From Cyanobacteria bacterium SBLK (GTDB taxonomy: Bacteria; Cyanobacteriota; Cyanobacteriia; Cyanobacteriales; Spirulinaceae), in NCBI GenBank assembly GCA_017746715.1, contig JAGHZQ010000069.1, positions 62,001-126,000 of the forward strand: a stretch of DNA of 64,000 nucleotides, in the 5' to 3' direction. The translations under genes were made by a program, and so were the position numbers. Position 1 is the stretch's first letter. The number at the start of each line of letters is the position of its first letter. Below, in pieces: positions 1 through 64,000 of the stretch. Under the pieces are notes generated by a model that was given only the letters and a program-made list of their open reading frames with translations, searched no databases and was not told the origin of the DNA.

Positions 1-2
1 AT

Positions 3-776
3 TTTTCCTCAGCAGGGGGAACGGATTCGCAAATTTTCTCTATCCTTCCGAATAGTTTGCGACCGACGGGATTTAGTATCAGTGCCCAAACGGCAATTTT
101 TGAGGGCGTCAGTGCCGATCGAACGTTTACGATCGAATTAAGAAATTTGAGTGGAGCAACGATCGCTACTCAAGTGTCGGCGACGGAAATTTCAACGGGT
201 CAATTTTCCGTAGATTTCTCGAATGGAATTACGATAACCCTCGAACAAACCAGCACGGGGGAACCAACTGGAGCGGGAAGCGACCAAAAACCCAGTCAAG
301 AATTACTCGACTTGCGAAATATTAGCAGTTCGATTCAAGGAAATTTCTCGGTTTATCGAGAAGCTCGTTTTGATAATACGGTGGGTTTCTATAAAGTTGA
401 CGATATTAATGGTACGGTAGGAGGCTTTTCTCCGGGGGATTCCGGGTATGCCAAAGCGGCGATTGAAAATCGCGTCAGCGATCTCGCCCTCAGCACGAGC
501 AATAACTCGACAGCATCGGCCAGCGTAACCTTGGACGGTGCGGCTCTTTACGCTCCCTTTATTATTGCCAATGGAACCGTTGATGAATTTCTCGATACGA
601 ATTCCACCAATTCAGCAACGGCTGATGTGGTCTCTTATTTCTCTTATATTAATGCCAATCCCGATGGTGCCGATCATCTGATCTTACTCGGAGATAATGT
701 TTTTGGTTTTGAGGATCTCTCGGGAGGCGGCGATCTCGATTACAACGATCTCATTGTAGATGTCAATTTTGGCTAA
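3..776 (+). CDS. DUF4114 domain protein, 5' end outside window
   Basis: The reading frame is open to the left edge of the window, so the start lies upstream and only the C-terminal ~257 residues are seen. The last ~50 residues (HLILLGDNVFGFEDL, then GGGDLDYNDLIVDV) match the Asp/Gly-rich end of DUF4114 domains, which sit at the C-terminus of secreted or surface cyanobacterial proteins. The visible part is rich in Ser, Thr, Asn and Asp and has no transmembrane segment, which fits an extracellular beta-rich protein. A TTG at 57 could be read as a start, but the open frame before it argues against that. The gene ends about 250 bp before a surface-protein operon on the same strand and may be related to it. 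The exact role is unknown. Confidence 0.75.
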   Translation, partial: FSSAGGTDSQIFSILPNSLRPTGFSISAQTAIFEGVSADRTFTIELRNLSGATIATQVSATEISTGQFSVDFSNGITITLEQTSTGEPTGAGSDQKPSQELLDLRNISSSIQGNFSVYREARFDNTVGFYKVDDINGTVGGFSPGDSGYAKAAIENRVSDLALSTSNNSTASASVTLDGAALYAPFIIANGTVDEFLDTNSTNSATADVVSYFSYINANPDGADHLILLGDNVFGFEDLSGGGDLDYNDLIVDVNFG

Positions 777-1023
777 TCCCTTGCATATTTCTCTGAATAT
801 TCTCTTGACCCGTTATCTGCGCTCTAGTGTCGCGATCGCAAACTCCAACTCAATCGACGGTTGTCACGAGGCTTGTTTTTGATTATGATGCGGTTGGGAT
901 TTTCTCCCCGTAAAGCATTGCGATAACAATCCCTGCACTGGGTAAGGAGCAATCGGATTCGATCGTCAAGGGTGTGCGCGACCATTAATCGCCAGATAGA
1001 GCAAATTGAAGGATAACAACACA
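777..1023 (+). other. Intergenic region before the surface-protein operon
   Basis: About 247 bp between the DUF4114 gene and the operon starting at 1024. I see no convincing gene on either strand. The promoter of the operon probably lies here, but no clear -35/-10 pair can be assigned by eye. An AAGGAT ribosome-binding sequence is present at about 1009-1014. Confidence 0.4.
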
Positions 1024-2100
1024 ATGAATTTGCCGAAACCGATATCGAGAGGCAAATTAAAACATTCGTTCGCAATCGCGCCTCTTCGTTCTCATTTCTT
1101 ATGGGTCCGCAACCAACAGAAAAAAAGAAATTTACACTTTTACTTTTCCCTGCTGCTTTCCCTCGGCTTTTGGGCAGGCGGCGATCGCGTTTTGTCCCAA
1201 GAAGTCATCAATCAAGGATTTGCCACAGGAGGCAATTTAAGCGGTACGGTCACTTCGAACACCACTTCGTTCTTTGTTGAAGAAACCAGTCTCGAACTGA
1301 TCAAAACTGCCGATCGCGCTGCGGCCGAACCGGGAGATACGGTAGTCTATCGCCTCTCTCTCAACAATACGGGAACGACAACAGCGACCGATGTCGTCAT
1401 TACCGATAATTTACCCCTCGGTTTAAATTTTCTCTCCCAATCCGTCCAAGGGGCAATTTTTGAAAATGGTACGACGACTTCTGTTAGCCTATCGGGGGTC
1501 TCGAACGACAATCGCACGCTTTTGTTTGCCTATTCCAGTCTTGCCCCAGGACAAACCCTCAATGTCGTTTATGCCGCCCTCGTTACCCCCGATGCCGTGC
1601 GCGGGGATGGCAGAAATACCGCCCAAGAAACCCGCAGTAATTTAGCGAGTTTTTTGGTGAGAATTCGCGACGGAATTTTATCCGATTGCGGGACGATTAT
1701 CGGGCGAGTTTTTGTCGATAAGAATTTTGACGGGGAACAGCAACCCGGAGAACCGGGGGTTCCTAATGCCGTGATTTTTATGGATGATGGCAACCGCATC
1801 ACAACAGATGCAAATGGGCTATTTTCCCTTGCCAATGTGGTTTCCGGCAATCGAACCGGGACTTTAGACTTAAGCAGTTTACCGGGTTATACCCTCGCCC
1901 CCAATCTTTATTTTATCGAACGCAATAGCCAATCTCGCCTTGTCCGTTTGGAACCCGGTGGATTGGTACGGATGAATTTTGCCGTCACGCCAGCAACGGA
2001 ATCAGTCAGCGATCGGCGACGCGCTGAGCCTGCCGAAGCGTCACCCGTAGGGACGTTGCATGCAACGTCCCTACCCAGTCACCAAGGAGGACAAGAATGA
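1024..2100 (+). CDS. DUF11 and SdrD B-like domain surface protein
   Basis: I chose the ATG at 1024 (358 aa) because AAGGAT lies nine bases upstream; a TTG at 1006 in the same frame overlaps that site. The N-terminus has basic residues, then a hydrophobic stretch (FYFSLLLSLGFWAGG), i.e. a long signal peptide or anchor. Around residues 85-190 is a DUF11 repeat (ELIKTADRAAAEPGDTVVY, then DVVITDNLPLGL). Around 215-310 is an SdrD B/Cna-B-like Ig fold (GRVFVDKNFDGEQQPGEPG). The last ~25 residues are encoded by interspersed repeats (about 2016-2074), so the original C-terminus may have been altered. The TGA overlaps the next ATG (ATGA), suggesting translational coupling. Probably a secreted or outer-membrane-associated adhesin-like component; the partner is unknown. 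Confidence 0.8.
   Translation: MNLPKPISRGKLKHSFAIAPLRSHFLWVRNQQKKRNLHFYFSLLLSLGFWAGGDRVLSQEVINQGFATGGNLSGTVTSNTTSFFVEETSLELIKTADRAAAEPGDTVVYRLSLNNTGTTTATDVVITDNLPLGLNFLSQSVQGAIFENGTTTSVSLSGVSNDNRTLLFAYSSLAPGQTLNVVYAALVTPDAVRGDGRNTAQETRSNLASFLVRIRDGILSDCGTIIGRVFVDKNFDGEQQPGEPGVPNAVIFMDDGNRITTDANGLFSLANVVSGNRTGTLDLSSLPGYTLAPNLYFIERNSQSRLVRLEPGGLVRMNFAVTPATESVSDRRRAEPAEASPVGTLHATSLPSHQGGQE
2047..2074. repeat. 28-bp perfect palindrome inside a coding region
   Basis: Positions 2047-2074 form a perfect palindrome centred on TGCATGCA, with arms starting GTAGGGACGTTGC. It belongs to a type of dispersed palindrome common in cyanobacterial genomes. It lies in frame near the 3' end of the DUF11 gene and encodes part of VGTLHATS. 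A related copy is at 2849-2878. Confidence 0.85.
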
Positions 2101-5100
2101 TGAAAAGCACACTTTGTTCTCTAGGTTTGGTTTCTTTGGTTGGGTTGGGGATTATTGGCGGATTTCCCGAGAGTGCTGCAAGTCAGGATGGGGGATCTTT
2201 GGCGCAATTGCAACCGGGAGATGGTTTGGATCGCGTGCTGGAGAACCTTTCGAATGAAAAACTCGCTCTCGATGAAGTTCGCATTCTCTTTCCCGTCGCG
2301 GGAGAAACGCGAGAGCGATCGACTCATTTGATTTTGCAATATCACGCCGAGAGCGATGTTACCATTCGCATCAATGGTCAACCCCTCGATCGCGATATCC
2401 CCACCACTCTCGAACGGGATGAGAGTCAAAATTTAGCCATTCAAATTTGGTACAACATTCCTTTAAAAGCCGGTGCAAACGCGATCGCGGTTTCTGCCAA
2501 TAATGCCGACCCCACTATTGTTCGCCTTACCGTCGAAGGTTTACAAATTGCTGGGGAAGGGAGTGCGACCATTTCTCTCAAACCCGTCGGCGACCCCCGC
2601 ATTCCTGCCGACGGACGTTCTACCCTCGTTTTTGAAGGAACGATCGCCGATGACAATGGCAATCCTGTAACAGAAGATATTCTCGTGACGCTAACTGCTA
2701 GTGCGGGAGAATTCATCGACAGCGATCGCGACCCCGATCGCCCCGGTTTCCAAGTTTTAGCCCGAGATGGCAGCTTTCGCGCTAGATTGCGATCGGATAT
2801 TCAAGCGCAAAAAGTCAGAGTTCGCGCAGCAGCAGATCGGCATCATTCTGTCGGGACGTTGCAAGCAACGTCCCGACAACAGGCAACTCTCGAGACGTTT
2901 GCACAAGTGGAGTTTGTTACCCATTTGCGTCCGTCTTTGGTGTCGGGGGTGGTAGATCTGAGAATTGGCAGTAGCGGGACGGATTTTTGGGGATCGCGGC
3001 GGGAATTTCTCGCCCCTTATACCCTCGATGAAGGGGTTAAGGTGGAACTGGATGCGGCCTTTTTCGCGATCGGTGCAATTGGGGAATGGTTGCTGACGGC
3101 AGCTTATAATAGCGATCGCCCTCTCAATCAAACCTGCGATGGCATGACTCGCCTTTTTCGCGGTTCGCAAATGTGCGAGCGGCATTATCCCGTTTATGGG
3201 GATAATTCGACAGTGGATTATCTCACCCCTTCCATCGATAGCGTTTACGCGCGTTTGGAACGCACTTCCCCCACGGTAGGGGCAGAACCGGATTATTTGA
3301 TGTGGGGGGATTATAACAGCAACGAATTTGCTCGCCCGTCTCAAACCTTTGCCGCCCAAACTCGGCAACTTCACGGCTTTAAGGGCAATATCAGCCTTGG
3401 CGACTTGCAAATTAGCGCCCTCTACAGCCCTGATGTAGAGGGGTTTCAACGGGATACCATTACGCCAGACGGCACGAGCGGTTACTATTTTCTCTCTCAT
3501 CGCCTGCTCGTGGAAGGCAGCGAAAGCATTATTATCGAAAGTGAAGAGGTCAACCGTCCGGGTAGGATTCTAGAAACCCAACGCCTTAACCGAGGACAAG
3601 ATTACGAAATCGATTACGATCGCGGTACGATCCTTTTCCGCCGTCCCATCCAATCCCTCGAGTTCGATCCCTATGGCAATACCATCGCCCGCAAAATTAT
3701 TGCAACTTATCAGTACGATGGGGGGGACGAAACCGATATTTTTGCCGGACGCGCCCAGTATAATTTCTCCCACGATTTAGAGACTCCCTCTTGGCTGGCG
3801 TTTTCTTACTGGCAAGAGAATCAAGGGGCGATCGATTACAAACTCTATAGTGCCGATTTTCTCCTCACCCTCTCCCCCCAAGCTGCTATTGTAGGGGAAT
3901 ATGCCTTCAGCGATCGCACCTCCTCCATCGATGGCGATGAAGCCGACTCTGCCTATCGCCTGCGCTTTACGGGAAATATTGCTCCAGAAGTTCGCGCCGA
4001 GGCCTATTATCAGTCGGTAGAGGAGAACTTTAACAACACGGCGACTTCTTCTTTCGTACCGGGACAAACCCGCTACGGGGCTTCGGTTTCTGCCAATGTA
4101 ACTCCCACGACCCTCGTGAGTGCCAGTTACGACTACGAGGAAAACTTCGGCGTTGCTCCAGAAGTGCGGACGACCTTTTTTGACCCCTTTAACCCAGAAT
4201 CCGACCTCCTCAGTGCCCGAAGCGAAGATCCCGACGGCGATCGCGTCAATAATACCCTGACGGAAGTGCGGGCGGGAGTGCAACAACAATTCGGCAATAT
4301 TACCGCCAGTTTAGATTATGTGAATCGCGCTCGCAGCGATCGTATCAACGACACTTTTAACAGCAGTAGTTCTCAATTGGTCACGGGCATTCGCGTCCCC
4401 CTGACCGATACCCTTGCTTTTCGCGGACAAAACGAACTCAATTTAGGCAATAGTCACGACCCCCTTTATCCCAGTCGCACGACTTTAGGCTTGGAATGGG
4501 CGCTCAGTCCCGATACGACTTTACAATTGGCTCATCAGTTTTATGACGGGGGGCTTTTGGGGGAAAATTCTCTCACCAGTTTGAGTACGATAATGGAGCG
4601 TCAAATCGGGGCAGATACTACGATTAGCAGCCGTTACGCCCTCGTTGGCGGACAAAGCGGCATGCGGGGAGAAGAAGCGATCGGCTTGCACCATCGTTGG
4701 ACATTAGCTCCCGGTTTGCGCTTGGATGCGAGTTACGAACGCATTCTCACGGCGATCGACAGCAAAACCGCCTCGGGCGATCGCTTTTCCCAGCCCTATG
4801 CTGCCGGACAAAGCGGCTCGTCTTTGAGCGTATCGGGGGGAGAATCCTATAGCGTCGGCTTTGAATATACCTTCAATCCCGACTTTCAGGCCTCTGCGCG
4901 AGTGGAACATCGGGACAATAGCCAAGGGAGCAATACCGTCATTCGGGCGGCGGCAGCTGGAAAACTCTCGTCATCTTTAACCGCTTTGGTGCGCTTTAGT
5001 CAAGCCAGTGCAGCCAATCAACTCTTAGAAGATTTGGGCCCGACCACTCATCTGAAAGTCGGTTTGGCTTATCGAAATCCCGAACATGACGCATTTAATG

Positions 5101-5618
5101 CCCTTTTGCGTTACGAATATCGCTACAATCCCTCGACTATCCCAGAAACCCTACTTTTTACTAGCGGTACGGGCTATCAAGATCATCTTTTGGGAGTGGA
5201 GGCGATTTATGCCCCCAATTGGCGGTGGGAATTTTACGGTAAATATGCCTTCCGCTACAGTTTAACGGAGTTAGCCGATAGCTTTAGCAATGAAAGTTTC
5301 ATTCATTTGGGACAAGTGCGAACAACTTATCGCTTGGGCTACCAATGGGATCTGGCTGCGGAGGTGCGCTGGCTGGGGCAACCCTCGGCTAACTTCAGCG
5401 AATTGGGTTGGGTGGTCGATGTGGGCTACTATCTCACGCCAGACGTGCGTTTGGGAATCGGCTATGTTTTCGGCAACGTCAACGATGAAGACTTTAGCGG
5501 CTATCGCTCCAATAGCGGGGTCTTTTTTGGCGTAACCATGAAAGTGAACGAACTCTTCAATGGATTTGGACGGCAAAGCGTAACGCCGTTACAGCAGGAG
5601 GAGGCATTGAATGAGTAA
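2097..5618 (+). CDS. Large outer-membrane beta-barrel protein with N-terminal Ig-like region
   Basis: 1173 aa; ATG overlaps the previous stop and AAGGAGG lies at 2084-2090. A signal peptide is visible (LCSLGLVSLVGLGIIGG... ESAAS). Residues ~55-270 look like Ig/Big-type folds (ADGRSTLVFEGTIADDNG resembles intimin/invasin Ig domains). From ~280 to the end the sequence alternates short aromatic/polar strands and Asp/Asn-rich turns (DYNSNEF, YDYEENFG, YRLGYQWDLAAEVRW), typical of a large outer-membrane beta-barrel. The motif RGQDYEIDYDRGTILFRRPI is characteristic of big barrels found beside DUF11 proteins in other bacteria. A palindrome copy encodes VGTLQATS near residue 255. The product may anchor or export the neighbouring surface proteins; this is inference. 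A TonB-dependent receptor is less likely because no plug or TonB box is seen. Confidence 0.7.
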   Translation: MMKSTLCSLGLVSLVGLGIIGGFPESAASQDGGSLAQLQPGDGLDRVLENLSNEKLALDEVRILFPVAGETRERSTHLILQYHAESDVTIRINGQPLDRDIPTTLERDESQNLAIQIWYNIPLKAGANAIAVSANNADPTIVRLTVEGLQIAGEGSATISLKPVGDPRIPADGRSTLVFEGTIADDNGNPVTEDILVTLTASAGEFIDSDRDPDRPGFQVLARDGSFRARLRSDIQAQKVRVRAAADRHHSVGTLQATSRQQATLETFAQVEFVTHLRPSLVSGVVDLRIGSSGTDFWGSRREFLAPYTLDEGVKVELDAAFFAIGAIGEWLLTAAYNSDRPLNQTCDGMTRLFRGSQMCERHYPVYGDNSTVDYLTPSIDSVYARLERTSPTVGAEPDYLMWGDYNSNEFARPSQTFAAQTRQLHGFKGNISLGDLQISALYSPDVEGFQRDTITPDGTSGYYFLSHRLLVEGSESIIIESEEVNRPGRILETQRLNRGQDYEIDYDRGTILFRRPIQSLEFDPYGNTIARKIIATYQYDGGDETDIFAGRAQYNFSHDLETPSWLAFSYWQENQGAIDYKLYSADFLLTLSPQAAIVGEYAFSDRTSSIDGDEADSAYRLRFTGNIAPEVRAEAYYQSVEENFNNTATSSFVPGQTRYGASVSANVTPTTLVSASYDYEENFGVAPEVRTTFFDPFNPESDLLSARSEDPDGDRVNNTLTEVRAGVQQQFGNITASLDYVNRARSDRINDTFNSSSSQLVTGIRVPLTDTLAFRGQNELNLGNSHDPLYPSRTTLGLEWALSPDTTLQLAHQFYDGGLLGENSLTSLSTIMERQIGADTTISSRYALVGGQSGMRGEEAIGLHHRWTLAPGLRLDASYERILTAIDSKTASGDRFSQPYAAGQSGSSLSVSGGESYSVGFEYTFNPDFQASARVEHRDNSQGSNTVIRAAAAGKLSSSLTALVRFSQASAANQLLEDLGPTTHLKVGLAYRNPEHDAFNALLRYEYRYNPSTIPETLLFTSGTGYQDHLLGVEAIYAPNWRWEFYGKYAFRYSLTELADSFSNESFIHLGQVRTTYRLGYQWDLAAEVRWLGQPSANFSELGWVVDVGYYLTPDVRLGIGYVFGNVNDEDFSGYRSNSGVFFGVTMKVNELFNGFGRQSVTPLQQEEALNE
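2849..2878. repeat. Second palindromic repeat copy within CDS
   Basis: Inverted repeat with 14-bp arms (TGTCGGGACGTTGC and its complement) around a central AA. It differs from the copy at 2047-2074 by compensating changes in both arms, so pairing is kept. It is in frame and encodes SVGTLQATSRQ in the barrel protein. Confidence 0.85.
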
Positions 5619-7431
5619 GTGGGTTACTTGTACTGTACTTCGAAAAGTTCAGCAGCCGCTTTGTCGAAGTACTTGCACCGATCGCAGTCGAGGTGTGGGT
5701 TGTTGGTTGCTTGTACTGGGCTTTGCCGAAGTGTTAGTTGTTGGTTGTTGGGCTTTTAATGTTGAGAACGACTTGGCAAACAAACGCAGAAAAACTCTTT
5801 CTCTTGTATCAATGCAAACTGGAGAAAGACAATCGAACAACAAACAACAACCCACCCCCGGCCCCCTCCCAAGAGAGGGAGAACAAGAGAAGAGCAACAA
5901 ACAACAAATAACCGTGAATAGTAATGCCGATCGCACCCAACCCGATGGCGAGATAACCTTGAGGGAAGCGATCGCGTTCGGGAATGGGGAATTATCTTTT
6001 GCAGACTTATCTCCGCGAGAGCGAACCTTGTTAAGTGATGCTTCCGATATTCCTCGAATCGTCTTTAATTTGCCTCCCGATCGCGCAACGATCGAACTGC
6101 AATCTCCCTTACCGGAAATTTCACGATCGCTCGTTATCGACGGCACGACTCAACCGGGATACTTGCAAGATCGTCCCATCCCTCAACCCATCATCCGCAT
6201 TACTCCCGCATCGGGAGTGGAAATCAAGCGCGGATTGACGATAACCGGCGATCGCATCACCATTCGCGGTTTGCACCTATACGGTTTTAATGCGCCGACA
6301 ACCAACACGGCACGAACTCCCATGGCCGATATTTTCGTATCTCATCCCTCCCCCCGCATCGATACCGATCGCCCTTCCTCTAACGATTGGGAATTTCCCC
6401 TAGAAGATAGCGATCGCGCCCCCAAAGATATTCTCATCGAACAAAACTGGATTGGAAGGCGATCTCCCCGTCCTGCGGACACCCCTCTTATTAAGGAGGG
6501 TAGGGGGGATCGATCGACAACCCAATCTGCTTTTGGAATATATGTTTTCAATAGTAACGGTACGAGTATTATTCGCAATCGCATTGACGGAGCGCAGGGA
6601 AGCGGTATTATTACGAGCATTCGCGCCAATAATTTGCTGATTGAGAACAATATTATCGAAAATAATGGTTTTGCAGGGATGCCCGACGGGATTCGTTTGG
6701 AGGGGGAAATTGACAACGGTACGATCGTAGGCAATCAAATTCAATATAATGCTGGCAGCGGCATCTATGCGTTCAAATCGGAAGGAAAAATCGCTGTTGA
6801 AGAGAATTTGATTTCCGATAACGGTCAGAGATTTCGCCGTGCCGCTATTTTTATGATGGGGAGCGTTCGCGCAGCATCTCCACAGGAGTCTAGCCTCGTC
6901 ACCAACAACCAAATTCGCAACCAACCCGGGGCAGGAATTGTTGTCGCTGCCGTTCCCAATAGCGATCGCGTTTTTATCACCGACAATCGCTTTACCAACG
7001 TGAGAGGATTGAGTATCGATCTAATTACCCAACAGCGATCGGGGGTGCAAGATTATCATAATGGCGACGGTCTCAATCCCCCGATCGCAGAACGAGATCG
7101 CCGCCGTCAAACCGCCAACACCGCGATCGCCGCCCCCCGTTTTGCCAGTCGGGAGTTTTTTCGCTTCCCCTCGGGTAACACGAGCGTTATCGGAACGGCA
7201 GAACCGGGAGCGAGAGTGGACTTGTATCGCGTTTTGGAAAGTCCAGAAGAAGCCGATCTCGCCGGACCTTTAAACGTTCCCATTGCCTCTTTTCCCGCTA
7301 ATGGAGAAGGGGAATTTCGCGTCATTCTCGCCAATTTAAGAGCGGGAGAACGCATCAGCGCGATCGCGACTCACCCCGATCGCGGAACCTCGGAACCCGC
7401 CGTTAATGCCAGAATTGTGAACCTTCGATGA
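5611..7431 (+). CDS. Right-handed beta-helix protein with CSLREA-like start
   Basis: 606 aa, overlapping the barrel gene by 8 bp, with an AGGAGGAG site just upstream. From about residue 100 (ITVNSNADRTQPDGEITLREAI) it matches the CSLREA-type start of secreted parallel beta-helix proteins, followed by repeating short strands with N-rich turns (NNLLIENNIIENN, GNQIQYNAGSGIYAF), then a C-terminal Ig-like part (GTAEPGARVDLYRV). The first ~98 residues look odd: Cys/Trp-rich, then a low-complexity NNKQQPTPGPLPREGE stretch, encoded by interspersed repeats at about 5640-5915. No ordinary signal peptide is seen, so the native start may have been replaced. Two further repeats are in frame (TPLIKEGRGD near 6485; SVRAASPQ near 6865). 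Probably exported; function unknown. Confidence 0.7.
   Translation: MSKWVTCTVLRKVQQPLCRSTCTDRSRGVGCWLLVLGFAEVLVVGCWAFNVENDLANKRRKTLSLVSMQTGERQSNNKQQPTPGPLPREGEQEKSNKQQITVNSNADRTQPDGEITLREAIAFGNGELSFADLSPRERTLLSDASDIPRIVFNLPPDRATIELQSPLPEISRSLVIDGTTQPGYLQDRPIPQPIIRITPASGVEIKRGLTITGDRITIRGLHLYGFNAPTTNTARTPMADIFVSHPSPRIDTDRPSSNDWEFPLEDSDRAPKDILIEQNWIGRRSPRPADTPLIKEGRGDRSTTQSAFGIYVFNSNGTSIIRNRIDGAQGSGIITSIRANNLLIENNIIENNGFAGMPDGIRLEGEIDNGTIVGNQIQYNAGSGIYAFKSEGKIAVEENLISDNGQRFRRAAIFMMGSVRAASPQESSLVTNNQIRNQPGAGIVVAAVPNSDRVFITDNRFTNVRGLSIDLITQQRSGVQDYHNGDGLNPPIAERDRRRQTANTAIAAPRFASREFFRFPSGNTSVIGTAEPGARVDLYRVLESPEEADLAGPLNVPIASFPANGEGEFRVILANLRAGERISAIATHPDRGTSEPAVNARIVNLR
5640..5915 (+). repeat. 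Cluster of interspersed repeats forming the 5' part of the beta-helix gene
   Basis: The stretch contains several elements of known cyanobacterial repeat types: GTTGTTGGTTG heptamer-like runs (about 5696-5750), CAACAAACAACAA runs, and a C/G-rich CCCCCGGCCCCCTCCC element followed by AAGAGAGGGAG (about 5853-5880). It translates to low-complexity sequence unrelated to the downstream beta-helix. Confidence 0.6.
6480..6512 (+). repeat. In-frame CCCCTCTTATTAAGGAGGG-type repeat
   Basis: Imperfect inverted repeat with ATTA centre followed by TAGGGGGGA. This class of dispersed element typically translates to PLIKGGRGD-like peptides; here it gives DTPLIKEGRGD inside the beta-helix protein. Confidence 0.6.
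6858..6889 (+). repeat. In-frame GGGGAGCGTTCGCGCAGC-type repeat
   Basis: Short element with a GGGAGCG...TCTCC inverted arrangement, of a kind common in cyanobacterial genomes. It encodes GSVRAASPQES within the beta-helix protein and interrupts its strand-turn pattern. Confidence 0.5.
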
Positions 7432-9599
7432 ACAAATTATCTTTGCAAACCCTAGCCGTGACCTCTTGCCTGCTGCCTCTTGCTTGGCTTGCGAGTCCGG
7501 CGCGATCGGAAGGCAGTCGAGAACTCACTGCCAATGGTGGCTACCGTCCTCATCTCGACTATCGCAATAGCTCCTTGGGCGGAGTAATTCGACAAACATC
7601 GATTAAAGTTTATGCAGAAGCCAATGAATATATTAATCTGGCCTCCTCCGCTCATGGAGTAGGACCATTTGGAGCAATCAACTATCGCGACCCGAGTGGA
7701 GCCTCTGGTTCTTGTCCGATTAGCGGTACGATTGGCGTGATTAGCAGTCGTGCCGAGGAAACCAGCCAAAGCTATACCCCTTGTAGCTTTATAGTGGGAC
7801 CCACTCAAACAGGAATTTGGGAGATTGATTTTGTCAGTCCGAATCCCAATGCAACGGGTCCGGGTGCGCGTCCCGATGATGCAATCCTAGCAAGTGCGGC
7901 TTGGGAAGCGTCCCAACCTCAAAATAACAATGATGCTTTCGTCACGGCATGGGATGTTACCGTGACGACAGGGAACGCACTCAATGCTGGCGGAACGCCT
8001 CAAAGCGGTCGCGTTTTTGCGAATTATTTTCCTTGGAATATGGGAGCTAATAGTGCTGGAAGCACTACCGTCGCTCTTAATTCCCAAGTTGTGGTATTAA
8101 CCGATCGAGGATTTCAATACCAAATCGATCTCAATGGCATCGACCCCTTTGGATTTATCTTTTTTGCCAATAATAAAGGCTTTCAAGACTCGAGCGGCGA
8201 ACCGATTTATCGATCGCTGCAATTGGAAGGGACGAATGCAAACCCTTCAATTCCCACGGGATATGCTCTTCACCTGCCCTCATCTGCGGATACGGCGGAC
8301 GATATCACCCACAAATTATTTATCAATACCCCCGACCCCACAATGCCGAATTCGGCAGGCTCGGCGAGCGGTATAACATGGCTCTTTCAACCTCCTATTA
8401 TTCCTGCTCCTCCCAGCGATTTTGCCTTTACCGGGGTCAACGGAACTTCGGGACTGGCTTTTATCTCCCCCGCAGGAGGGAATTTTACATTTACCAACAA
8501 TGGGACGACGGGAACTTATACCCTCGTCCTCGACCTGAATCAAAATGGAACATTGGGAGACGGCAACGATCGCATCCTCGTCGGTCGGGCGACTCCGGGG
8601 ACGAATAGCGTTTTTTGGGATGGTTTGGATGGCGATGGCGTTGCCGTTCCAGCGAGTGCTTCACTTTATCAAACCGAGTTAACGACGGCTTATGGAGAAG
8701 TTCACTTTCCCATGTTCGATCCCGAAAATAACCCTAATGGTTTGATTATTCAACGCATTAGCCCCACGAATAATCCCCCAGATCCTTTTAATATTTACTA
8801 CGATGATGCCAATACGGGGACGGATTACACCCTCTGTGCTTCTAGTGAGGCGGGAGATTCTACCCTCAACTGTTCGATTGGCGGAACGCCACCCAATCCT
8901 CGCTCCTCACTATTGGGAACTAATAGTTCTGGCGGCGCGCACGCATGGGATAATGATTTTGGCAATATTCGCGGTATGGATACTTGGGTGAATTTTCCCA
9001 TTTTTCCTTCTCTTGAGGGAACTTTTTCCATTAGTGATGGGACGACGACAACAACGACGACAGAAACGGGAACGAGTAATTTGCGAATTGTCAAGCGCAT
9101 TACCAATATTACCCGCAATGGCAGCACTCTATCGGGGTTTGATTTTACCAGTTTTATCGATGACCCCGGAACGACAGATGACAATGCAAGCGGATGGAGC
9201 AGTCTCTCTCCCATCGGCATTTATGAAGTGCCCGATACGACCCTCCTCACGAGCGGCGATGTGGTTGAATATACCCTTTATCTCCTTTCCGATGGGGATG
9301 TGGCGCTTTCGGGGGCGGATCTCTGCGATCCCCTTCCCGATGGCGCGAGTTTTGTGACCGATACTTATGGAAGCGATCGCGGCATTCTTTTGCGATTGAG
9401 CAGCAGCGAAGTCTCTCAAACGAACGATACGACCGATACGGATGAAGGGAAGTTTTACGCAGCTTTAACCCCCGTGGCGATCGATGCTTGCACCAATGCC
9501 AACAATCCTAACGGTTCCGTGACGATTGAGGGGTTTTCCTTAACCAATACGGCGACGGATAATGTGGGATTTGTTCGCTTTCAGGTCACGGTAAATTGA
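7428..9599 (+). CDS. Secreted DUF11-type surface protein
   Basis: 723 aa; the ATG overlaps the previous TGA (ATGA). A clear signal peptide is present (LAVTSCLLPLAWLASPARS, cleavage near residue 27). The middle is Gly/Asn/Thr-rich and beta-predicted, with an Asp-rich loop (LDLNQNGTLGDGNDRI, then WDGLDGDGVAVPAS) that resembles a FlgD-type Ig fold or calcium-binding turn. A short TTTTTTET linker precedes a C-terminal DUF11-like repeat (LRIVKRITNITRNG, then GDVVEYTLYLLSDGDVALSGADLCDPLP). It is the last gene of the four-gene coupled operon and probably the main secreted product. Paired cysteines suggest oxidised, extracytoplasmic folding. No enzyme motif was found. Confidence 0.75.
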   Translation: MNKLSLQTLAVTSCLLPLAWLASPARSEGSRELTANGGYRPHLDYRNSSLGGVIRQTSIKVYAEANEYINLASSAHGVGPFGAINYRDPSGASGSCPISGTIGVISSRAEETSQSYTPCSFIVGPTQTGIWEIDFVSPNPNATGPGARPDDAILASAAWEASQPQNNNDAFVTAWDVTVTTGNALNAGGTPQSGRVFANYFPWNMGANSAGSTTVALNSQVVVLTDRGFQYQIDLNGIDPFGFIFFANNKGFQDSSGEPIYRSLQLEGTNANPSIPTGYALHLPSSADTADDITHKLFINTPDPTMPNSAGSASGITWLFQPPIIPAPPSDFAFTGVNGTSGLAFISPAGGNFTFTNNGTTGTYTLVLDLNQNGTLGDGNDRILVGRATPGTNSVFWDGLDGDGVAVPASASLYQTELTTAYGEVHFPMFDPENNPNGLIIQRISPTNNPPDPFNIYYDDANTGTDYTLCASSEAGDSTLNCSIGGTPPNPRSSLLGTNSSGGAHAWDNDFGNIRGMDTWVNFPIFPSLEGTFSISDGTTTTTTTETGTSNLRIVKRITNITRNGSTLSGFDFTSFIDDPGTTDDNASGWSSLSPIGIYEVPDTTLLTSGDVVEYTLYLLSDGDVALSGADLCDPLPDGASFVTDTYGSDRGILLRLSSSEVSQTNDTTDTDEGKFYAALTPVAIDACTNANNPNGSVTIEGFSLTNTATDNVGFVRFQVTVN

Positions 9600-9706
9600 A
9601 GGATATCTCAAATAAGTAGCCGCTTAGTATTAGGCGTAGTAGTCATCGCAAAATTGGTATAAGATAGTCCCTGACTACTCGAAAAAATATATAACTCTCG
9701 TCTTGT

Positions 9707-11026
9707 ATGACTATTGATGAGCTGTGGGTATTAATTAAAGCTAAATCCCAAAAACAATTAAGACCAGTACAAAAAATAGTGCTTTATCAATCCTGGAAGG
9801 GATATTCCTTCGCTCAAATCGCCAAACAATCTGGATTTACACAGGATCACCTCAAAAATATCGCATCCAAGTTGTGGTCGCTGCTTTCGGACTTGTTTAA
9901 CGAGACCCTGACCAAAAAGACCTTCCGCGCCATTCTGGAACCGCGCCCCCTGAGCGTCCTCGAACAAGAATTAATCGCACAAGCAACCCCTCGGATGCGG
10001 GAATCCCCCCTAGAATCCCCCGATGGCCCCGTTCCCCTAGAGTCTCCTTTTTACATCCAGCGTACCCCGATTGAAGAATTGACCTGCACGGCGATTGCGA
10101 CACCCGGAAGCCTGATCCGACTCAAATCACCCAAACGCATGGGAAAAACCTCCCTGATGGTGAGGATATTGGCTCATGCTCGGCAGTTAGGCTACCGCAC
10201 CGTATCTCTAAACTTGCAGCAAGTCGATCGCGCTTCTTTAACAGACTTGGATTCTTTCTTGCGCTCGTTTTGCCTGATACTCTCGCGCCAACTGAAGTTG
10301 GAATCCAAACTTGACGATTACTGGGATGATTTCTTGGGGAGCAAAAGTAACTGTACCATCTATCTTGAAGATTATTTACAAGCTCACCACAATTCGCCTT
10401 TAGTCATTGCTTTAGATCGGGTTGAGGAGCTATTTCATTATCCGATCGTGGCGGCTGAATTTTTCGCCATGCTGCGTTACTGGCACGAAAAAGCCACTTT
10501 TGGAGATAGCGAAAGTAAACTCTGGCAAAATTTGCGTTTAATTCTCGTTTATTCTACTGAAGAGTACCTCGCTTTGAAGACGAATCACTCGCCGTTCAAT
10601 GTTGGGTTTGTGCATAAGTTACCATTGTTTACGCCGTCTCAGGTTGAAGAATTAGCCGAGCGCCATCAACTCGACCTCTCGTTGCAACAGATAGAGCAAT
10701 TCATGGAATTAGTTGCAGGTCATCCCTATTTAGTGCGACTGGGATTTTATCATCTCGTTCAACAGACCGTCACTTGGGAAGAGTTAATCCAAACGGCAGC
10801 AACGGATACTGGCATCTATCACAATCACCTGCACCAAAATCTGTCTAGCCTGCAAGCAGAGTCCGATCTAGCTGCGGCTTATAAAGAGGTATTGAAGGCG
10901 AACCAACCCATAGAGTTAGAGCAGCAATTAGCGTTTAAGTTGCACTGTTTGGGATTGGTGAATTTGCAGGGTTGTGTTGTGGTTTCTAGTTGTCAGTTGT
11001 ATACTCAATATTTTCGACGTTTCTAG
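9707..11026 (+). CDS. vMAP-type HTH plus AAA-like (AAA_35) ATPase
   Basis: 439 aa. Residues ~1-75 resemble the N-terminal helix-turn-helix of vWA-MoxR-associated proteins (VLYQSWKGYSFAQIAKQSGF). A linker (ESPDGPVPLESPFY) leads into an AAA-like domain of the AAA_35 type with a P-loop in SPKRMGKTSLM at ~141-151 and a hydrophobic Walker-B-like strand in LVIALDRVEEL. The C-terminal part (HPYLVRLGFYHLVQ) is the usual helical lid. Such proteins are common in cyanobacteria, where they are thought to be signalling or conflict-system NTPases; the effector is not known. The gene stands alone on the plus strand and converges on a kinase gene that carries the same type of ATPase domain. Confidence 0.8.
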   Translation: MTIDELWVLIKAKSQKQLRPVQKIVLYQSWKGYSFAQIAKQSGFTQDHLKNIASKLWSLLSDLFNETLTKKTFRAILEPRPLSVLEQELIAQATPRMRESPLESPDGPVPLESPFYIQRTPIEELTCTAIATPGSLIRLKSPKRMGKTSLMVRILAHARQLGYRTVSLNLQQVDRASLTDLDSFLRSFCLILSRQLKLESKLDDYWDDFLGSKSNCTIYLEDYLQAHHNSPLVIALDRVEELFHYPIVAAEFFAMLRYWHEKATFGDSESKLWQNLRLILVYSTEEYLALKTNHSPFNVGFVHKLPLFTPSQVEELAERHQLDLSLQQIEQFMELVAGHPYLVRLGFYHLVQQTVTWEELIQTAATDTGIYHNHLHQNLSSLQAESDLAAAYKEVLKANQPIELEQQLAFKLHCLGLVNLQGCVVVSSCQLYTQYFRRF

Positions 11027-11059
11027 CATTGATTAATGGCGGTGATAACTGAGGCAATA

Positions 11060-11188
11060 ATATCAAATCCGCTTGAATCACCATACTTCTCGGTGAGGGA
11101 GCAGAGGGAGCGAGGGAAGCAGGGGGAGCGAGAGAAGAAGAATTTTGCAAGAAAAGCCTAAGTTCGGACAATTATCCGGATTTGATAT
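11060..11188. mobile_element. MITE-like element, 129 bp
   Basis: Terminal inverted repeats ATATCAAATCCG (11060-11071) and CGGATTTGATAT (11177-11188) enclose a purine-rich interior of GAGGGAGC-like units (about 11093-11140). There is no coding capacity. It sits between two convergent genes and could also act as their shared 3' end. Confidence 0.55.
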
Positions 11189-11192
11189 AAGG

Positions 11193-14100
11193 TTATAGTT
11201 GATGTAAGGTTTTTTCTATCCAAGCTCGGTCAAAAATTGATTGGTAAATGCGATTTCCAACTTGGAGAATGCCACTTCGGTTAATGACTAACCCAGATAT
11301 TAGCAGGTCTGCTTGTTCGATATTCTCAATGGCGAGAATCTCGGTTTGCTCTAAGATTTGCTCGTAAATTTCGAGCAGTCTCACTGCTTTTTGTCGATCT
11401 TGGAGGAGGTAATCGCGAATGGTTCTTAAATGTTGGGGTTCGTCTTGAGTTTCCCAGTCGGTGAGTATGTGCGATCGCACCAATTCTTCGAGCCATTCTC
11501 CTTCGCGATCGGTGGGAATGGGAGAGGGATGGTTGCGGATGAGCTGACAGAGTTTTTGGGTCAGAAAGGGTTGGCCTCCCGTCCAAGCTAAGATTTCTGT
11601 TAGTAGGGTTTGGGGGTTGGTCACCCGTTCGCTTAAACCATAGAGTAAGGGTTGAACTTCGTGCTGTCTAAAATAGGCGAGTTTAATTTTTTGACCGATG
11701 TTAAATGCCGTGGTGCTTTTGTTTTGAATGAGTTGATAAGGAGAGGCGGCACCGAGTAAGACAAAAGTAAGGCGATTATAATCGGGAATTTCAGCTCTTT
11801 GATTGTAGCAGTAACGGAGGATTTTGAATAAGGGATCGGTATCGAAATCTAGGTTGAGGACGGTATCTATTTCATCGATGAAGATGGCAATTTTTCCCGG
11901 AATGTTGGGGAGTAAGACGGTTTCGATGAACTCCGAAAGACGTTGACTGGGGGATAAAAGATCGCGATCGCGCCACCAACTGCGAAGATTCACGGCATCT
12001 GATAGATGAAACGCTTTGACCAATAAATAGGCTAAACCTGCATACCAATGTTCCGGACGGACTTGGCGATCGCTGATTCCGCTCAGATCGATCGCCGCGC
12101 AGCTAATTCCTGCATTTTTCAACTGTTTCACCATTTGAACGCGCAAGCTGGATTTTCCCATTTGCCGAGAATTTAGGATAGTGCAAAATTCTCCTTTCAT
12201 TGAGGCTTTGTAGAGTTGTCTGTCGGCGGCTCGGACGACGTAGGTAGGCGCATCCATTGGCAGGCTTCCGCCGACTTGATAATCAAAATTTGAGGGTTCT
12301 TCTCCACTTCTCAGTAACTCGTTTTCTATTTTCAGTTCCGCTTGAGTTAATTTCAGAACCTCTACAGTTTGAGATAGTTCTTGGGTACGTTCTTCGACTT
12401 TTTGTTCTAGACTTTCGCTATAGTCTTCTAATTGGGCGTAAAGGCGAGCATTTTCAATGGAAATGGCGGCTTGAGACGAGAGAATTTTTAACGTTTCTAG
12501 GCGATCGTTGGTAAACGAACCAACAGTTAGATTGTTTTCTAGATACAGAATAGCAATGAGTTTATTTTGATTGACTAGAGGCGTGCAGAGAATGGATTTG
12601 GGTTGAGTGGCGATAATATAAGCGTCGCGAGTAAATTCTCCTTCCTCGGTAGCATTATTTAAGACGACATTTTCTCGGATCTTGATGACATAATTAACAA
12701 TAGCAGTTGAGAGTAAAGGAAGCTGCTGTTGAGTATCTAAAGCATCTATAGGAAGGCTGCGCGCAATGTTCGCCTCTCTAGACTCAGCATCAGCTTCTGC
12801 TTCAATGCGCCACTGAATTTTCTCATTTTCTTCTGCGTTTGTTAGGGTTGGTAAAATCAGAAAGCCTCTCTGTGCGCCAGCATTCTCAATAACGGTTTCG
12901 ATTAACTTACTCAGCAGTTCTTCCAGTACAATTTCGCTGGAAATGGTTTGCGAGGCTTTCAATATACTATTTAAATCTAAGGTTTCATTCGTCCCTCCAG
13001 CCGTGGATAGGGTTGTCGGTAATTGGCGATCGCTTTTCTCTCCTGGTTTGGCGGCAAAAAACTGTGGATATCGGGTTTCTAAATCTCTAACTTTGGCTTG
13101 CGCTCCCCATCTGAGATAGGCATAATGAGCATCATTTAAGTAATAGCCAGCGACTCTATTTTTGCCTCTATCCAGATAAAACATTCCCGCTAATTCGTAA
13201 GCGATCGCTTCTTCATTGAGATACTCGTTTTCTTGAGCGCCAGCTATAGCGCGATCGTAGTATTCTCTAGCGTTACTATCTTGTCCTAAAACTCGAGCGC
13301 GTTCGGCTTCTACTAAGTAGAATTTATGCAGACAATTAGCCGCACAATGTCCGGCCCAGTTTTCCATGAGTTCTTGGTTCGCTGCGACTTCTTCGAGAAT
13401 TTTTTCTTGGGTTGATTTTGAAGATTTGGGAAAAATAGCTAGTTTACTCAGGGAGCTATATAAATAGTAGAATGGGGCGTAATAGCATGATTTCGCTTGC
13501 AGAAAGTATTCCCCAGTTACCTCTACATATTCAACGGATTTATCATAATCATGAAATAAATAAGAAAGAATTATTTTATTGAAGTATAAATTAAATAAAG
13601 CTGCTTCATCATTAGCTTGAATGAGGACTGGAAGCCTTTCGGATTCATCATATATTTCACCACTTAAGCAATATGGATTTTCTATTCGATCTTGCTGCAA
13701 AAGTAATATTGTTTGCCAATAGGTTTTGTGTGAGTCTAGAAATATTTCTTGTTTTAATTTAGTAATGACTTTGCTATAAATTGCCATTTCTCGTTCTACA
13801 TCGATCAATGTTTCCCCAGTTAGATATAAGCTAATACTGTAACAAATAGTGGCATTGGCTGCCGTTTCTAAATCGCCTGTTTCTAATCCATTTTTATAGG
13901 CTTCAATGAAAGCTGATAAAATACTTCTAAGAGATTGCTTCCAGTGAATTACAAAAGCAAAACATACGATGTATATTTTGGCTTTTATTGCTGGTGTCGA
14001 GAACTGTTCTAATATCTGTAAAGCCAGTTGCCCAAATTGATAGCCCGCCTCAAGATTATTAGCAGCACACAATATTGTTCCGTACATTGCATAAGCATAA

Positions 14101-16934
14101 CTAGAATCAACGGTATTACCATATTGTATGGATAAATCAATCTGTTTGCTGACCAGCAAAGGAATTAGTGAATTTCTTCCTATAAAAGCGGGTACGAATA
14201 ATGTTGTTATCATTTTCATTGCGACTAGCTTTTGCTCATCTTTCATTCTCGGTAAATTAGTTAATTCCTTAAATGTCTTTGTTGCTAAGACTTTGCTAAT
14301 TTCTTGCATTTCTCGTCCAATATCTTCTGAATTTGGCTGTTCCGGAAAATTCAATTCTAGTAAATTCAATAAATCTAGACCAATCCTTACTGCTGCCAAT
14401 AGTTCGCGTTGAGCCGCATAGAATAAAACCTTTAGTTCATAAATCTTAGCTCGATCGAGAGTGGAGATCGCTCGATCTAGAATAATTTTATTGTATCCCT
14501 CCATTCGATCGAAATCTCTAGCTAAAAAAGCAACGGAAGCCATTTCAATATATAATTCTAAAGTTGACTTATAATCAGTCTTCCAACCATTATTTCCTAA
14601 TAACTTTATGCCAATTTCTAGATAGTTTAATGAGGCTGTATGTGCACCAGATACCTTTGCTTTCTTCCCAGCTTTTAGATTTAATTGTGCCAATTCATTT
14701 CTATTCTGTGAATCGTCAATTAAATGACAACCTAAATTTAACTGATTGACAATATCGAATAGCTTTTGCTCTCGTTCTACCAAGGGGATATGACCCAGCA
14801 ACAACTGTCCGATCTGTAAATGTACTGCTTGCCTATTGGCTTCTGGAATAAACGAATAAACTGCTTGCTGAATTTTATCATGAGCAAACTTATATTCTGA
14901 TGTCAATTCTTCCGAGAGTCCCTCGATATCTAGCTCTAAAAGTTTGTAAGTCTTACTTTGCGGTAATATCAGACCCTCAGCTATTGCCTCTTCTAAGTCG
15001 ATCGCCGTGACTCGCGGTAATTCTTCGGATACGATCGCTAGAATTTTTAAATCAAATTGGTTGCCAATACAGGCAGCTAATGATAGTAATTCTTGAGTTT
15101 TGGGTGCTAGCTTCCGTGCTTTAGCTGCCATCAAGTCTACTGCACTATCAGCAATCTGTTGGACTTGAATTTCCTCTAAATCCCATTGCCAACAACTGCG
15201 ATCTCTGTCAAATGTTAGCAATTCTTCTTCTTTTAAAGCTCGCAAAAATTGTTTGAGAAAAAAAGGATTGCCACTTGTTTTTGCTTGTAGAACTTTGGCT
15301 AGAGGTTTAGCTGTTGCGAGTGGTACATGGAGCGTATCGGCAGTTAAACGATTGACCTCAGAGAGATTGAGAGCAGAAAGCTGGATGCGATTGATTTTGG
15401 CTTCGCTTTTTTCGATCTCTTTTAAGGTCAAGATCAGGGGATGAGATGCACTCACTTCATTATCTCGATAGGCTCCGATCGAACAAAAATCCTTGCTATC
15501 CTCATCTGTCATTAACAGTTCGAGCAACTTTAGCGATGCCCCATCCGCCCATTGTAAATCGTCTAAAAAAAGGATGAGGGGGTGTTCGGGTTGGGTAAAG
15601 ACTTTGATAAAGGATTGAAAGACTAAGTTGAAGCGATTTTGCGTTTCTGCTGCTCCTAGAGTAGGGACTTCCGGTTGCTCGCCAATAATGAGTTCTAATT
15701 CGGGAATCACTTCAACGATAACTCTACCATTTGTGCCTAAAGCGGCTAGTAGTTTTTCTCGCCAAAGGGCGATCGCCTTTTCGCCTTCTGTTAGCAATTG
15801 TCGCAGCAAGCTCTGAAAGGATTGAATGACGGAATCGTAGGGAATATCGCGCTGCAATTGGTCGAATTTACCCGAGATAAAATAGCCTCGCTGTTGGGTG
15901 AGGGGTTTGTACGCTTCTTGTATGAGAACGGATTTACCAATACCAGAATATCCGGACACCAGTATCATTTCACTTTTGCCCTGACCTGCTCTTTTGACGA
16001 TTTCCACTAAGCGAGCAATTTCTTGTTCTCGTCCGTAAAGCCTCTGGGGAATTTGAAATTCCTCGGAAATATCGTGCTTGCTTAAGGGAAAAGAGTCAAT
16101 CTGTTCTCGAGTCTGCCACTGTTGCTGACATTGTTCTAAATCAGCTTTGATTCCGTATGCCGATTGGTAACGATCTTCGGCATTTTTGGACATTAATTTG
16201 AGAGCGATCGCTGAAAGTGCGGGAGGAATATCGGGGTTGCATTCATGAGGCGATCGCGGTTGCTTGGCGATATGACAATGTACCAATTCCATCGCATCGT
16301 CGGTGGGAAAAGGAAGCTGGGAGGTCAGTAATTGGTAAAACGTCACCCCCAAGGAATAAAAATCCGTTCGATAGTCAATACTCCGGTTCATCCGCCCTGT
16401 TTGTTCTGGGGAAATATAAGCGAGAGTTCCTTCTAAGAGGTTGGGATGGCAAAATGTAGAATTTTCTACTGCTAAGTTTGTCGAGATGCCAAAATCGATT
16501 AATTTGACCGTTCCTGTCGAGGGATTAACAATAATATTGGAGGGGTTAATATCTTTGTGAATAATATGTTGTTGATGAACCCGTGCCAGAATATCGACAA
16601 TCTGAAGGGCGATCGACAGAAATTTACTCGGATCGAAGGGCTGGAGTTGAATTAATCGAGCGAGGGATTCTCCGCCAAAATCTTCGAGTACCATGAACCA
16701 TTGATGCTGATGGTTTTCTATGGTATAAGCCGCTACGATACCCGGAATATTCAAGCTGCGCGTAATTTCATATTCTTGTCTGAACCCAGCGATTTTTTGA
16801 GGAGACGGATGGGTTTGTTTGAGGACTTTGAGGATAACGGGTTGCCCGTTATTTAGGCGACGAGCGCGATAAACCAATGAATTTTCACTCTCGTGCAGTT
16901 TTGTTGTCACTTCGTAACCGAACAGTTCGCTCAT
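11193..16934 (-). CDS. Ser/Thr kinase - AAA ATPase - GAF - AAA_35 fusion
   Basis: 1913 aa, ATG start. Residues ~7-270 are a eukaryotic-type protein kinase with ATP-binding Lys36 (VILKVLK), catalytic Asp128 and Asn133 (HKDINPSN) and DFG at 147-149. From ~295 comes an AAA_16/MalT-like ATPase (LYGREQEI; P-loop GYSGIGKS; Walker B LILFLDDLQWAD). A ~700-residue TPR-like helical region follows, then a GAF domain (ETVIENAGAQRGFLIL). A coiled coil (LEQKVEERTQELSQ) leads into an AAA_35 domain (NSRQMGKSSLR; IAIFIDEID) up to the end. The first four parts match the HstK-type layout of cyanobacterial dual kinases, but the usual C-terminal histidine kinase is absent and AAA_35 takes its place. Likely a cytoplasmic signalling hub; the signal and targets are unknown. 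Confidence 0.85.
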   Translation of the reverse strand: MSELFGYEVTTKLHESENSLVYRARRLNNGQPVILKVLKQTHPSPQKIAGFRQEYEITRSLNIPGIVAAYTIENHQHQWFMVLEDFGGESLARLIQLQPFDPSKFLSIALQIVDILARVHQQHIIHKDINPSNIIVNPSTGTVKLIDFGISTNLAVENSTFCHPNLLEGTLAYISPEQTGRMNRSIDYRTDFYSLGVTFYQLLTSQLPFPTDDAMELVHCHIAKQPRSPHECNPDIPPALSAIALKLMSKNAEDRYQSAYGIKADLEQCQQQWQTREQIDSFPLSKHDISEEFQIPQRLYGREQEIARLVEIVKRAGQGKSEMILVSGYSGIGKSVLIQEAYKPLTQQRGYFISGKFDQLQRDIPYDSVIQSFQSLLRQLLTEGEKAIALWREKLLAALGTNGRVIVEVIPELELIIGEQPEVPTLGAAETQNRFNLVFQSFIKVFTQPEHPLILFLDDLQWADGASLKLLELLMTDEDSKDFCSIGAYRDNEVSASHPLILTLKEIEKSEAKINRIQLSALNLSEVNRLTADTLHVPLATAKPLAKVLQAKTSGNPFFLKQFLRALKEEELLTFDRDRSCWQWDLEEIQVQQIADSAVDLMAAKARKLAPKTQELLSLAACIGNQFDLKILAIVSEELPRVTAIDLEEAIAEGLILPQSKTYKLLELDIEGLSEELTSEYKFAHDKIQQAVYSFIPEANRQAVHLQIGQLLLGHIPLVEREQKLFDIVNQLNLGCHLIDDSQNRNELAQLNLKAGKKAKVSGAHTASLNYLEIGIKLLGNNGWKTDYKSTLELYIEMASVAFLARDFDRMEGYNKIILDRAISTLDRAKIYELKVLFYAAQRELLAAVRIGLDLLNLLELNFPEQPNSEDIGREMQEISKVLATKTFKELTNLPRMKDEQKLVAMKMITTLFVPAFIGRNSLIPLLVSKQIDLSIQYGNTVDSSYAYAMYGTILCAANNLEAGYQFGQLALQILEQFSTPAIKAKIYIVCFAFVIHWKQSLRSILSAFIEAYKNGLETGDLETAANATICYSISLYLTGETLIDVEREMAIYSKVITKLKQEIFLDSHKTYWQTILLLQQDRIENPYCLSGEIYDESERLPVLIQANDEAALFNLYFNKIILSYLFHDYDKSVEYVEVTGEYFLQAKSCYYAPFYYLYSSLSKLAIFPKSSKSTQEKILEEVAANQELMENWAGHCAANCLHKFYLVEAERARVLGQDSNAREYYDRAIAGAQENEYLNEEAIAYELAGMFYLDRGKNRVAGYYLNDAHYAYLRWGAQAKVRDLETRYPQFFAAKPGEKSDRQLPTTLSTAGGTNETLDLNSILKASQTISSEIVLEELLSKLIETVIENAGAQRGFLILPTLTNAEENEKIQWRIEAEADAESREANIARSLPIDALDTQQQLPLLSTAIVNYVIKIRENVVLNNATEEGEFTRDAYIIATQPKSILCTPLVNQNKLIAILYLENNLTVGSFTNDRLETLKILSSQAAISIENARLYAQLEDYSESLEQKVEERTQELSQTVEVLKLTQAELKIENELLRSGEEPSNFDYQVGGSLPMDAPTYVVRAADRQLYKASMKGEFCTILNSRQMGKSSLRVQMVKQLKNAGISCAAIDLSGISDRQVRPEHWYAGLAYLLVKAFHLSDAVNLRSWWRDRDLLSPSQRLSEFIETVLLPNIPGKIAIFIDEIDTVLNLDFDTDPLFKILRYCYNQRAEIPDYNRLTFVLLGAASPYQLIQNKSTTAFNIGQKIKLAYFRQHEVQPLLYGLSERVTNPQTLLTEILAWTGGQPFLTQKLCQLIRNHPSPIPTDREGEWLEELVRSHILTDWETQDEPQHLRTIRDYLLQDRQKAVRLLEIYEQILEQTEILAIENIEQADLLISGLVINRSGILQVGNRIYQSIFDRAWIEKTLHQL

Positions 16935-17028
16935 CGCTGATTATCAACAGAAAGTAGTTGAGTATAAACCTCCAGTTTCTCTAAGAAACCAGAGGTTTTG
17001 GTGTTTTGTTGACTGAGTTGCGTTTAAT

Positions 17029-17292
17029 TCATTCTTCCTCTTCTTGTGGTTTAGGGGGAAGGTCTGGATCTGGGATCGGATCTTCATCGGGTACGGCAAC
17101 TACTAATGCTGCCTGAAAATCTTCTGTTGTGAAAATATCAGCAATTGCTCCTTTGGTCTGACTTGCAATTGCAGCTTGCTCCACTTGAGATAATCCAGCT
17201 TGTGCGATCGCAAGACTGGGGGTTAACTCGAAAGCCTGTTGTCGCTTTGGTTCTACGGCTAAATTGGTTAAAAATTCTAGCAGTTGACTCAC
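17029..17292 (-). CDS. Small leader-like (LigA/NHLP-type) peptide with acidic Pro-rich tail
   Basis: 87 aa. The start is a GTG with AGGAG ten bases upstream. The N-terminal ~50 residues (LLEFLTNLAVEPKRQQAF, then AGLSQVEQAAIAS) have the pattern of short helical domains related to LigA-like and Nif11/NHLP leader peptides: a hydrophobic helix, then Gly-Leu-Ser and an E-Q-A-A helix. The tail is a disordered PDEDPIPDPDLPPKPQEEEE. It has no Cys, so it would not itself be a lanthipeptide- or azole-type precursor. It lies 27 bp downstream of a 537-aa unknown gene and 94 bp upstream of the kinase fusion. It could be a peptide precursor, an adaptor or a small regulator; which one is not decided by the sequence. 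Confidence 0.55.
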   Translation of the reverse strand: MSQLLEFLTNLAVEPKRQQAFELTPSLAIAQAGLSQVEQAAIASQTKGAIADIFTTEDFQAALVVAVPDEDPIPDPDLPPKPQEEEE

Positions 17293-17319
17293 GATCTTTT
17301 TTGCTCCTATTAGTGTTGT

Positions 17320-18933
17320 TCAAAAGTTGACTCGATCTTGTTGCGTGATTGAAGGTTTAAACGTTACCTTGTCACACAATTCAAAGTACAAATCCCGCGT
17401 TCCATCAAGATCGGATTCAATCGCTAGATCGGGATTGTATTTAAATATAAATTTTGCTTGTGCTGTTAATTGGCCCAGCTTCGTCGTCAGCTCCTCTCCA
17501 TCCGTTCTGTCTTTGTTCAATTGATTTAACTTGTAACTAAAGTCAAGATAATCGTGATTCCATCCAATTATACGGTATGGACGAGCCACGTGAGTATACT
17601 TTTTCCCCTGCGTTTGAACATAGTTACCCAGACTCGATAAACTCCAATCCCATTGCTCTTTATTCGTTTTTAGTCGTTTCTTCAGTTCTGGAAGCAATTT
17701 TATTGAGTCTTTTTTATTTTTATCCAACCTCTCAGAACTAAACCGATCTAGTATCATTTTACAATAATATAGTTCCGGATCTTCATATTGATTCTTGCTG
17801 GCACTTCGATACGTATGACAAGCACTCATTAGTGAACCATCCATATTTTCATATTGCTTGAGTACTTCCTTCTCGAAGTCAATCCTTTGCGGTCCTTCGC
17901 CTAGTTGTGATGAGATTTGAGCTATGGCTTTTTTACGGCTGTAAATGCTCCATAAATGTAACATAAATAGATCGTGACAAGGCATCATTATCAAAGGATC
18001 TTCTTCTAAAGCAAGGACAAAAGTAGTAAATGCTTTGTTCCACAATCTATCTGCATACTCTAGATCGCCTTCTTCACTCTTTATTTTAGCCTGGATTGCA
18101 TAAATAGCAGATAAGAAAAGGTTGCTCCAAGCATATAGCAACATTTTATCATCGGCCATTTCAAGAGCCGTCTCGAAATGCTGGCATGCCTGGCCTAGAA
18201 GTGTTATATTTATAGCCCCTGACAACTTAGCTTCTCGATTTAGCCACCACTGAACGATTTCCCAGTCTGTATTCTTATATCTGGATAAGTAATACAGAGT
18301 CGCTCCGAAGTGTGCATGATACCAATAACGTTGGTTCCCTCGGCTTTCTGTAAATGTATCGGCTGCCTCCCATAGATATTTTTTTTCTTTTTTTGTAATC
18401 CATTTCAACGGCTCCTTGCATTTTTCCTCCGAATCGCCAGTAATCTCCTGCCAAATCTCTTTTTCTTTATTTTCTCCTTGTATTTCCTGATGATGTTTCT
18501 TGATGAAGAAACAGGCCAAAGCTCTTTTTCGGATAGCTTCTGCGAGATGATGTCTAGCCCAGTTAGATATTTGTTCGTTTTGGTTTAGTATGGCTTGGCA
18601 AAAATCATCCTGAATTTCCTTAAAGTGGAGGTCGGAGATTATTTCACGAAGCGTCACTCCTGCCGGCCACTGATAACCAGAATAAAACAACCGGTCTGAC
18701 AGCTTAATGGCTTCCCCCATTTGATGAGATTTAGCTTCACCTCTATGGGCATAAGCCCAGCGTCGAAAGGCATCCCTGACTGGAACTTGTGGTTCCTCAT
18801 TGAGTCCTTCTATGCAGTTGATAATTGTATTGAGTATCATTAAAGCGTGTCCGCTTTGTCTCTTACTTTCGTAATCAGCAACAGCCTCAGCCATGAGTTT
18901 AAGATCTTGTGCTGTCTTTGCCTTCTTTGTCAT
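17320..18933 (-). CDS. Unknown helical protein, probably TPR-like
   Basis: 537 aa. I do not recognise the family. The sequence is almost all alpha-helical, rich in Trp, Tyr, Lys and Glu, with helix pairs reminiscent of degenerate TPR or alpha-solenoid repeats (LLGQACQHFETALEMADDKML; ADRLWNKAFTTFVLALEEDPL). There is no signal peptide or membrane segment. The gene sits 38 bp downstream of a true TPR protein, and 27 bp upstream of the 87-aa leader-like peptide, all on the minus strand, so the three probably form an operon. Codon use looks more AT-rich and contains fewer HIP1 sites than the neighbours, which hints at transfer. A scaffold role is a guess. Confidence 0.6.
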   Translation of the reverse strand: MTKKAKTAQDLKLMAEAVADYESKRQSGHALMILNTIINCIEGLNEEPQVPVRDAFRRWAYAHRGEAKSHQMGEAIKLSDRLFYSGYQWPAGVTLREIISDLHFKEIQDDFCQAILNQNEQISNWARHHLAEAIRKRALACFFIKKHHQEIQGENKEKEIWQEITGDSEEKCKEPLKWITKKEKKYLWEAADTFTESRGNQRYWYHAHFGATLYYLSRYKNTDWEIVQWWLNREAKLSGAINITLLGQACQHFETALEMADDKMLLYAWSNLFLSAIYAIQAKIKSEEGDLEYADRLWNKAFTTFVLALEEDPLIMMPCHDLFMLHLWSIYSRKKAIAQISSQLGEGPQRIDFEKEVLKQYENMDGSLMSACHTYRSASKNQYEDPELYYCKMILDRFSSERLDKNKKDSIKLLPELKKRLKTNKEQWDWSLSSLGNYVQTQGKKYTHVARPYRIIGWNHDYLDFSYKLNQLNKDRTDGEELTTKLGQLTAQAKFIFKYNPDLAIESDLDGTRDLYFELCDKVTFKPSITQQDRVNF

Positions 18934-18971
18934 CGTTACCCTCTCTGATTTTTTAAACGAAACTTTTTTGC

Positions 18972-19820
18972 TTAACTATCCAACAAACTGTTGAATTGAG
19001 GCCGATCGCGCCATTCGAGCCAAGCAAGATCGTGACGCAATAATTCTCTCGGTTCTTCATGTAACATAACAGCTTCCCGTAAAAAGGTAAAGGCTAATTT
19101 CTCATTTTTTTCTAACGCGGCTAATCCTGCTAAACGATACAGAATTCCCCCCGTCCTGCCGTCTCGCTCTAATGCTGTTTGCAGTGCCTTTCGCGTCATG
19201 GCTATGTCGCTGGCTGCTACTGTCAGATCTTTCCATCGGACTTTCGCTACAGCTAGGGTATACCAGGCAACATAATCATCGGGATTTTCTCTCAACCCCA
19301 ATTGACAGCATTCTATGGCCTCTGCATATCGGCACATATAACTGAGCAATAATCCCCGCTCTCCCTGCCAACTCGGTATAATTTGGTTATCTATGGCGAT
19401 CGCTCGGTCGAGATCCGATAAAGCGATCTCATATTCTTTCAGGGCTACGTAACAGTTTGCTCGATACATTAGCGCCCAAGCATAGTTGTTTTTTAACGCC
19501 ATCGCCCGGTCGAAATCCTCTAGGGCTGCGGGATAATCTTGTAAGCTAAAATAAGTTGCCCCTCGGTGAGCAATGGTCCAAAAATGACTCGGTTTTAAGG
19601 CGATCGCTCGATTAAAATCAACTAATGATTTCTCGTAGCATTTCATCTGTCTGTAGACTTCGCCACGATGGGCGATCGCCCAACTATAGTCGGGTTTGAT
19701 TTCTATCGCTTGACTAAACTTAATTAATGCTTGCTCGTAGCATTTCTGCAAGCGATAATCTTCTGCCTGTCTGGCGATTTCTCGTGCCTTTTCTCCGACT
19801 CCAATTTGCCGATTTTTCAT
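18972..19820 (-). CDS. TPR repeat protein
   Basis: 282 aa with about five consecutive 34-residue TPR units from residue ~15 to ~190 (ALIKFSQAIEIKPDYSWAIAHRGEVY; SLVDFNRAIALKPSHFWTIAHRG; ALEDFDRAMALKNNYAWALMYRA; ALSDLDRAIAI). The C-terminal ~80 residues (AFTFLREAVMLHEEPRELLRHD, then AWLEWRDRPQF) form a conserved cap found in other cyanobacterial TPR proteins. There is no signal peptide, so it is presumably cytoplasmic and mediates protein binding. It is the first gene of a likely three-gene unit reading towards the kinase fusion. Upstream is a 627-bp gene-free stretch holding a MITE-like element. Confidence 0.8.
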   Translation of the reverse strand: MKNRQIGVGEKAREIARQAEDYRLQKCYEQALIKFSQAIEIKPDYSWAIAHRGEVYRQMKCYEKSLVDFNRAIALKPSHFWTIAHRGATYFSLQDYPAALEDFDRAMALKNNYAWALMYRANCYVALKEYEIALSDLDRAIAIDNQIIPSWQGERGLLLSYMCRYAEAIECCQLGLRENPDDYVAWYTLAVAKVRWKDLTVAASDIAMTRKALQTALERDGRTGGILYRLAGLAALEKNEKLAFTFLREAVMLHEEPRELLRHDLAWLEWRDRPQFNSLLDS

Positions 19821-20447
19821 GTTAGTTCACCATCCCCAAATGCGCCATCATTTCCCGATCGGCTGGAGATTGTTAATATTGTAAGGAAGACTTTTGTAAA
19901 ACAACCAGATTTCATACTCAACCTCCCTTGTAATTCTTCAGGATAATTTTGTTTGGGATTCGTTAGGGAAATGCGATCGCACTTCTAACCGTATCTCCCC
20001 AACCTTGTCACTCGAACACTTCAAAAAGTCACACTAGGGTTTGATTTTCAGCCAGTGTTACCAGCCTTTGAGCATTAGTTACTATTTGTGTGATTACACT
20101 TGAGAAGTGTTCTTTGTCTATCTCAACACAACCCACTGAAAATTGCAAGACCTTTTCCTACTTGTTTTTTTGCCTTGGAAGTGAAACCCAAGTCTCATTC
20201 CTATGTACGAAAAAAATAAGTAGGTGGGTATAAATTAACGTTAAAACACATAATCGGAAAATGAAACTGAAAGCCAGTTATCAAGAGAGTTTCACGATTT
20301 TGAATTTCAATCATAATTTTACAGATCATTAAGCCCACCTACTTACGCTTTTAAGAGCCTAAATTGAACTAACCTCAAAGTAGCTCACGACCGAATAAAT
20401 CCATCTCTTCACTACCAAGTGTTAGAAGCAATCTTTGCATGCCTCTA
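19821..20447. other. Gene-free accessory region, 627 bp
   Basis: I find no credible gene. The stretch holds a MITE-like element at 20217-20345 and, before it, an imperfect inverted arrangement: GAACACTTC at 20014-20022 and GAAGTGTTC at 20104-20112, with nested ATTTTCAG/CTGAAAAT. The 3' end of the Cys-rich peptide transcript and the promoter of the TPR operon must lie here. Base composition is AT-rich compared with the flanks. Confidence 0.45.
20217..20345. mobile_element. MITE-like element, 129 bp
   Basis: Perfect 12-bp terminal inverted repeats, TAAGTAGGTGGG at 20217-20228 and CCCACCTACTTA at 20334-20345, flank an AT-rich core with no open frame. This looks like a non-autonomous transposon remnant. 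No clear target-site duplication is seen. Confidence 0.6.
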
Positions 20448-20657
20448 CTAGATTGGCCTACAAGTGCAGCCACAGGCAATGAAACGATTGTCACAGACTG
20501 GCATGTAACCCGGCTCACAGTTATCTTCTTTTGGACTGCATCCTCCGATAAAGCCACCACACCGACATGTTCCGATTCGTGAATATGTAATTCCCGAAGA
20601 ATGAACGGCAGTACTGACTTTACGCAGGACAGGTTGAGATTGAATCGGAAGATTCAT
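20448..20657 (-). CDS. Cys-rich mini-protein, candidate precursor for the adjacent PatA/G-type protease
   Basis: 69 aa, ATG start with AAGGAG eight bases upstream, a strong site for so small a frame. The N-terminal ~22 residues (NLPIQSQPVLRKVSTAV) resemble cyanobactin-type leader starts, which carry a PVxR-like motif. The remaining part holds eight cysteines (TCRCGGFIGGC, NCEPGYMPVC, ACGCTC) and ends RPI. An even number of Cys suits four disulfides or thiol-derived modifications. It lies 157 bp downstream of a PatA/PatG-family subtilisin on the same strand. The pairing supports a ribosomal peptide whose leader is removed by that protease, but no cyclodehydratase, dehydrogenase or prenyltransferase gene is nearby. 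A secreted disulfide-rich toxin-like peptide is the alternative; there is no signal peptide. Confidence 0.65.
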   Translation of the reverse strand: MNLPIQSQPVLRKVSTAVHSSGITYSRIGTCRCGGFIGGCSPKEDNCEPGYMPVCDNRFIACGCTCRPI

Positions 20658-20814
20658 GAGATTTTCTCCTTTTTGTTTGTTTGGTTTGTTGTTCGCGATG
20701 AGGTAAAGCGGGAAAATCCCTCCCTCAACATTTGATATTGGCTAAAATTTGCGAAGCATCTTCTAACTCAAAGGGGTACGAAATTTTTCAAAATCTCCTG
20801 CCTCCACGCTTCAT

Positions 20815-22773
20815 TTAGCTAGCAATTGACCAAGAACGAACTGAACCGATCGTCACGGGAATTACATCGCTGACATCGAGAGTAAATCGGTACACTTTCC
20901 CGGCCCGTTGGTTGTTTTCTAGATTGAAAAACTGTAACTTCACATCGTAACAATCCGAGTCAGGTCGGCAGATCGGACTCTTCTCGACAGTAATGCGATC
21001 GAGTCCGAGTTGGCTAACCCCCGCACTTTCCATAACTTCCGTAATCTGGAAGGCATTAGTTGCTGAGAAATTAAGCGCTCGCTCTTGTGGGGTCATCCCC
21101 AAGTTACGGTATTCGTAATAAATCCGGTTGAGATATTCGCGAATTTTAGGGGACGTATTCTCGCGAGTTGCACTGTCAAAGGTTGCGACCAAAGTATCGA
21201 TTAAGGCTTCAACCGACCAACTGTAAATCCCTCGCAGTTCTGGTACGATCGCCGGCACGGTTTGACCGGAAAGTAGGGTAACACTGCCTCCCACATATCC
21301 GGGAATAGAAACTCGTTCTATGCTCTCATCGCCTAAGAATTGACGCAGCCTGTCGTAAGTTATGTTTGCAAAGGGTCCAACAGGGACAATGGCATAAATC
21401 GGTGTTGCATCCAGATTGAGCGTCCAAATCAGCGATTGAGCTTCCCAAGGGTTATCGTTAAGATACTGCAACAGGGTCGTATTCGGAGGTATGGCTTGGG
21501 TAAAGGCATCGCGACGAGCTTGACTGCCGAAATCCGTTCCCAGTTCTCCCAGAGCGTAAACCAACTGGGGTTTTTTACTCTTGTCCGCGCAGGTCGCACA
21601 TTCAGAAGGCGCAACCGATGAAGCCTCACTCTTTTCCAAAACCTCTAGATGAGCAGGCACTAAGCTAGCCGGAACAACTTCCGATGCTTCCACGCCAACC
21701 GCTAGTTTTTGGGTTGCAGATTCTCGATCCGAGTTGATAATGTTGCTAGCTTCAGACAGATTTGACTCTGCTGAATACACTGGCACTTGTAGATCTGTAG
21801 AATCGATTTCGCTCGGTTGGACTGCTGTATCTTCTAATTGTAAATCGGACATTTGTACGTCTCCTTGAACTACTAGGGTATAGGCCCCATTAACATCGAC
21901 ACTGCCTGCTAGAAAGCGGCGGCATTTGGCATCTTCCTCCAGAGGGCAGGGCTGAGCGCTCTTGAGGATGGCATTGCGGATTTTATAGGGATCCGGTTCC
22001 CTTCCCTGTTTGAGCTGGATACTGAGTAGGAGAGCTGCAAGACCGGATATGATAGGCGCAGCAAAACTGGTGCCTGTCTTAGTACCCGTCCCTCCCCCAG
22101 CCACCGCACCCAAAATGCTTTCTCCGGGGGCAAGAATCCCTAGGGTTTGGTAAATTTGACCCCAGTTACTGAAGTCAATGGGGTTTCCCCGAGCATCCAT
22201 TGCTCCCACGGCCAACACTGGGGCGATCGCTGCTGGGACGTGGAGACATTCGCACCCATCGTTACCAGCAGCGGCGACAATCAGAACATTGTTGTCTGCA
22301 CAGTAGCGAACCGCATTAGCCAGCAATGGATCGGCCATTCCCGATGGTGTCAGCTGACCGCCGCTAATATTAATCACATTAGCCCCAGCTTCGACAGCTT
22401 GCTGGATCGCTCGTGCTAGATCTATCTGAGAACAGGGAGCTAAATCACCATTATTCCCATCAGTAAATACAGGGACAATCAGCCCGCGACAGCCAGGAGC
22501 AATACCATGAACGGGGCTACCGTGTTGGCCGAAAATAACACTAGCAACGTGAGTTCCATGCTGCGATGCGGGGCCTGTGTCAGCACCTCCAGAAATCACT
22601 GTCTTTATCTGGGTGAGTTGCGCCCCGTCAAAGCACGGATGAGATTGGTCAACAGGTCCGTCAAGAACTGCAATACAAATTCGAGAGTCACCGAGAGTCT
22701 GTTTCCACAGGAATTCTAGTCCGGGCAATACTATTGTTTTAGTCAAACTCACTTTCATTGCCATAGCTGCCAA
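20815..22773 (-). CDS. PatA/PatG-family subtilisin-like protease
   Basis: 652 aa. The N-terminal ~260 residues are a peptidase S8 domain with Asp38 (IAVLDGPVD), His72 (SQHGTHVAS), oxyanion Asn171 (AAAGNDG) and Ser236 (TGTSFAAP). A ~140-residue low-complexity Ser/Glu/Val linker with a CATC motif follows. From ~400 comes the domain typical of cyanobactin maturation proteases (YALGELGTDFGSQARRD; SLIWTLNLDATPIYAI; VGPFANITYDRLRQFL), and a further ~120-residue end. Length fits PatA rather than the longer PatG. In cyanobactin pathways PatA cleaves the leader and PatG macrocyclises. There is no signal peptide, so it acts in the cytoplasm. The neighbouring Cys-rich peptide is the obvious candidate substrate. 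No other cyanobactin enzymes are present, so the pathway would be minimal or split. Confidence 0.85.
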   Translation of the reverse strand: MAAMAMKVSLTKTIVLPGLEFLWKQTLGDSRICIAVLDGPVDQSHPCFDGAQLTQIKTVISGGADTGPASQHGTHVASVIFGQHGSPVHGIAPGCRGLIVPVFTDGNNGDLAPCSQIDLARAIQQAVEAGANVINISGGQLTPSGMADPLLANAVRYCADNNVLIVAAAGNDGCECLHVPAAIAPVLAVGAMDARGNPIDFSNWGQIYQTLGILAPGESILGAVAGGGTGTKTGTSFAAPIISGLAALLLSIQLKQGREPDPYKIRNAILKSAQPCPLEEDAKCRRFLAGSVDVNGAYTLVVQGDVQMSDLQLEDTAVQPSEIDSTDLQVPVYSAESNLSEASNIINSDRESATQKLAVGVEASEVVPASLVPAHLEVLEKSEASSVAPSECATCADKSKKPQLVYALGELGTDFGSQARRDAFTQAIPPNTTLLQYLNDNPWEAQSLIWTLNLDATPIYAIVPVGPFANITYDRLRQFLGDESIERVSIPGYVGGSVTLLSGQTVPAIVPELRGIYSWSVEALIDTLVATFDSATRENTSPKIREYLNRIYYEYRNLGMTPQERALNFSATNAFQITEVMESAGVSQLGLDRITVEKSPICRPDSDCYDVKLQFFNLENNQRAGKVYRFTLDVSDVIPVTIGSVRSWSIAS

Positions 22774-22960
22774 AACTGGAAGACGATATCATCCGAACCC
22801 ATCACAGCACCGTGATTTTGGCACAATCTTTCTGTAAGAAAATCACGTTTTTTTCTTATCTGTTTTGTAGGGTCGTCCCAGATGAATTCACTTATTTTTT
22901 TATACATTTAAGTTTCCTTTTCTCTGGAATTGGGTTCATTTTGGCTGTTTTTTTTTTAGG

Positions 22961-22983
22961 GGTCAAGACGCAAAAAGTAACTT
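22961..22983. repeat. 23-bp direct repeat, copy 1
   Basis: GGTCAAGACGCAAAAAGTAA followed by CTT; matches 23244-23266 except for one C/T change. Located about 190 bp upstream of the PatA/G-type protease start. Confidence 0.6.
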
Positions 22984-23243
22984 GTTGAAAATTCTAATAA
23001 TGAGTGAGTTTGTTGAACGGTCTAAGGCGCACTGCTTCTGAGAAAATTCGCTCATCGTTGCTTTTGTCAGGTGTCGATCTGAAATCGGCATGAGTTACTT
23101 TTTACCCCTTTTTTCTCAAAACCAATCGGGATCGACTCAACAGAATTCGCAAAAGAATAGACCACCCACCCTTAGTAATAAGCAGGGCTTATTGAAATTT
23201 GATTTTTTAGCGATCTTGTTAATGAAAAGCTGATTTTTTGAGA

Positions 23244-23266
23244 GGTCAAGATGCAAAAAGTAACTT
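23244..23266. repeat. 23-bp direct repeat, copy 2
   Basis: GGTCAAGATGCAAAAAGTAA followed by CTT, 22 of 23 bases equal to copy 1 at 22961. A T-rich tract precedes both copies. Confidence 0.6.
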
Positions 23267-23522
23267 TGGGGAATCAGTGAGTCAGCTATCGTTGGTTGGG
23301 GCGCGCAAATTCCTTCTTTTTGAACCGGTCAGAGCCTCAAACCATGTGTAGTATATTGGGAGTGTGAAGGTCGCAAACTTCCAACAAAAGCGATCGCGTC
23401 TTGATTCTATTAACCAAAAACAGGCAGGCGATCGCTGAAGTTCTATCGAAGTGATGTCCGTTCCACAATGTATAAAGATTTTGTTTAATTTTGCTTTTTT
23501 GACAAATCAAATGGACTTACTA

Positions 23523-24170
23523 TCACTTCAAATAACAACATTGACGATGCAAAGGACAACTCGAACAATGAGGATTTCTCGCCGTACAAACCGCCGCCCC
23601 AAAATCAATTAAGGTTAAATTCCAACTACCTACCTTTGTTTTCGGTGCAACCCGTTCCGCCGCCTGCCATAATAAAGGATCTCGAGATTTAACCCGCCCT
23701 CCTTTGATGCCAAAAACCCGCTCTAAAATTCTGGCGACATTCGTATCGAGAACCGCACAAGATTTATTATAAGAATTGGCGAGAAGCGATCGCGCTGTAT
23801 ATTTCCCCACTCCGGGCAATTGCAATAATTTGCTTTCGGTTTTAGGGATTTTGCCCTTATATTGTTCTAACAAAATTGTTGCTGTTTCATGCAGACGAAA
23901 GGCACGAAAATGCAATCCGAGAGGCTGTAAGATGTCACGAATTTCCTCCACCGATCCCGCCGCTAATGCCTCCAAATTGGGATAGCGTTCCATAAATTGT
24001 TCGTAAAAGGGTGCGGCAGTCGGTGCGTCGGTTTTTTGTAAAATAAATTCAGCCGCTAAAATTGCATAAGGATCTTGAGTTCTTCGCCAAGGAAAATCGC
24101 GAAAATTTTCCCGACTCCATTCTCTCATTTTACGGCGAAACCATTGGATTTTTGTGCGTTCTAAAGACAT
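23523..24170 (-). CDS. HhH-GPD base-excision glycosylase, MutY/Mig.MthI-like
   Basis: 215 aa. The helix-hairpin-helix (LPGVGKYTA, 118-126), catalytic Asp142 (VLDTNVARIL) and a 4Fe-4S cluster (Cys195-x6-Cys202-x2-Cys205-x5-Cys211) mark the endonuclease III/MutY superfamily. The residue at the endonuclease III catalytic Lys position is Tyr124, as in the T/G mismatch glycosylase Mig.MthI; MutY usually has Ser and endonuclease III Lys. The ~130-residue C-terminal NUDIX-like domain of true MutY is missing. I therefore read it as a monofunctional mismatch glycosylase (T:G, or possibly A:G), not housekeeping MutY. It lies 43 bp downstream of a retron-like reverse transcriptase on the same strand, so the two may be cotranscribed. 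Confidence 0.8.
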   Translation of the reverse strand: MSLERTKIQWFRRKMREWSRENFRDFPWRRTQDPYAILAAEFILQKTDAPTAAPFYEQFMERYPNLEALAAGSVEEIRDILQPLGLHFRAFRLHETATILLEQYKGKIPKTESKLLQLPGVGKYTARSLLANSYNKSCAVLDTNVARILERVFGIKGGRVKSRDPLLWQAAERVAPKTKVGSWNLTLIDFGAAVCTARNPHCSSCPLHRQCCYLK

Positions 24171-24213
24171 TTTTTCAATTCAAAATTCAAAATTATCAAT
24201 TCAAAAATATTCT

Positions 24214-25920
24214 TTATAATTTCTGGATACTTCCCACGGTCCGATAAAATCCTCCTACCGCAGACTCGCGAAGTTCCTCAACGCGATACCTCGCCCCCTC
24301 TGCCATTAAATTGCGCGGAATCTGCACGTTCCAAGAAGAATTATATCCCTGAGAAATTACCCTGACTTTTAACTTACTTCCTTGTTTGTAACATTCTAAA
24401 ATGATGCCATCGGGAAGAGATTGTTCCGGTATCGCTTCAGGTGTTTTTTCTTCAATAACAGGAAGAGAAATTGAAGGTGTAGGACTGCTTTTCTTTGTTT
24501 CTTTCAATGTCCATTTTTCCCGAATGCGATCGATTTGCTCTAAAAAAACTTTCCCTTTTTCAGGGTGTACCATATTGACAAAATTGGCAAATCCTTGTAC
24601 GGCTAACATTATGCCAACATCCCGAGAATTTCCCCAATATTTTCCTTGTATGCCATCCTTTTCGAGGTGATATAAAGTTGCGCGAAAGCGTCTGAGAGTT
24701 TTACTGTCAATCGTAGGACGTTCGTTAACGATAATTCCCGTCACCTCTAACTGACTGGATTTGCGCCGCATTATGCGCGTTTTCTCGTCATTAATAATAA
24801 ACCCTTCATGAGTAACAATCGATTCGGTACGACGCAAAAGATTGCAAAGCGATCGCAAATTGTTCTCCCCCGAAGCAGAAAAAGTTAAATCATCGGCGTA
24901 ACGAGTATAAGTAAAACCCAAACTCGTTGCCATGCCACTCAAACGCCGATCCAAACGTCGACAAATAATGTTACTAATTGCAGGGGAAGCAGGAGAACCT
25001 TGGGGTAAGTGCCGATCGCCCGAGGCGACAAAATAAGTTTTCCCATCGAGTTCGACTTCTTCTAAATCTGCCTCTGTAGACAATAAGCCCAAAATTGTTG
25101 CTGCCGCTTCCGAATATCCAAAAGAACGAAATAATCCTTTCACCCGTTTATAAGAAATGGTGGGAAAGAAATCTTTCAGATCGAAATTGATCGCAACATC
25201 CGCACCCACATGAGGACGAGCATTGGTCAGAATCGAGCGATCGCGTCGAAATCCATGGACTGCTTCGTGAACTTCAATCTTTTCCAAAACCTCTCGTAAA
25301 ATCCAATGCTGTACCCGCTTTAACCTTGGCATTGGAGCGGAAATCAAGCGCTCTCCTCCCCGTTTTTTCGGTATTTTGAAGCGAATGTAATGGGAAAGAG
25401 AGGACACCTTGCGATTGAAGGCGAGAAAGCGCAATTCTCCTACAGTAATGCCCATTGCAGCGGCAATTTCTTCGGCATTATTCACCATCGGCAAACCGCG
25501 ACTTTGCAAGCGATCGCGATCTCCATCTTGGTTATTGAGTCCTCCTGAAACTTCCTCACCTAAATAAATAATCTCTCGTTGTTTTTGTTGCTGCCATGCC
25601 TCGGCCCGTTCTTGTCTCTCTCGTTCCCGTCGTTCTCTAGTTTCCTTTTGTTTGCGCCGCGATTCCGACCATCGCTGTTTGAGTGCCTGTTTTCGCAGTT
25701 GTTTCTCGCTATGCAGTCTGCTGCTTTCTCGGCGCAGTTCTGACAATTCTCGGCGAATTTCTCCCTCTTGGCGAATTTCGTCAGCAGGATCTTCCGGTAG
25801 CGTCCCCTGCTGCGGCCAAAATCCCAAGCGAATCATCTCTTCGAGAACGAATTCTCGTTTCCCTCCCCGGCTGCGGATGAGGTCGTACAATTCTTGGCGG
25901 GTGCGAGGTTGTTGAGACAT
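24214..25920 (-). CDS. Retron-like reverse transcriptase with N- and C-terminal extensions
   Basis: 568 aa from the ATG at 25920. A GTG at 25974 would add 18 residues encoded by repeat-like sequence and is less likely. The RT core (~160-460) has FDLKDFF (246-252), LPQGSPASP (305-313) and the catalytic YADD (341-344). Two signatures usual in retron RTs are visible: NARPH (233-237, the NAxxH motif) and VTG (393-395). N-terminal to it are a short helical domain (1-45, RSRGGKREFVLEEMIRLGFW) and a charged Arg/Glu coiled coil (50-115). C-terminal to it is an unidentified ~65-residue beta-rich domain (ILECYKQGSKLKVRVISQGY; GGFYRTVGSIQ). The ~200 bp upstream (25921-26132) is where a retron RNA could lie, but I could not prove one. 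A glycosylase gene follows after 43 bp. Confidence 0.85.
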   Translation of the reverse strand: MSQQPRTRQELYDLIRSRGGKREFVLEEMIRLGFWPQQGTLPEDPADEIRQEGEIRRELSELRRESSRLHSEKQLRKQALKQRWSESRRKQKETRERRERERQERAEAWQQQKQREIIYLGEEVSGGLNNQDGDRDRLQSRGLPMVNNAEEIAAAMGITVGELRFLAFNRKVSSLSHYIRFKIPKKRGGERLISAPMPRLKRVQHWILREVLEKIEVHEAVHGFRRDRSILTNARPHVGADVAINFDLKDFFPTISYKRVKGLFRSFGYSEAAATILGLLSTEADLEEVELDGKTYFVASGDRHLPQGSPASPAISNIICRRLDRRLSGMATSLGFTYTRYADDLTFSASGENNLRSLCNLLRRTESIVTHEGFIINDEKTRIMRRKSSQLEVTGIIVNERPTIDSKTLRRFRATLYHLEKDGIQGKYWGNSRDVGIMLAVQGFANFVNMVHPEKGKVFLEQIDRIREKWTLKETKKSSPTPSISLPVIEEKTPEAIPEQSLPDGIILECYKQGSKLKVRVISQGYNSSWNVQIPRNLMAEGARYRVEELRESAVGGFYRTVGSIQKL

Positions 25921-26132
25921 GATATCAATTCTCAATTCACGATTTGCAATTCGGTTCGATTTCCAAACCGACACTATTATAGTTCATAAATATTATTTTT
26001 GCCTAAAAGGCTTTTCAAAAGGATTTTTGTCTTGTGTGCGCTCCCTGCTCCTAACTCAATCGCATAGAACTTTTGTGAATTATCAGAGCAGATTGTAACC
26101 CAATTATATTTTGTGACACAAGCACCTTTTTT
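25921..26132 (-). other. Leader region of the reverse transcriptase, possible retron RNA site
   Basis: Short AT-rich intergenic stretch. Read on the minus strand it has small inverted repeats (TCGGTTTGG / CGAACCGAA near 25949-25973 and GCC-TTTTA-GGC near 26010). Retron msr-msd RNAs usually lie just upstream of the RT gene, and the space could hold a short one. I cannot identify a branching G or paired a1/a2 ends with confidence. Confidence 0.25.
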
Positions 26133-26597
26133 TCATCCTTCCAAGTCAACCCCTTCCAAATAATCTTGCAAGACAAACTCGTACCCCGATCGCGATACGG
26201 GTTGTTGCAGGATTATCGGAGAAGATGCGGCTACAGAGTCGAGAATCCGCTTGTAGCGAACCAATGCCAGATCGAAGCGACAGGGAAGCTCGGCTAACGC
26301 CGGATATTTCGCCAAAAATAACTCAGCAGTTTGCCAAAGTTTTGCTCGTTTTTGCGGGTTCACTGCCAGCAATCCGTTAACATCCCAATTGCCAGAACTG
26401 CGAGTTTTTACCTCGACAAAAAGCAGCATCGGCTCGGGCGATCGCGCCACTAAATCGATTTCCCCCCAACGACAGTACCAGCGATAGTGCAAAATCTCCC
26501 AATTCCGAGACTGCAGCCAATCGGCAACGACCTCTTCTCCCAACCGTCCCACCTCGAGCGATCGCTTGCCTTTGCCCTGACGTTGAATTTTATTCAA
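26133..26597 (-). CDS. YraN family (UPF0102) nuclease-like protein
   Basis: 154 aa from a TTG at 26597, chosen because AAGGAG lies nine bases upstream. An ATG at 26690 would add 31 atypical residues. The family core is clear: [13 protein letters not shown], then WGEIDLVAR and [10 protein letters not shown], i.e. the Asp and Glu-x-Lys of a PD-(D/E)xK-type fold, as in Holliday-junction resolvase-like proteins. Function in bacteria is not settled. It lies upstream of the RT gene on the same strand but with a 200-bp gap, so it is probably a separate unit. It is divergent from the pentapeptide gene at 26700. Confidence 0.85.
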
Positions 26598-26699
26598 AAC
26601 ACATTTCTCCTTGTTTTGTTGCGATCGGATTGCCTGTATACTTTTCTTAATCCCTACCGTCCATTTTACTATTATATTCGGAAGAAACATCGCACAACA

Positions 26700-27212
26700 A
26701 TGATAAAAAAAGATTTTCCGCCTAGAATTCAGGGCATTTTAACGAGAGTTATTTTCCTATTCATTACTGTTTCTATCTGTTTCAGTATTTTTTCTCCTCC
26801 CGTTCTTGCTGTTTCTTATGAAAAAAGTACCTTTATCGGCGAGGATTTTTCCCATAGAGATTTAAGAGAAGATAGCTTCGATCATTCTATTTTACGTAAA
26901 TGCGACTTTAGTTACTCGAATTTAGAAGGAGTGGGTTTCTTTTCGTCTAATCTCGAGTCTGCGAACTTTGAAGGTGCAAATCTTCGCTTTGCCGTTTTAG
27001 GCTCGGCACGTTTATCTCATGCAAATTTAACCAATGCTGTATTGGAGGATGCTTTTGCTTTTGGCGCTCTTTTTGACGGGGCAACTATTGAAGGTGCAGA
27101 TTTTACCGATGTTTTATTAAGAGCCGACGTTCAAGAAAAACTCTGCAATATTGCCTCGGGAACGAACCCCGTAACGGGAAGAGAAACGCGAGAAACGCTA
27201 CTGTGTTGGTAA
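26700..27212 (+). CDS. Exported pentapeptide-repeat protein (thylakoid-lumen type)
   Basis: 170 aa from the ATG at 26700. A signal peptide ([21 protein letters not shown]) is followed by ~20 pentapeptide units with the A(D/N)LxX pattern ([36 protein letters not shown]), forming a right-handed quadrilateral beta-helix. The end, containing [22 protein letters not shown], has two Cys near the C-terminus and closely resembles lumenal pentapeptide proteins of cyanobacteria and chloroplasts (TL15/TL17 type), where a disulfide is possible. Role unknown. It is transcribed away from yraN and converges on the GGDEF gene with only 30 bp between. Confidence 0.8.
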
Positions 27213-27242
27213 TTCTCCTCCCGCGTCTGCTTCCCTCGCTCT

Positions 27243-28619
27243 CTACAATTCCTCGTAAATTTCAATAAAATCGCGCTCATCTTCTCGGGTGCGATCGAGG
27301 GCTTTTTTTGCCTGTTCGACCAAAATGGAAGGCGATTCGTTCAAGGTGGGGACAAAAGTAGCAATTCCGGCCGAGACATTCATTTTCGCTCTCGCTTCAT
27401 TGGTATCGGGTTCGTCCTCGTATTCCAGATTAGTCCGAATGAGTTCGGCAACTTGCAATGCCCAATAATCGTCTGCATTGGGTAAAATTGCAGCAAATTC
27501 TGCCTCTCCATAACGCGCGACTAATTCTTCCGAACGGCGGAGATATTGTTTGATGACATTAGCTATTTTTTGCAAGGATTTATTGCTCGTTTCATCACCA
27601 TAATTTTCTCGATAGGTTGCTAAATTCTCTATCCGGAATAAAATTAAGGATAGTGAAGAGGTTTTACCCGCTAAATTTTGCCATTGTTGGTTGAGATAAA
27701 TATCAAAATAACGTCGATTCGCCGTTTGCGTGAGTTCGTCAACTGTCGATCGCTGTGCTAGTTCTTGATTCTCTGCTTGTAGGGATAAAAGAATTTCCTT
27801 TTGTTGGGTAATATCGCGAACGGTAACCGAAAACCCATCTCCTAATTTAACCGCACTTAAATAGTACCAAATCTTTCTGTCGTCTCGCGCGTAACAAAAT
27901 TCTCGTTCCAAAGAATCTCCTGTTTCTACGACTTTAATGAATTCCTCAAATAAGAGAGGATCCTGCTTGCTCAGAAATTTTTTTAACATGAGCTTGCCGA
28001 CGAGTTCTTCTTTGGTGCGCTGGACTACGCGGGAGATCGCAGGATTGACGACAATGCAGCGAAAGTCGGCGATCGTTCCCGTTGTCGGGACTCGCACGGC
28101 TTCTAGAGCGGCAATTCCATCTTGAGAAGTACTTAAAATACTGGCAAGGAGAGCGCGGGATTGATGCAAAATTTCTTCGGCTTCTTTGCGTTGCTTAATT
28201 TCTTGTTGCAATTGCAATTTTTGGCGCTGAATGGTGAGTTGACTTTCAATGCGAGCGATCACCTCTTCAACTTGAAAGGGTTTGGTGATATAGTCGATTC
28301 CTCCCATTTGAAAGGCTCTAACTTTATCCAAAACTTCATCTAAGGCACTAATAAAAATTACGGGGATTTCTGAGGTTTCGGGATCGGCTTTGAGTTGAGC
28401 GCAGACTTCATAACCATCCATATCGGGCATTTTAATGTCCAGCAAAATCAAATCGGGAGCCGAGGATTTTGCCGCTCGCAAAGCAATTTTACCATTGATA
28501 GCCTTGCGAACTTTATAGCCATTTTCTGACAGCATTTGCGAGAGAACTCGCAAATTTTCCGGAAGGTCGTCAACAATTAAAATATCGCCAAAAGTTTTTT
28601 GATCTTGCGCTGTAGTCAT
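27243..28619 (-). CDS. REC-PAS protein with degenerate GGDEF domain
   Basis: 458 aa. Residues ~10-130 are a response-regulator receiver (acidic DD pocket, phospho-acceptor in LILLDIKMPDMDGYEV, conserved Lys in YITKPF). A coiled segment and PAS domain (~150-275) follow, then a GGDEF-fold domain (~290-455, DELTQTANRRYFDIYL). The active-site motif reads YGEAEF instead of GGDEF/GGEEF: the second Gly and the metal-binding acidic residue are replaced by Glu and Ala, so diguanylate cyclase activity is doubtful. It may act as a c-di-GMP or GTP sensor or a silent output. It starts 2 bp after the stop of the hybrid kinase, so it is the last gene of a three-gene signalling operon. Confidence 0.85.
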   Translation of the reverse strand: MTTAQDQKTFGDILIVDDLPENLRVLSQMLSENGYKVRKAINGKIALRAAKSSAPDLILLDIKMPDMDGYEVCAQLKADPETSEIPVIFISALDEVLDKVRAFQMGGIDYITKPFQVEEVIARIESQLTIQRQKLQLQQEIKQRKEAEEILHQSRALLASILSTSQDGIAALEAVRVPTTGTIADFRCIVVNPAISRVVQRTKEELVGKLMLKKFLSKQDPLLFEEFIKVVETGDSLEREFCYARDDRKIWYYLSAVKLGDGFSVTVRDITQQKEILLSLQAENQELAQRSTVDELTQTANRRYFDIYLNQQWQNLAGKTSSLSLILFRIENLATYRENYGDETSNKSLQKIANVIKQYLRRSEELVARYGEAEFAAILPNADDYWALQVAELIRTNLEYEDEPDTNEARAKMNVSAGIATFVPTLNESPSILVEQAKKALDRTREDERDFIEIYEEL

Positions 28620-28621
28620 TC

Positions 28622-30922
28622 TTAAATTTTTTCGATTAATTCAATAATTTTATCAAGACGAAATTGGTTGACCAGATTCGCGATCGCTTTGGCCAGATCG
28701 CTATAATCTTCGGGAATTTCTGCTGTTAGGGCGAGAATTTGTTCGTCATCTAAATCGACGGCGGCTTGGTAGAGTCGCTCTTGCCAAGGTACGGGCATCA
28801 CCCGCAAGATTCCAGAATCTAAAAGATCGCGATCGCTGCGATCTTGAAAATGTCGATCGATATCATCATAAACATAATGGACTCCTAAATGCTTGGCCAT
28901 TGTCTCAAAAAGTTCTTCCTCTCGGAAGGGTTTGCGCACGAAGTCGTCGCATCCGGCCGATAAAACGATCGCTTTTTCCTCTTCTAGGGCACTTGCCGTT
29001 AAAGCAATCACCACCGTGGCATTTCCTTTGATGGTTCGCTTGATGTATTTGGTGGCTTCATAGCCATCCATGACGGGCATGCGCATATCCATCCAAATGA
29101 GATGGGGATCCCAAGTTTCCCAGATTTCGAGGGCTTGTTTTCCATTTTCGGCTTCTTTGACCTTAAAGCCAAGGGGTTGTAGCAGTTTGACGAGGAGAAT
29201 GCGATTGCTGGGGCGATCGTCAACGACTAAAATGCGGTATTCGATTTGGCGATCGGCGAGGGCAACGACTCGATGTTTAGTTGTTTTTTGAGAAACGCGC
29301 GTGGCCGGAGCCAGCTCGACTTGAATATCAAAGCTAAATGTACTCCCTTGTCCGAGGACGCTGCGGACGCCAATATCTCCCCCCATCAAGCGAATAAATT
29401 TGCGAGAAATGAGCAATCCCAAACCCGTTCCTTCTTGGATATCTTCTCCCGATTGGGTTTGCATAAATGCTTCAAACAGGCGATCTCGTTCCTCCGGTGC
29501 AATTCCCATCCCCGTGTCTTCGACTTCAAAGCAAATAGTTGTTGGTTGTTGGTTGTTGGTTGTTTGACGGGTAACTGGTAACTGGTAACTGGTAACTGGT
29601 GATGGATTCGTTCTCACGGCAACGAATCCTTTGGGCGTGAATTTAATGGCATTACCTAATAAATTAATCAGCACTTGGCGCAGTTTGACGAGATCGGTGC
29701 AGATATATTGCGGCAGGCTTTTTTCCCGTTCGAAAATTAATTCCAAGCCTTTATTTTCCGCTTGCAAGACAAACATATCCTCCACGTCATCCAAGAGACC
29801 GTAAAGGTCAAAATTGACGGGTTGCAGGATGGTTTTACCGGCTTCGATTTTCGAGAGGTCTAAAATATTATTGATGAGAGTGAGCAAATGTTCGCCACTG
29901 CGATTGATAATATTAATGTTTTCGCGATCGCTTTGGGAGAGCTCCTTAGAGCGATTCATCAGTTGCGAAAAGCCGAGGATGGCATTGAGAGGGGAGCGCA
30001 ATTCGTGGCTCATATTAGCAATAAAGGTACTTTTAGCTTTATTGGCTGCATCGGCAGTTTCTTTGGCGCGAACGAGCTCTTCTTTGACGCTGATACGATT
30101 GCTGACATCGCTTTGAATGCCAATAAAGTGGGTGACATCTCCTTGGGCATCGTGAACGGGAGAAAGGCTCAATTCACTCCAAAATTGCGCTCCATCTTTC
30201 CGATAATTCTGGAAAAGCACTTGGCAAGATTCTCGGGTTGCGAGGGCCTGTTGTAATTTCTGAAAATTGGGATTTTCGCGATCGCTTGCCGCGAGACCAC
30301 AAAAATCTTCTCCTAACACTTCCTCGCGACGGTAGCCCGTAATGCGCTCGAAGCCATTATTCACGAAAATAATAGGGTAGTTTTCCACCCGAGCTTCAGC
30401 GATAATAATACCATCGATCGACTCGGCGATCGCTCTTTTCAAGATTCGCAAGTATTCCTCAACAGCTTGGCGGGATTCAATTTCTTGTTGGAGTTGTTCA
30501 TTTTGACGTTGCAGTTGAAGTTGCAGCGATCTCATATGCAGTTGATTTTCAATTCGTGCCAATACTTCGATCGCTTCAAAGGGTTTGGTAATATAATCGA
30601 CACCGCCCGCTTGAAACCCTTGGAGTTTATCGATCGGTTCGTGCAAAGCACTGATAAACATCACGGGAATATCGCAAATTTCGGGATCGGCTTTTAAAGT
30701 TTCGCAGACTTGATAGCCATTTAATCCGGGCATGTTGATATCCAGCAAAACTAAATGAGGGGGTTTCGAGCGGATTGATTGTAAAGCCAATTTGCCATTG
30801 GGGGCAACCCGAACTTCATAATTTTGTTCGGAGAGCATTTGCGTCAATACACTTAAATTTTCTGGTGTATCATCGACAACAAGGATGCCGATCGGTTCGG
30901 ATGGAGATAGGAGATCGCTCAT
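28622..30922 (-). CDS. Hybrid histidine kinase REC-PAS-HisKA-HATPase-REC
   Basis: 766 aa from the ATG at 30922, chosen because GGAGG is just upstream and the ATG overlaps the previous stop (ATGA). Order: receiver (~10-125, LVLLDINMPGLNGYQV), coiled coil, PAS/PAC (~165-290), dimerisation domain with phospho-His in FIANMSHELRSPLNAILGFS, HATPase (INLLGNAIKFTPKG; EVEDTGMGI; GTGLGLLI), second receiver (LIWMDMRMPVMDGYEA). No membrane segment, so it is cytoplasmic. The ATPase domain carries an inserted peptide, SPVTSYQLPVTRQTTNNQQP, encoded by heptanucleotide repeats (29538-29599), between two core strands. It probably phosphorylates the downstream REC-PAS-GGDEF protein and reads the upstream Cache protein. 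Confidence 0.9.
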   Translation of the reverse strand: MSDLLSPSEPIGILVVDDTPENLSVLTQMLSEQNYEVRVAPNGKLALQSIRSKPPHLVLLDINMPGLNGYQVCETLKADPEICDIPVMFISALHEPIDKLQGFQAGGVDYITKPFEAIEVLARIENQLHMRSLQLQLQRQNEQLQQEIESRQAVEEYLRILKRAIAESIDGIIIAEARVENYPIIFVNNGFERITGYRREEVLGEDFCGLAASDRENPNFQKLQQALATRESCQVLFQNYRKDGAQFWSELSLSPVHDAQGDVTHFIGIQSDVSNRISVKEELVRAKETADAANKAKSTFIANMSHELRSPLNAILGFSQLMNRSKELSQSDRENINIINRSGEHLLTLINNILDLSKIEAGKTILQPVNFDLYGLLDDVEDMFVLQAENKGLELIFEREKSLPQYICTDLVKLRQVLINLLGNAIKFTPKGFVAVRTNPSPVTSYQLPVTRQTTNNQQPTTICFEVEDTGMGIAPEERDRLFEAFMQTQSGEDIQEGTGLGLLISRKFIRLMGGDIGVRSVLGQGSTFSFDIQVELAPATRVSQKTTKHRVVALADRQIEYRILVVDDRPSNRILLVKLLQPLGFKVKEAENGKQALEIWETWDPHLIWMDMRMPVMDGYEATKYIKRTIKGNATVVIALTASALEEEKAIVLSAGCDDFVRKPFREEELFETMAKHLGVHYVYDDIDRHFQDRSDRDLLDSGILRVMPVPWQERLYQAAVDLDDEQILALTAEIPEDYSDLAKAIANLVNQFRLDKIIELIEKI
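29538..29599. repeat. STRR heptanucleotide repeats inside a kinase gene
   Basis: Four tandem GTTGTTG-type units (29538-29565, last one imperfect) and four exact TAACTGG units (29572-29599). They are in frame in the hybrid kinase and fall in the HATPase domain. Such 7-bp tandem repeats are typical of filamentous cyanobacteria but are usually intergenic. Confidence 0.85.
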
Positions 30923-31785
30923 ACATTCCCTCCTCGGACGGCAATGGCTAAAGCGGCCGGACACAGTACGATTGTAGTCAGGATAAGATCGAGTTTTTGC
31001 GGGGTTTGAATGCGAGCGAAATTTTCAAACGCAGTTTGTAAGGCTCGCGCTGTTTTTCGTACTAAAGGATTTTTCAGGTCGGTTTCTTTCAATCGCTCGC
31101 CCTCTTCTCTTTTTTGCAGGTAGAGCAATTCTTCGAGGGATGTCACCCGTAAAGTTCCCGATCGCTCCATAACAAAAGTCTCTCCAGACTTGCCAATTTC
31201 CAAATTTTGCAGACATCGAGAGAATTCCTCTGAGAAAAAGAGAGCTGTCGTACAAACTCCCACGAGAGATTCTTCCCCATCATAAACAGGTATATTGGCC
31301 GAAAGAATCGGGAGATTAACGACCGCATTGATATAAATTTCACTCCAACTGGGTCTACCCGTAGCAACGACATTTTTATACCAAGGACGAGCCCGATAAT
31401 CGTATCGATCTCCGTAAAAATTCCCTAATCTATTTGCCAGTTTTCCTTTGTCCTGGAATAGTTGAGATTGTTCCCAAAAAAGATGCGTTTCTTTAAGATT
31501 AACTGTATCGATATCGCTGCGAACTCGAGTATTTGCGTTAAGTTTATCGATCGTATGACGGGTTTCCGTATAAGCTCGCAATGCTCGTTCGATACGGGCA
31601 GTTAGTTCTTTGCGAATTTGTAAAGCCAGATCGTTAACGGCTTTCTGTCCATTTCTCAAAGAAAGATAGCCGACCAATCCGACAATGCCAAAAATTTGCA
31701 GGATGAAGGAAACCAGTAAAACTATGCGCGGAGGTAGTTCCCTCGATAAATTCGTTAGGGGATTGAACGGAGATTTAAAAGGCAT
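30919..31785 (-). CDS. Membrane Cache-domain sensor, lacking an output domain
   Basis: 288 aa. An N-terminal membrane helix (IVLLVSFILQIFGIVGLVGYL, ~20-42) is followed by an extracytoplasmic dCache-type domain (DYRARPWYKNVVATGRPSW; NLPILSANIPVYD; GVCTTALFFSEEF). Family members normally continue to a second membrane helix and HAMP/kinase parts. Here the protein stops after a short hydrophobic end (LDLILTTIVLCPAALAIAV) that overlaps the start of the hybrid kinase by 4 bp. It may be a split sensor whose partner kinase is the next gene, or a degraded receptor with a frameshifted end. Ligand unknown; Cache domains usually bind amino acids or organic acids. Confidence 0.75.
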   Translation of the reverse strand: MPFKSPFNPLTNLSRELPPRIVLLVSFILQIFGIVGLVGYLSLRNGQKAVNDLALQIRKELTARIERALRAYTETRHTIDKLNANTRVRSDIDTVNLKETHLFWEQSQLFQDKGKLANRLGNFYGDRYDYRARPWYKNVVATGRPSWSEIYINAVVNLPILSANIPVYDGEESLVGVCTTALFFSEEFSRCLQNLEIGKSGETFVMERSGTLRVTSLEELLYLQKREEGERLKETDLKNPLVRKTARALQTAFENFARIQTPQKLDLILTTIVLCPAALAIAVRGGNV

Positions 31786-32007
31786 ACAACCGATCGAAAA
31801 TTTTGTTCTGGGTAACTTTAGTTTATACTATATAGACTTTGGACGAGTTCGGGCAGATATGTAAATTCGTAACGGATGATGAGATCGAGTCAGGTCGTTG
31901 CAATTTTTTATTTTGTCAGGGAATTTCTTGAATCGGATTTTCCACTTCTCTAACTTTACCTTAACGCGAGGAATGTAAGTGGAGAGGCGTTTGATTGAGG
32001 GACGATG

Positions 32008-32190
32008 TCACCTATCTAGCAAAGCTAATTCTTTTGCTCGAGCTGCTTTCTCAAAATGAAGAATTGAATCGAGAACTATCGAGCGCTTTTCATCCTTCGA
32101 TCGCATGTTGTTTACGAAATCTTCAAATTCTTGATATGGCCAACCGAATAGATTTTTCTCGACTGAATATTTGCGATCGTCATCAAGCAT
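32008..32190 (-). CDS. Small hypothetical protein, 60 aa
   Basis: ATG at 32190 with a GGAGAGGGG run just upstream. The product is charged and helical (KYSVEKNLFGWPYQEFEDFV; DSILHFEKAARAKELALLD) and reads more like real protein than the overlapping plus-strand frame. No family recognised. It lies between the Cache sensor and recA on the same strand. Could be a small antitoxin-like protein or a chance frame. Confidence 0.35.
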   Translation of the reverse strand: MLDDDRKYSVEKNLFGWPYQEFEDFVNNMRSKDEKRSIVLDSILHFEKAARAKELALLDR

Positions 32191-32290
32191 TTTCCCCTCT
32201 CCCTCAACTTTTATATTCAACAACTATCATTTTTTGTTCGTTGTAATCTTCTTCAATTTCTCGAATAAGTTAGTCTATCTTTACAATAAG

Positions 32291-32318
32291 GCAGAGGCGT
32301 TAAATTTAACGCCTCTGC
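32291..32318 (-). terminator. recA terminator hairpin
   Basis: Perfect 28-bp inverted repeat with arms GCAGAGGCGTTAAA and its complement, 10 bp past the recA stop. The downstream tract on the minus strand is only weakly U-rich (CTTATTGTAAAG). Confidence 0.7.
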
Positions 32319-32328
32319 TATCTTAATT

Positions 32329-33528
32329 TTATTCTTCTTCCTTCGCTGTCGATGCCGATGCTTTCGGTTTGCGTCCTCGTCGGGAAGTCCCGGAATTACT
32401 TGGCGTTTCAGTGGTAACGGCTGCCGAATTATTCGTGTTATTCGTGTTTTCTTCTTTCTCTTTTTCCTCTTTCTTCTTCGCTTCCGCTTCTGCTGCCGCC
32501 GCCACAGAATTCGCTGACACTGTTGCCCCTGCCATCAATTTCTCCCGCACTTGCTGGGAAACTTCCTCGGCAATTTCGAGGTTGGCTTCGAGATATTTCA
32601 CGGCATTATCGCGACCTTGAGCGATATTATCCCCTTTGTAACTGTACCATGCGCCTTTGCGTACCACTACATCGGTTTGTTCGGCCAAATCCAGAACGCA
32701 ACCCAAACTAGAAATTCCTTGACCGAAAATGATGTCAAATTCGGCAATACGGAAGGGTGGGGCAACTTTATTTTTTGCAACTTTCACTTTAGCGCGAATT
32801 CCGTATTCCCCCTCACTTCCTTTCTTCAAGGTTTGAATGCGGCGAATATCCAAACGCACCGAAGCATAAAACTTAAGCGCGTTCCCTCCTGTCGTCACTT
32901 CTGGGCTGCCGTACGTAATACCAATTTTTTGTCGCAATTGATTGAGGAAGATCACCGTCGATTCCGATTTCCCTACATTCCCAGCAATTTTTCGCAACGC
33001 TTTACTCATCAGTCGCGCTTGCAAACCGACTTGTAAATCTCCCATTTCTCCCTCAATTTCCGCCCGAGGGACGAGAGCTGCAACAGAGTCCACTACTACA
33101 ATATCGACCGCCGCCGATCGCACTAACTGATCGACAATTTCTAAACCCGATTCTCCCGTATCCGGTTGCGCCACCAGTAGGTTTTCAATATCCACCCCCA
33201 AGGCTGCCGAATAAGCCGGATCGAGGGCGTGTTCTGCATCGACAAAGGCTGCAACTCCTCCTGTTTTTTGCACCTCGGCGATCGCGTGCAATGCTAAGGT
33301 CGTTTTACCGGAACTTTCGGGCCCGTAGATCTCGATAATCCGACCTTTGGGCAAACCCCCGCCCAATGCCAGATCGAGGGTTAATGCTCCGGTGGAAACG
33401 GTTTCCACCCGCATTCGGGTCGCATCCCCCAAGCGAACGATCGCCCCCTTACCAAAGTTACGCTCGATTTGATTGAGAACTAATTTAAGTGCTTTTTCTT
33501 TTTCGGGATTCTGAGAGAGAGTAGCCAT
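32329..33528 (-). CDS. recA: Recombinase RecA
   Basis: 399 aa. RecA filament ATPase for homologous recombination and SOS induction. Walker A is GPESSGKT, followed by the conserved [17 protein letters not shown] lead and Walker B ([24 protein letters not shown]), L1/L2 loops ([36 protein letters not shown]). The core is very well conserved. The C-terminal tail (~345-399) is a low-complexity Ala/Lys/Glu then Asn/Thr/Ser stretch ending in [17 protein letters not shown], longer than in E. coli but usual in cyanobacteria. Transcribed alone, with a hairpin terminator at 32291-32318. Confidence 0.98.
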
Positions 33529-33716
33529 ATAATGCCTCGAGGTTATGAATTTCTAGAATTTTCTCTTGGGGTTAGCAAATTGGATTCGTTCATTGTAAAC
33601 GTAAATCCAGTTTAGTACATCAGTCTGCTCGACCGAAGCAGTGGTTTTGTTGAACTTTTAATCATGTTACTCTATTTTGGCAAAAAACCCAAGAGTGAAA
33701 TAATGAGAGGAGTGCA

Positions 33717-35393
33717 ATGCAATCGGAGTTCTTCATGAGACTGCGTTCTCTCTTCATCATTCTCATCGCTGTCGTTGTTATATCCCTATCCGTAGCAACG
33801 GGGGGTTTGTTTTGGGTCTTGGCGCAAAGTCCCCTCGATCTCGAGGAAGGCGGCACGAAATTAACGCCAGAAGGAGCGATTTTCGTCCCCGCACGGGCAC
33901 CGGCGATGGTGTCCCTGCTGGTTAATCCGGATCGCTTGGAAGCTCTGCTGCAATTGGAAACGCCTCTATTACAAAGACGGCGGTCGCGGCGAGAACTTGA
34001 TGAAATCAAATCCGGATTGCTGGCAAAAACGAATTTAAACTACTATGCTGACGTAAAAGGTTGGTTGGGGAATGAAGTCACAATTGCCATGACCTCCCTC
34101 GACTACGATCGCAATCCCGAAAACGGACGCAAAGCGGGTTATTTGCTCGTCGTTTCGGCCAAAGACGGGGAATATGCGAAAGAGTTTTTACAATTATTTT
34201 TCTCTCGTAGCGCGATCGCCGGGGATGCGGATCTGGTATTCGAACCCTATCAGGGGGTAAATATGATTTATACCCAGTCGCGTCAAACGGGAGAAACGCC
34301 CCTTGCCAGTGCAGTTGTCGGCGATCGCTACGTCCTTTTTGCCAATCATCCCAAGGTGTTGCGAGACGCCATCAATAACGTGCAGGCAACGGGCATTAAT
34401 TTGGCGAATTCCGAGAATTATCAGGCTGCACTGGCAACAATCGAGATGCCGCGCATTAGCATTGCCTACGTCAATCTTCTCGCTTTAACGAAAGATCTCG
34501 AAGGAGAACCCACAGAACTCGCGCCGACTTTAACCCTTGCCTTTGCCCTCGATCCTCAAGGATTGCTGGCGCAGAGCGCTCTCTCTGGGGTAGTCAAATC
34601 AGAACCCCCGCAACCGCTTTTATCAGAACCCATTCAAGCTCTAAATTATCTGCCCTCACAAACGATTCTGACAGCGGCGGGGGTAGACTTGCAGGGATTT
34701 TGGCAGCAAATTCTAACGGGGTTTGGCGAAAATAGCCCCATTACCGATTTATGGGTTGAATCCTTGGCACGATGGCAAGACCCTCGGGGGTTAGATTTGC
34801 CCGAAGATATTTTTAGTTGGGTGCAAGGAGAATATGCCCTTTCTCTATTACCTGATGGTGCGGAGGGGAAAACGCGATGGCTGTTTGTCGCTCGAGGGGA
34901 GGAGACGGAAAAGGAAGATATTGCTTCTCATTTGTCTCACTTAGATGATGCAGCACGAGAGCGGGGTTTAAATGTGGGAACGGTTAAACTGGGCAAACAA
35001 CCCGTGAAAATTTGGGCAAAATTTGTCGCGAATGGCAACAAAATCGATGCCGACGTGCAAGGAGTACTGACAGAGATCGACGATTATCAACTGATCTCGA
35101 ATGCTTTGGATGCGATCGCCAAAGTGACGGATGCCAACTTTAAATCTTTAGCAGAGAGTTCGGTCTTTCAGGATGCGATCGCGCCGTTACCTTCAGAAAA
35201 TAACGGTTATCTTTATATTAATTGGCGTAAAGTTCGCCCCCTATTTGAGGCACAGTTTCCGGGATTGCGCTTATTAGAACTAGCAGGACAGCCTTTATTC
35301 GATCGCTTGCATTCTTTAACTTTAACCAGCATTGGCAATCGCGAGGGGGTCAGTCGTGCCACAATGTTGCTAAAAATTGGCTTGAAAAATTAA
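33717..35393 (+). CDS. DUF3352 domain protein
   Basis: 558 aa. The N-terminus has one hydrophobic segment (LFIILIAVVVISLSVATGGLFWVLA) that serves as signal anchor. The rest is DUF3352, a cyanobacterial family (VPARAPAMVSLLVNPDRLEALL; ADVKGWLGNEVTIAM; SLLPDGAEGKTRWLFVA), predicted extracytoplasmic. A second ATG at 33735 has CGGAG at a better distance and may be the true start (552 aa). The gene is divergent from recA and followed 29 bp later by a small hypothetical gene. Function unknown. Confidence 0.8.
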   Translation: MQSEFFMRLRSLFIILIAVVVISLSVATGGLFWVLAQSPLDLEEGGTKLTPEGAIFVPARAPAMVSLLVNPDRLEALLQLETPLLQRRRSRRELDEIKSGLLAKTNLNYYADVKGWLGNEVTIAMTSLDYDRNPENGRKAGYLLVVSAKDGEYAKEFLQLFFSRSAIAGDADLVFEPYQGVNMIYTQSRQTGETPLASAVVGDRYVLFANHPKVLRDAINNVQATGINLANSENYQAALATIEMPRISIAYVNLLALTKDLEGEPTELAPTLTLAFALDPQGLLAQSALSGVVKSEPPQPLLSEPIQALNYLPSQTILTAAGVDLQGFWQQILTGFGENSPITDLWVESLARWQDPRGLDLPEDIFSWVQGEYALSLLPDGAEGKTRWLFVARGEETEKEDIASHLSHLDDAARERGLNVGTVKLGKQPVKIWAKFVANGNKIDADVQGVLTEIDDYQLISNALDAIAKVTDANFKSLAESSVFQDAIAPLPSENNGYLYINWRKVRPLFEAQFPGLRLLELAGQPLFDRLHSLTLTSIGNREGVSRATMLLKIGLKN

Positions 35394-35422
35394 TTTTGAT
35401 AACTCAATAACGAACAAAACCA

Positions 35423-35749
35423 ATGTCTAAATTTTACGCCAAAACCATTATTGTCAAACATGTTTCTGTTGAAGCCAGCAACGAATTTACCGCCTTGCAG
35501 AAAATGAGAGAATCATTTTTACCCGGCCAGCGACTTGCGGGACATTTAGAAACCGAAGAAGAAATCCGAGGTACGATTGAAGAGAAAAAACAAGAAGATC
35601 GAGGAACTCCCGATAGTAATGCAGCTTTCGATGCGTTAATTGCTGCTAATAAGGCCATTGAAAGACAGGGTTTTGAATTTTCAGAGGAAGACAATGCTTT
35701 AATTCACGAAACCCTGAAAAAGTGCTTGCGGGGTAAGATAAAAAAGTAA
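35423..35749 (+). CDS. Hypothetical protein, 108 aa
   Basis: Not recognised. Helical and charged, with a short beta start (FYAKTIIVKHVSVEA), a Glu/Lys-rich middle (TEEEIRGTIEEKKQEDRG) and a helical end (FSEEDNALIHETLKKCLRGKIKK). No signal peptide. No clear ribosome-binding site. It follows the DUF3352 gene by 29 bp and may be cotranscribed. The lack of a signal suggests a cytoplasmic protein. Confidence 0.55.
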   Translation: MSKFYAKTIIVKHVSVEASNEFTALQKMRESFLPGQRLAGHLETEEEIRGTIEEKKQEDRGTPDSNAAFDALIAANKAIERQGFEFSEEDNALIHETLKKCLRGKIKK

Positions 35750-35837
35750 TTCTCACGATCGAACCCAGATAATTTTAGGCTTTTCCTGCTCAATGCGCTC
35801 CCGATGCTTCTCTCCTGGGAAACCAGCAGATTGAAGA

Positions 35838-37370
35838 TTAATGCCCATTCCCGCGCACGTAAGTCAAATAAATTTGATATTCTTCTGCTTTTTCCCGTGC
35901 AATCTCATATTTGGGATGATCTTCGCTCACTTTTTTCATGAGTTCGATCGCTCGCCGCCAATCTCGTTCTGCTTGTTCCCACTCTTCGGGAAAACGGGCG
36001 ATTTGGGTGGAATTTACGGCGGAAATTGCTTGATTGACTGCTGCCCGAAAGATGCCATCGGGATTGTTGACTTGTTGACTCGCATATTCGAGATAACTTT
36101 GGTATTCGATAACTTTCTTTCTCGCGACGGTATAATAATCGTCATTGACGGGAACGACGCGCATGAGGGCGATCGCTTGCTGCCAATTTTGGCTCACTTT
36201 ATCCCAATCTTCTGGCGTGGCAGCAGTTTGGGTTAATTCCGCCGCACTTATGGCATGGTTGACGGCGACGCGAAAGGCTTCTTTTTGGGGAACGCCGAGG
36301 GGAGCTTTTGCGGTTTCTGCTTTCGCTTGTGCTGGCGGATCGGCTTCTGTCGCACGGGTGCTAAAGGGACTCTTTTGCGTTCCAAAGCCAAAAACGGCCC
36401 CGATCGACCATCCTGTTAAAGCAAGGGGAATTAAAGCCAGAAGGGCGGCTTCTCGCATTCTCAGAGGCATATAACCGCGCCACTTTTTCCCAATTTTGGC
36501 ATGGGTAGCGGTTTCGGAATCGGAAATCGGTTCGGTAGGGTTTGCGATCGCGTCAAAACTCACGGCATCGGAAACCTCGATTGCTTCTTCGGGAACGGTT
36601 TCTTCCAGGACTTCCTCAATTTCAGAAGCCGCATCTTCCAATAAAGGAATGACCGCGTCGGGGAGTTCCATATTTCGAGATATCTTTAAGGTTGCGGACT
36701 CTTGTGCGATTTTTGCTGCCACCCATGCCTCAAAACGTTGGCTTAAAAGGCGTTTGCGTAAATCAGTATTGAATTTCGTCGGGATGTAGCGTTCCAAACG
36801 GGCGATCGCCACCCATTTATCAACGCGAAACGGCGGAGAAATCTGTCCGGGTTGGGAGATCCGCAACATTTGAGCGAGTTTGGGATGGAGATTTTGCAGT
36901 TCGATGGGCCCGACTAAGCCGTTACTGTGAGATTCCGGACCTTGGGAATACTGCATCGCCAACTCCTCAAAAGCTGCCTCTTCTTCTTGCAGGCGAAAAT
37001 ACAGTTCTTGGATAATCTCCAATTCTTCGCTTTGAATGATGGAGAAAAGAACGCGATCGTACTGTTCTTTATTGCTGAGAAATTCTGCTTCAACTTGCGC
37101 CCCCCAGTTTTCCTCTTTAAATTTTTCTAGTTTCAGCTGTCGCGATGCGGTGCGGGCAAGTTCTTTGCGGGGTAACTTGCGGTTTTCTGGCTGTTGGAGA
37201 AATTGACGGCAAAACTGTTCTAATTCTTCTCGCGTGTGGGGGATGGAGGCGATCGCTCCGTCGATAACAATTTCCCGCAGGAGATGGGGAAGAACTTGAG
37301 GAGAAGTCAGCAGGGCAATAAATTGTTCGGCATCGAGTTGGCGATCGCCGACCTGTAGAACTGCGCTCAT
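35838..37370 (-). CDS. Parvulin-like peptidylprolyl isomerase with membrane helix and C-terminal repeats
   Basis: 510 aa. Residues ~1-220 match cyanobacterial PpiC/SurA-like proteins: a helical chaperone part (LREIVIDGAIASIPHTREEL) and a rotamase part (LAMQYSQGPESHSNGLVGPI; LRISQPGQISPPFRVDKWVAIARL). After an acidic linker is one membrane helix (~310-332, ALLALIPLALTGWSIGAVFGFG). The C-terminus carries two ~75-residue repeats (FRVAVNHAISAAELTQTA... and FRAAVNQAISAVNSTQIA..., each ending KYEIA/YYTVA then EYQxYL). Such isomerases often accompany secretion systems in cyanobacteria, but no exporter lies next to it. The fusion to duplicated helical repeats is uncommon. A cytosolic PpiC with periplasmic repeat domain is the likely topology. 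Confidence 0.75.
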   Translation of the reverse strand: MSAVLQVGDRQLDAEQFIALLTSPQVLPHLLREIVIDGAIASIPHTREELEQFCRQFLQQPENRKLPRKELARTASRQLKLEKFKEENWGAQVEAEFLSNKEQYDRVLFSIIQSEELEIIQELYFRLQEEEAAFEELAMQYSQGPESHSNGLVGPIELQNLHPKLAQMLRISQPGQISPPFRVDKWVAIARLERYIPTKFNTDLRKRLLSQRFEAWVAAKIAQESATLKISRNMELPDAVIPLLEDAASEIEEVLEETVPEEAIEVSDAVSFDAIANPTEPISDSETATHAKIGKKWRGYMPLRMREAALLALIPLALTGWSIGAVFGFGTQKSPFSTRATEADPPAQAKAETAKAPLGVPQKEAFRVAVNHAISAAELTQTAATPEDWDKVSQNWQQAIALMRVVPVNDDYYTVARKKVIEYQSYLEYASQQVNNPDGIFRAAVNQAISAVNSTQIARFPEEWEQAERDWRRAIELMKKVSEDHPKYEIAREKAEEYQIYLTYVRGNGH

Positions 37371-37488
37371 GGCTAGAATGGGGTTGGAGGCTCTGGGGTT
37401 CTACGGTTATTGTATGTCAGCTTTTTCTTTTTGGTAATAGTAAATTGGCCAATGAGAAACAGCAACTCAATTCCCCATTGGCGTTTTC

Positions 37489-37608
37489 TTAATTTTTTTT
37501 GAGATAGTGCGGGAGCAAGACCCAGCAGAGGATCGGCGATAAAATCGCACAAGATCCGGCAATGGTCGCGATCGCTAATATCTCGTGAATATTTTCGGCA
37601 TTCATCAT
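37489..37608 (-). CDS. 39-residue single-pass membrane peptide
   Basis: A short frame with two adjacent ATG codons (37608 and 37605) preceded by GGAGG at a suitable distance. It encodes a polar start (MNAENIHEI) then a hydrophobic helix (LAIATIAGSCAILSPILCWVLL) and a basic end (HYLKK). Size and plan resemble small photosystem, cytochrome or NDH subunits, but I cannot match it to any named one. It lies 118 bp upstream of the parvulin-like gene on the same strand. Because of the strong ribosome-binding site and coherent topology I consider it real. Confidence 0.55.
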   Translation of the reverse strand: MMNAENIHEILAIATIAGSCAILSPILCWVLLPHYLKKN

Positions 37609-37855
37609 GTTTTCCTCCGCTTTTCAATCGGCTAATATCGAGATTTCACCTCGAGCCTAACCTATCTTTTAGCGAGATGTGCTATTTGTTACAGAACATA
37701 AACTCTTTTTGGACAATTCGAACAAATCGCAACGATGAGGAGAATTTTTGTGGGAATGAGATCGGCGGTACAATAGAAAAAGACAATTGCATTTTTAGAA
37801 AGATTGTTAAAATTGACAGCCGCGATAAAGTTTATCATGAACAATATTAATTGTT

Positions 37856-40800
37856 ATGATTTTAGTGAAAATATGGAAAGTTACGAAATTTTCTATTGCT
37901 ATTTTCAGTCTTATTTTACTGGATAGTTGCGATCGCGATCGCATTACTTTTGCCTGCCCTACGGTTGAAATTAGCAGCAGTCTTCCTTTAACTAAAGTGC
38001 CGATAAATCCTCAAAGAGATCGGGTTTATTTAAATGGGATTTGGCAATTTATTCCAGCTATATCCCAAAGTGAAAATCTGCCTCCACAAGAGGGATGGGG
38101 AAAAATACAAGTTCCGGGAGATTGGCAAGCAGAAAATCTAGATTCTGTTCCCGGTATTCTCGAACGCGGAATGGGGCAGGCATGGGATCGTTTTAATGGC
38201 AAAACGCTCTCGAAAGCATGGTATCGCAAAACCATTAAAATCCCTGACAATTGGCGCGATCGCTCGATTGTTTTGAGTGTGGATCGTCTCAGTACCGATG
38301 CAGAAATTTATATCGATCGTACACCTTGTGGCGCGATCGCTTCTCCCTATGGTGCTGTTGAAATTACTGAAAAAGTTGAAGCAGGTCGAGAAATTACCCT
38401 CGAGCTTTTAGTTGTTGCTGCTAAAGATGAAGAAGAAAAAACTGTAATCATGACTCCTAATGAAATCTTTACGACTCAATCGGAATTAGAGTCAAAAGGA
38501 ATCATTGGAGAAGTTAGCTTATTAAGTTATCCTCGGGGTGCTCATATCAGCGATATTTTTGTGCAACCTTCAATTCGCGATCGCACCATAAAACTTGATG
38601 TTGAGTTAACTAATATTTCGCGATCGACTGAAGTAAAAATTACCGCTAAACTCTTCAATGAGGCTGGAAAACTAGAAAAAGAATTTACATCTTTAGCACA
38701 AATTAGGAAGAAAATCAAGCAAAATTTAGAGTTGATTTGGGATTGGAAAAATCCTCGCTTGTGGGATTTAGAAAAGCCAAATTTATATACTTTGAGATTG
38801 GAAATTGAAGGGGAAGGAATTCGCGATCGCTACGATCAAAGTTTCGGGTTTCGCGAGTTTTGGATTGAAGGGAAGAAGTTTTATTTAAATGGTACGGAAA
38901 TTCGCTTTCGACCTACATTATACCAAGATTCTTGGCAAGGGTGGGGAGTGGGCAATCCTAGAGTTATCGATGGCAGGATCGAGGGATATCTAAAGACAGG
39001 ATATAATATTGCAATGGCTTGGCCATGGAATCATTTCGAGCGAGGAAGATGGCATTTTCGACATCTTTTAGCAGAACGTGCGGACTTAAAAGGATTTCCT
39101 TTAATTATACCGGCATTGGATGCCGTCCGCGATGGTTATCCCGATCGCTGGCGGTGGGGAGGGAAGAAAGAATGGGAAGCAAAGATGTTGCGAGAATTGC
39201 GACGCGATCGCAATCATCCTTCAATTTTGTTATGGGCGAATAGTCCCAATTATTTTGGAAATAGTGACGATCAAAATCCTCGCCATCTTGGTATTAAAAA
39301 TTTTGCTGGAGGATTAACTCGAATCGAAAATGAAAGAATTGATAAAATCCGACCCATTGCTAACGATATTCTCCAAACCATTAAACAATACGATCCAACT
39401 CGTCCGGTGATGATGCACCAAGGTGCATTTTTTGGCGATATTTATGCCCTTAATTCTTATCTGAATTTGATTCCTTTACAAGAGAGAGAAGAATGGTTAT
39501 CTCATTGGCAAGAATTCGGCGAAATGCCTTACATGGTAGTAGAATTTGGCACGCCGTTACATCCGACAATGATGCGAGGAAGAAACGGGTTTGGCGGTGC
39601 AATTTTAAGCGAGCCTTTACTGACGGAATTTAGCGCAATTTATTTAGGGAATGAAGCCTATCAACTAGAAACATCTACTTATCGTCAAAAGATCGAAGAT
39701 TATTTTTTAGGCGAACAACAGTATAAGAATTTTCACGGTCAATCCGAACTCTTTTTTGCACCTGCTTTTCAACAATTACAGAATCTTTTTATTAACAATA
39801 CTTGGCGCAGTTGGCGAACCATGGGAATAACAGGGGGGATGATTCCGTGGGAAGATGCACAAGGATGGGAAATCACGTCAAATGGTCGAGAAACGATCGA
39901 TATTGAGACTTTTAAAGAAGGACATCGCGGCGTTTATCTCGATCGCCTCGAAAAGCGATTGTTTAATTATTTACAACCTCCAGAATATTATCTCTATCTG
40001 GCTGCCAATGCTTTACTCGCAAATAATGCAGAAACTTTAGTCTGGATCGCCGGGTTTCCAAATTTTACCAGCAAAGATCGCAATTTTAAATCCGGAGAAA
40101 TCTTAGAAAAACAATTAATTTTAATTAACGACAGTCGAGAAGAGAAACCTTTTTCTCTCGTTTGGGAGATTAATGCTAGAGAAAAAAAAATTATTACAGG
40201 GGAAAAACAAGGAAGGATTCAACCCGCACAAACTTTATTTTTTCCCATTAATACCGATCTCCCCACAGTTTTAACCAAAACTAATGGCAAAATTCAACTC
40301 AATGCTAAAATTGGCGATCGCTTGCATTCCGATACCTTTAATTTTCGCATCTTTCCACCAGTAGAGAAGAGCGATCGCCGAGTTACAATTTTCGATCCGG
40401 TAGGAAAAACGACAGAAATGCTGCAATCGCTGGGTTTTCAGATTGGCGATCGCGAAATGAACAAAGATTCATTATTGATTATCGGACGAGAAGCTCTATC
40501 TACACAAACAAAAATCCCGATCGATCTCGAATCTTTTGTCAAAGAAGGAGGAAGGGTGCTAATCTTTACGCAAAAACCAAATTGGTTCGCCGATCGCGCC
40601 AATTTTCGCGTTGCGAAGCATTTAAGTCGTCGGGTTTTTCCCGTAAACTCCAACCATCCTATTTTACGAGGTTTAGATCGGCTGGATTTGCGCGATTGGC
40701 GAGGAGAAAGTACCCTGATAGATGCCTATCCCAATCCCTTAAATACTCAGCGAGAATGGACGGCAAATGGAACGCCGAAATATGGCTGGCATTGGAGCAA

Positions 40801-41674
40801 TCGCGGTACGGTTAGTAGTGCTATGTTAGAAAAGCCACATCTCAGTTCTTGGCGACCGATTTTAGAAGGAGAATTCGATCTCGCTTACAGTCCTTTATTA
40901 GAGTTAGATTATGGCAAAGGAAGAGTGATTTTATGTACTTTAGACTTGGAAGATTTTGCATTGAAAGATCCAGCAACCGATCGCATTATCCGACAAATTA
41001 TTAACTATGCAGCAACTGCACCTCTGACAGAAAAAAGCGATCGCGTTATTTTCCTCGGTCATTCTCGCGATGCCGCTCAACTCGATGAATTAGGATTAAT
41101 TTATCAGCAAGCAAACCAATTGAAAAGCAATGCAGATTTAGCGATTATTGGCGATCGAATCCAGTTAGATGAGGAAGAATTAAAAGCCTATTTACAACAA
41201 GGAGGAAAAATATTTTTTCTGCCTCGCGTGTATTCAATATTAGGGATTGATTTTAAAACTGTCGAGAATTTTGGCTATTCTTTAAATATCCCGAAATGGC
41301 AAGAATTAAAAGGTCTCAGTATTTCCGATCTCAGAAGTCGAACCGATTATTCTGCGAGGGTTGTTGCGTCGGGGGGAGAAATTGGAGCAAATGGGGGATT
41401 GAGTCGGATAAAATTGGGTAAAGGAACGGCAATTTTTTATCAATTCGATCGCGATCGCCTGAGTGCCGACAAACGAACCTATCTGCGTTATACGCGTTGG
41501 CGATATACTCGAAGTATGGTACAAATTCTAGCGAATTTAGGGGCGAGTTTTGCGGGCGATCGCGCCATTTTTGAGGCAATTTCCCAACAACAATCCTCGC
41601 TTTCTCTTTATCATCCCGACTATCGCGAAGATTTTGAACTCGGCGACGATCCCTATCGCTATTATCGCTGGTAA
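37856..41674 (+). CDS. Large GH2-like (beta-galactosidase-type) exported protein
   Basis: 1272 aa. Signal peptide with LLDSC that may be a weak lipobox. Residues ~50-330 match the GH2 sugar-binding and Ig-like domains (RVYLNGIWQFIPA; VPGDWQ; AWYRKTIKIPDNW; GIIGEVSLLSYPRGAHISDIFVQP), then a TIM-barrel-like part. The nucleophile position may be Glu ~562 (MVVEFGTPLHP). The usual acid/base pair NE after the HPSIxLW strand is replaced: NHPSILLWANSPN (~461) has no Glu there, so classic GH2 activity is doubtful. The last ~450 residues look like glutamine-amidotransferase-type folds and Ig domains (SLGFQIGDREMN; GKGRVILCTLDLEDFA). Probably binds or cleaves a surface polysaccharide; substrate unknown. 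Confidence 0.75.
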   Translation: MILVKIWKVTKFSIAIFSLILLDSCDRDRITFACPTVEISSSLPLTKVPINPQRDRVYLNGIWQFIPAISQSENLPPQEGWGKIQVPGDWQAENLDSVPGILERGMGQAWDRFNGKTLSKAWYRKTIKIPDNWRDRSIVLSVDRLSTDAEIYIDRTPCGAIASPYGAVEITEKVEAGREITLELLVVAAKDEEEKTVIMTPNEIFTTQSELESKGIIGEVSLLSYPRGAHISDIFVQPSIRDRTIKLDVELTNISRSTEVKITAKLFNEAGKLEKEFTSLAQIRKKIKQNLELIWDWKNPRLWDLEKPNLYTLRLEIEGEGIRDRYDQSFGFREFWIEGKKFYLNGTEIRFRPTLYQDSWQGWGVGNPRVIDGRIEGYLKTGYNIAMAWPWNHFERGRWHFRHLLAERADLKGFPLIIPALDAVRDGYPDRWRWGGKKEWEAKMLRELRRDRNHPSILLWANSPNYFGNSDDQNPRHLGIKNFAGGLTRIENERIDKIRPIANDILQTIKQYDPTRPVMMHQGAFFGDIYALNSYLNLIPLQEREEWLSHWQEFGEMPYMVVEFGTPLHPTMMRGRNGFGGAILSEPLLTEFSAIYLGNEAYQLETSTYRQKIEDYFLGEQQYKNFHGQSELFFAPAFQQLQNLFINNTWRSWRTMGITGGMIPWEDAQGWEITSNGRETIDIETFKEGHRGVYLDRLEKRLFNYLQPPEYYLYLAANALLANNAETLVWIAGFPNFTSKDRNFKSGEILEKQLILINDSREEKPFSLVWEINAREKKIITGEKQGRIQPAQTLFFPINTDLPTVLTKTNGKIQLNAKIGDRLHSDTFNFRIFPPVEKSDRRVTIFDPVGKTTEMLQSLGFQIGDREMNKDSLLIIGREALSTQTKIPIDLESFVKEGGRVLIFTQKPNWFADRANFRVAKHLSRRVFPVNSNHPILRGLDRLDLRDWRGESTLIDAYPNPLNTQREWTANGTPKYGWHWSNRGTVSSAMLEKPHLSSWRPILEGEFDLAYSPLLELDYGKGRVILCTLDLEDFALKDPATDRIIRQIINYAATAPLTEKSDRVIFLGHSRDAAQLDELGLIYQQANQLKSNADLAIIGDRIQLDEEELKAYLQQGGKIFFLPRVYSILGIDFKTVENFGYSLNIPKWQELKGLSISDLRSRTDYSARVVASGGEIGANGGLSRIKLGKGTAIFYQFDRDRLSADKRTYLRYTRWRYTRSMVQILANLGASFAGDRAIFEAISQQQSSLSLYHPDYREDFELGDDPYRYYRW

Positions 41675-41724
41675 AAATGTTATAATTATAATTGACTGGA
41701 ATAAATTAAAAAAAATCAAAAATC

Positions 41725-41790
41725 ATGCTTTTTGAACTGTCACCAGAACAAGAAAAATTGATTCCTCAATTCTTGCTAAATTGCTATTGT
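41725..41790 (+). pseudogene. Possible remnant of a conserved cyanobacterial gene
   Basis: The first ~17 codons (LFELSPEQEKLIPQFL) look like the N-terminus of a common cyanobacterial protein family that begins LTPEQEALIP, then similarity stops and the frame runs into the antisense of the histidine kinase. No ribosome-binding site is seen. Probably a truncated relic; it could also be chance. Confidence 0.3.
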
Positions 41791-41807
41791 TGTTGGCAAA
41801 GATGCTA

Positions 41808-43718
41808 TTATGATAAAGGTATTGTCCCGATCGCTTCCATCTCTTCAACGCGATCGCATTCACTCCGAGAAACTTGCCTGATAGGAATTTCAATAATAAA
41901 TTTACATCCTTCTCCGGGTTGAGACTGGCAAGATAATTGTCCCCCATGTTGTTCTACAATAATAGAATAGGCGATCGATAAACCCAAGCCCGTTCCTTGA
42001 CCCAATGTTTTAGTTGTGAAGAAGGGTTCAAAGAGTTTTTCGCGTACCTCCCTTTCGATCCCAATGCCATTATCTTCAATCTGAATGATAATCCATTTTG
42101 AATGGCGTTCCTCTGTTACGATCTTAATAATTGGAGATTGCTTTTGAAATTGATATTTTTCTAATTGATATTTTTCTTCGATCGCATCGATTGCATTACT
42201 AATTAAATTCAGAAAAACTTGATTGAGAAGACTGGGATAACAATCAATGGCAGGCAGTTTTCCATATTGCGTGACGATCTCGATTTCCGGGCGATCCCTC
42301 GTTGCTTTGCACTGACTTTTCAGAATCATTAAGGTGCTTTGCAATCCTTCGTTAATATCTACTTTTTTCATGTTTGCTTCATCCAAACGGGAAAAATTTC
42401 GCAAAGATAACACAATCTTTCGAATTCGTTCGGATCCCATTTCCATCGAGTTAAAAATATTACTCAAATCTTCGACAATAAATTCTAATTCAATTTCTTC
42501 AAGATTTTCTTGGATTGTACTTTCAGGTTGAGGATAGTAGTGCTGATATAATTCAATTAAGTTTTTTAAGTCTTCAACATGGTTTCTGGCATGATCGATA
42601 TTGCCGTAAATAAAACTAATCGGATTGTTGATTTCGTGGGCAACTCCTGCAACTAATTGACCCAATGTTGCCATTTTTTCTTGTTGGATGAGTTGAACTT
42701 GAGTTTGCTTGAGTTTCTGTAAAGCGAAGGTTTTCTCTCGGACTTGTTTTTTTAATTTATCTACTCCCACGATCGCTTTACCTGTAAGGGGGCGAATTAA
42801 AAGGATCGTTCCAACCGTTCCCAAAAGCGAAACAAAAATAATCGCAATGGTTACGGTTTTAATCTGTCGATTGACAACGGCATAGAGTTTGCGATCGTCA
42901 ACTTTAGCGACTAATCCCCATTGAGTTTCCCGAACGGGTTCAAAGGCAAAAGATTGCCTAGTTTTCCCCCTTAATAATCCTGTTTGTTGGCCTTCAACTG
43001 CTTTTCGGATTGCTCGATCGCGATCGAGTAATGTTTCCTCGGTAGCGTCCTGCTTCGGGAAAAAAATTTCAACGCGATCGCGATCGACCGTTCCGAGAAT
43101 AATTTCTCCGGTTTCTCCCGAGCGGGTATAATTTTGAATAATTTGCTGCAAACTATCAACCTTAAAAAGAACGATATCCGTCCCCACTCTTTCACGAGAC
43201 TGCGGATTAATAATCGGCGCACCAATAATAATATAAGGATTATTTTCTAATTCAATAGGATTGCTAACTCGGGCGTTTTGGGACTGTTGAGAGGGAATTT
43301 GCCAAAATTGTTTTGGAATGGAGCGTCCGACTCGGGCGATTGGGTTTTCTCGGTTGTCAAGTCTTGTAATTCCAATCGCATCTTCCGTGCGTTCGAGGGC
43401 ATCGGTTAAGATTTTCTCGGTAAATTCTGTAGTTTCTTGTCGTTCTATTTCTCCTTTATTGTAGCCTTCTAATAATTGACGACCCCGAGTTCGACTGGTA
43501 ATTTGTAGAGCAACATCTTTGGCTCGTAATAAGAACTCGTCAACGGTTCTCGTGCGACTATTCAGCATCAGTTGTAAATGCCTTTCTTCATTTTTTTTGA
43601 GTTGTTGAGAGAAGGGAAAAATGCTGGCAGCAGCAACAATTGCACTCAAGGAAAAAAGTCCCGAGGCAGAATAAATAATTAGAAGTCGTTGTAATTTTCT
43701 AGAATTCAGTTGAGACAT
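41808..43718 (-). CDS. Membrane Cache-domain histidine kinase
   Basis: 636 aa from the ATG at 43718 (a TTG three codons earlier is also in frame). Two membrane helices (~12-35 and ~280-305) flank an extracytoplasmic dCache-like sensor (PYIIIGAPIINPQSRERVG; QWGLVAKVDDRKLYAVVN). After a coiled coil comes HisKA with phospho-His in VAGVAHEINNPISFIYGNI and HATPase boxes (FLNLISNAIDAI; IEDNGIGI; GQGTGLGLSIAYSI). The EINNP variant is typical of cyanobacterial HisKA kinases with long dimerisation loops. No receiver partner lies beside it. No HAMP is evident. Confidence 0.88.
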   Translation of the reverse strand: MSQLNSRKLQRLLIIYSASGLFSLSAIVAAASIFPFSQQLKKNEERHLQLMLNSRTRTVDEFLLRAKDVALQITSRTRGRQLLEGYNKGEIERQETTEFTEKILTDALERTEDAIGITRLDNRENPIARVGRSIPKQFWQIPSQQSQNARVSNPIELENNPYIIIGAPIINPQSRERVGTDIVLFKVDSLQQIIQNYTRSGETGEIILGTVDRDRVEIFFPKQDATEETLLDRDRAIRKAVEGQQTGLLRGKTRQSFAFEPVRETQWGLVAKVDDRKLYAVVNRQIKTVTIAIIFVSLLGTVGTILLIRPLTGKAIVGVDKLKKQVREKTFALQKLKQTQVQLIQQEKMATLGQLVAGVAHEINNPISFIYGNIDHARNHVEDLKNLIELYQHYYPQPESTIQENLEEIELEFIVEDLSNIFNSMEMGSERIRKIVLSLRNFSRLDEANMKKVDINEGLQSTLMILKSQCKATRDRPEIEIVTQYGKLPAIDCYPSLLNQVFLNLISNAIDAIEEKYQLEKYQFQKQSPIIKIVTEERHSKWIIIQIEDNGIGIEREVREKLFEPFFTTKTLGQGTGLGLSIAYSIIVEQHGGQLSCQSQPGEGCKFIIEIPIRQVSRSECDRVEEMEAIGTIPLS

Positions 43719-43757
43719 TACTATCAAATTAAAAAGTTAAGGTATCTCGCGATTGCG

Positions 43758-44231
43758 TTAACGCCGTCTTCGCGCTCTCAAATATAAGAAAAAAGGAAAC
43801 TGATAATACTCGATGGCCAACCACACCAAGCAGGATAAATGAGTAACAAACACAATCCCCATCCAAACAAAAGGAAACCAAGAACCGCGACTTCCCGGTA
43901 ATGGAGGGAAAAGATAAGCGGATAAGCCTACTAATCCCGTTGGCAAACTCACAAATAGAAAAGCACCTAACCCATATCCCCAATGAGGTTCAAATCCCGC
44001 ACTATAAGCATCTTTCCAACACTTCCCCGTCCAATACCACGTTAAAGCCATTTCGCTATCGGCTAATTTGAGTTGTTGTTGTTCCCAATCCGGTGCAAAA
44101 ATATGAAGGCAGGTATCGCAATTCATTGCTTCCATTAAGGGCATTGTCGTGACTTGACCGCAGCGACATACAGGACAGGGATAAATCCCTCTTTCGGTAA
44201 GTTGTTGGGTATTGGTATTGTTGTTAAACAC
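43758..44231 (-). CDS. Zinc-ribbon membrane protein, conserved cyanobacterial type
   Basis: 157 aa from a GTG at 44231 (a TTG at 44237 is also possible; no ATG is in frame). The N-terminus has CPVC ... CDTC, a zinc-ribbon-like pair. Then two or three hydrophobic segments follow (GLGAFLFVSLPTGLVGLSAYLF; WFPFVWMGIVFVTHLSCLVWLAI). The end is basic (LRARRRR), suggesting a cytoplasmic tail. Function unknown. It ends 40 bp before the histidine kinase start on the same strand and may be cotranscribed with it. Confidence 0.65.
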   Translation of the reverse strand: MFNNNTNTQQLTERGIYPCPVCRCGQVTTMPLMEAMNCDTCLHIFAPDWEQQQLKLADSEMALTWYWTGKCWKDAYSAGFEPHWGYGLGAFLFVSLPTGLVGLSAYLFPPLPGSRGSWFPFVWMGIVFVTHLSCLVWLAIEYYQFPFFLYLRARRRR

Positions 44232-44326
44232 GCGCAATAATCATCAACGATTCAATATATTTTCAGGATTTTCTCAGATCGTCGTGGGATAAATGTCGTG
44301 TAAGTTACAAATCTTTTCCTAGAGCA

Positions 44327-45193
44327 ATGAATTTAACCAAACTAAACTTAACCAGACATTTTGTTATACTTGGCTTTGCTCTCCCTCTTCTCACGGGATG
44401 CGGTTCGCTCCCTTTTCTACAAGCAGCGACTCCAAATAATACCATCGAAGAAACGCGATCGCAAGACTCTAACTTTACCTACAATGAATATGCGGAGGTT
44501 CTCAAAACCCATGTCAGTCAAGATGGTTTTGTCGATTATAAGGGATTGCAACTCAATCGCCAAAAACTGGATCGCTTCAATCAATCTTTTGCGTTAGTTT
44601 CTCAAGAAACCTTTGATTCTTGGAACGATAAAGAACAGATTGCCTTTTGGATCAACGCTTATAATGCTTTTACTTTACAATCAATTATCGATCAAAACCC
44701 ACTAAAAGGAAGCATTAGAGATATTTTGGGCGTTTGGAAAGTACGCCGCTTTAAAATTGTCGAAGATTCTAAAACTTTGGATAATATCGAACATCAAACC
44801 TTGCGTCCAAATTACAATGAACCGCGCATTCATGCCGCGATTAATTGTGCGGCGATTAGCTGTCCCATTCTCAACAACGAACCCTATACGGGAGAGAAGT
44901 TAGAAGAACAGTTAGAAGAACAAACCCAACGGTGGATTAATAGCCCTCACGGTATCCAAATCGATCGCGAGAATAATAAAGTTGCTATCTCGGCGATTTT
45001 TGATTGGTTTGGCAGCGATTGGGAGAAAGATTTCGCGGTAGAAGAAGGGAAATTTACGGGGAATGGCAAACAACGGGCAACTTTAAATTTTATCAGTCAA
45101 TACGTCAGCGATGGAGACCGCGAATATTTGGAAGCGGGAGAATATGACATTCGCTATCTCGATTACGATTGGAATCTAAATATTCAAAAATAA
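44327..45193 (+). CDS. DUF547 lipoprotein
   Basis: 288 aa. Signal peptide with a good lipobox (LLTGC), so a membrane-anchored lipoprotein. The DUF547 core is clear: YAEVLKTHVSQDGFVDYKGL, EQIAFWINAYNAFTLQSI, RIHAAINCAAISCPIL and SAIFDWFGSDWEKDF. DUF547 is structurally related to papain-like folds; the conserved Cys in NCAAISCP and His in RIHAAINC are present. Activity is not established. It is divergent from the zinc-ribbon membrane gene and ends in a shared hairpin with plsY. Confidence 0.88.
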   Translation: MNLTKLNLTRHFVILGFALPLLTGCGSLPFLQAATPNNTIEETRSQDSNFTYNEYAEVLKTHVSQDGFVDYKGLQLNRQKLDRFNQSFALVSQETFDSWNDKEQIAFWINAYNAFTLQSIIDQNPLKGSIRDILGVWKVRRFKIVEDSKTLDNIEHQTLRPNYNEPRIHAAINCAAISCPILNNEPYTGEKLEEQLEEQTQRWINSPHGIQIDRENNKVAISAIFDWFGSDWEKDFAVEEGKFTGNGKQRATLNFISQYVSDGDREYLEAGEYDIRYLDYDWNLNIQK

Positions 45194-45201
45194 TAATTTT
45201 C

Positions 45202-45229
45202 GGGGCGATCGCAATTGTACGATCGCCCC
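45202..45229. terminator. Bidirectional hairpin between DUF547 gene and plsY
   Basis: GGGGCGATCG / CGATCGCCCC with an 8-base loop lies between the convergent genes. The stem includes HIP1-like sequence; U-tracts are weak on both sides. Confidence 0.55.
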
Positions 45230-45267
45230 TATCTGTCGGAATATCCAAAACGAGAACCTCGAACTCT

Positions 45268-45900
45268 TTATAGTTGCCTGCCGATGGCGGGTTCGATTCC
45301 TGCTAGCAAGCGTTCGATATTGCTGCGATGGCGCAAGATCACGTAAATTCCGGCGATCGCGGCAAAGAGACAATAGGGTAAGGGTTGATGTAGGGCCACC
45401 ATTAAAATATTAACAGCGATCGCACCGCAAATCGACCCCAAAGAAACAATATGCCGAGCGACCAAAACCAATCCAAATACGGCCATCGTTCCCAAGGCAA
45501 CCCAAGGATTCATGACCAATAAAACCCCCAAACTGGTGGCCACGGATTTACCTCCTTTAAATTGCAGCCAAATCGATTTACTATGACCGAGAATGGCTAA
45601 AATTCCTGCAAATGTTATCAGCCAAGGCTGCCAACTTAAAGAGAGAATATTGCCTCCCGTCATGAGGTAAAACTCGCGCACTAAAAGTAGGGCGATTGCG
45701 CCTTTGAGAATGTCGATCGCCAGTACCGCGATCGCTGCTTCTTTGCCCACCGTCCGCAATACATTTGTTGCCCCCGTCGAACCGGAACCGCATTCGCGAA
45801 TATCGATTCCTTTGAGGGATTTAGCCATTAAATATCCCGTGGGTAGCGATCCCAAGAAATAAGCGACCAATGCAAACAATCCGCAAATCGTCCAAGACAT
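45268..45900 (-). CDS. plsY: Glycerol-3-phosphate acyltransferase PlsY
   Basis: 210 aa from the ATG at 45900, chosen because GGGGAG lies seven bases upstream. PlsY transfers acyl from acyl-phosphate to glycerol-3-phosphate, the first step of phospholipid synthesis, in the membrane. The conserved GSLPTGYLMAK, GSGSTGATNVLRTVG, GHSKSIWLQFKGGKSVATSLG motifs are all present, with about five membrane helices. Transcribed alone, convergent with the DUF547 gene. Confidence 0.95.
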   Translation of the reverse strand: MSWTICGLFALVAYFLGSLPTGYLMAKSLKGIDIRECGSGSTGATNVLRTVGKEAAIAVLAIDILKGAIALLLVREFYLMTGGNILSLSWQPWLITFAGILAILGHSKSIWLQFKGGKSVATSLGVLLVMNPWVALGTMAVFGLVLVARHIVSLGSICGAIAVNILMVALHQPLPYCLFAAIAGIYVILRHRSNIERLLAGIEPAIGRQL

Positions 45901-46230
45901 TAAAAAACTCCCCAATTCAAAAAAATGGTTTTATTTTTGTTTTATCCGACCGATTTTAAGTTAGCAAACCTACCAACGCGATCGAAATAAATTCTTAATA
46001 AAGAAGCGATTGATTTTACCTCATCTCTTGAAGATTTGGTGAGAGTACAAGGATACAATCGCGACAGTCAATCGAGAGAAAACGCAAACAATTGTCGATG
46101 AATTCACAGGACAACGCGACGAGATCGGGCGATCTTTCTTCTCTCATTTTGAGGCGAAGCGCGGTGAGGGGTCGTGAATGCAGTTCAATTTTATGCGAAA
46201 TCGATTGCTATGGTATCACTGAATTTAACA
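45901..46230. other. Gene-free region, 330 bp
   Basis: Lies between the start of plsY and the end of the DUF3086 gene, both on the minus strand. It must hold the plsY promoter. A plus-strand frame at 46092-46334 has no ribosome-binding site and no recognisable product. Nothing else recognised. Confidence 0.4.
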
Positions 46231-47604
46231 TTAATACACATAGCTGGAAATTTGCGTCGGATCTGGGGCAAATGCCAGCCAGAGGGGAAATTGCAAGAGA
46301 GATAAGTTTACCAAATCTTCCGTTTCGTCCATGATAATCATGGGAAGTTGCTTTTCCTCCACAAAGCGATCGGCTTTTTGCACGAGGGCTTCTGGAGACT
46401 CAAACAAACTGATGCCTCGTTTCGGTCCAAAATCCCCCCGAGAGATCCCCAAGCAGTCTTGCAAGCCCCTGCGCCATTCTCCCACGCGTTCGGGGGTATT
46501 GGCCAGGACTAACACCCGCAAGCGATCGTCATAGAGGTGTCGCAGGACGGAAATGGCTGCCGAGGCAATGAGGATATTTTGCAGGCGAGAGCCCATCGAT
46601 CGCGTGGTTCCTCGTCCTCCTTGTTTGAAAAACCACTGTTGCACCCGTTCGGCGTGAATGGGTTCAAAGGTTCGCCGTAACTGCCAAGGGGGACCGTAGT
46701 AGTCCGGACGGGTCCGATAGCGATCGAGGATGCTGCTAACTTGTCGCTGCTGTTCTTTAAAACTTTGTTTGGCAAATTGGGGACTGGGGGCTTCCTTGGG
46801 TTGACGTTCTTCTCGCGATCGCCGCTCTCGGGGGCTTAGCTCTCGGGAGGGACGAGATTCGGGCAAGTTCAACTGTTCGGCCGTTTCGGCCAATTCTTGC
46901 AAGCTCCCCACGAGATAATTTTTGAAACTCTGAACGCGAATGGCGATATCTTGGGAGACTCCCGAGAAATTCTTGCTCATTTCTTCTCGAGCGCGATCGC
47001 GGCGTTTTTCCAATTTTTCTACATCCTGTTGCAGAATTTCTCGCCGTTCTTCAAGTTCTTTCGTCCCATTGAGAATCATGCGAGCGATCGCCTCTTGCAC
47101 GGCGGTCGTTTCCGAAGCAATTAAGCGTTCTCGTTGATTTTCGAGGTCGTTCACTTCTGCTTCTAATTCTGCCTTGTGCCGTTCTAAATCGGTAATGCTT
47201 GCTTGTAAGGCTTCTTTTGGGTAATGGTCTTCTCGTGTTGCCGTTTCGGGAGGAGAGATCGGTGCTTCTTCCTCAGTCTCCAAAGAAGATGATTTCTCAG
47301 TTTCCTCAACTTCCCCAATATCGGGCCATCCTTCCGAGTCGGTTTCTACAGATTCGGAAGGTACAACGCGATCGGGTAAAAAATCTGCGAGTTCTTCTGA
47401 TGGATTTTCCGGTTCGATCGCATCTGACTGGGAGGAATCTGACTGGGAGGAATCCAAACGATCGGTTTGCGACGGAGCAGATGAGCCATCGGGGAACGTT
47501 CCCAATGTTTTTAATTCGGGAAGGGGTTGTCGCTTTTCTGCCTCTGAGGACTCTTCAAGCGGCCAGTTAGATTCTTCTGGAATCGAGGTTTCGTCTGGAT
47601 TCAT
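46231..47604 (-). CDS. DUF3086 family protein
   Basis: 457 aa from the ATG at 47604, which overlaps the stop of the upstream DUF3119 gene (TGATG). The N-terminal ~110 residues are an acidic, Ser-rich disordered tail with a short SQSDSSQSD duplication. Then a coiled coil (~115-200, ERHKAELEAEVNDLENQRERL) and the conserved C-terminal DUF3086 domain (YYGPPWQLRRTFEPIHAERV; VLVLANTPERVGEWRRGLQDCLG; FPLWLAFAPDPTQIS). The family is confined to cyanobacteria; function unknown. The pairing with DUF3119 is probably an operon. Confidence 0.88.
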   Translation of the reverse strand: MNPDETSIPEESNWPLEESSEAEKRQPLPELKTLGTFPDGSSAPSQTDRLDSSQSDSSQSDAIEPENPSEELADFLPDRVVPSESVETDSEGWPDIGEVEETEKSSSLETEEEAPISPPETATREDHYPKEALQASITDLERHKAELEAEVNDLENQRERLIASETTAVQEAIARMILNGTKELEERREILQQDVEKLEKRRDRAREEMSKNFSGVSQDIAIRVQSFKNYLVGSLQELAETAEQLNLPESRPSRELSPRERRSREERQPKEAPSPQFAKQSFKEQQRQVSSILDRYRTRPDYYGPPWQLRRTFEPIHAERVQQWFFKQGGRGTTRSMGSRLQNILIASAAISVLRHLYDDRLRVLVLANTPERVGEWRRGLQDCLGISRGDFGPKRGISLFESPEALVQKADRFVEEKQLPMIIMDETEDLVNLSLLQFPLWLAFAPDPTQISSYVY

Positions 47605-47996
47605 CAATCAATGCGCGGTAACGGGTCTAAGCAGGTTTTCAAAGTTCGGGGATCGAAGAGAACGGGAAGAAAATGAATGCTTTTAACTTCTTTAAAATAA
47701 AACAAAATGGGAATTGGCTGCCAATAGATTCGCCAATTTTGCCAATCTCGATAGGGAAAATGACGAATTTGTTTTTCTCCGCGATAGACATCTAAAGCTG
47801 TTTCGCTAAAGCGCAAGCGCAGGGTTGCGGCTTGCAAAAGAAGAAAAAAACTAAACAAGGCGACCGCGCCTCCCACCCAAGGGAACCATAAAATTAAAGG
47901 CAGCGAACCCATTAAAATAAGCAACGGTAAAACATAGCTCGGAGCAAGTTCAATGGTTTGAGAATCTGTTGTTGAAGTTGAATTTGCCACCGTCAT
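47604..47996 (-). CDS. DUF3119 family membrane protein
   Basis: 130 aa from the ATG at 47996. A longer frame to 48137 would run through the tRNA gene and is rejected. Two hydrophobic segments (YVLPLLILMGSLPLILWFPWVGGAVALFSFFLLLQ, shown in part) are followed by a soluble PH-like part (TALDVYRGEKQIRHFPYRDW; FYFKEVKSIHFLPVLFDP) typical of DUF3119. The tRNA-Thr lies 24 bp upstream on the same strand and DUF3086 overlaps downstream. Function unknown. Confidence 0.85.
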   Translation of the reverse strand: MTVANSTSTTDSQTIELAPSYVLPLLILMGSLPLILWFPWVGGAVALFSFFLLLQAATLRLRFSETALDVYRGEKQIRHFPYRDWQNWRIYWQPIPILFYFKEVKSIHFLPVLFDPRTLKTCLDPLPRID

Positions 47997-48019
47997 AATA
48001 AATTTTGATAATTGAAAAA

Positions 48020-48091
48020 AGCCCTTGACTGGATTTGAACCAGCGACCCTTCCATTACGAGTGGAATGCTCTACCACTGAGCTACAAGGGC
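48020..48091 (-). tRNA. tRNA-Thr (CGT)
   Basis: 72 nt. Acceptor GCCCTTG pairs with CAAGGGC; D-arm GCTC/GAGC; anticodon stem TTCCA/TGGAA with loop CTCGTAA, giving anticodon CGT (reads ACG, Thr); T-arm with GGTTCAAATCC. Discriminator is U and no CCA is encoded. Confidence 0.93.
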
Positions 48092-48216
48092 AAAGAAGAA
48101 ACGTTTGCCAAAATCGCCTTACCACGAGCGCAAACACGGTATCCTATTATAGCGGAAAACAGCGCGATCGCAATAGAAAAGATCGCTATTTCTCAGTTTT
48201 GCCAAGGGATGTCATT

Positions 48217-48471
48217 ATGCCAGATCTGAACAAACCCGCAAAATCCTTGAGTCCGGAGGAATACAAGCGTTTGAAAGCGGAACTCAAATCTCCTTATCGG
48301 GGCTTGCGTCGTTTTATTTATTTGAGTTTTGCTGCTTCGGGAGGGATCGGGGCGTTTATTTTTCTCGCCCAACTCGCCTCGGGACGAGATATTTTGCGGG
48401 CATTGCCCAATTTTGCCTTGCAGGTGGGACTCGTTGCTCTTATGGTTTGGCTGTTGCGTCGCGATCGCTGA
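48217..48471 (+). CDS. DUF3493 family membrane protein
   Basis: 84 aa from the ATG at 48217. Upstream in-frame codons run through the antisense of the tRNA and are rejected. The family pattern is clear: LSPEEYKRLKAELKSPYRGLRRFIYL, then two hydrophobic helices (FAASGGIGAFIFLAQLA; ALQVGLVALMVWLL). DUF3493 proteins are found in cyanobacteria and plastids; role unknown. Divergent from the tRNA-DUF3119-DUF3086 unit. Confidence 0.85.
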   Translation: MPDLNKPAKSLSPEEYKRLKAELKSPYRGLRRFIYLSFAASGGIGAFIFLAQLASGRDILRALPNFALQVGLVALMVWLLRRDR

Positions 48472-48531
48472 TCTCAATTCAAACATTATGAATTCAAAGT
48501 TCAAAATGAGGGAATGTTTTTGAATTTTGCA

Positions 48532-50697
48532 TTATCCGTTACCCATGAGGGCCATTTCCATGAGGGTTTTTTGGGCGCTACGATCGCGATCGTCGGATCG
48601 GGGTTTGCGTTGAAGATAACTGCCATCGTCTTGTAATTCCCAAGCTTGGCGATTATCTGCGAGCATGACTCCTAATATTTCTTGCAGATCTTTACGCAGA
48701 TCGGGATCGTCGATTGGCGTAATGGCTTCGACTCGTCGATCTAAATTGCGGGTCATCCAATCGGCACTGCCAATATAGACTTCTTCATTGCCCATATTGT
48801 AAAAATAATAAATGCGGGAATGCTCTAATAATTGTCCGACAATGCTGATGACATTAATATTCTCGCTCACCCCTTCAACTCCCGGACGCAAGCAACAAAT
48901 TCCACGAATGATGAGGTCGATTTTAACCCCGGCTTGGGAGGCTTCGTAAAGTTTGGCAATCATTTTAGCATCAACTAAGGAATTCATTTTGGCGACGATG
49001 CGCCCGATTCCCTCATTTTGACAGTTTTCGATTTCCCGTTCGATTAATTCCACCATGCGATCGCGCAAATTCACCGGAGAAACGAGCAGTCTGCGATAGG
49101 AACGCTGTCTCGAATAACCCGTTAAGAAGTTAAACAAATCCGTCATATCCGCCCCTAATTCTTCTCGACTGCTTAATAATCCCAAATCCGTGTACAAGCG
49201 AGCGGTTTTAGGATTATAATTTCCCGTTCCGATGTGAACGTAGCGACGAATTTTCTCTTCTTCTTGGCGCACGACTAAAGTGATTTTTGTGTGGGTTTTT
49301 AAGCCGACTAAACCATAGACGACGTGAACGCCAGCCTGTTCTAATTTTCGCGCCCAAAGAATGTTATTTTCCTCATCAAATCGCGCTTTTAATTCGACCA
49401 ACGCAACAACTTGCTTGCCATTTTCGGCAGCATCAATTAAGGCATTGATGATGGGAGAATCCCCAGAAGTGCGATATAACGTTAATTTAATCGCCAGTAC
49501 TTGGGGATCGTGGGCGGCTTGCGTGATAAATTCCTGTACTGAAGCTGTAAAAGATTCGTAGGGATGGTGGACTAATAAATCCTTTTGTGCTAGTACGTCG
49601 AAGAAATCTTCACCTTCTTCGCGATCTAGCTTGCGGCTGGTTTCGACTGCATCTAACATTCGTTGCAATCTTGGCGGGACTACAGGAGTCCAATTTGCCT
49701 CTTTTAAGTAGGAAAGAGGGAGTTTCATAAAGAAAAAGAGATCGTTTAAACCGAGTAATCCTTCAAATTCATAGACTTCATCCTCGCTTAAATCCAAGCC
49801 CCGAATCAGGGTATTGCGGACATTTTCCGGCATTGAGGCTTGTAGTTCTAAACGGACTGCCGATTTACCAATGCGCCGCTTGCGAACTTCTTGTTCGATC
49901 GCCAGCAAGAGATCGTCGGCTTCATCCTCTTCGACGGATAAATCGGCATTGCGGGTGACGCGGAAAGGATAGCACTCTTGCACGTTCATCCCCGGAAAGA
50001 GGGTATCGAGATTGTGGGCGATGGCTTGTTCGATGGGAATTCCCGTCCAGACTGGGGGGGTTTCTCCGGCGTGTTGCAGGTGCTTGGGAAAGGGAACGAA
50101 ACGAGATAAGGTGGAAGGAACTTTTATTCTCGCAAATAATTCCTCTTTAGTTTCCGGGTTTTTTACCAATACGGCTAAATTAAGACTGAGGTTAGAGATA
50201 TAAGGAAAAGGGTGAGAGGGATCGACAGCAAGGGGAGTGAGGACGGGAAAGATATGTTCTTCAAAGAAGTTGTGGAGATACTTGCGCTGTTCTTGATTGA
50301 GATCGACATAGTTGAGGAGATAAACGCCTTCCTCGGCCAGTTTGGGTCTCAAAACTCGCTCAAAAGTCCGATCTTGTTCTTGAATAAGGGGAGAAAGGCG
50401 ATCGCGGATTTCTTGCAGTTGTTCTGAGGGGGTGCGACCGTCAAAACTGAGTTTATTAACCCTTGCTTCTTCTTGTTTTTTCAATCCCGCCACTCGAACC
50501 ATAAAAAATTCATCGAGATTCGAGCAAAAAATGGCAAAAAATTTCAGGCGATCGAGGAGCAGGGTGCGCTCGTCTAAGCCTTCGTGCAATACGCGATAGT
50601 TGAATTCCAGCCAACTCAGTTCTCGATTAAAATAATATTTAGGTGCTTTAAGATCGATGGTACTAACGGAATCTTTAACAGTTTCGGAATTGGCCAT
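48532..50697 (-). CDS. ppk1: Polyphosphate kinase 1
   Basis: 721 aa, a normal length for PPK1. It makes polyphosphate from ATP reversibly. N-terminal domain (YFNRELSWLEFNYRVL), head domain, and the two PLD-like catalytic domains are visible. The autophosphorylated His lies in IRRYVHIGTGNYNPKTARLYTD; the second His region is seen in VEGVSENINVISIVG and LLEHSRIYYFYNMG. Conserved Arg and Lys of the active site (KLTLYRTSGDSPI; VALVELKARFDEENN) are present. ATG at 50697. Transcribed alone. Confidence 0.97.
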   Translation of the reverse strand: MANSETVKDSVSTIDLKAPKYYFNRELSWLEFNYRVLHEGLDERTLLLDRLKFFAIFCSNLDEFFMVRVAGLKKQEEARVNKLSFDGRTPSEQLQEIRDRLSPLIQEQDRTFERVLRPKLAEEGVYLLNYVDLNQEQRKYLHNFFEEHIFPVLTPLAVDPSHPFPYISNLSLNLAVLVKNPETKEELFARIKVPSTLSRFVPFPKHLQHAGETPPVWTGIPIEQAIAHNLDTLFPGMNVQECYPFRVTRNADLSVEEDEADDLLLAIEQEVRKRRIGKSAVRLELQASMPENVRNTLIRGLDLSEDEVYEFEGLLGLNDLFFFMKLPLSYLKEANWTPVVPPRLQRMLDAVETSRKLDREEGEDFFDVLAQKDLLVHHPYESFTASVQEFITQAAHDPQVLAIKLTLYRTSGDSPIINALIDAAENGKQVVALVELKARFDEENNILWARKLEQAGVHVVYGLVGLKTHTKITLVVRQEEEKIRRYVHIGTGNYNPKTARLYTDLGLLSSREELGADMTDLFNFLTGYSRQRSYRRLLVSPVNLRDRMVELIEREIENCQNEGIGRIVAKMNSLVDAKMIAKLYEASQAGVKIDLIIRGICCLRPGVEGVSENINVISIVGQLLEHSRIYYFYNMGNEEVYIGSADWMTRNLDRRVEAITPIDDPDLRKDLQEILGVMLADNRQAWELQDDGSYLQRKPRSDDRDRSAQKTLMEMALMGNG

Positions 50698-50815
50698 TTT
50701 TTGTGGGTTGTTGGTTATTCGTTTTGTGGGGGGGTTGGGTTGGGGGGGTTGTTACTCTGTATTCTCCCGCCAATTATCTTATCGCGATCGCCGAACGGAA
50801 AAGATTATCATTGGA

Positions 50816-51493
50816 TTAAGAAGCCGAAGAGATCGGCGTTTCTGGGGTTATTTCTCGTATTTCGTTGGCTAAAGGGGGACGCAGGCTGAGATACAGCAAT
50901 GTGCCAAGGAGGGGAAGGAGGGACACCCCCCAAAAGATAAACGGATTGTTCAGCCCTCGCTTTGCCATATCATCTTCTAAAAGGGTGGGAAGTAACAGGG
51001 ATAACAGGCAAAAATCGAGACTCATAACGTGGATGAAACGGCTGGTTTGCCATTGGTTGATAAAATCACTCCAATCTCCCAAGGCGATCGCGCCGGCAAT
51101 TAATATATTTGCACCCAGCGTCAGTAAAATTCCCAACCAACGGGAATCGAGGAGATTGAGGAGAAAGGATTTTTGACCGTGAAAACTAGGGTTGTCTTGG
51201 CGCAGGACTAGATAGGGGATGAGGGCAAATGCACCCAATGCGAAGGAGGCGATCGCGAAGGGATAGGCAGGGATTTTTTGGCCGCGTCCGTCGATGAGAA
51301 TGAGTGCGGCATAGGCGATCGGCAAGATTCCCATCATGTTAAACAAGGCAACGATCGCGGGATTAATGCCTTCCCAATTGGCGGTGGATAGGTTGAGGAT
51401 TAAATCTAGGGTATCGGGGCGATCGGGCGGAGACCCAAGAAAGGCGTATAGGATAAATCCCAGCCAAAGCGAACCAAGTGCAATTTTTCTCAT
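50816..51493 (-). CDS. Polytopic membrane protein, conserved hypothetical
   Basis: 225 aa with about six hydrophobic helices (LWLGFILYAFLG, ILPIAYAALILI, IASFALGAFALIPYLVL, LLTLGANILIAGAIAL, FCLLSLLLPTLL, FIFWGVSLLPLLGTLLYL). It resembles a family shared by cyanobacteria and chloroplasts with no known function. There is no catalytic motif. It lies 118 bp upstream of ppk1 on the same strand. Confidence 0.7.
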   Translation of the reverse strand: MRKIALGSLWLGFILYAFLGSPPDRPDTLDLILNLSTANWEGINPAIVALFNMMGILPIAYAALILIDGRGQKIPAYPFAIASFALGAFALIPYLVLRQDNPSFHGQKSFLLNLLDSRWLGILLTLGANILIAGAIALGDWSDFINQWQTSRFIHVMSLDFCLLSLLLPTLLEDDMAKRGLNNPFIFWGVSLLPLLGTLLYLSLRPPLANEIREITPETPISSAS

Positions 51494-51593
51494 TTTTGGT
51501 TTTCAGGGTAACGCAATTGATGACCAAATTTTACCAAGGGTTCATCCCTCATCGGTCACAAATAGGTACGCTATAACTCATTAGTCTGTTGAA

Positions 51594-52403
51594 CTATCCA
51601 TCCCCTTCCAATTTTCGCAGGCGCTTTTTCAACTCCTCCAACTCCGACTCGGCACGTTCTGCTCTGGCGCGTTCGAGTTCCTTCTCCTGACGTTCTTGCT
51701 GTAAAATTAGCTCGGCGAGCTCTGCTCTAGTTCGCTCCTGTTCCTTTTCTTGCCGTTCGAGTTCGGCTCGTTCCTCCCCTGTCAGCAATAAATTCCCTTC
51801 ACTATCCCACCAACGCAACCACGGCAACTCAACATTTTTATAGCGTCCTTGCCAGATTCCCAATTCAACCCCCAACGCATCGAGGGGAAAGCGATCGCGC
51901 TCATTTGCTGCCATGAGTTCGTAGCGATTTTCCACTAAGCGATACACCTCTACCCGCCCTTGCCTCACCTCATAAATCCCATAATAAGCCGGACGAATGA
52001 CCGTCTCGTAAATCCAAAATTTGCCCTTCCACGGAGTCTTATCTCGTTCCTCCGACCCATTCCTCGAAACAAATTCGAGAACGATTTGCGGGGGAATAAT
52101 TTCTTGCCAGAGCACGTAAGAACGCCGCATTTGCCCATCTAAGGTTGGGGGAACGCGGGGAACGTAAAACCAATCGGGGGCTTCTGCACCATTAAGCGGC
52201 GGATCTGTCATGCGCCAATAGATACCGCTATCTTGACCGATGCAATACTGTCCGTCGGGATGAATGCGATCGAGAATGGGAGTAATAGAATCTGTGAGGA
52301 GAATGCTTTGAGGATGTTCTTGAAAATTTTTCACAAAAGCTCCATCCTCACAAGGCAATTGAGTATGGTCGGGAAGTGCACTAACGGTTCGAGGTGAAGT
52401 CAT
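51594..52403 (-). CDS. Uma2-family (DUF820) nuclease-like protein with coiled-coil tail
   Basis: 269 aa from the ATG at 52403; the longer frame to 52460 lacks a good start. Uma2 proteins are PD-(D/E)xK-fold proteins amplified in cyanobacteria. Visible are EAPDWFYVPRVPP, IIPPQIVLEFVSRNG (the Glu of the active site) and YETVIRPAYYGIYEVRQG. The C-terminal ~60 residues are an Arg/Glu-rich coiled coil (ERAELERQEKEQERTRAELA), common in the family. Substrate unknown. Confidence 0.85.
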   Translation of the reverse strand: MTSPRTVSALPDHTQLPCEDGAFVKNFQEHPQSILLTDSITPILDRIHPDGQYCIGQDSGIYWRMTDPPLNGAEAPDWFYVPRVPPTLDGQMRRSYVLWQEIIPPQIVLEFVSRNGSEERDKTPWKGKFWIYETVIRPAYYGIYEVRQGRVEVYRLVENRYELMAANERDRFPLDALGVELGIWQGRYKNVELPWLRWWDSEGNLLLTGEERAELERQEKEQERTRAELAELILQQERQEKELERARAERAESELEELKKRLRKLEGDG

Positions 52404-52516
52404 GACCGCAGAAAAAGCAAGTACAATATTATCGTACCGCGAAGGGTTTGCACTTGACACTGAATGGGTGCATAAACGATAGAATACGGATCGATAACCC
52501 CCTCGAAAAGCAACAA

Positions 52517-52696
52517 ATGACCGCGACGAAAACCGACTATAAATATATTGAAATTAACGAAGCAGGTACGCCTCGAATTGCAGGCAACACCATGAAAGTC
52601 GTAGAAATTATCGAAGCTAAAAATGCCTATGGTTGGAGTCCAGAAGAAATTCATCTCAACCATCGCTATTTAACCATGAGCCAAATCCTCCGGTAA
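52517..52696 (+). CDS. Truncated DUF433 protein
   Basis: 59 aa. The sequence (YIEINEAGTPRIAGNTMKVV; YGWSPEEIHLNHRYLTMSQI) is a DUF433 winged-helix domain, the antitoxin-like partner in many VapBC-type pairs. Family members run on with a helix such as HxALAYYxxH; here a stop comes directly after QILR, so the C-terminus is lost. No toxin gene follows. Divergent from the Uma2 gene. Confidence 0.6.
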   Translation: MTATKTDYKYIEINEAGTPRIAGNTMKVVEIIEAKNAYGWSPEEIHLNHRYLTMSQILR

Positions 52697-52728
52697 AATA
52701 AAAAACTACCCGCACAATCGCGATCGCC

Positions 52729-53976
52729 ATGACCACCCAACCCGACTCCCAACCCACCAGCAAAACCAACAATACGGGGGAGCGATCGCCCTTGCCGCTT
52801 CCCACCCTACAACAATTGGCCATGGTCTCCCGTCCCTTTCCCCTATCCTCCAGTTCCGAGGATTGGGAAGGGCGATCGCAACCGTTCAATGGCGCGATCG
52901 TTCTCGTTGCCAGTGGGGTGATGATACTGGGTTGGTATTTTGACTTTCCCCTCCTTCTCTTCGCCGGATCCCTCGTCACTCTCCTTGTATCTCTGCGAAT
53001 CATCTTTCCCGCGATTCAAAGATGGTTGGTGAAATTCCTCACCCCCGCAGAACGAGCGATCGCTTTGGGAACATTGGGAACGATCGCCGCGATCGCGGGA
53101 TTTGCTCGCTTTTTTGGTGTATTTCGGGGCATTCGCAACTGGTTGCAAACCAATAATTGGGACGAGTTCGGCTCTTGGGCGGATTGGTTCGGGGCTTTCG
53201 GGCAAATTGCGATCGCGATTCTCGCCGTCTACGTCGGTTGGCAGCAATACGTCATCTCGAAAGACTTAACTCTGCGCCAAAACGCTATCACCCAACAACA
53301 AACCATCGATGCTTATTTCCAAGGTATTTCCGAATTAGCACTCAGCGATGAAGGGTTGCTCGAAGACTGGCCGCAAGAAAGAGCCTTCGCCGAAGGACGC
53401 ACCGCCGCAATTTTGAGTAGCGTGGATGCGGCAGGAAAAGCCAAAATTATTCGCTTTCTCTCCCAATCCAAACTCTTAACCCCCTTACAACGAGACGGAC
53501 TCCTCGGACGTGCCATCCTCGACGGTGTTGGCGGTTATGCAGAAGACCGCGAGAACGGGTTGCGGGTCATCGATCTGGGGGTCATGCTAGCCCGCGCAGA
53601 TCTTTCTAAAACCGATTTGCGCTGGACGGATTTAAGCGAGGCATATCTCATCGGTGCCAACTTCAGCCATTGCGATCTCGTCAAAGCCAATTTAGCCCGA
53701 ACGGTCCTCTACAATGCTGACTTGCGCGGAGCCGATCTCAAAGGAACGCGCTTTTTTTACGGCAATGTCGAAACCGCCAGCCCTCGCAGTCTCACTGCTC
53801 CGCCCAACTACAAAACCGGAGCCCACACCGGAGCCGTCATCGAAAAAGCCGATTTCTCTGGAGTTCAGCGCTTGAGCGAAGAACAGCGCTGCTATCTCTG
53901 TTATTGGGGAGACAAGCAAACCCGTGCCACAATTCCGGGAGGCTGTGCGGGCATTCCCAATAAATTGGGACGGTAA
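52729..53976 (+). CDS. Membrane pentapeptide-repeat protein
   Basis: 415 aa. After a Thr/Ser-rich start, four hydrophobic segments are visible (AIVLVASGVMILGWYF, LLLFAGSLVTLLVSL, IALGTLGTIAAIAGFA, AIAILAVYVGWQQYV). The cytoplasmic part (~180-400) has a helical region and then pentapeptide units (ARADLSKTDLRWTDLSEAYL; ADLRGADLKGTRF). The end (LSEEQRCYLCYWGDKQTRATI) is shared with a set of cyanobacterial pentapeptide proteins. Function unknown. The GTTTAAC-like start of the next gene is separated by STRR repeats. Confidence 0.78.
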   Translation: MTTQPDSQPTSKTNNTGERSPLPLPTLQQLAMVSRPFPLSSSSEDWEGRSQPFNGAIVLVASGVMILGWYFDFPLLLFAGSLVTLLVSLRIIFPAIQRWLVKFLTPAERAIALGTLGTIAAIAGFARFFGVFRGIRNWLQTNNWDEFGSWADWFGAFGQIAIAILAVYVGWQQYVISKDLTLRQNAITQQQTIDAYFQGISELALSDEGLLEDWPQERAFAEGRTAAILSSVDAAGKAKIIRFLSQSKLLTPLQRDGLLGRAILDGVGGYAEDRENGLRVIDLGVMLARADLSKTDLRWTDLSEAYLIGANFSHCDLVKANLARTVLYNADLRGADLKGTRFFYGNVETASPRSLTAPPNYKTGAHTGAVIEKADFSGVQRLSEEQRCYLCYWGDKQTRATIPGGCAGIPNKLGR

Positions 53977-53977
53977 T

Positions 53978-54045
53978 TTGATAATTGATAATTGATAATT
54001 GATAATTGATAATTGATAATTGATAATTGATAATTGATAATTGAT
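53978..54045. repeat. TTGATAA heptamer tandem repeat (9.7 copies)
   Basis: Nine exact tandem copies of TTGATAA (53978-54040) plus a partial copy. A second 7-bp repeat, TTCATTG, follows at about 54062-54082 (three copies). STRR-type element, directly upstream of the glycosyltransferase gene. Confidence 0.95.
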
Positions 54046-54087
54046 GTCATTCGCATTAGCGTTCATTGTTCATTGTTCATTGAAAAA

Positions 54088-55032
54088 GTGAGTCCTAAAT
54101 ATACCTTTGTTATACCTATTTATAACGAAGAAAGTAATATTCCCGAACTTTCCAAGCGCTTGCAAGAAGTGGCGGAACGTATGGATGGAGCGGCAGAATT
54201 TATTTTAATTAATGATGGTAGTCGCGATCGCTCTTTAATGCTGATGCGGGAATTGCACGAGCGAGATCCCCGTTTTTGTTATTTGAGTTTGGCACGCAAT
54301 TTCGGCCATCAAATTGCCGTGACGGCGGGGTTGAATTTCGTGCGCGGGGAAGCAATTATTATTATGGATGCCGATTTGCAAGATCCGCCCGAATTAGCGA
54401 TCGCAATGGCCGAACAATGGCAAAATGGTTATCAGGTCATCTACGCCCAACGCAGCAAGCGCCACCGGGAAAACTGGCTCAAACAGTTGTATGCCTATTG
54501 GTTCTATCGCCTTCTCAAGCGCCTTGCTGATGTGGATATACCCACGGACACCGGAGATTTTTGCCTGATGGATCGGCAAGTGGTGGATGTCTTAAATGCC
54601 ATGCCCGAACGCAATCGCTATTTGCGCGGACTGCGATCGTGGGTGGGATTTCAGCAAACGGCGATTAAATTCGAGCGAGATTCCCGCTTTTCTGGAGAGC
54701 GAAAATATACTTTTCGCAAGTCATTTGCCCTCGCTTTAAACGGGATTATTTCCTTTTCTCGCATCCCTTTGCGAATTTCTACGTATATGGGTTTATTTGC
54801 CGCCGCGATCGCTTTGATTATGGCTTTCATGGTACTCTATTGGCGTATTGTCCAACCTACAGCTTCTTTAACGGGTTTTGCCACCATTCATATTGCCGTT
54901 TTCTTCCTCGGTGCGGTACAACTGGTTAGTATTGGTATTTTAGGAGAATATATCGGGCGAATTTATGAAGAAGTCAAAGGCAGACCGCTCTATACCCTTG
55001 GAGAAGTGAGGGGGTTTGAGGAGAAACGATAA
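54088..55032 (+). CDS. GtrB/DPM1-type glycosyltransferase family 2
   Basis: 314 aa from a GTG at 54088; the open frame extends to 54034 through repeat sequence, so I reject the longer start. The GT2 domain has [26 protein letters not shown], and DADLQDPPE (DxD-like), and ends with two membrane helices ([54 protein letters not shown], shown in part). The family transfers a sugar from UDP- or GDP-sugar to a polyprenyl phosphate, facing the cytoplasm. Acceptor and sugar are unknown. Confidence 0.9.
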
Positions 55033-55252
55033 CTTTTGAGCAATGGAGTGCTAAGCATTGGCTATAAGTAAATCCCAAGAACAAATTTAGAGTAATAGCG
55101 GATGCGATTATGCTTTTGACCGGATGGCCGGGGGCGATCGTCGCGATCGCGATTTTGTTCCTAGTGACATGACTTAAAAAAAAGGGGGTTATGGCCGATC
55201 TTTCCCATTTAATTTCCCCCTATGGTAGGAAAAAAGTTCATCGCCTTTAACT

Positions 55253-56356
55253 ATGCGTTCTCATTTCATCTCCAGATTTTTACAATATATTCCTTATAGC
55301 TTGGGTGCTTTGACTCTGGGGATCGCGATCGCGGATGCTCGCCCCAGTCATGCTTTTTCCTTTCTCCTCAATAGTTTCAGCACGCCGAGAATCACTCACC
55401 AAATTGGCTACGACGGTACGGGAGGGCATTATACGATTGATGTTGGCATTGATTCTAGTAGCGTCTTTGCCCAAGAGATGATTGTTGCGACTCAGAATGT
55501 TATCGAGACTTGGAACAATCTTACCCCAACAACGGGGAATCTGGATTTTACCGAGCTTAATAACAATCAGATGGATTTTGAATCCGTTCTCTTACATGAG
55601 TTAGGACATTCTTTAGGTTTAGCTCATCCCAATCTCGCTTCTGAATCGAGGGTAGGTAGAAATAAGAGAGACTATACCAAATCGGGGACGGGGGCAAATG
55701 GAAGTTTCGATCTCAATTCAGGGGCAGATGGTATCATTGGCTCGGCGGATGATTTACGGGGAGATGACGATAATAAAAATTTCTTTCGCATTGCCGATAA
55801 CGACCCTTTTACCACTAATTTAGGGGTTGTAGATTCGACCACCTATACTCGCGATATTGCTTTACTCCCTTCGGGAGATAACTATTCTGCCAATGCCGAT
55901 CGCGATGTCGGTGCGGCTCTCGGTTATGCGAATACAGAATCCGTCATGCAGCAAGGTGCCTTTTTTGGCGAAACTCAACGCGAGTTAGGTGCCGATGATG
56001 TGGCGGGTATTCTGTATTCAATGTCGGGATTTGATGAAATTGCCGGAACGGATGATGACTATACCTTTGAACTTAATTTTGTGGGTTTGACGGATACTGC
56101 CGATATTCTTTTGGCATTTGATAATAGCGAAACGAGTTTTGCCGAATCTCAAAATTCTGCAACAGAAAACCTCGGTATGAATAACGAGACGGGCAACGAA
56201 CATAGGGGAATTACGCGCAGTAGCATTTTCTTCAATAGCAATTACGACTGGTTTTTCCCTGAAGAAGAACCTCAAAATATCCCCGAACCTTCTTCTCTTA
56301 TCGGTCTTTTTGCGATTGGATTGGGTGGTTTCTTATTGAGACGAAAACAGGGTTAA
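55253..56356 (+). CDS. PEP-CTERM matrixin-like metalloprotease
   Basis: 367 aa. Signal peptide (YSLGALTLGIAIADARPSHAF). Zinc-binding HELGHSLGLAHP gives His115, Glu116, His119 and His125. The middle is Asp/Asn-rich and may bind calcium (GADGIIGSADDLRGDDDN). The end is a textbook PEP-CTERM sorting signal (NIPEPSS, then a hydrophobic helix LIGLFAIGLGGFLL and RRK), recognised by exosortase. Hence an exported, cell-surface zinc protease. Substrate unknown. A second PEP-CTERM protein is at 62605-64000, in line with an exosortase system elsewhere in the genome. Confidence 0.88.
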   Translation: MRSHFISRFLQYIPYSLGALTLGIAIADARPSHAFSFLLNSFSTPRITHQIGYDGTGGHYTIDVGIDSSSVFAQEMIVATQNVIETWNNLTPTTGNLDFTELNNNQMDFESVLLHELGHSLGLAHPNLASESRVGRNKRDYTKSGTGANGSFDLNSGADGIIGSADDLRGDDDNKNFFRIADNDPFTTNLGVVDSTTYTRDIALLPSGDNYSANADRDVGAALGYANTESVMQQGAFFGETQRELGADDVAGILYSMSGFDEIAGTDDDYTFELNFVGLTDTADILLAFDNSETSFAESQNSATENLGMNNETGNEHRGITRSSIFFNSNYDWFFPEEEPQNIPEPSSLIGLFAIGLGGFLLRRKQG

Positions 56357-56830
56357 ATTAGCTAGTTATTGACTATTGTATAAAAATGTTAGGGCTGCAT
56401 CTTACTATCTTTATACGAAGTTTTATCGCTTGTTTTGCCGCTTCTTTTCCACCCATTTATCCCGATCTGAGAGCACTCTGACTTCAGATTTATTTTTATT
56501 TGAACAACAAAATTGTTGTGAAAATTAGCGAACGATAACATTGTGTAACAAAAATAAATATATTTATTTTTTATTTTGTCATCTAGGTCACAAAAAAACT
56601 GATGCTTGTAGAGCGATCGTTTATTTTTGGTAAAGTTTATTATCTTTATTGTTAAAAAAATAAGTAAAACCGAGTTTCTATCATCCGTTCTGTTAAGTTG
56701 AGATAGAAATTAGGTTTAGATTCCGGTGCTTTGCACGATCGCGGTGCAGTCTCAATCTTGAGAAAATTCCTCGGAAAATTCCTCTTTTTGGAAAATTCCT
56801 AACCTGCTCAACACTATATTTGCAAAAACA
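56357..56830. other. Gene-free AT-rich region, 474 bp
   Basis: Between the metalloprotease gene and the 96-aa gene. I see no gene. The DNA is rich in A/T runs and short palindromic stretches (AAATATATTTATTTTTTATTTT near 56555). The promoter of the downstream gene is expected here. Confidence 0.4.
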
Positions 56831-57121
56831 ATGTTGGTATCAGACACAATTCAGCAAATTTCGCTTTACACGTTTTATCTTTCTCTCTTCGCGTGCGTGG
56901 GTTGGGGCATTTACCAAGGTTGGCAACTCCGCAACAAAGCACTTTGGGGAGCAATGATGCTCTACATACTCGCACAAATTGCCATTCATTCTAGCTCCTT
57001 AGCACTCAATATGTTAGGGGGAATCATGTTTGCTTTAACTTTGGGTTTAATTGTTGGATATTTTCCTCACGGACTTTTTTATCTGTGGGGTGGCGAAAGA
57101 ATTCGCCGCAATTTACGATAA
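56831..57121 (+). CDS. Small membrane protein, 96 aa
   Basis: Three hydrophobic segments are visible (LYTFYLSLFACVGWGIYQGW; MMLYILAQIAIHSSSLALNML; IMFALTLGLIVGYFPHGLFYLWG) and a basic end (ERIRRNLR). No family recognised with confidence. It is followed by a strong terminator, so it is expressed as a unit. Function unknown. Confidence 0.65.
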   Translation: MLVSDTIQQISLYTFYLSLFACVGWGIYQGWQLRNKALWGAMMLYILAQIAIHSSSLALNMLGGIMFALTLGLIVGYFPHGLFYLWGGERIRRNLR

Positions 57122-57172
57122 AAATTCTAGGAGATAGGGATTTCCTCAATTTTAAAATTGTTCGGCGGGTTT

Positions 57173-57214
57173 GTTCGCTCTTCCACCCTCTGGAAGACGA
57201 ACGATTTTTTTTTT
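57173..57214 (+). terminator. Intrinsic terminator after the 96-aa gene
   Basis: Hairpin GTTCGCTCTTCCA-CCCTC-TGGAAGACGAAC, with one small bulge, followed by GA and ten T residues. This is the best intrinsic terminator in the window. Confidence 0.85.
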
Positions 57215-57332
57215 GCAGAAGTTTTGCACAAACTTAGGGAAAACCGATCCTGGGAGGAGTAGTTAGACGTTAACTCCGAACTTGAATTTCCCTCGAGTTT
57301 GTCGTCTATTCGCCATCCATTGGTAAAATTTT

Positions 57333-58070
57333 ATGACTTCTGTAACTTTATTCCCTCCAAAAACGTCGCAAACTTCTGCGGACTGGCTGGCTTATTTCGA
57401 GCACAATCGCCAGAATTTATTGACTTTACCTTGGAATACTCCTTATTTTCTGACTCCCGAGGAGAAAGCCGCGATCGCCCATTCCATCCAAAACTTCCAA
57501 CTCGGAGAACAGTCGGAAGGAACGAATTTAATGAAGGCAACGCGTCGGTATGTCGAGCGATCGGGGGATGTGGAATTTCTACAAGCCATGAAACTCTTTA
57601 TCGGTGAAGAGCAGCGTCACGCCCGAGATTTGGGAAATTTTATGCAGTGCGAGGGCATTCCTTTGCGACAAAAACATTGGTCCGATCGCCTGTTTCGTCG
57701 CTTTCGTCGCGGCGTTAATTTAGAAATTGCCCTGCGGGTTTTATTAACCGCAGAAATTATTGCCACCATTTATTATAAAGCCTTGCAAGAAGCGACCCAT
57801 TCATCTCTATTACAAAAACTTTGTCAGCAAATCCTCCAAGACGAACATCAACACTTGCGCTTTCAAATCGATCGTTTAGAACGGTTGCAGCAACAACGAA
57901 AACCTTGGTTAAAACAAGCCAGTAACTTTGGCAATTATCTTTTTCTCATGCTCACTATTTTGGTTGTTTGGCTCGATCACTATCGCGTTTTTCACCGCAG
58001 TGGCTATTGTTTAATGGATATTTATCGACATTGCCATCATACCAGTCGCTATCTCTGGGAAAATACCTAA
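57333..58070 (+). CDS. Ferritin-like di-iron protein
   Basis: 245 aa. The helical protein has two EExxH/DExxH-type iron-binding pairs: IGEEQRHARDLGN (~88-100) and QDEHQHLRFQ (~170-180), plus Glu residues at TAEIIATIYYK and LGEQSEGTNL. The pattern fits the ferritin-like superfamily, with a hydrophobic helix near the C-terminus (YLFLMLTILVVWL). Precise activity is unknown. ATG at 57333. It stands alone between two terminators. Confidence 0.75.
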   Translation: MTSVTLFPPKTSQTSADWLAYFEHNRQNLLTLPWNTPYFLTPEEKAAIAHSIQNFQLGEQSEGTNLMKATRRYVERSGDVEFLQAMKLFIGEEQRHARDLGNFMQCEGIPLRQKHWSDRLFRRFRRGVNLEIALRVLLTAEIIATIYYKALQEATHSSLLQKLCQQILQDEHQHLRFQIDRLERLQQQRKPWLKQASNFGNYLFLMLTILVVWLDHYRVFHRSGYCLMDIYRHCHHTSRYLWENT

Positions 58071-58091
58071 TTTTTGCCATTAGGAACTTTT

Positions 58092-58120
58092 GAGAGTGCT
58101 GTTGAATGAACAACACTCTC
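58092..58120 (+). terminator. Hairpin after the ferritin-like gene
   Basis: GAGAGTGCTGTT-GAATG-AACAACACTCTC, stem with one mismatch. The downstream U-tract is weak (GATTTCGG), so termination efficiency is uncertain. Confidence 0.5.
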
Positions 58121-58167
58121 GATTTCGGGTAAACTGAATATGATTCCCGATAGCGAGGAGTGCGTCA

Positions 58168-58986
58168 ATGGAAACTGGGATTGAGGTTAACAGCAGTAAC
58201 TTTGAGGCAGAAGCGATCGAAAAATCTTACGATCGCCTCGTGCTTGTAGATTTTTTCGCCACTTGGTGCGGTCCTTGCCAAATTTTAAAGCCCATTTTGG
58301 AAGGTTTATCGCGAGAGTATAATTTTATTCTCGTTAAAATCGATATTGACAAAAATCCCGATTTAGCTTCTCGATTTGAAGTTGAGGGCGTTCCTGATGT
58401 GAGGTTTGTTCGTTCCGGACAAATGCAGCCTGGATTTGTGGGCGCTTTATCCGAACCGAAATTGCGAGAACTTTTGGCGCGATACAATCTCAAATCGGAT
58501 TTAGAATCGGGTATCGCAGAAGTCAAAGGCGCGATCGCGGCAGGGAATGCAAAAGCTGCCAAACAAGTCTTCGATCGCCTCTTTGCGAGTTTTCCCAACA
58601 ATCCTATCGTGATAATTGAAGCCGCGCGCTTTCTCATTCGTCTCAATAAATTGGATAAAGCTAAGGAGTTATTGGATTCCGTCGGCTTTGAAGATCGCGA
58701 TCGTTTCAATCAAGCACAATCGCTGAAAGCGCTACTTGGCTTTAAACAAGCCGCAGATAAACCCGATAACACGCAACTGGGACGCAAGTATGCTTATGCT
58801 TGTCGATTGGCATTAGAGGAAAATTATGAGGATGCTTTAAAATTCTTGTTAGAAATTGTGGAAGCCGATCGCAAATATAATGATGATGGGGCCAGAAAAG
58901 CCATGACTTCTATTTTTGCGATTTTAGGCACCCAGCATCCCCTCACGAAAAAATATCAGCCAGAATTGATGATGACTTTGTATTAG
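58168..58986 (+). CDS. Thioredoxin-like co-chaperone with TPR (YbbN/CnoX type)
   Basis: 272 aa. Residues ~5-105 are a thioredoxin fold with the active-site motif WCGPC (FFATWCGPCQILKPIL) and cis-Pro region GVPDVRFVRSG. From ~115 to the end is a TPR/helical domain (AAGNAKAAKQVFDRLFASFPN; KYAYACRLALEENYEDALKFLL) as in YbbN/CnoX, which protects substrates from oxidation and hands them to GroEL. The catalytic Cys pair is retained, so redox activity is possible. GAGGAG lies upstream of the ATG. Confidence 0.85.
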   Translation: METGIEVNSSNFEAEAIEKSYDRLVLVDFFATWCGPCQILKPILEGLSREYNFILVKIDIDKNPDLASRFEVEGVPDVRFVRSGQMQPGFVGALSEPKLRELLARYNLKSDLESGIAEVKGAIAAGNAKAAKQVFDRLFASFPNNPIVIIEAARFLIRLNKLDKAKELLDSVGFEDRDRFNQAQSLKALLGFKQAADKPDNTQLGRKYAYACRLALEENYEDALKFLLEIVEADRKYNDDGARKAMTSIFAILGTQHPLTKKYQPELMMTLY

Positions 58987-59341
58987 GGAGTCAGAAACAA
59001 ACATTAAAGCGGATGTTCGAGCCTCAATCGCAATCTTGTTTGTATTAAATTTTCTCCTCTCAGTAAATTTTCAGAGAATCCCTCTATACTCGATTTAGTT
59101 GGAAATTTTATCCATTCTCTTTACGAATTCAAAATATTGTTTTGCATGAGATGATTCTACATAACATGGTTTTGAGTTTTATCTTGTACTGAACGGGTAA
59201 AATTACAACCGATTAATCTATTCATTTTTTAACTTTCTAGGGAGTTTATCCGATCGTAAACTCCTATTTTATCCTGCGCGAGTATGTGCTAGCCCCATTA
59301 TTCCTCAAAAAACATCCTAGAAAACTCGTTCTGAAAAGCCA
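58987..59341. other. Gene-free region, 355 bp, upstream of the cellulose-synthase-like gene
   Basis: No gene seen. The left part is AT-rich. A hairpin at 59241-59264 lies 77 bp before the downstream start and may be an attenuator or a terminator of an upstream transcript. The promoter is expected in 58990-59240. Confidence 0.4.
59241..59264 (+). terminator. Possible attenuator or terminator before the cellulose-synthase-like gene
   Basis: GGAGTTTA-TCCGATCG-TAAACTCC followed by TATTTTAT. It lies 77 bp upstream of the ATG at 59342 and could control leader read-through. Confidence 0.5.
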
Positions 59342-61588
59342 ATGATCTCCCCTTCCAATACTAAAGCTAGAAGAAAAATCCAGAACCCAAAACAGGTTCG
59401 AGAGAGAAAAAAAAGCAACCTAACTACACCAATTTTCTTAGGTTGTATTGCCTTCGTTCTCTGTATTGTAGCAGCATGGGCGGTCGATGTTGCACCCGTC
59501 ACTCAATTCTTTACTAAACTTCATCAACTAGAAAACGAGCTTCCTTGGGTATTGCAAGCACTTCTGAATCCCGATCGCAATGGAATGCTAATTGTGATGG
59601 GATTGTTTGCCGGATTTTTCGCGATCGTGAAAATCTTTCCCCAACCCAATCGTTTTCTTTCTATCGCGATCGTCCCGATTTTGCTGGCTTTTGCCCTGCG
59701 TTATTTGTTTTGGCGCTTTTTCTCAACTCTCAATCTGGAAAATCCCGTTATTGGAACGTTGAGTCTGGGTCTATTCTTGTTGGAAATTGTTATTTTTCTC
59801 GACTATGGATTGCAAACATTTCTGGTTTTGAATAAGCGCGATCGCAAGCAAGAAGCAGATATTTTTGAAAGAGATATAAAAAGCGGTACTTATCAACCAA
59901 CGGTAGATATTTTTATTCCCACTTATAGCGAACCCGCAAACGTTCTCAAACGCACGATTATCGGCTGTCAGGCGATCGATTACCCTCACAAGGACATCTA
60001 CCTTCTCGATGATGGCAAGCGGGAAAATATTCGCAAACTTGCCGACGAGTTGGGATGCCATTACGTGACGCGATCGGACAATCGCTACGCCAAAGCAGGC
60101 AATCTCAATCATGGTTTAACCCAATCTCGAGGAGAATTAATTGCCGTTTTCGATGCCGATTTTGTCCCCACGCAAAACTTTTTATCTCGGACTTTGGGTT
60201 TCTTTCAACGCCCTAATCTCGGACTCCTACAAACCCATCAATACTTTTATAACCGCGATTTAATTCCCGTTAATTTAGGAATCGAACGAGAAATAAGTTC
60301 TGAAATTGAGTTCTTTTCTCGCCACTATCAAAAACTTCGCGATGGCACGGATACTTCTCTTTGTTATGGCAGTGCTTTTGTCATTCGTCGAAATATTTTA
60401 GAAGAAAGTGGTGGCTTTGTAACGAGTTCCCTATCGGAAGATTATTTCACCGGAATTCGTCTCAATTCTCTCGGCTATCAAACGATTTATCTCGATGAAG
60501 AACTCAGTGCGGGTTTGGCTGCGGAGAATTTAGCCGGATATATTACCCAACGTCAGCGCTGGTGTCGGGGAACGTTACAAGCACTATTTATTCCCGAAAA
60601 TCCTTTGACTATTCCTAATTTAACGTTGCGTCAAAGGATCGTTCACGCTTCGGGTATTTTTCAATGGTTTTTACCTATATCGAGAGTTATTTTTCTCATT
60701 TTACCCGTTGCTTTCTTCTTTACCGATACCATTCCAGTCAAAACAACTTTAGCCGAATGGTTGAATTTCTTTTTACCTTTTTACTGTTCTCATCTTCTCA
60801 GTTTTGCATGGTTAAATCAGCGATCGCGAGAAGCGTTAATTTCGGATGTCTATGCGGTCATTCAATGCGTTCCTCTCTCGATAACAGCGATTCAAACCAT
60901 GCTCGATCCTTTTTCTAAAGGATTTCAAGTCACGCCCAAAGGGGTTGCGAAAGATCGCTTTATCTTTAATTGGAGTTTAGCCATTCCTTTGATTCCGATT
61001 TTTCTGATTAATCTTGCTGGGATCGGTCATCTTTTATACGTTCTTTTTGCTGACTTTGCCGATATCCTCAATTATTCTCCTGAAGAACAAACTATTTTGG
61101 CTTTAAGTCTATTTTGGGGAACTTACAATCTCTTAATTTTGAGTACAGCCTTGTTGAGTCTGCTCGAATCTCCCCAAACCGATTCTTACCCTTGGTTTGA
61201 ATTGCGTCGCTTAATTCGTTTAAAAATCGGCGATCGCACGATTTCTGGATTCACGAAAACTCTCTCGGAAATCGGTGCGGAAATTGAATTAAAAGAACCT
61301 ATCTCGGTTAAGGACAATATCCCCGTTACGGTTGAAATTGTGGGCGAACCTCTGGAATTGCTCGGGCTGCTGACTCGCGATTGCGATGCTTTGCAAGTGA
61401 CCTTTGATAAGATGACATTAGAGCAGAATCGCGCTTTAATTCAACTGCTTTTCTGTCGTCCGGGTCAGTGGAAGCGAATCCAATGTGCGGGAGAGCTTCG
61501 CGTTTTATGGCTGTTGCTCAAAAGTTTAGTTCGACCTAAGTTTTTGACGGGCGATCGCAAAGTTAGCCCCATGCCCGTCAATTTTTAA
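59342..61588 (+). CDS. Cellulose-synthase-like BcsA glycosyltransferase with PilZ domain
   Basis: 748 aa. Processive GT2 with N-terminal membrane helices, then the catalytic loops: DDGKR (~226), DADFVPT (~274), SEDYFTG (TED equivalent, ~365) and QRQRWCRGTLQ (QxxRW, ~403). Four or more membrane helices follow. The end (~600-748) resembles a PilZ-like c-di-GMP domain (LRRLIRLKIGDRTISGFTKTLSEIGAEIEL), with a weak RxxxR motif. Hence c-di-GMP-controlled export of a beta-glucan such as cellulose is likely. In cyanobacteria related proteins (e.g. Tll0007) make cellulose and promote aggregation. No BcsB or exporter is beside it. The plausible regulator is c-di-GMP made elsewhere. Confidence 0.88.
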   Translation: MISPSNTKARRKIQNPKQVRERKKSNLTTPIFLGCIAFVLCIVAAWAVDVAPVTQFFTKLHQLENELPWVLQALLNPDRNGMLIVMGLFAGFFAIVKIFPQPNRFLSIAIVPILLAFALRYLFWRFFSTLNLENPVIGTLSLGLFLLEIVIFLDYGLQTFLVLNKRDRKQEADIFERDIKSGTYQPTVDIFIPTYSEPANVLKRTIIGCQAIDYPHKDIYLLDDGKRENIRKLADELGCHYVTRSDNRYAKAGNLNHGLTQSRGELIAVFDADFVPTQNFLSRTLGFFQRPNLGLLQTHQYFYNRDLIPVNLGIEREISSEIEFFSRHYQKLRDGTDTSLCYGSAFVIRRNILEESGGFVTSSLSEDYFTGIRLNSLGYQTIYLDEELSAGLAAENLAGYITQRQRWCRGTLQALFIPENPLTIPNLTLRQRIVHASGIFQWFLPISRVIFLILPVAFFFTDTIPVKTTLAEWLNFFLPFYCSHLLSFAWLNQRSREALISDVYAVIQCVPLSITAIQTMLDPFSKGFQVTPKGVAKDRFIFNWSLAIPLIPIFLINLAGIGHLLYVLFADFADILNYSPEEQTILALSLFWGTYNLLILSTALLSLLESPQTDSYPWFELRRLIRLKIGDRTISGFTKTLSEIGAEIELKEPISVKDNIPVTVEIVGEPLELLGLLTRDCDALQVTFDKMTLEQNRALIQLLFCRPGQWKRIQCAGELRVLWLLLKSLVRPKFLTGDRKVSPMPVNF

Positions 61589-61733
61589 GGAATTGCGATC
61601 GCGTTTCCAATCCGTTTGGTTGAGAAGCTGCGCGATCGCTCCTCTTCCTCTACTTCTCTTTGCACATAGACCCAAGATCTTGATAGTGATACTATATTTA
61701 AACAGATAAAAATAGCTCCTTGTTTTTTACGTG

Positions 61734-62525
61734 TTAATCCTTCACAACTATAGTTTGTTTTTTTCTTTCCATAATTCGTTTTTTAATGGTGATTTCTTGT
61801 TGAGATCGCTTATGTGCGATCGTCCATGATAGAGTTGTTGAGATCGCAATTAAACTAAAAAACATCGCGATAAAGATTTCACAGATAACAGCACTGCGCG
61901 ATATCATAGAAGTGGGATGAATATCGCCATAGCCCACAGTTGAGAACGTAACAATTGAAAAATAGATCGATAAAAAACCGTCTTGCAAACCTACGAAATT
62001 ATCGGGATTTTGTCGCAAGAGATCGGTATAAAGACTGGCAAAACCAAAAATAATTGTTAAAAATCCCAGTCCCAACAAAAAGAGAACACAAGACAGTTTA
62101 TTTAAGGAAGGAATAAATTGATATTCATTAAAAACATGATTTCCCTGTTTTAATCGCTTAACCTCATCTTCTCCCGCTCCTTGAAATATCTCAAACACTA
62201 AAAATACAATCAAACCCAAACCACAAAAAATGGTAAAAATTGAAACACCCAAACCCGCGATCGATAAGCGATCGATTAAAACTGATTCAAAAATATTAAA
62301 AGCGGAATAAATAAGACAAGAAAGCGCAAGAATAGTGATGATTTTTCGTGCGATTACAATCTCCGAATAATAAGGATAAGTTGACGTTTCGAGAACTTCG
62401 ATCGCTTCGGAATCCGAATCGAGAATAATATTAAATTTATCGACCAAAACGCGAGCGATCGCTTGAGTTAATTCATCGCGTTCGAGGTATTGCGAGGGAG
62501 ATGTTCCATTGGGACTGTCTGGCAT
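61734..62525 (-). CDS. Two-pore-type potassium channel (Ion_trans_2)
   Basis: 263 aa from the ATG at 62525; a GTG at 62549 would add 8 residues. Two N-terminal membrane helices (IITILALSCLIYSAFNIF; IFTIFCGLGLIVFLVFEIF) precede another helix and a pore loop with the selectivity filter TVGYGD (FSIVTFSTVGYGDIHPTS), then the inner helix (AVICEIFIAMFFSLIAIST). The short basic C-terminus has no RCK domain. Four or so transmembrane segments. Substrate is K+ by filter sequence. Confidence 0.85.
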   Translation of the reverse strand: MPDSPNGTSPSQYLERDELTQAIARVLVDKFNIILDSDSEAIEVLETSTYPYYSEIVIARKIITILALSCLIYSAFNIFESVLIDRLSIAGLGVSIFTIFCGLGLIVFLVFEIFQGAGEDEVKRLKQGNHVFNEYQFIPSLNKLSCVLFLLGLGFLTIIFGFASLYTDLLRQNPDNFVGLQDGFLSIYFSIVTFSTVGYGDIHPTSMISRSAVICEIFIAMFFSLIAISTTLSWTIAHKRSQQEITIKKRIMERKKQTIVVKD

Positions 62526-62604
62526 GGGTTTAGGAGTGCGCGATCGCACCCCGATATTAAGGCATATTACCCCAATTTAACCGCAAAATTTCCGCTTCCC
62601 AGTC

Positions 62605-64000
62605 TTAGGAACGGCGATTCGATCGCAAAATTTTCCGACGAGAGAGAAAGAGTAAGGCGATCGTCCCCAATCCCAAGATAATACCCGGTTCGGGAACGGA
62701 AGTGGCAAGGGGATTATTGGGGGTTTGCAATCGTTCTTTTCCGTCTTCTACATGACGTTTAAAGCGATCTGCGCTTGCTTCTGCTTCTTGCAAGGCTTTA
62801 CGCTGTTCGTCATTCACCAGAACGATCGCGGAAGAATAGGGCGTAACGATTTTATACTGTTTGGCGATCGCGTGGATGCGATCGAGTTGGGCGAGGCGAT
62901 CGCCACTTTGTTCTCGACTCAACCCCTGCACTAACATCCTTGCAGCCAGAGGTGCAAAACTGTTACTATCTTCGGCTGGATTGGTCGTTTCTGCCATTGT
63001 CCAAACATAACCATCTACCACATTAACAACTTGCGAAGCAGTCTGGTTTTGCAGCATTGTTGTTGTTGCGATGCGTTGTAACACTTCTGGAACTCGCGTG
63101 GCAATTCCTCCACCACTATCTTGAATGGTTGCTAGGGTTTTGTCCTCGTAAGCGGGAGGAAATTTACCGCCTAAGTGCACTATCCACAACGGTGCGAAAA
63201 TATTGGGAAAATCGCCTTTATCTTTACTTAACTCATAACTACCTTCATCAGTCAGCAGGAGAATGGCATCGTAAGAGCGATCGCTTTTAAATGTTGCAAA
63301 CTGTCGCAGTATTTCTTTCAAGGATAGCGTTCCGTAAAAGACTTGCTTTTTGAGATTGAATTGATTCAAAAGATCGTATTCTTGCGGCTGTTTTCCTGTC
63401 GATGCTGTCAAATATAAATCGATCTCATTGTTTTCGATTTTTCCATCAGAAAATCCTTGTTTTTGTAACCCTTGTAGGGCCTGTTTTAATTCCTCCCGAT
63501 GGGCTTTCATGCTGCGAGAAGTATCGATAACGATCGCAAAATTTTGATTTTTTGGTAAGATATAATCACGATCGCTGAGGGGTTCTGCGGTTATTTGATA
63601 GCCGTCAAAAGTAGCTTGATGGACTGTTGGATCTGAAGGAGAGGCGAGTAAAAATTTCTCTAACCACTTATTCTCGAATTTCCCTATCAAGACTCCATTA
63701 CGAAAGCGTTGAGTTCGATTCGTCCAAAATATATTTCGTTTTTCTCCGAGTTGTGGTAGAGGAATTTGGTTCTCTTGACGCATGACTTGATACGTCAGCC
63801 ACAAGTGCATTTTTGTCGGGCGATGGGGGTTATTTTCCCCACTTCTAATTTTAGGCGGAATAGGAAAGGCTCGCAAGCGATAGTGATGGGGTCCGACTTG
63901 TTCGAGTAATGCTGGATCGACGGGACGAACGCGGCGAACTTGAGAATTATAGACTTTTTGGGCGGCACCGCGCGGAGAAATTTTGAAGGGGAAGCGAGTG
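62605..64000 (-). CDS. PEP-CTERM integral membrane protein with vWA domain, 5' part outside window
   Basis: The frame is open to the right edge, so the gene starts beyond it; the visible part is ~464 residues. It carries a von Willebrand A-like domain with MIDAS motif DTSRSM (IVIDTSRSMKAHREELK) and TDEG (ILLLTDEGSYEL), and a PEP-CTERM tail (SVPEPG, hydrophobic helix IILGLGTIALLFLS, RRKILRSNRRS). The VRPVDPALLEQ-VGPHHYRLRAFPIPP region upstream matches the C-terminal half of the PEP-CTERM family integral membrane protein (TIGR02921 type). Likely located at the outer surface or inner membrane; role unknown. Confidence 0.85.
   Translation of the reverse strand, partial: TRFPFKISPRGAAQKVYNSQVRRVRPVDPALLEQVGPHHYRLRAFPIPPKIRSGENNPHRPTKMHLWLTYQVMRQENQIPLPQLGEKRNIFWTNRTQRFRNGVLIGKFENKWLEKFLLASPSDPTVHQATFDGYQITAEPLSDRDYILPKNQNFAIVIDTSRSMKAHREELKQALQGLQKQGFSDGKIENNEIDLYLTASTGKQPQEYDLLNQFNLKKQVFYGTLSLKEILRQFATFKSDRSYDAILLLTDEGSYELSKDKGDFPNIFAPLWIVHLGGKFPPAYEDKTLATIQDSGGGIATRVPEVLQRIATTTMLQNQTASQVVNVVDGYVWTMAETTNPAEDSNSFAPLAARMLVQGLSREQSGDRLAQLDRIHAIAKQYKIVTPYSSAIVLVNDEQRKALQEAEASADRFKRHVEDGKERLQTPNNPLATSVPEPGIILGLGTIALLFLSRRKILRSNRRS

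Follow-up and report, generated by a model that had tools for sequence, protein, structure and literature searches.

The closest described systems are the type XIII retrons, a type that the retron classification of Mestre et al. 2020 reportedly includes and that PADLOC represents through the profiles RT_XIII, SWIM_XIII and WGR_XIII/HEAT-ARM_XIII. In their usual form the parts make up one cluster, with the ncRNA adjacent to the reverse transcriptase (RT) and the accessory genes in the same cluster. Two other systems are relevant here: the retron RTs of myxobacteria (the Mx162/Sa163/Mx65/Ne144 group), which have been grouped with cyanobacterial RTs, and Retron-Nex1 (Ne160), whose msr/msd repeats have no RT within a kilobase (PMC6868368).

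The window analyzed here, a stretch of 64,000 nucleotides from the draft genome of Cyanobacteria bacterium SBLK, encodes an RT at 24214-25920 (minus strand) which, as we consider very probable, belongs to a type XIII retron with dispersed parts acting in trans. The genome shares with other type XIII retrons the RT, the pair of accessory proteins and a structured msr-msd RNA. However, instead of one cluster they occupy five contigs (C85, C19, C66, C115 and C105), there are two ncRNAs, and the RT has an additional module at its C terminus; this genome departs from the usual clustered layout, which is not a biochemical requirement for type XIII membership. Concerning the myxobacterial systems, the window RT is 55% identical to a Nannocystis RT and the Nannocystis loci carry an ncRNA of the same architecture, but in the myxobacterial loci (L092-L094, L101, L102) it lies directly upstream of the RT, which is not the case here. 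With Retron-Nex1 the window genome shares msr-msd copies distant from the RT; the Nex1 copies are described as duplicated repeats, whereas those of the window genome are single structured loci, and the scattering there extends to the accessory genes. The literature searched yielded no description of a retron whose parts are all dispersed, which is weak evidence given the partial coverage of the search.

The reverse transcriptase and its terminal extensions

The RT gene lies on contig C85 and encodes a protein of 568 aa. An earlier note on this DNA had read the frame from a GTG, as 24214-25974 (minus); the frame holds, and the start is now placed 18 codons further in, most likely at the ATG at 25920, because homologues share the start MSxQPRTRQELY. 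The proposal that the RT is retron-like was borne out, since the protein matches the PADLOC profile RT_XIII with an E value of 5.8e-191 and 633 bits, against 306 bits for the second-best model. Pfam assigns it an RVT_1 domain, the nearest solved structures are retron RTs (Ec86, E 7e-47), the AF2 model (pLDDT 84.5) has the retron Ec86 RT as its top PDB match, and in a quick ML tree it groups with cyanobacterial relatives of the same kind. The window RT is thus a retron RT of the type XIII clade. All three signatures picked out earlier are found on the minus strand and are invariant across 20 aligned relatives, i.e. the retron NAxxH motif, here NARPH (residues 233-237, 25210-25224; N, A and H invariant), the catalytic YADD (residues 341-344, 24889-24900) and VTG (residues 393-395, 24736-24744).

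Both ends of the protein had been called unusual, which applies to the C-terminal one only. The N-terminal helical domain (approximately residues 1-140, 25501-25920, minus), with a long helix at residues 45-115 in the AF2 model, is normal for type XIII RTs and aligns in full-length relatives from cyanobacteria, Nannocystis and Proteobacteria. The C-terminal beta-strand module (approximately residues 505-568, 24217-24408, minus) is missing in most relatives, and among the 20 aligned RTs is common only to the window RT, L049 and L027. Its Ka/Ks against a congener is about 0.09 over 66 codons. The same genome has further modules of this type, one in a WGR/beta-propeller protein and two in a VWA-like protein, and this shared occurrence suggests that the RT module may recruit some partner. 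A beta module of about 65 aa with no Pfam match is seen at 24217-24408 (minus) of the window, L002 and L003.

The neighbouring glycosylase

The earlier note had also described an HhH-GPD glycosylase 43 bp downstream of the RT on the same strand, and this arrangement is confirmed: an ORF of 215 aa spans 23523-24170 (minus), separated from the RT gene by a gap at 24171-24213, and matches the Pfam HhH-GPD and EndIII 4Fe-4S models. Its best PDB match is 1kea, a G-T mismatch repair enzyme (MIG), with an E value of 1.1e-40. The catalytic Asp, the 4Fe-4S cysteines and a Tyr at the position of Ser in MutY or Lys in Nth are all present in the sequence; MIG has the same Asp, cysteines and PGVGKYT stretch bearing the Tyr, in contrast with the Ser of MutY. 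A full-length MutY with a C-terminal 8-oxoG domain was considered and rejected, given the length of the protein and a TIGR01084 score of 183.6 bits, below the cut-off of 286.5; a separate MutY-sized homologue (413-aa frame) is encoded elsewhere in the genome. Orthologues (about 52-66% identity) occur in about 50 of 245 genomes, with or without an RT, next to varied neighbours and with no common partner, and all 14 that could be parsed keep PG(V/I)GKYT, an AE(x)LLQ(K/R)T-type motif and the four cysteines. The varied neighbours, together with the conserved motifs and MIG-like Tyr, point to what is most likely a stand-alone MIG-like (Tyr-type) mismatch enzyme, its substrate being predicted from sequence. 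Further along, 750 bp from the glycosylase, the window encodes a PatG-like subtilase with PatG_D and PatG_C domains (20815-22773, minus).

The idea that the glycosylase is a retron partner found no support. In none of the related RT loci fetched, taken from a genome collection and from 386 cyanobacterial genomes, does a close glycosylase homologue lie beside the RT, and the search that the earlier note had proposed for the pair in other genomes found the adjacency, among those examined, only in Cyanobacteria bacterium SBLK, the outcome that the note had said would refute the idea. The sole other match near an RT is a 31%-identical MutY-sized ORF of 366 aa, about 5.5 kb away (L039). The only congener examined, the Spirulina-like G411, whose RT is 79% identical and begins in the same way as the RT of Spirulina sp. 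CCY15215 (L049), has no glycosylase match. Other genomes with both genes carry them on separate contigs or at a great distance from each other (G039, G129, G172, G195, G203, G469, G490 and G456, in the last 3 Mb apart on one contig).

A new type of retron, in which the glycosylase is co-transcribed with the RT and acts as effector or editor of the msDNA, would fit the common strand, the 43-bp gap and a promoter/terminator scan that saw no strong terminator between the genes. It is nevertheless scarcely credible, contradicted as it is by a distribution in which the adjacency is confined to one genome, the congener keeps the RT only and orthologues adjoin unrelated genes whether an RT is present or not, while the known type XIII partners are encoded at other places of this genome. 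The glycosylase gene, which belongs to base excision, is unrelated to the retron and lies next to the RT by chance. A neighbouring UPF0102/YraN gene was also considered as partner and rejected, as no conserved cluster was seen.

Template RNAs and accessory proteins on other contigs

In many RT relatives the RT lies downstream of a SWIM zinc-finger protein on the same strand (43 loci by automatic count), and of a WGR/HEAT protein, and some have a compact cluster of WGR/HEAT, SWIM, ncRNA and RT. The window genome holds a single copy of each accessory gene, SWIM_XIII on C19:16372-18006 (814 bits with the PADLOC profile) and WGR/HEAT-ARM_XIII on C66:93577-96714 (WGR_XIII, 1193 bits). In about ten loci of cyanobacterial relatives (L028, L030, L034, L036, L054, L060, L070, L074, L082), and not in the window genome, an RNase III-like gene directly precedes the RT on the same strand, sometimes with another conserved gene further upstream.

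The structural model of one SWIM_XIII protein (L058:3650-5287, model m98ea0e05d20b) has, over residues 140-365, matches that are almost all PCNA/beta sliding clamps, with Foldseek E values down to 6e-6 and a VIA-align Z of 13 (rmsd of about 3 Å over about 150 residues). The protein may contain a sliding-clamp-like fold, a lead rather than a result because, in a model with an overall pLDDT of 64.7, part of the matching region falls below 50. If true, this would be a fold not known from other retron partners.

A conserved RNA is found in relatives between SWIM and RT, or just past SWIM. The covariance model R1 was built from 21 of these loci, from cyanobacteria, Nannocystis, Proteobacteria and others, and describes a short hairpin and, after it, a long stem of several parts, with flanks that can pair as a1/a2. 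Its consensus has 54 pairs, 41 of them with compensatory double changes, and 92.6% of the alignment cells are paired, against 74.2% in shuffles (0 of 500 reach the observed value) and less than 43% when the alignment is slid. In the window genome R1 finds two copies, one at C115:26135-26306 (minus; 154 bits, E 4.8e-38) and a diverged one at C105:49220-49391 (minus; 90 bits, E 8.6e-21). Both fold better than all 200 shuffles (z of -5.9 and -6.8, respectively) and close through an a1/a2-like end pairing. The earlier note had suggested a covariance search for an msr-msd near the RT itself; with filters off, R1 gives only chance-level scores over window positions 18000-32000, so that no msr-msd is hidden there. 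R1 has no match beside the SWIM gene of this genome (L122) either, and no Rfam retron family matched the window or, at a permissive threshold, the ncRNA loci.

Two ncRNA copies with differing msd stems are also seen at L061, L077, L091, L103, G172:C163, G551:C1 and G556, and several type XIII retrons seem to have two templates. A related group of RTs (G042, G048, G074, G203, G328, G352 and G376; L040-L045 and L047) mostly aligns only from about residue 147 on and occurs without SWIM; in some cases the ncRNA model has a match close by, which is short and weak.

The RT on C85 would probably use the two RNAs on C115 and C105 in trans as msr-msd templates for msDNA, and the resulting complex of RT and msDNA would act together with the SWIM protein (C19) and the WGR/HEAT-ARM protein (C66), as in the four-part clusters of relatives. 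We infer the choice of RNA, since neither ncRNA adjoins the RT; a role in defence is suggested by membership in the retron class.

Linkage across cyanobacteria and the maintenance of the scattered parts

Although the genome is a draft of 123 contigs, the parts lie inside their contigs, none of them closer to an end than SWIM with its 3.8 kb, and hence are not one cluster split by the assembly. Read by eye, the genes around the parts on C19, C66, C115 and C105 look like ordinary chromosomal genes.

Across 386 cyanobacterial genomes the RT is present in 22, and SWIM (15), WGR-HEAT (11) and the ncRNA (15) are found exclusively within those 22. Fisher p values for co-occurrence with the RT are 5e-22, 1e-15 and 5e-22, respectively, values that shared ancestry makes optimistic; counted by genus, the p value for SWIM is 4e-15. 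This distribution bears on the proposal that the RT has left the retron for another cellular role through its C-terminal module, with SWIM, WGR-HEAT and the ncRNAs working without it. The occurrence of the module in non-retron proteins of the genome would suit such a departure, which is very unlikely given that the other three parts never occur without the RT.

The RT lies on another contig than SWIM and the ncRNA, or far from them, in G000, G008, G129, G172, G213, G308 (about 640 kb, same contig), G320 and G360 (about 25 kb), and close to them in G039, G195 and G197. Thirteen further genomes were picked for having no SWIM in view beside the RT (L049 and L050 because their contig ended early), and all 13 have SWIM and ncRNA, away from the RT except for the ncRNA of L050. 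About 20 cyanobacterial genomes besides the window genome have SWIM away from the RT; in the 21 genomes counted as lacking SWIM beside the RT, SWIM and ncRNA are located elsewhere. SWIM and ncRNA remain together in most of these genomes, and are apart in the window genome, the Spirulina genome (C424 and C215) and L050. On a quick ML tree, with L092 and L070 scored as linked, the linked or unlinked state changes about 10 times by parsimony, at least seven of the changes being forced by well supported branches.

Scattered parts, one of them a diverged ncRNA, could also be expected from a decaying retron, its RT cut from the operon and its other pieces relics. We regard decay as improbable, because the frames are intact and the catalytic motifs invariant, both ncRNAs keep their structure and end pairing, and unlinking is a recurrent event, seen in many lineages in which SWIM and ncRNA are retained. 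Furthermore, Ka/Ks against the congener is 0.14 (0.13/0.91) for the RT and 0.05 (0.066/1.30) for SWIM, hence both are maintained by purifying selection. Starting from the preferred reading, that of a type XIII retron working in trans, a more specific and tentative possibility, which we would not favour at present, is a domesticated retron: one RT, two separate msr-msd RNAs and partners at two further ordinary chromosomal loci would be vertically selected for a cell function beyond operon-borne phage defence, with SWIM, perhaps clamp-like, at sites of replication or repair.

Retrons are found and typed through the neighbours of their RT, which gives the wrong neighbours in this genome and in some 20 further cyanobacterial ones. 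With SWIM, and usually the RNA too, encoded elsewhere, synteny-based tools would call such RTs orphans or propose false partners, e.g. the window glycosylase. Natural trans-encoded retrons would also allow two questions to be tested directly: does an RT need nothing but sequence to find its RNA, and can several msDNAs depend on a single RT?
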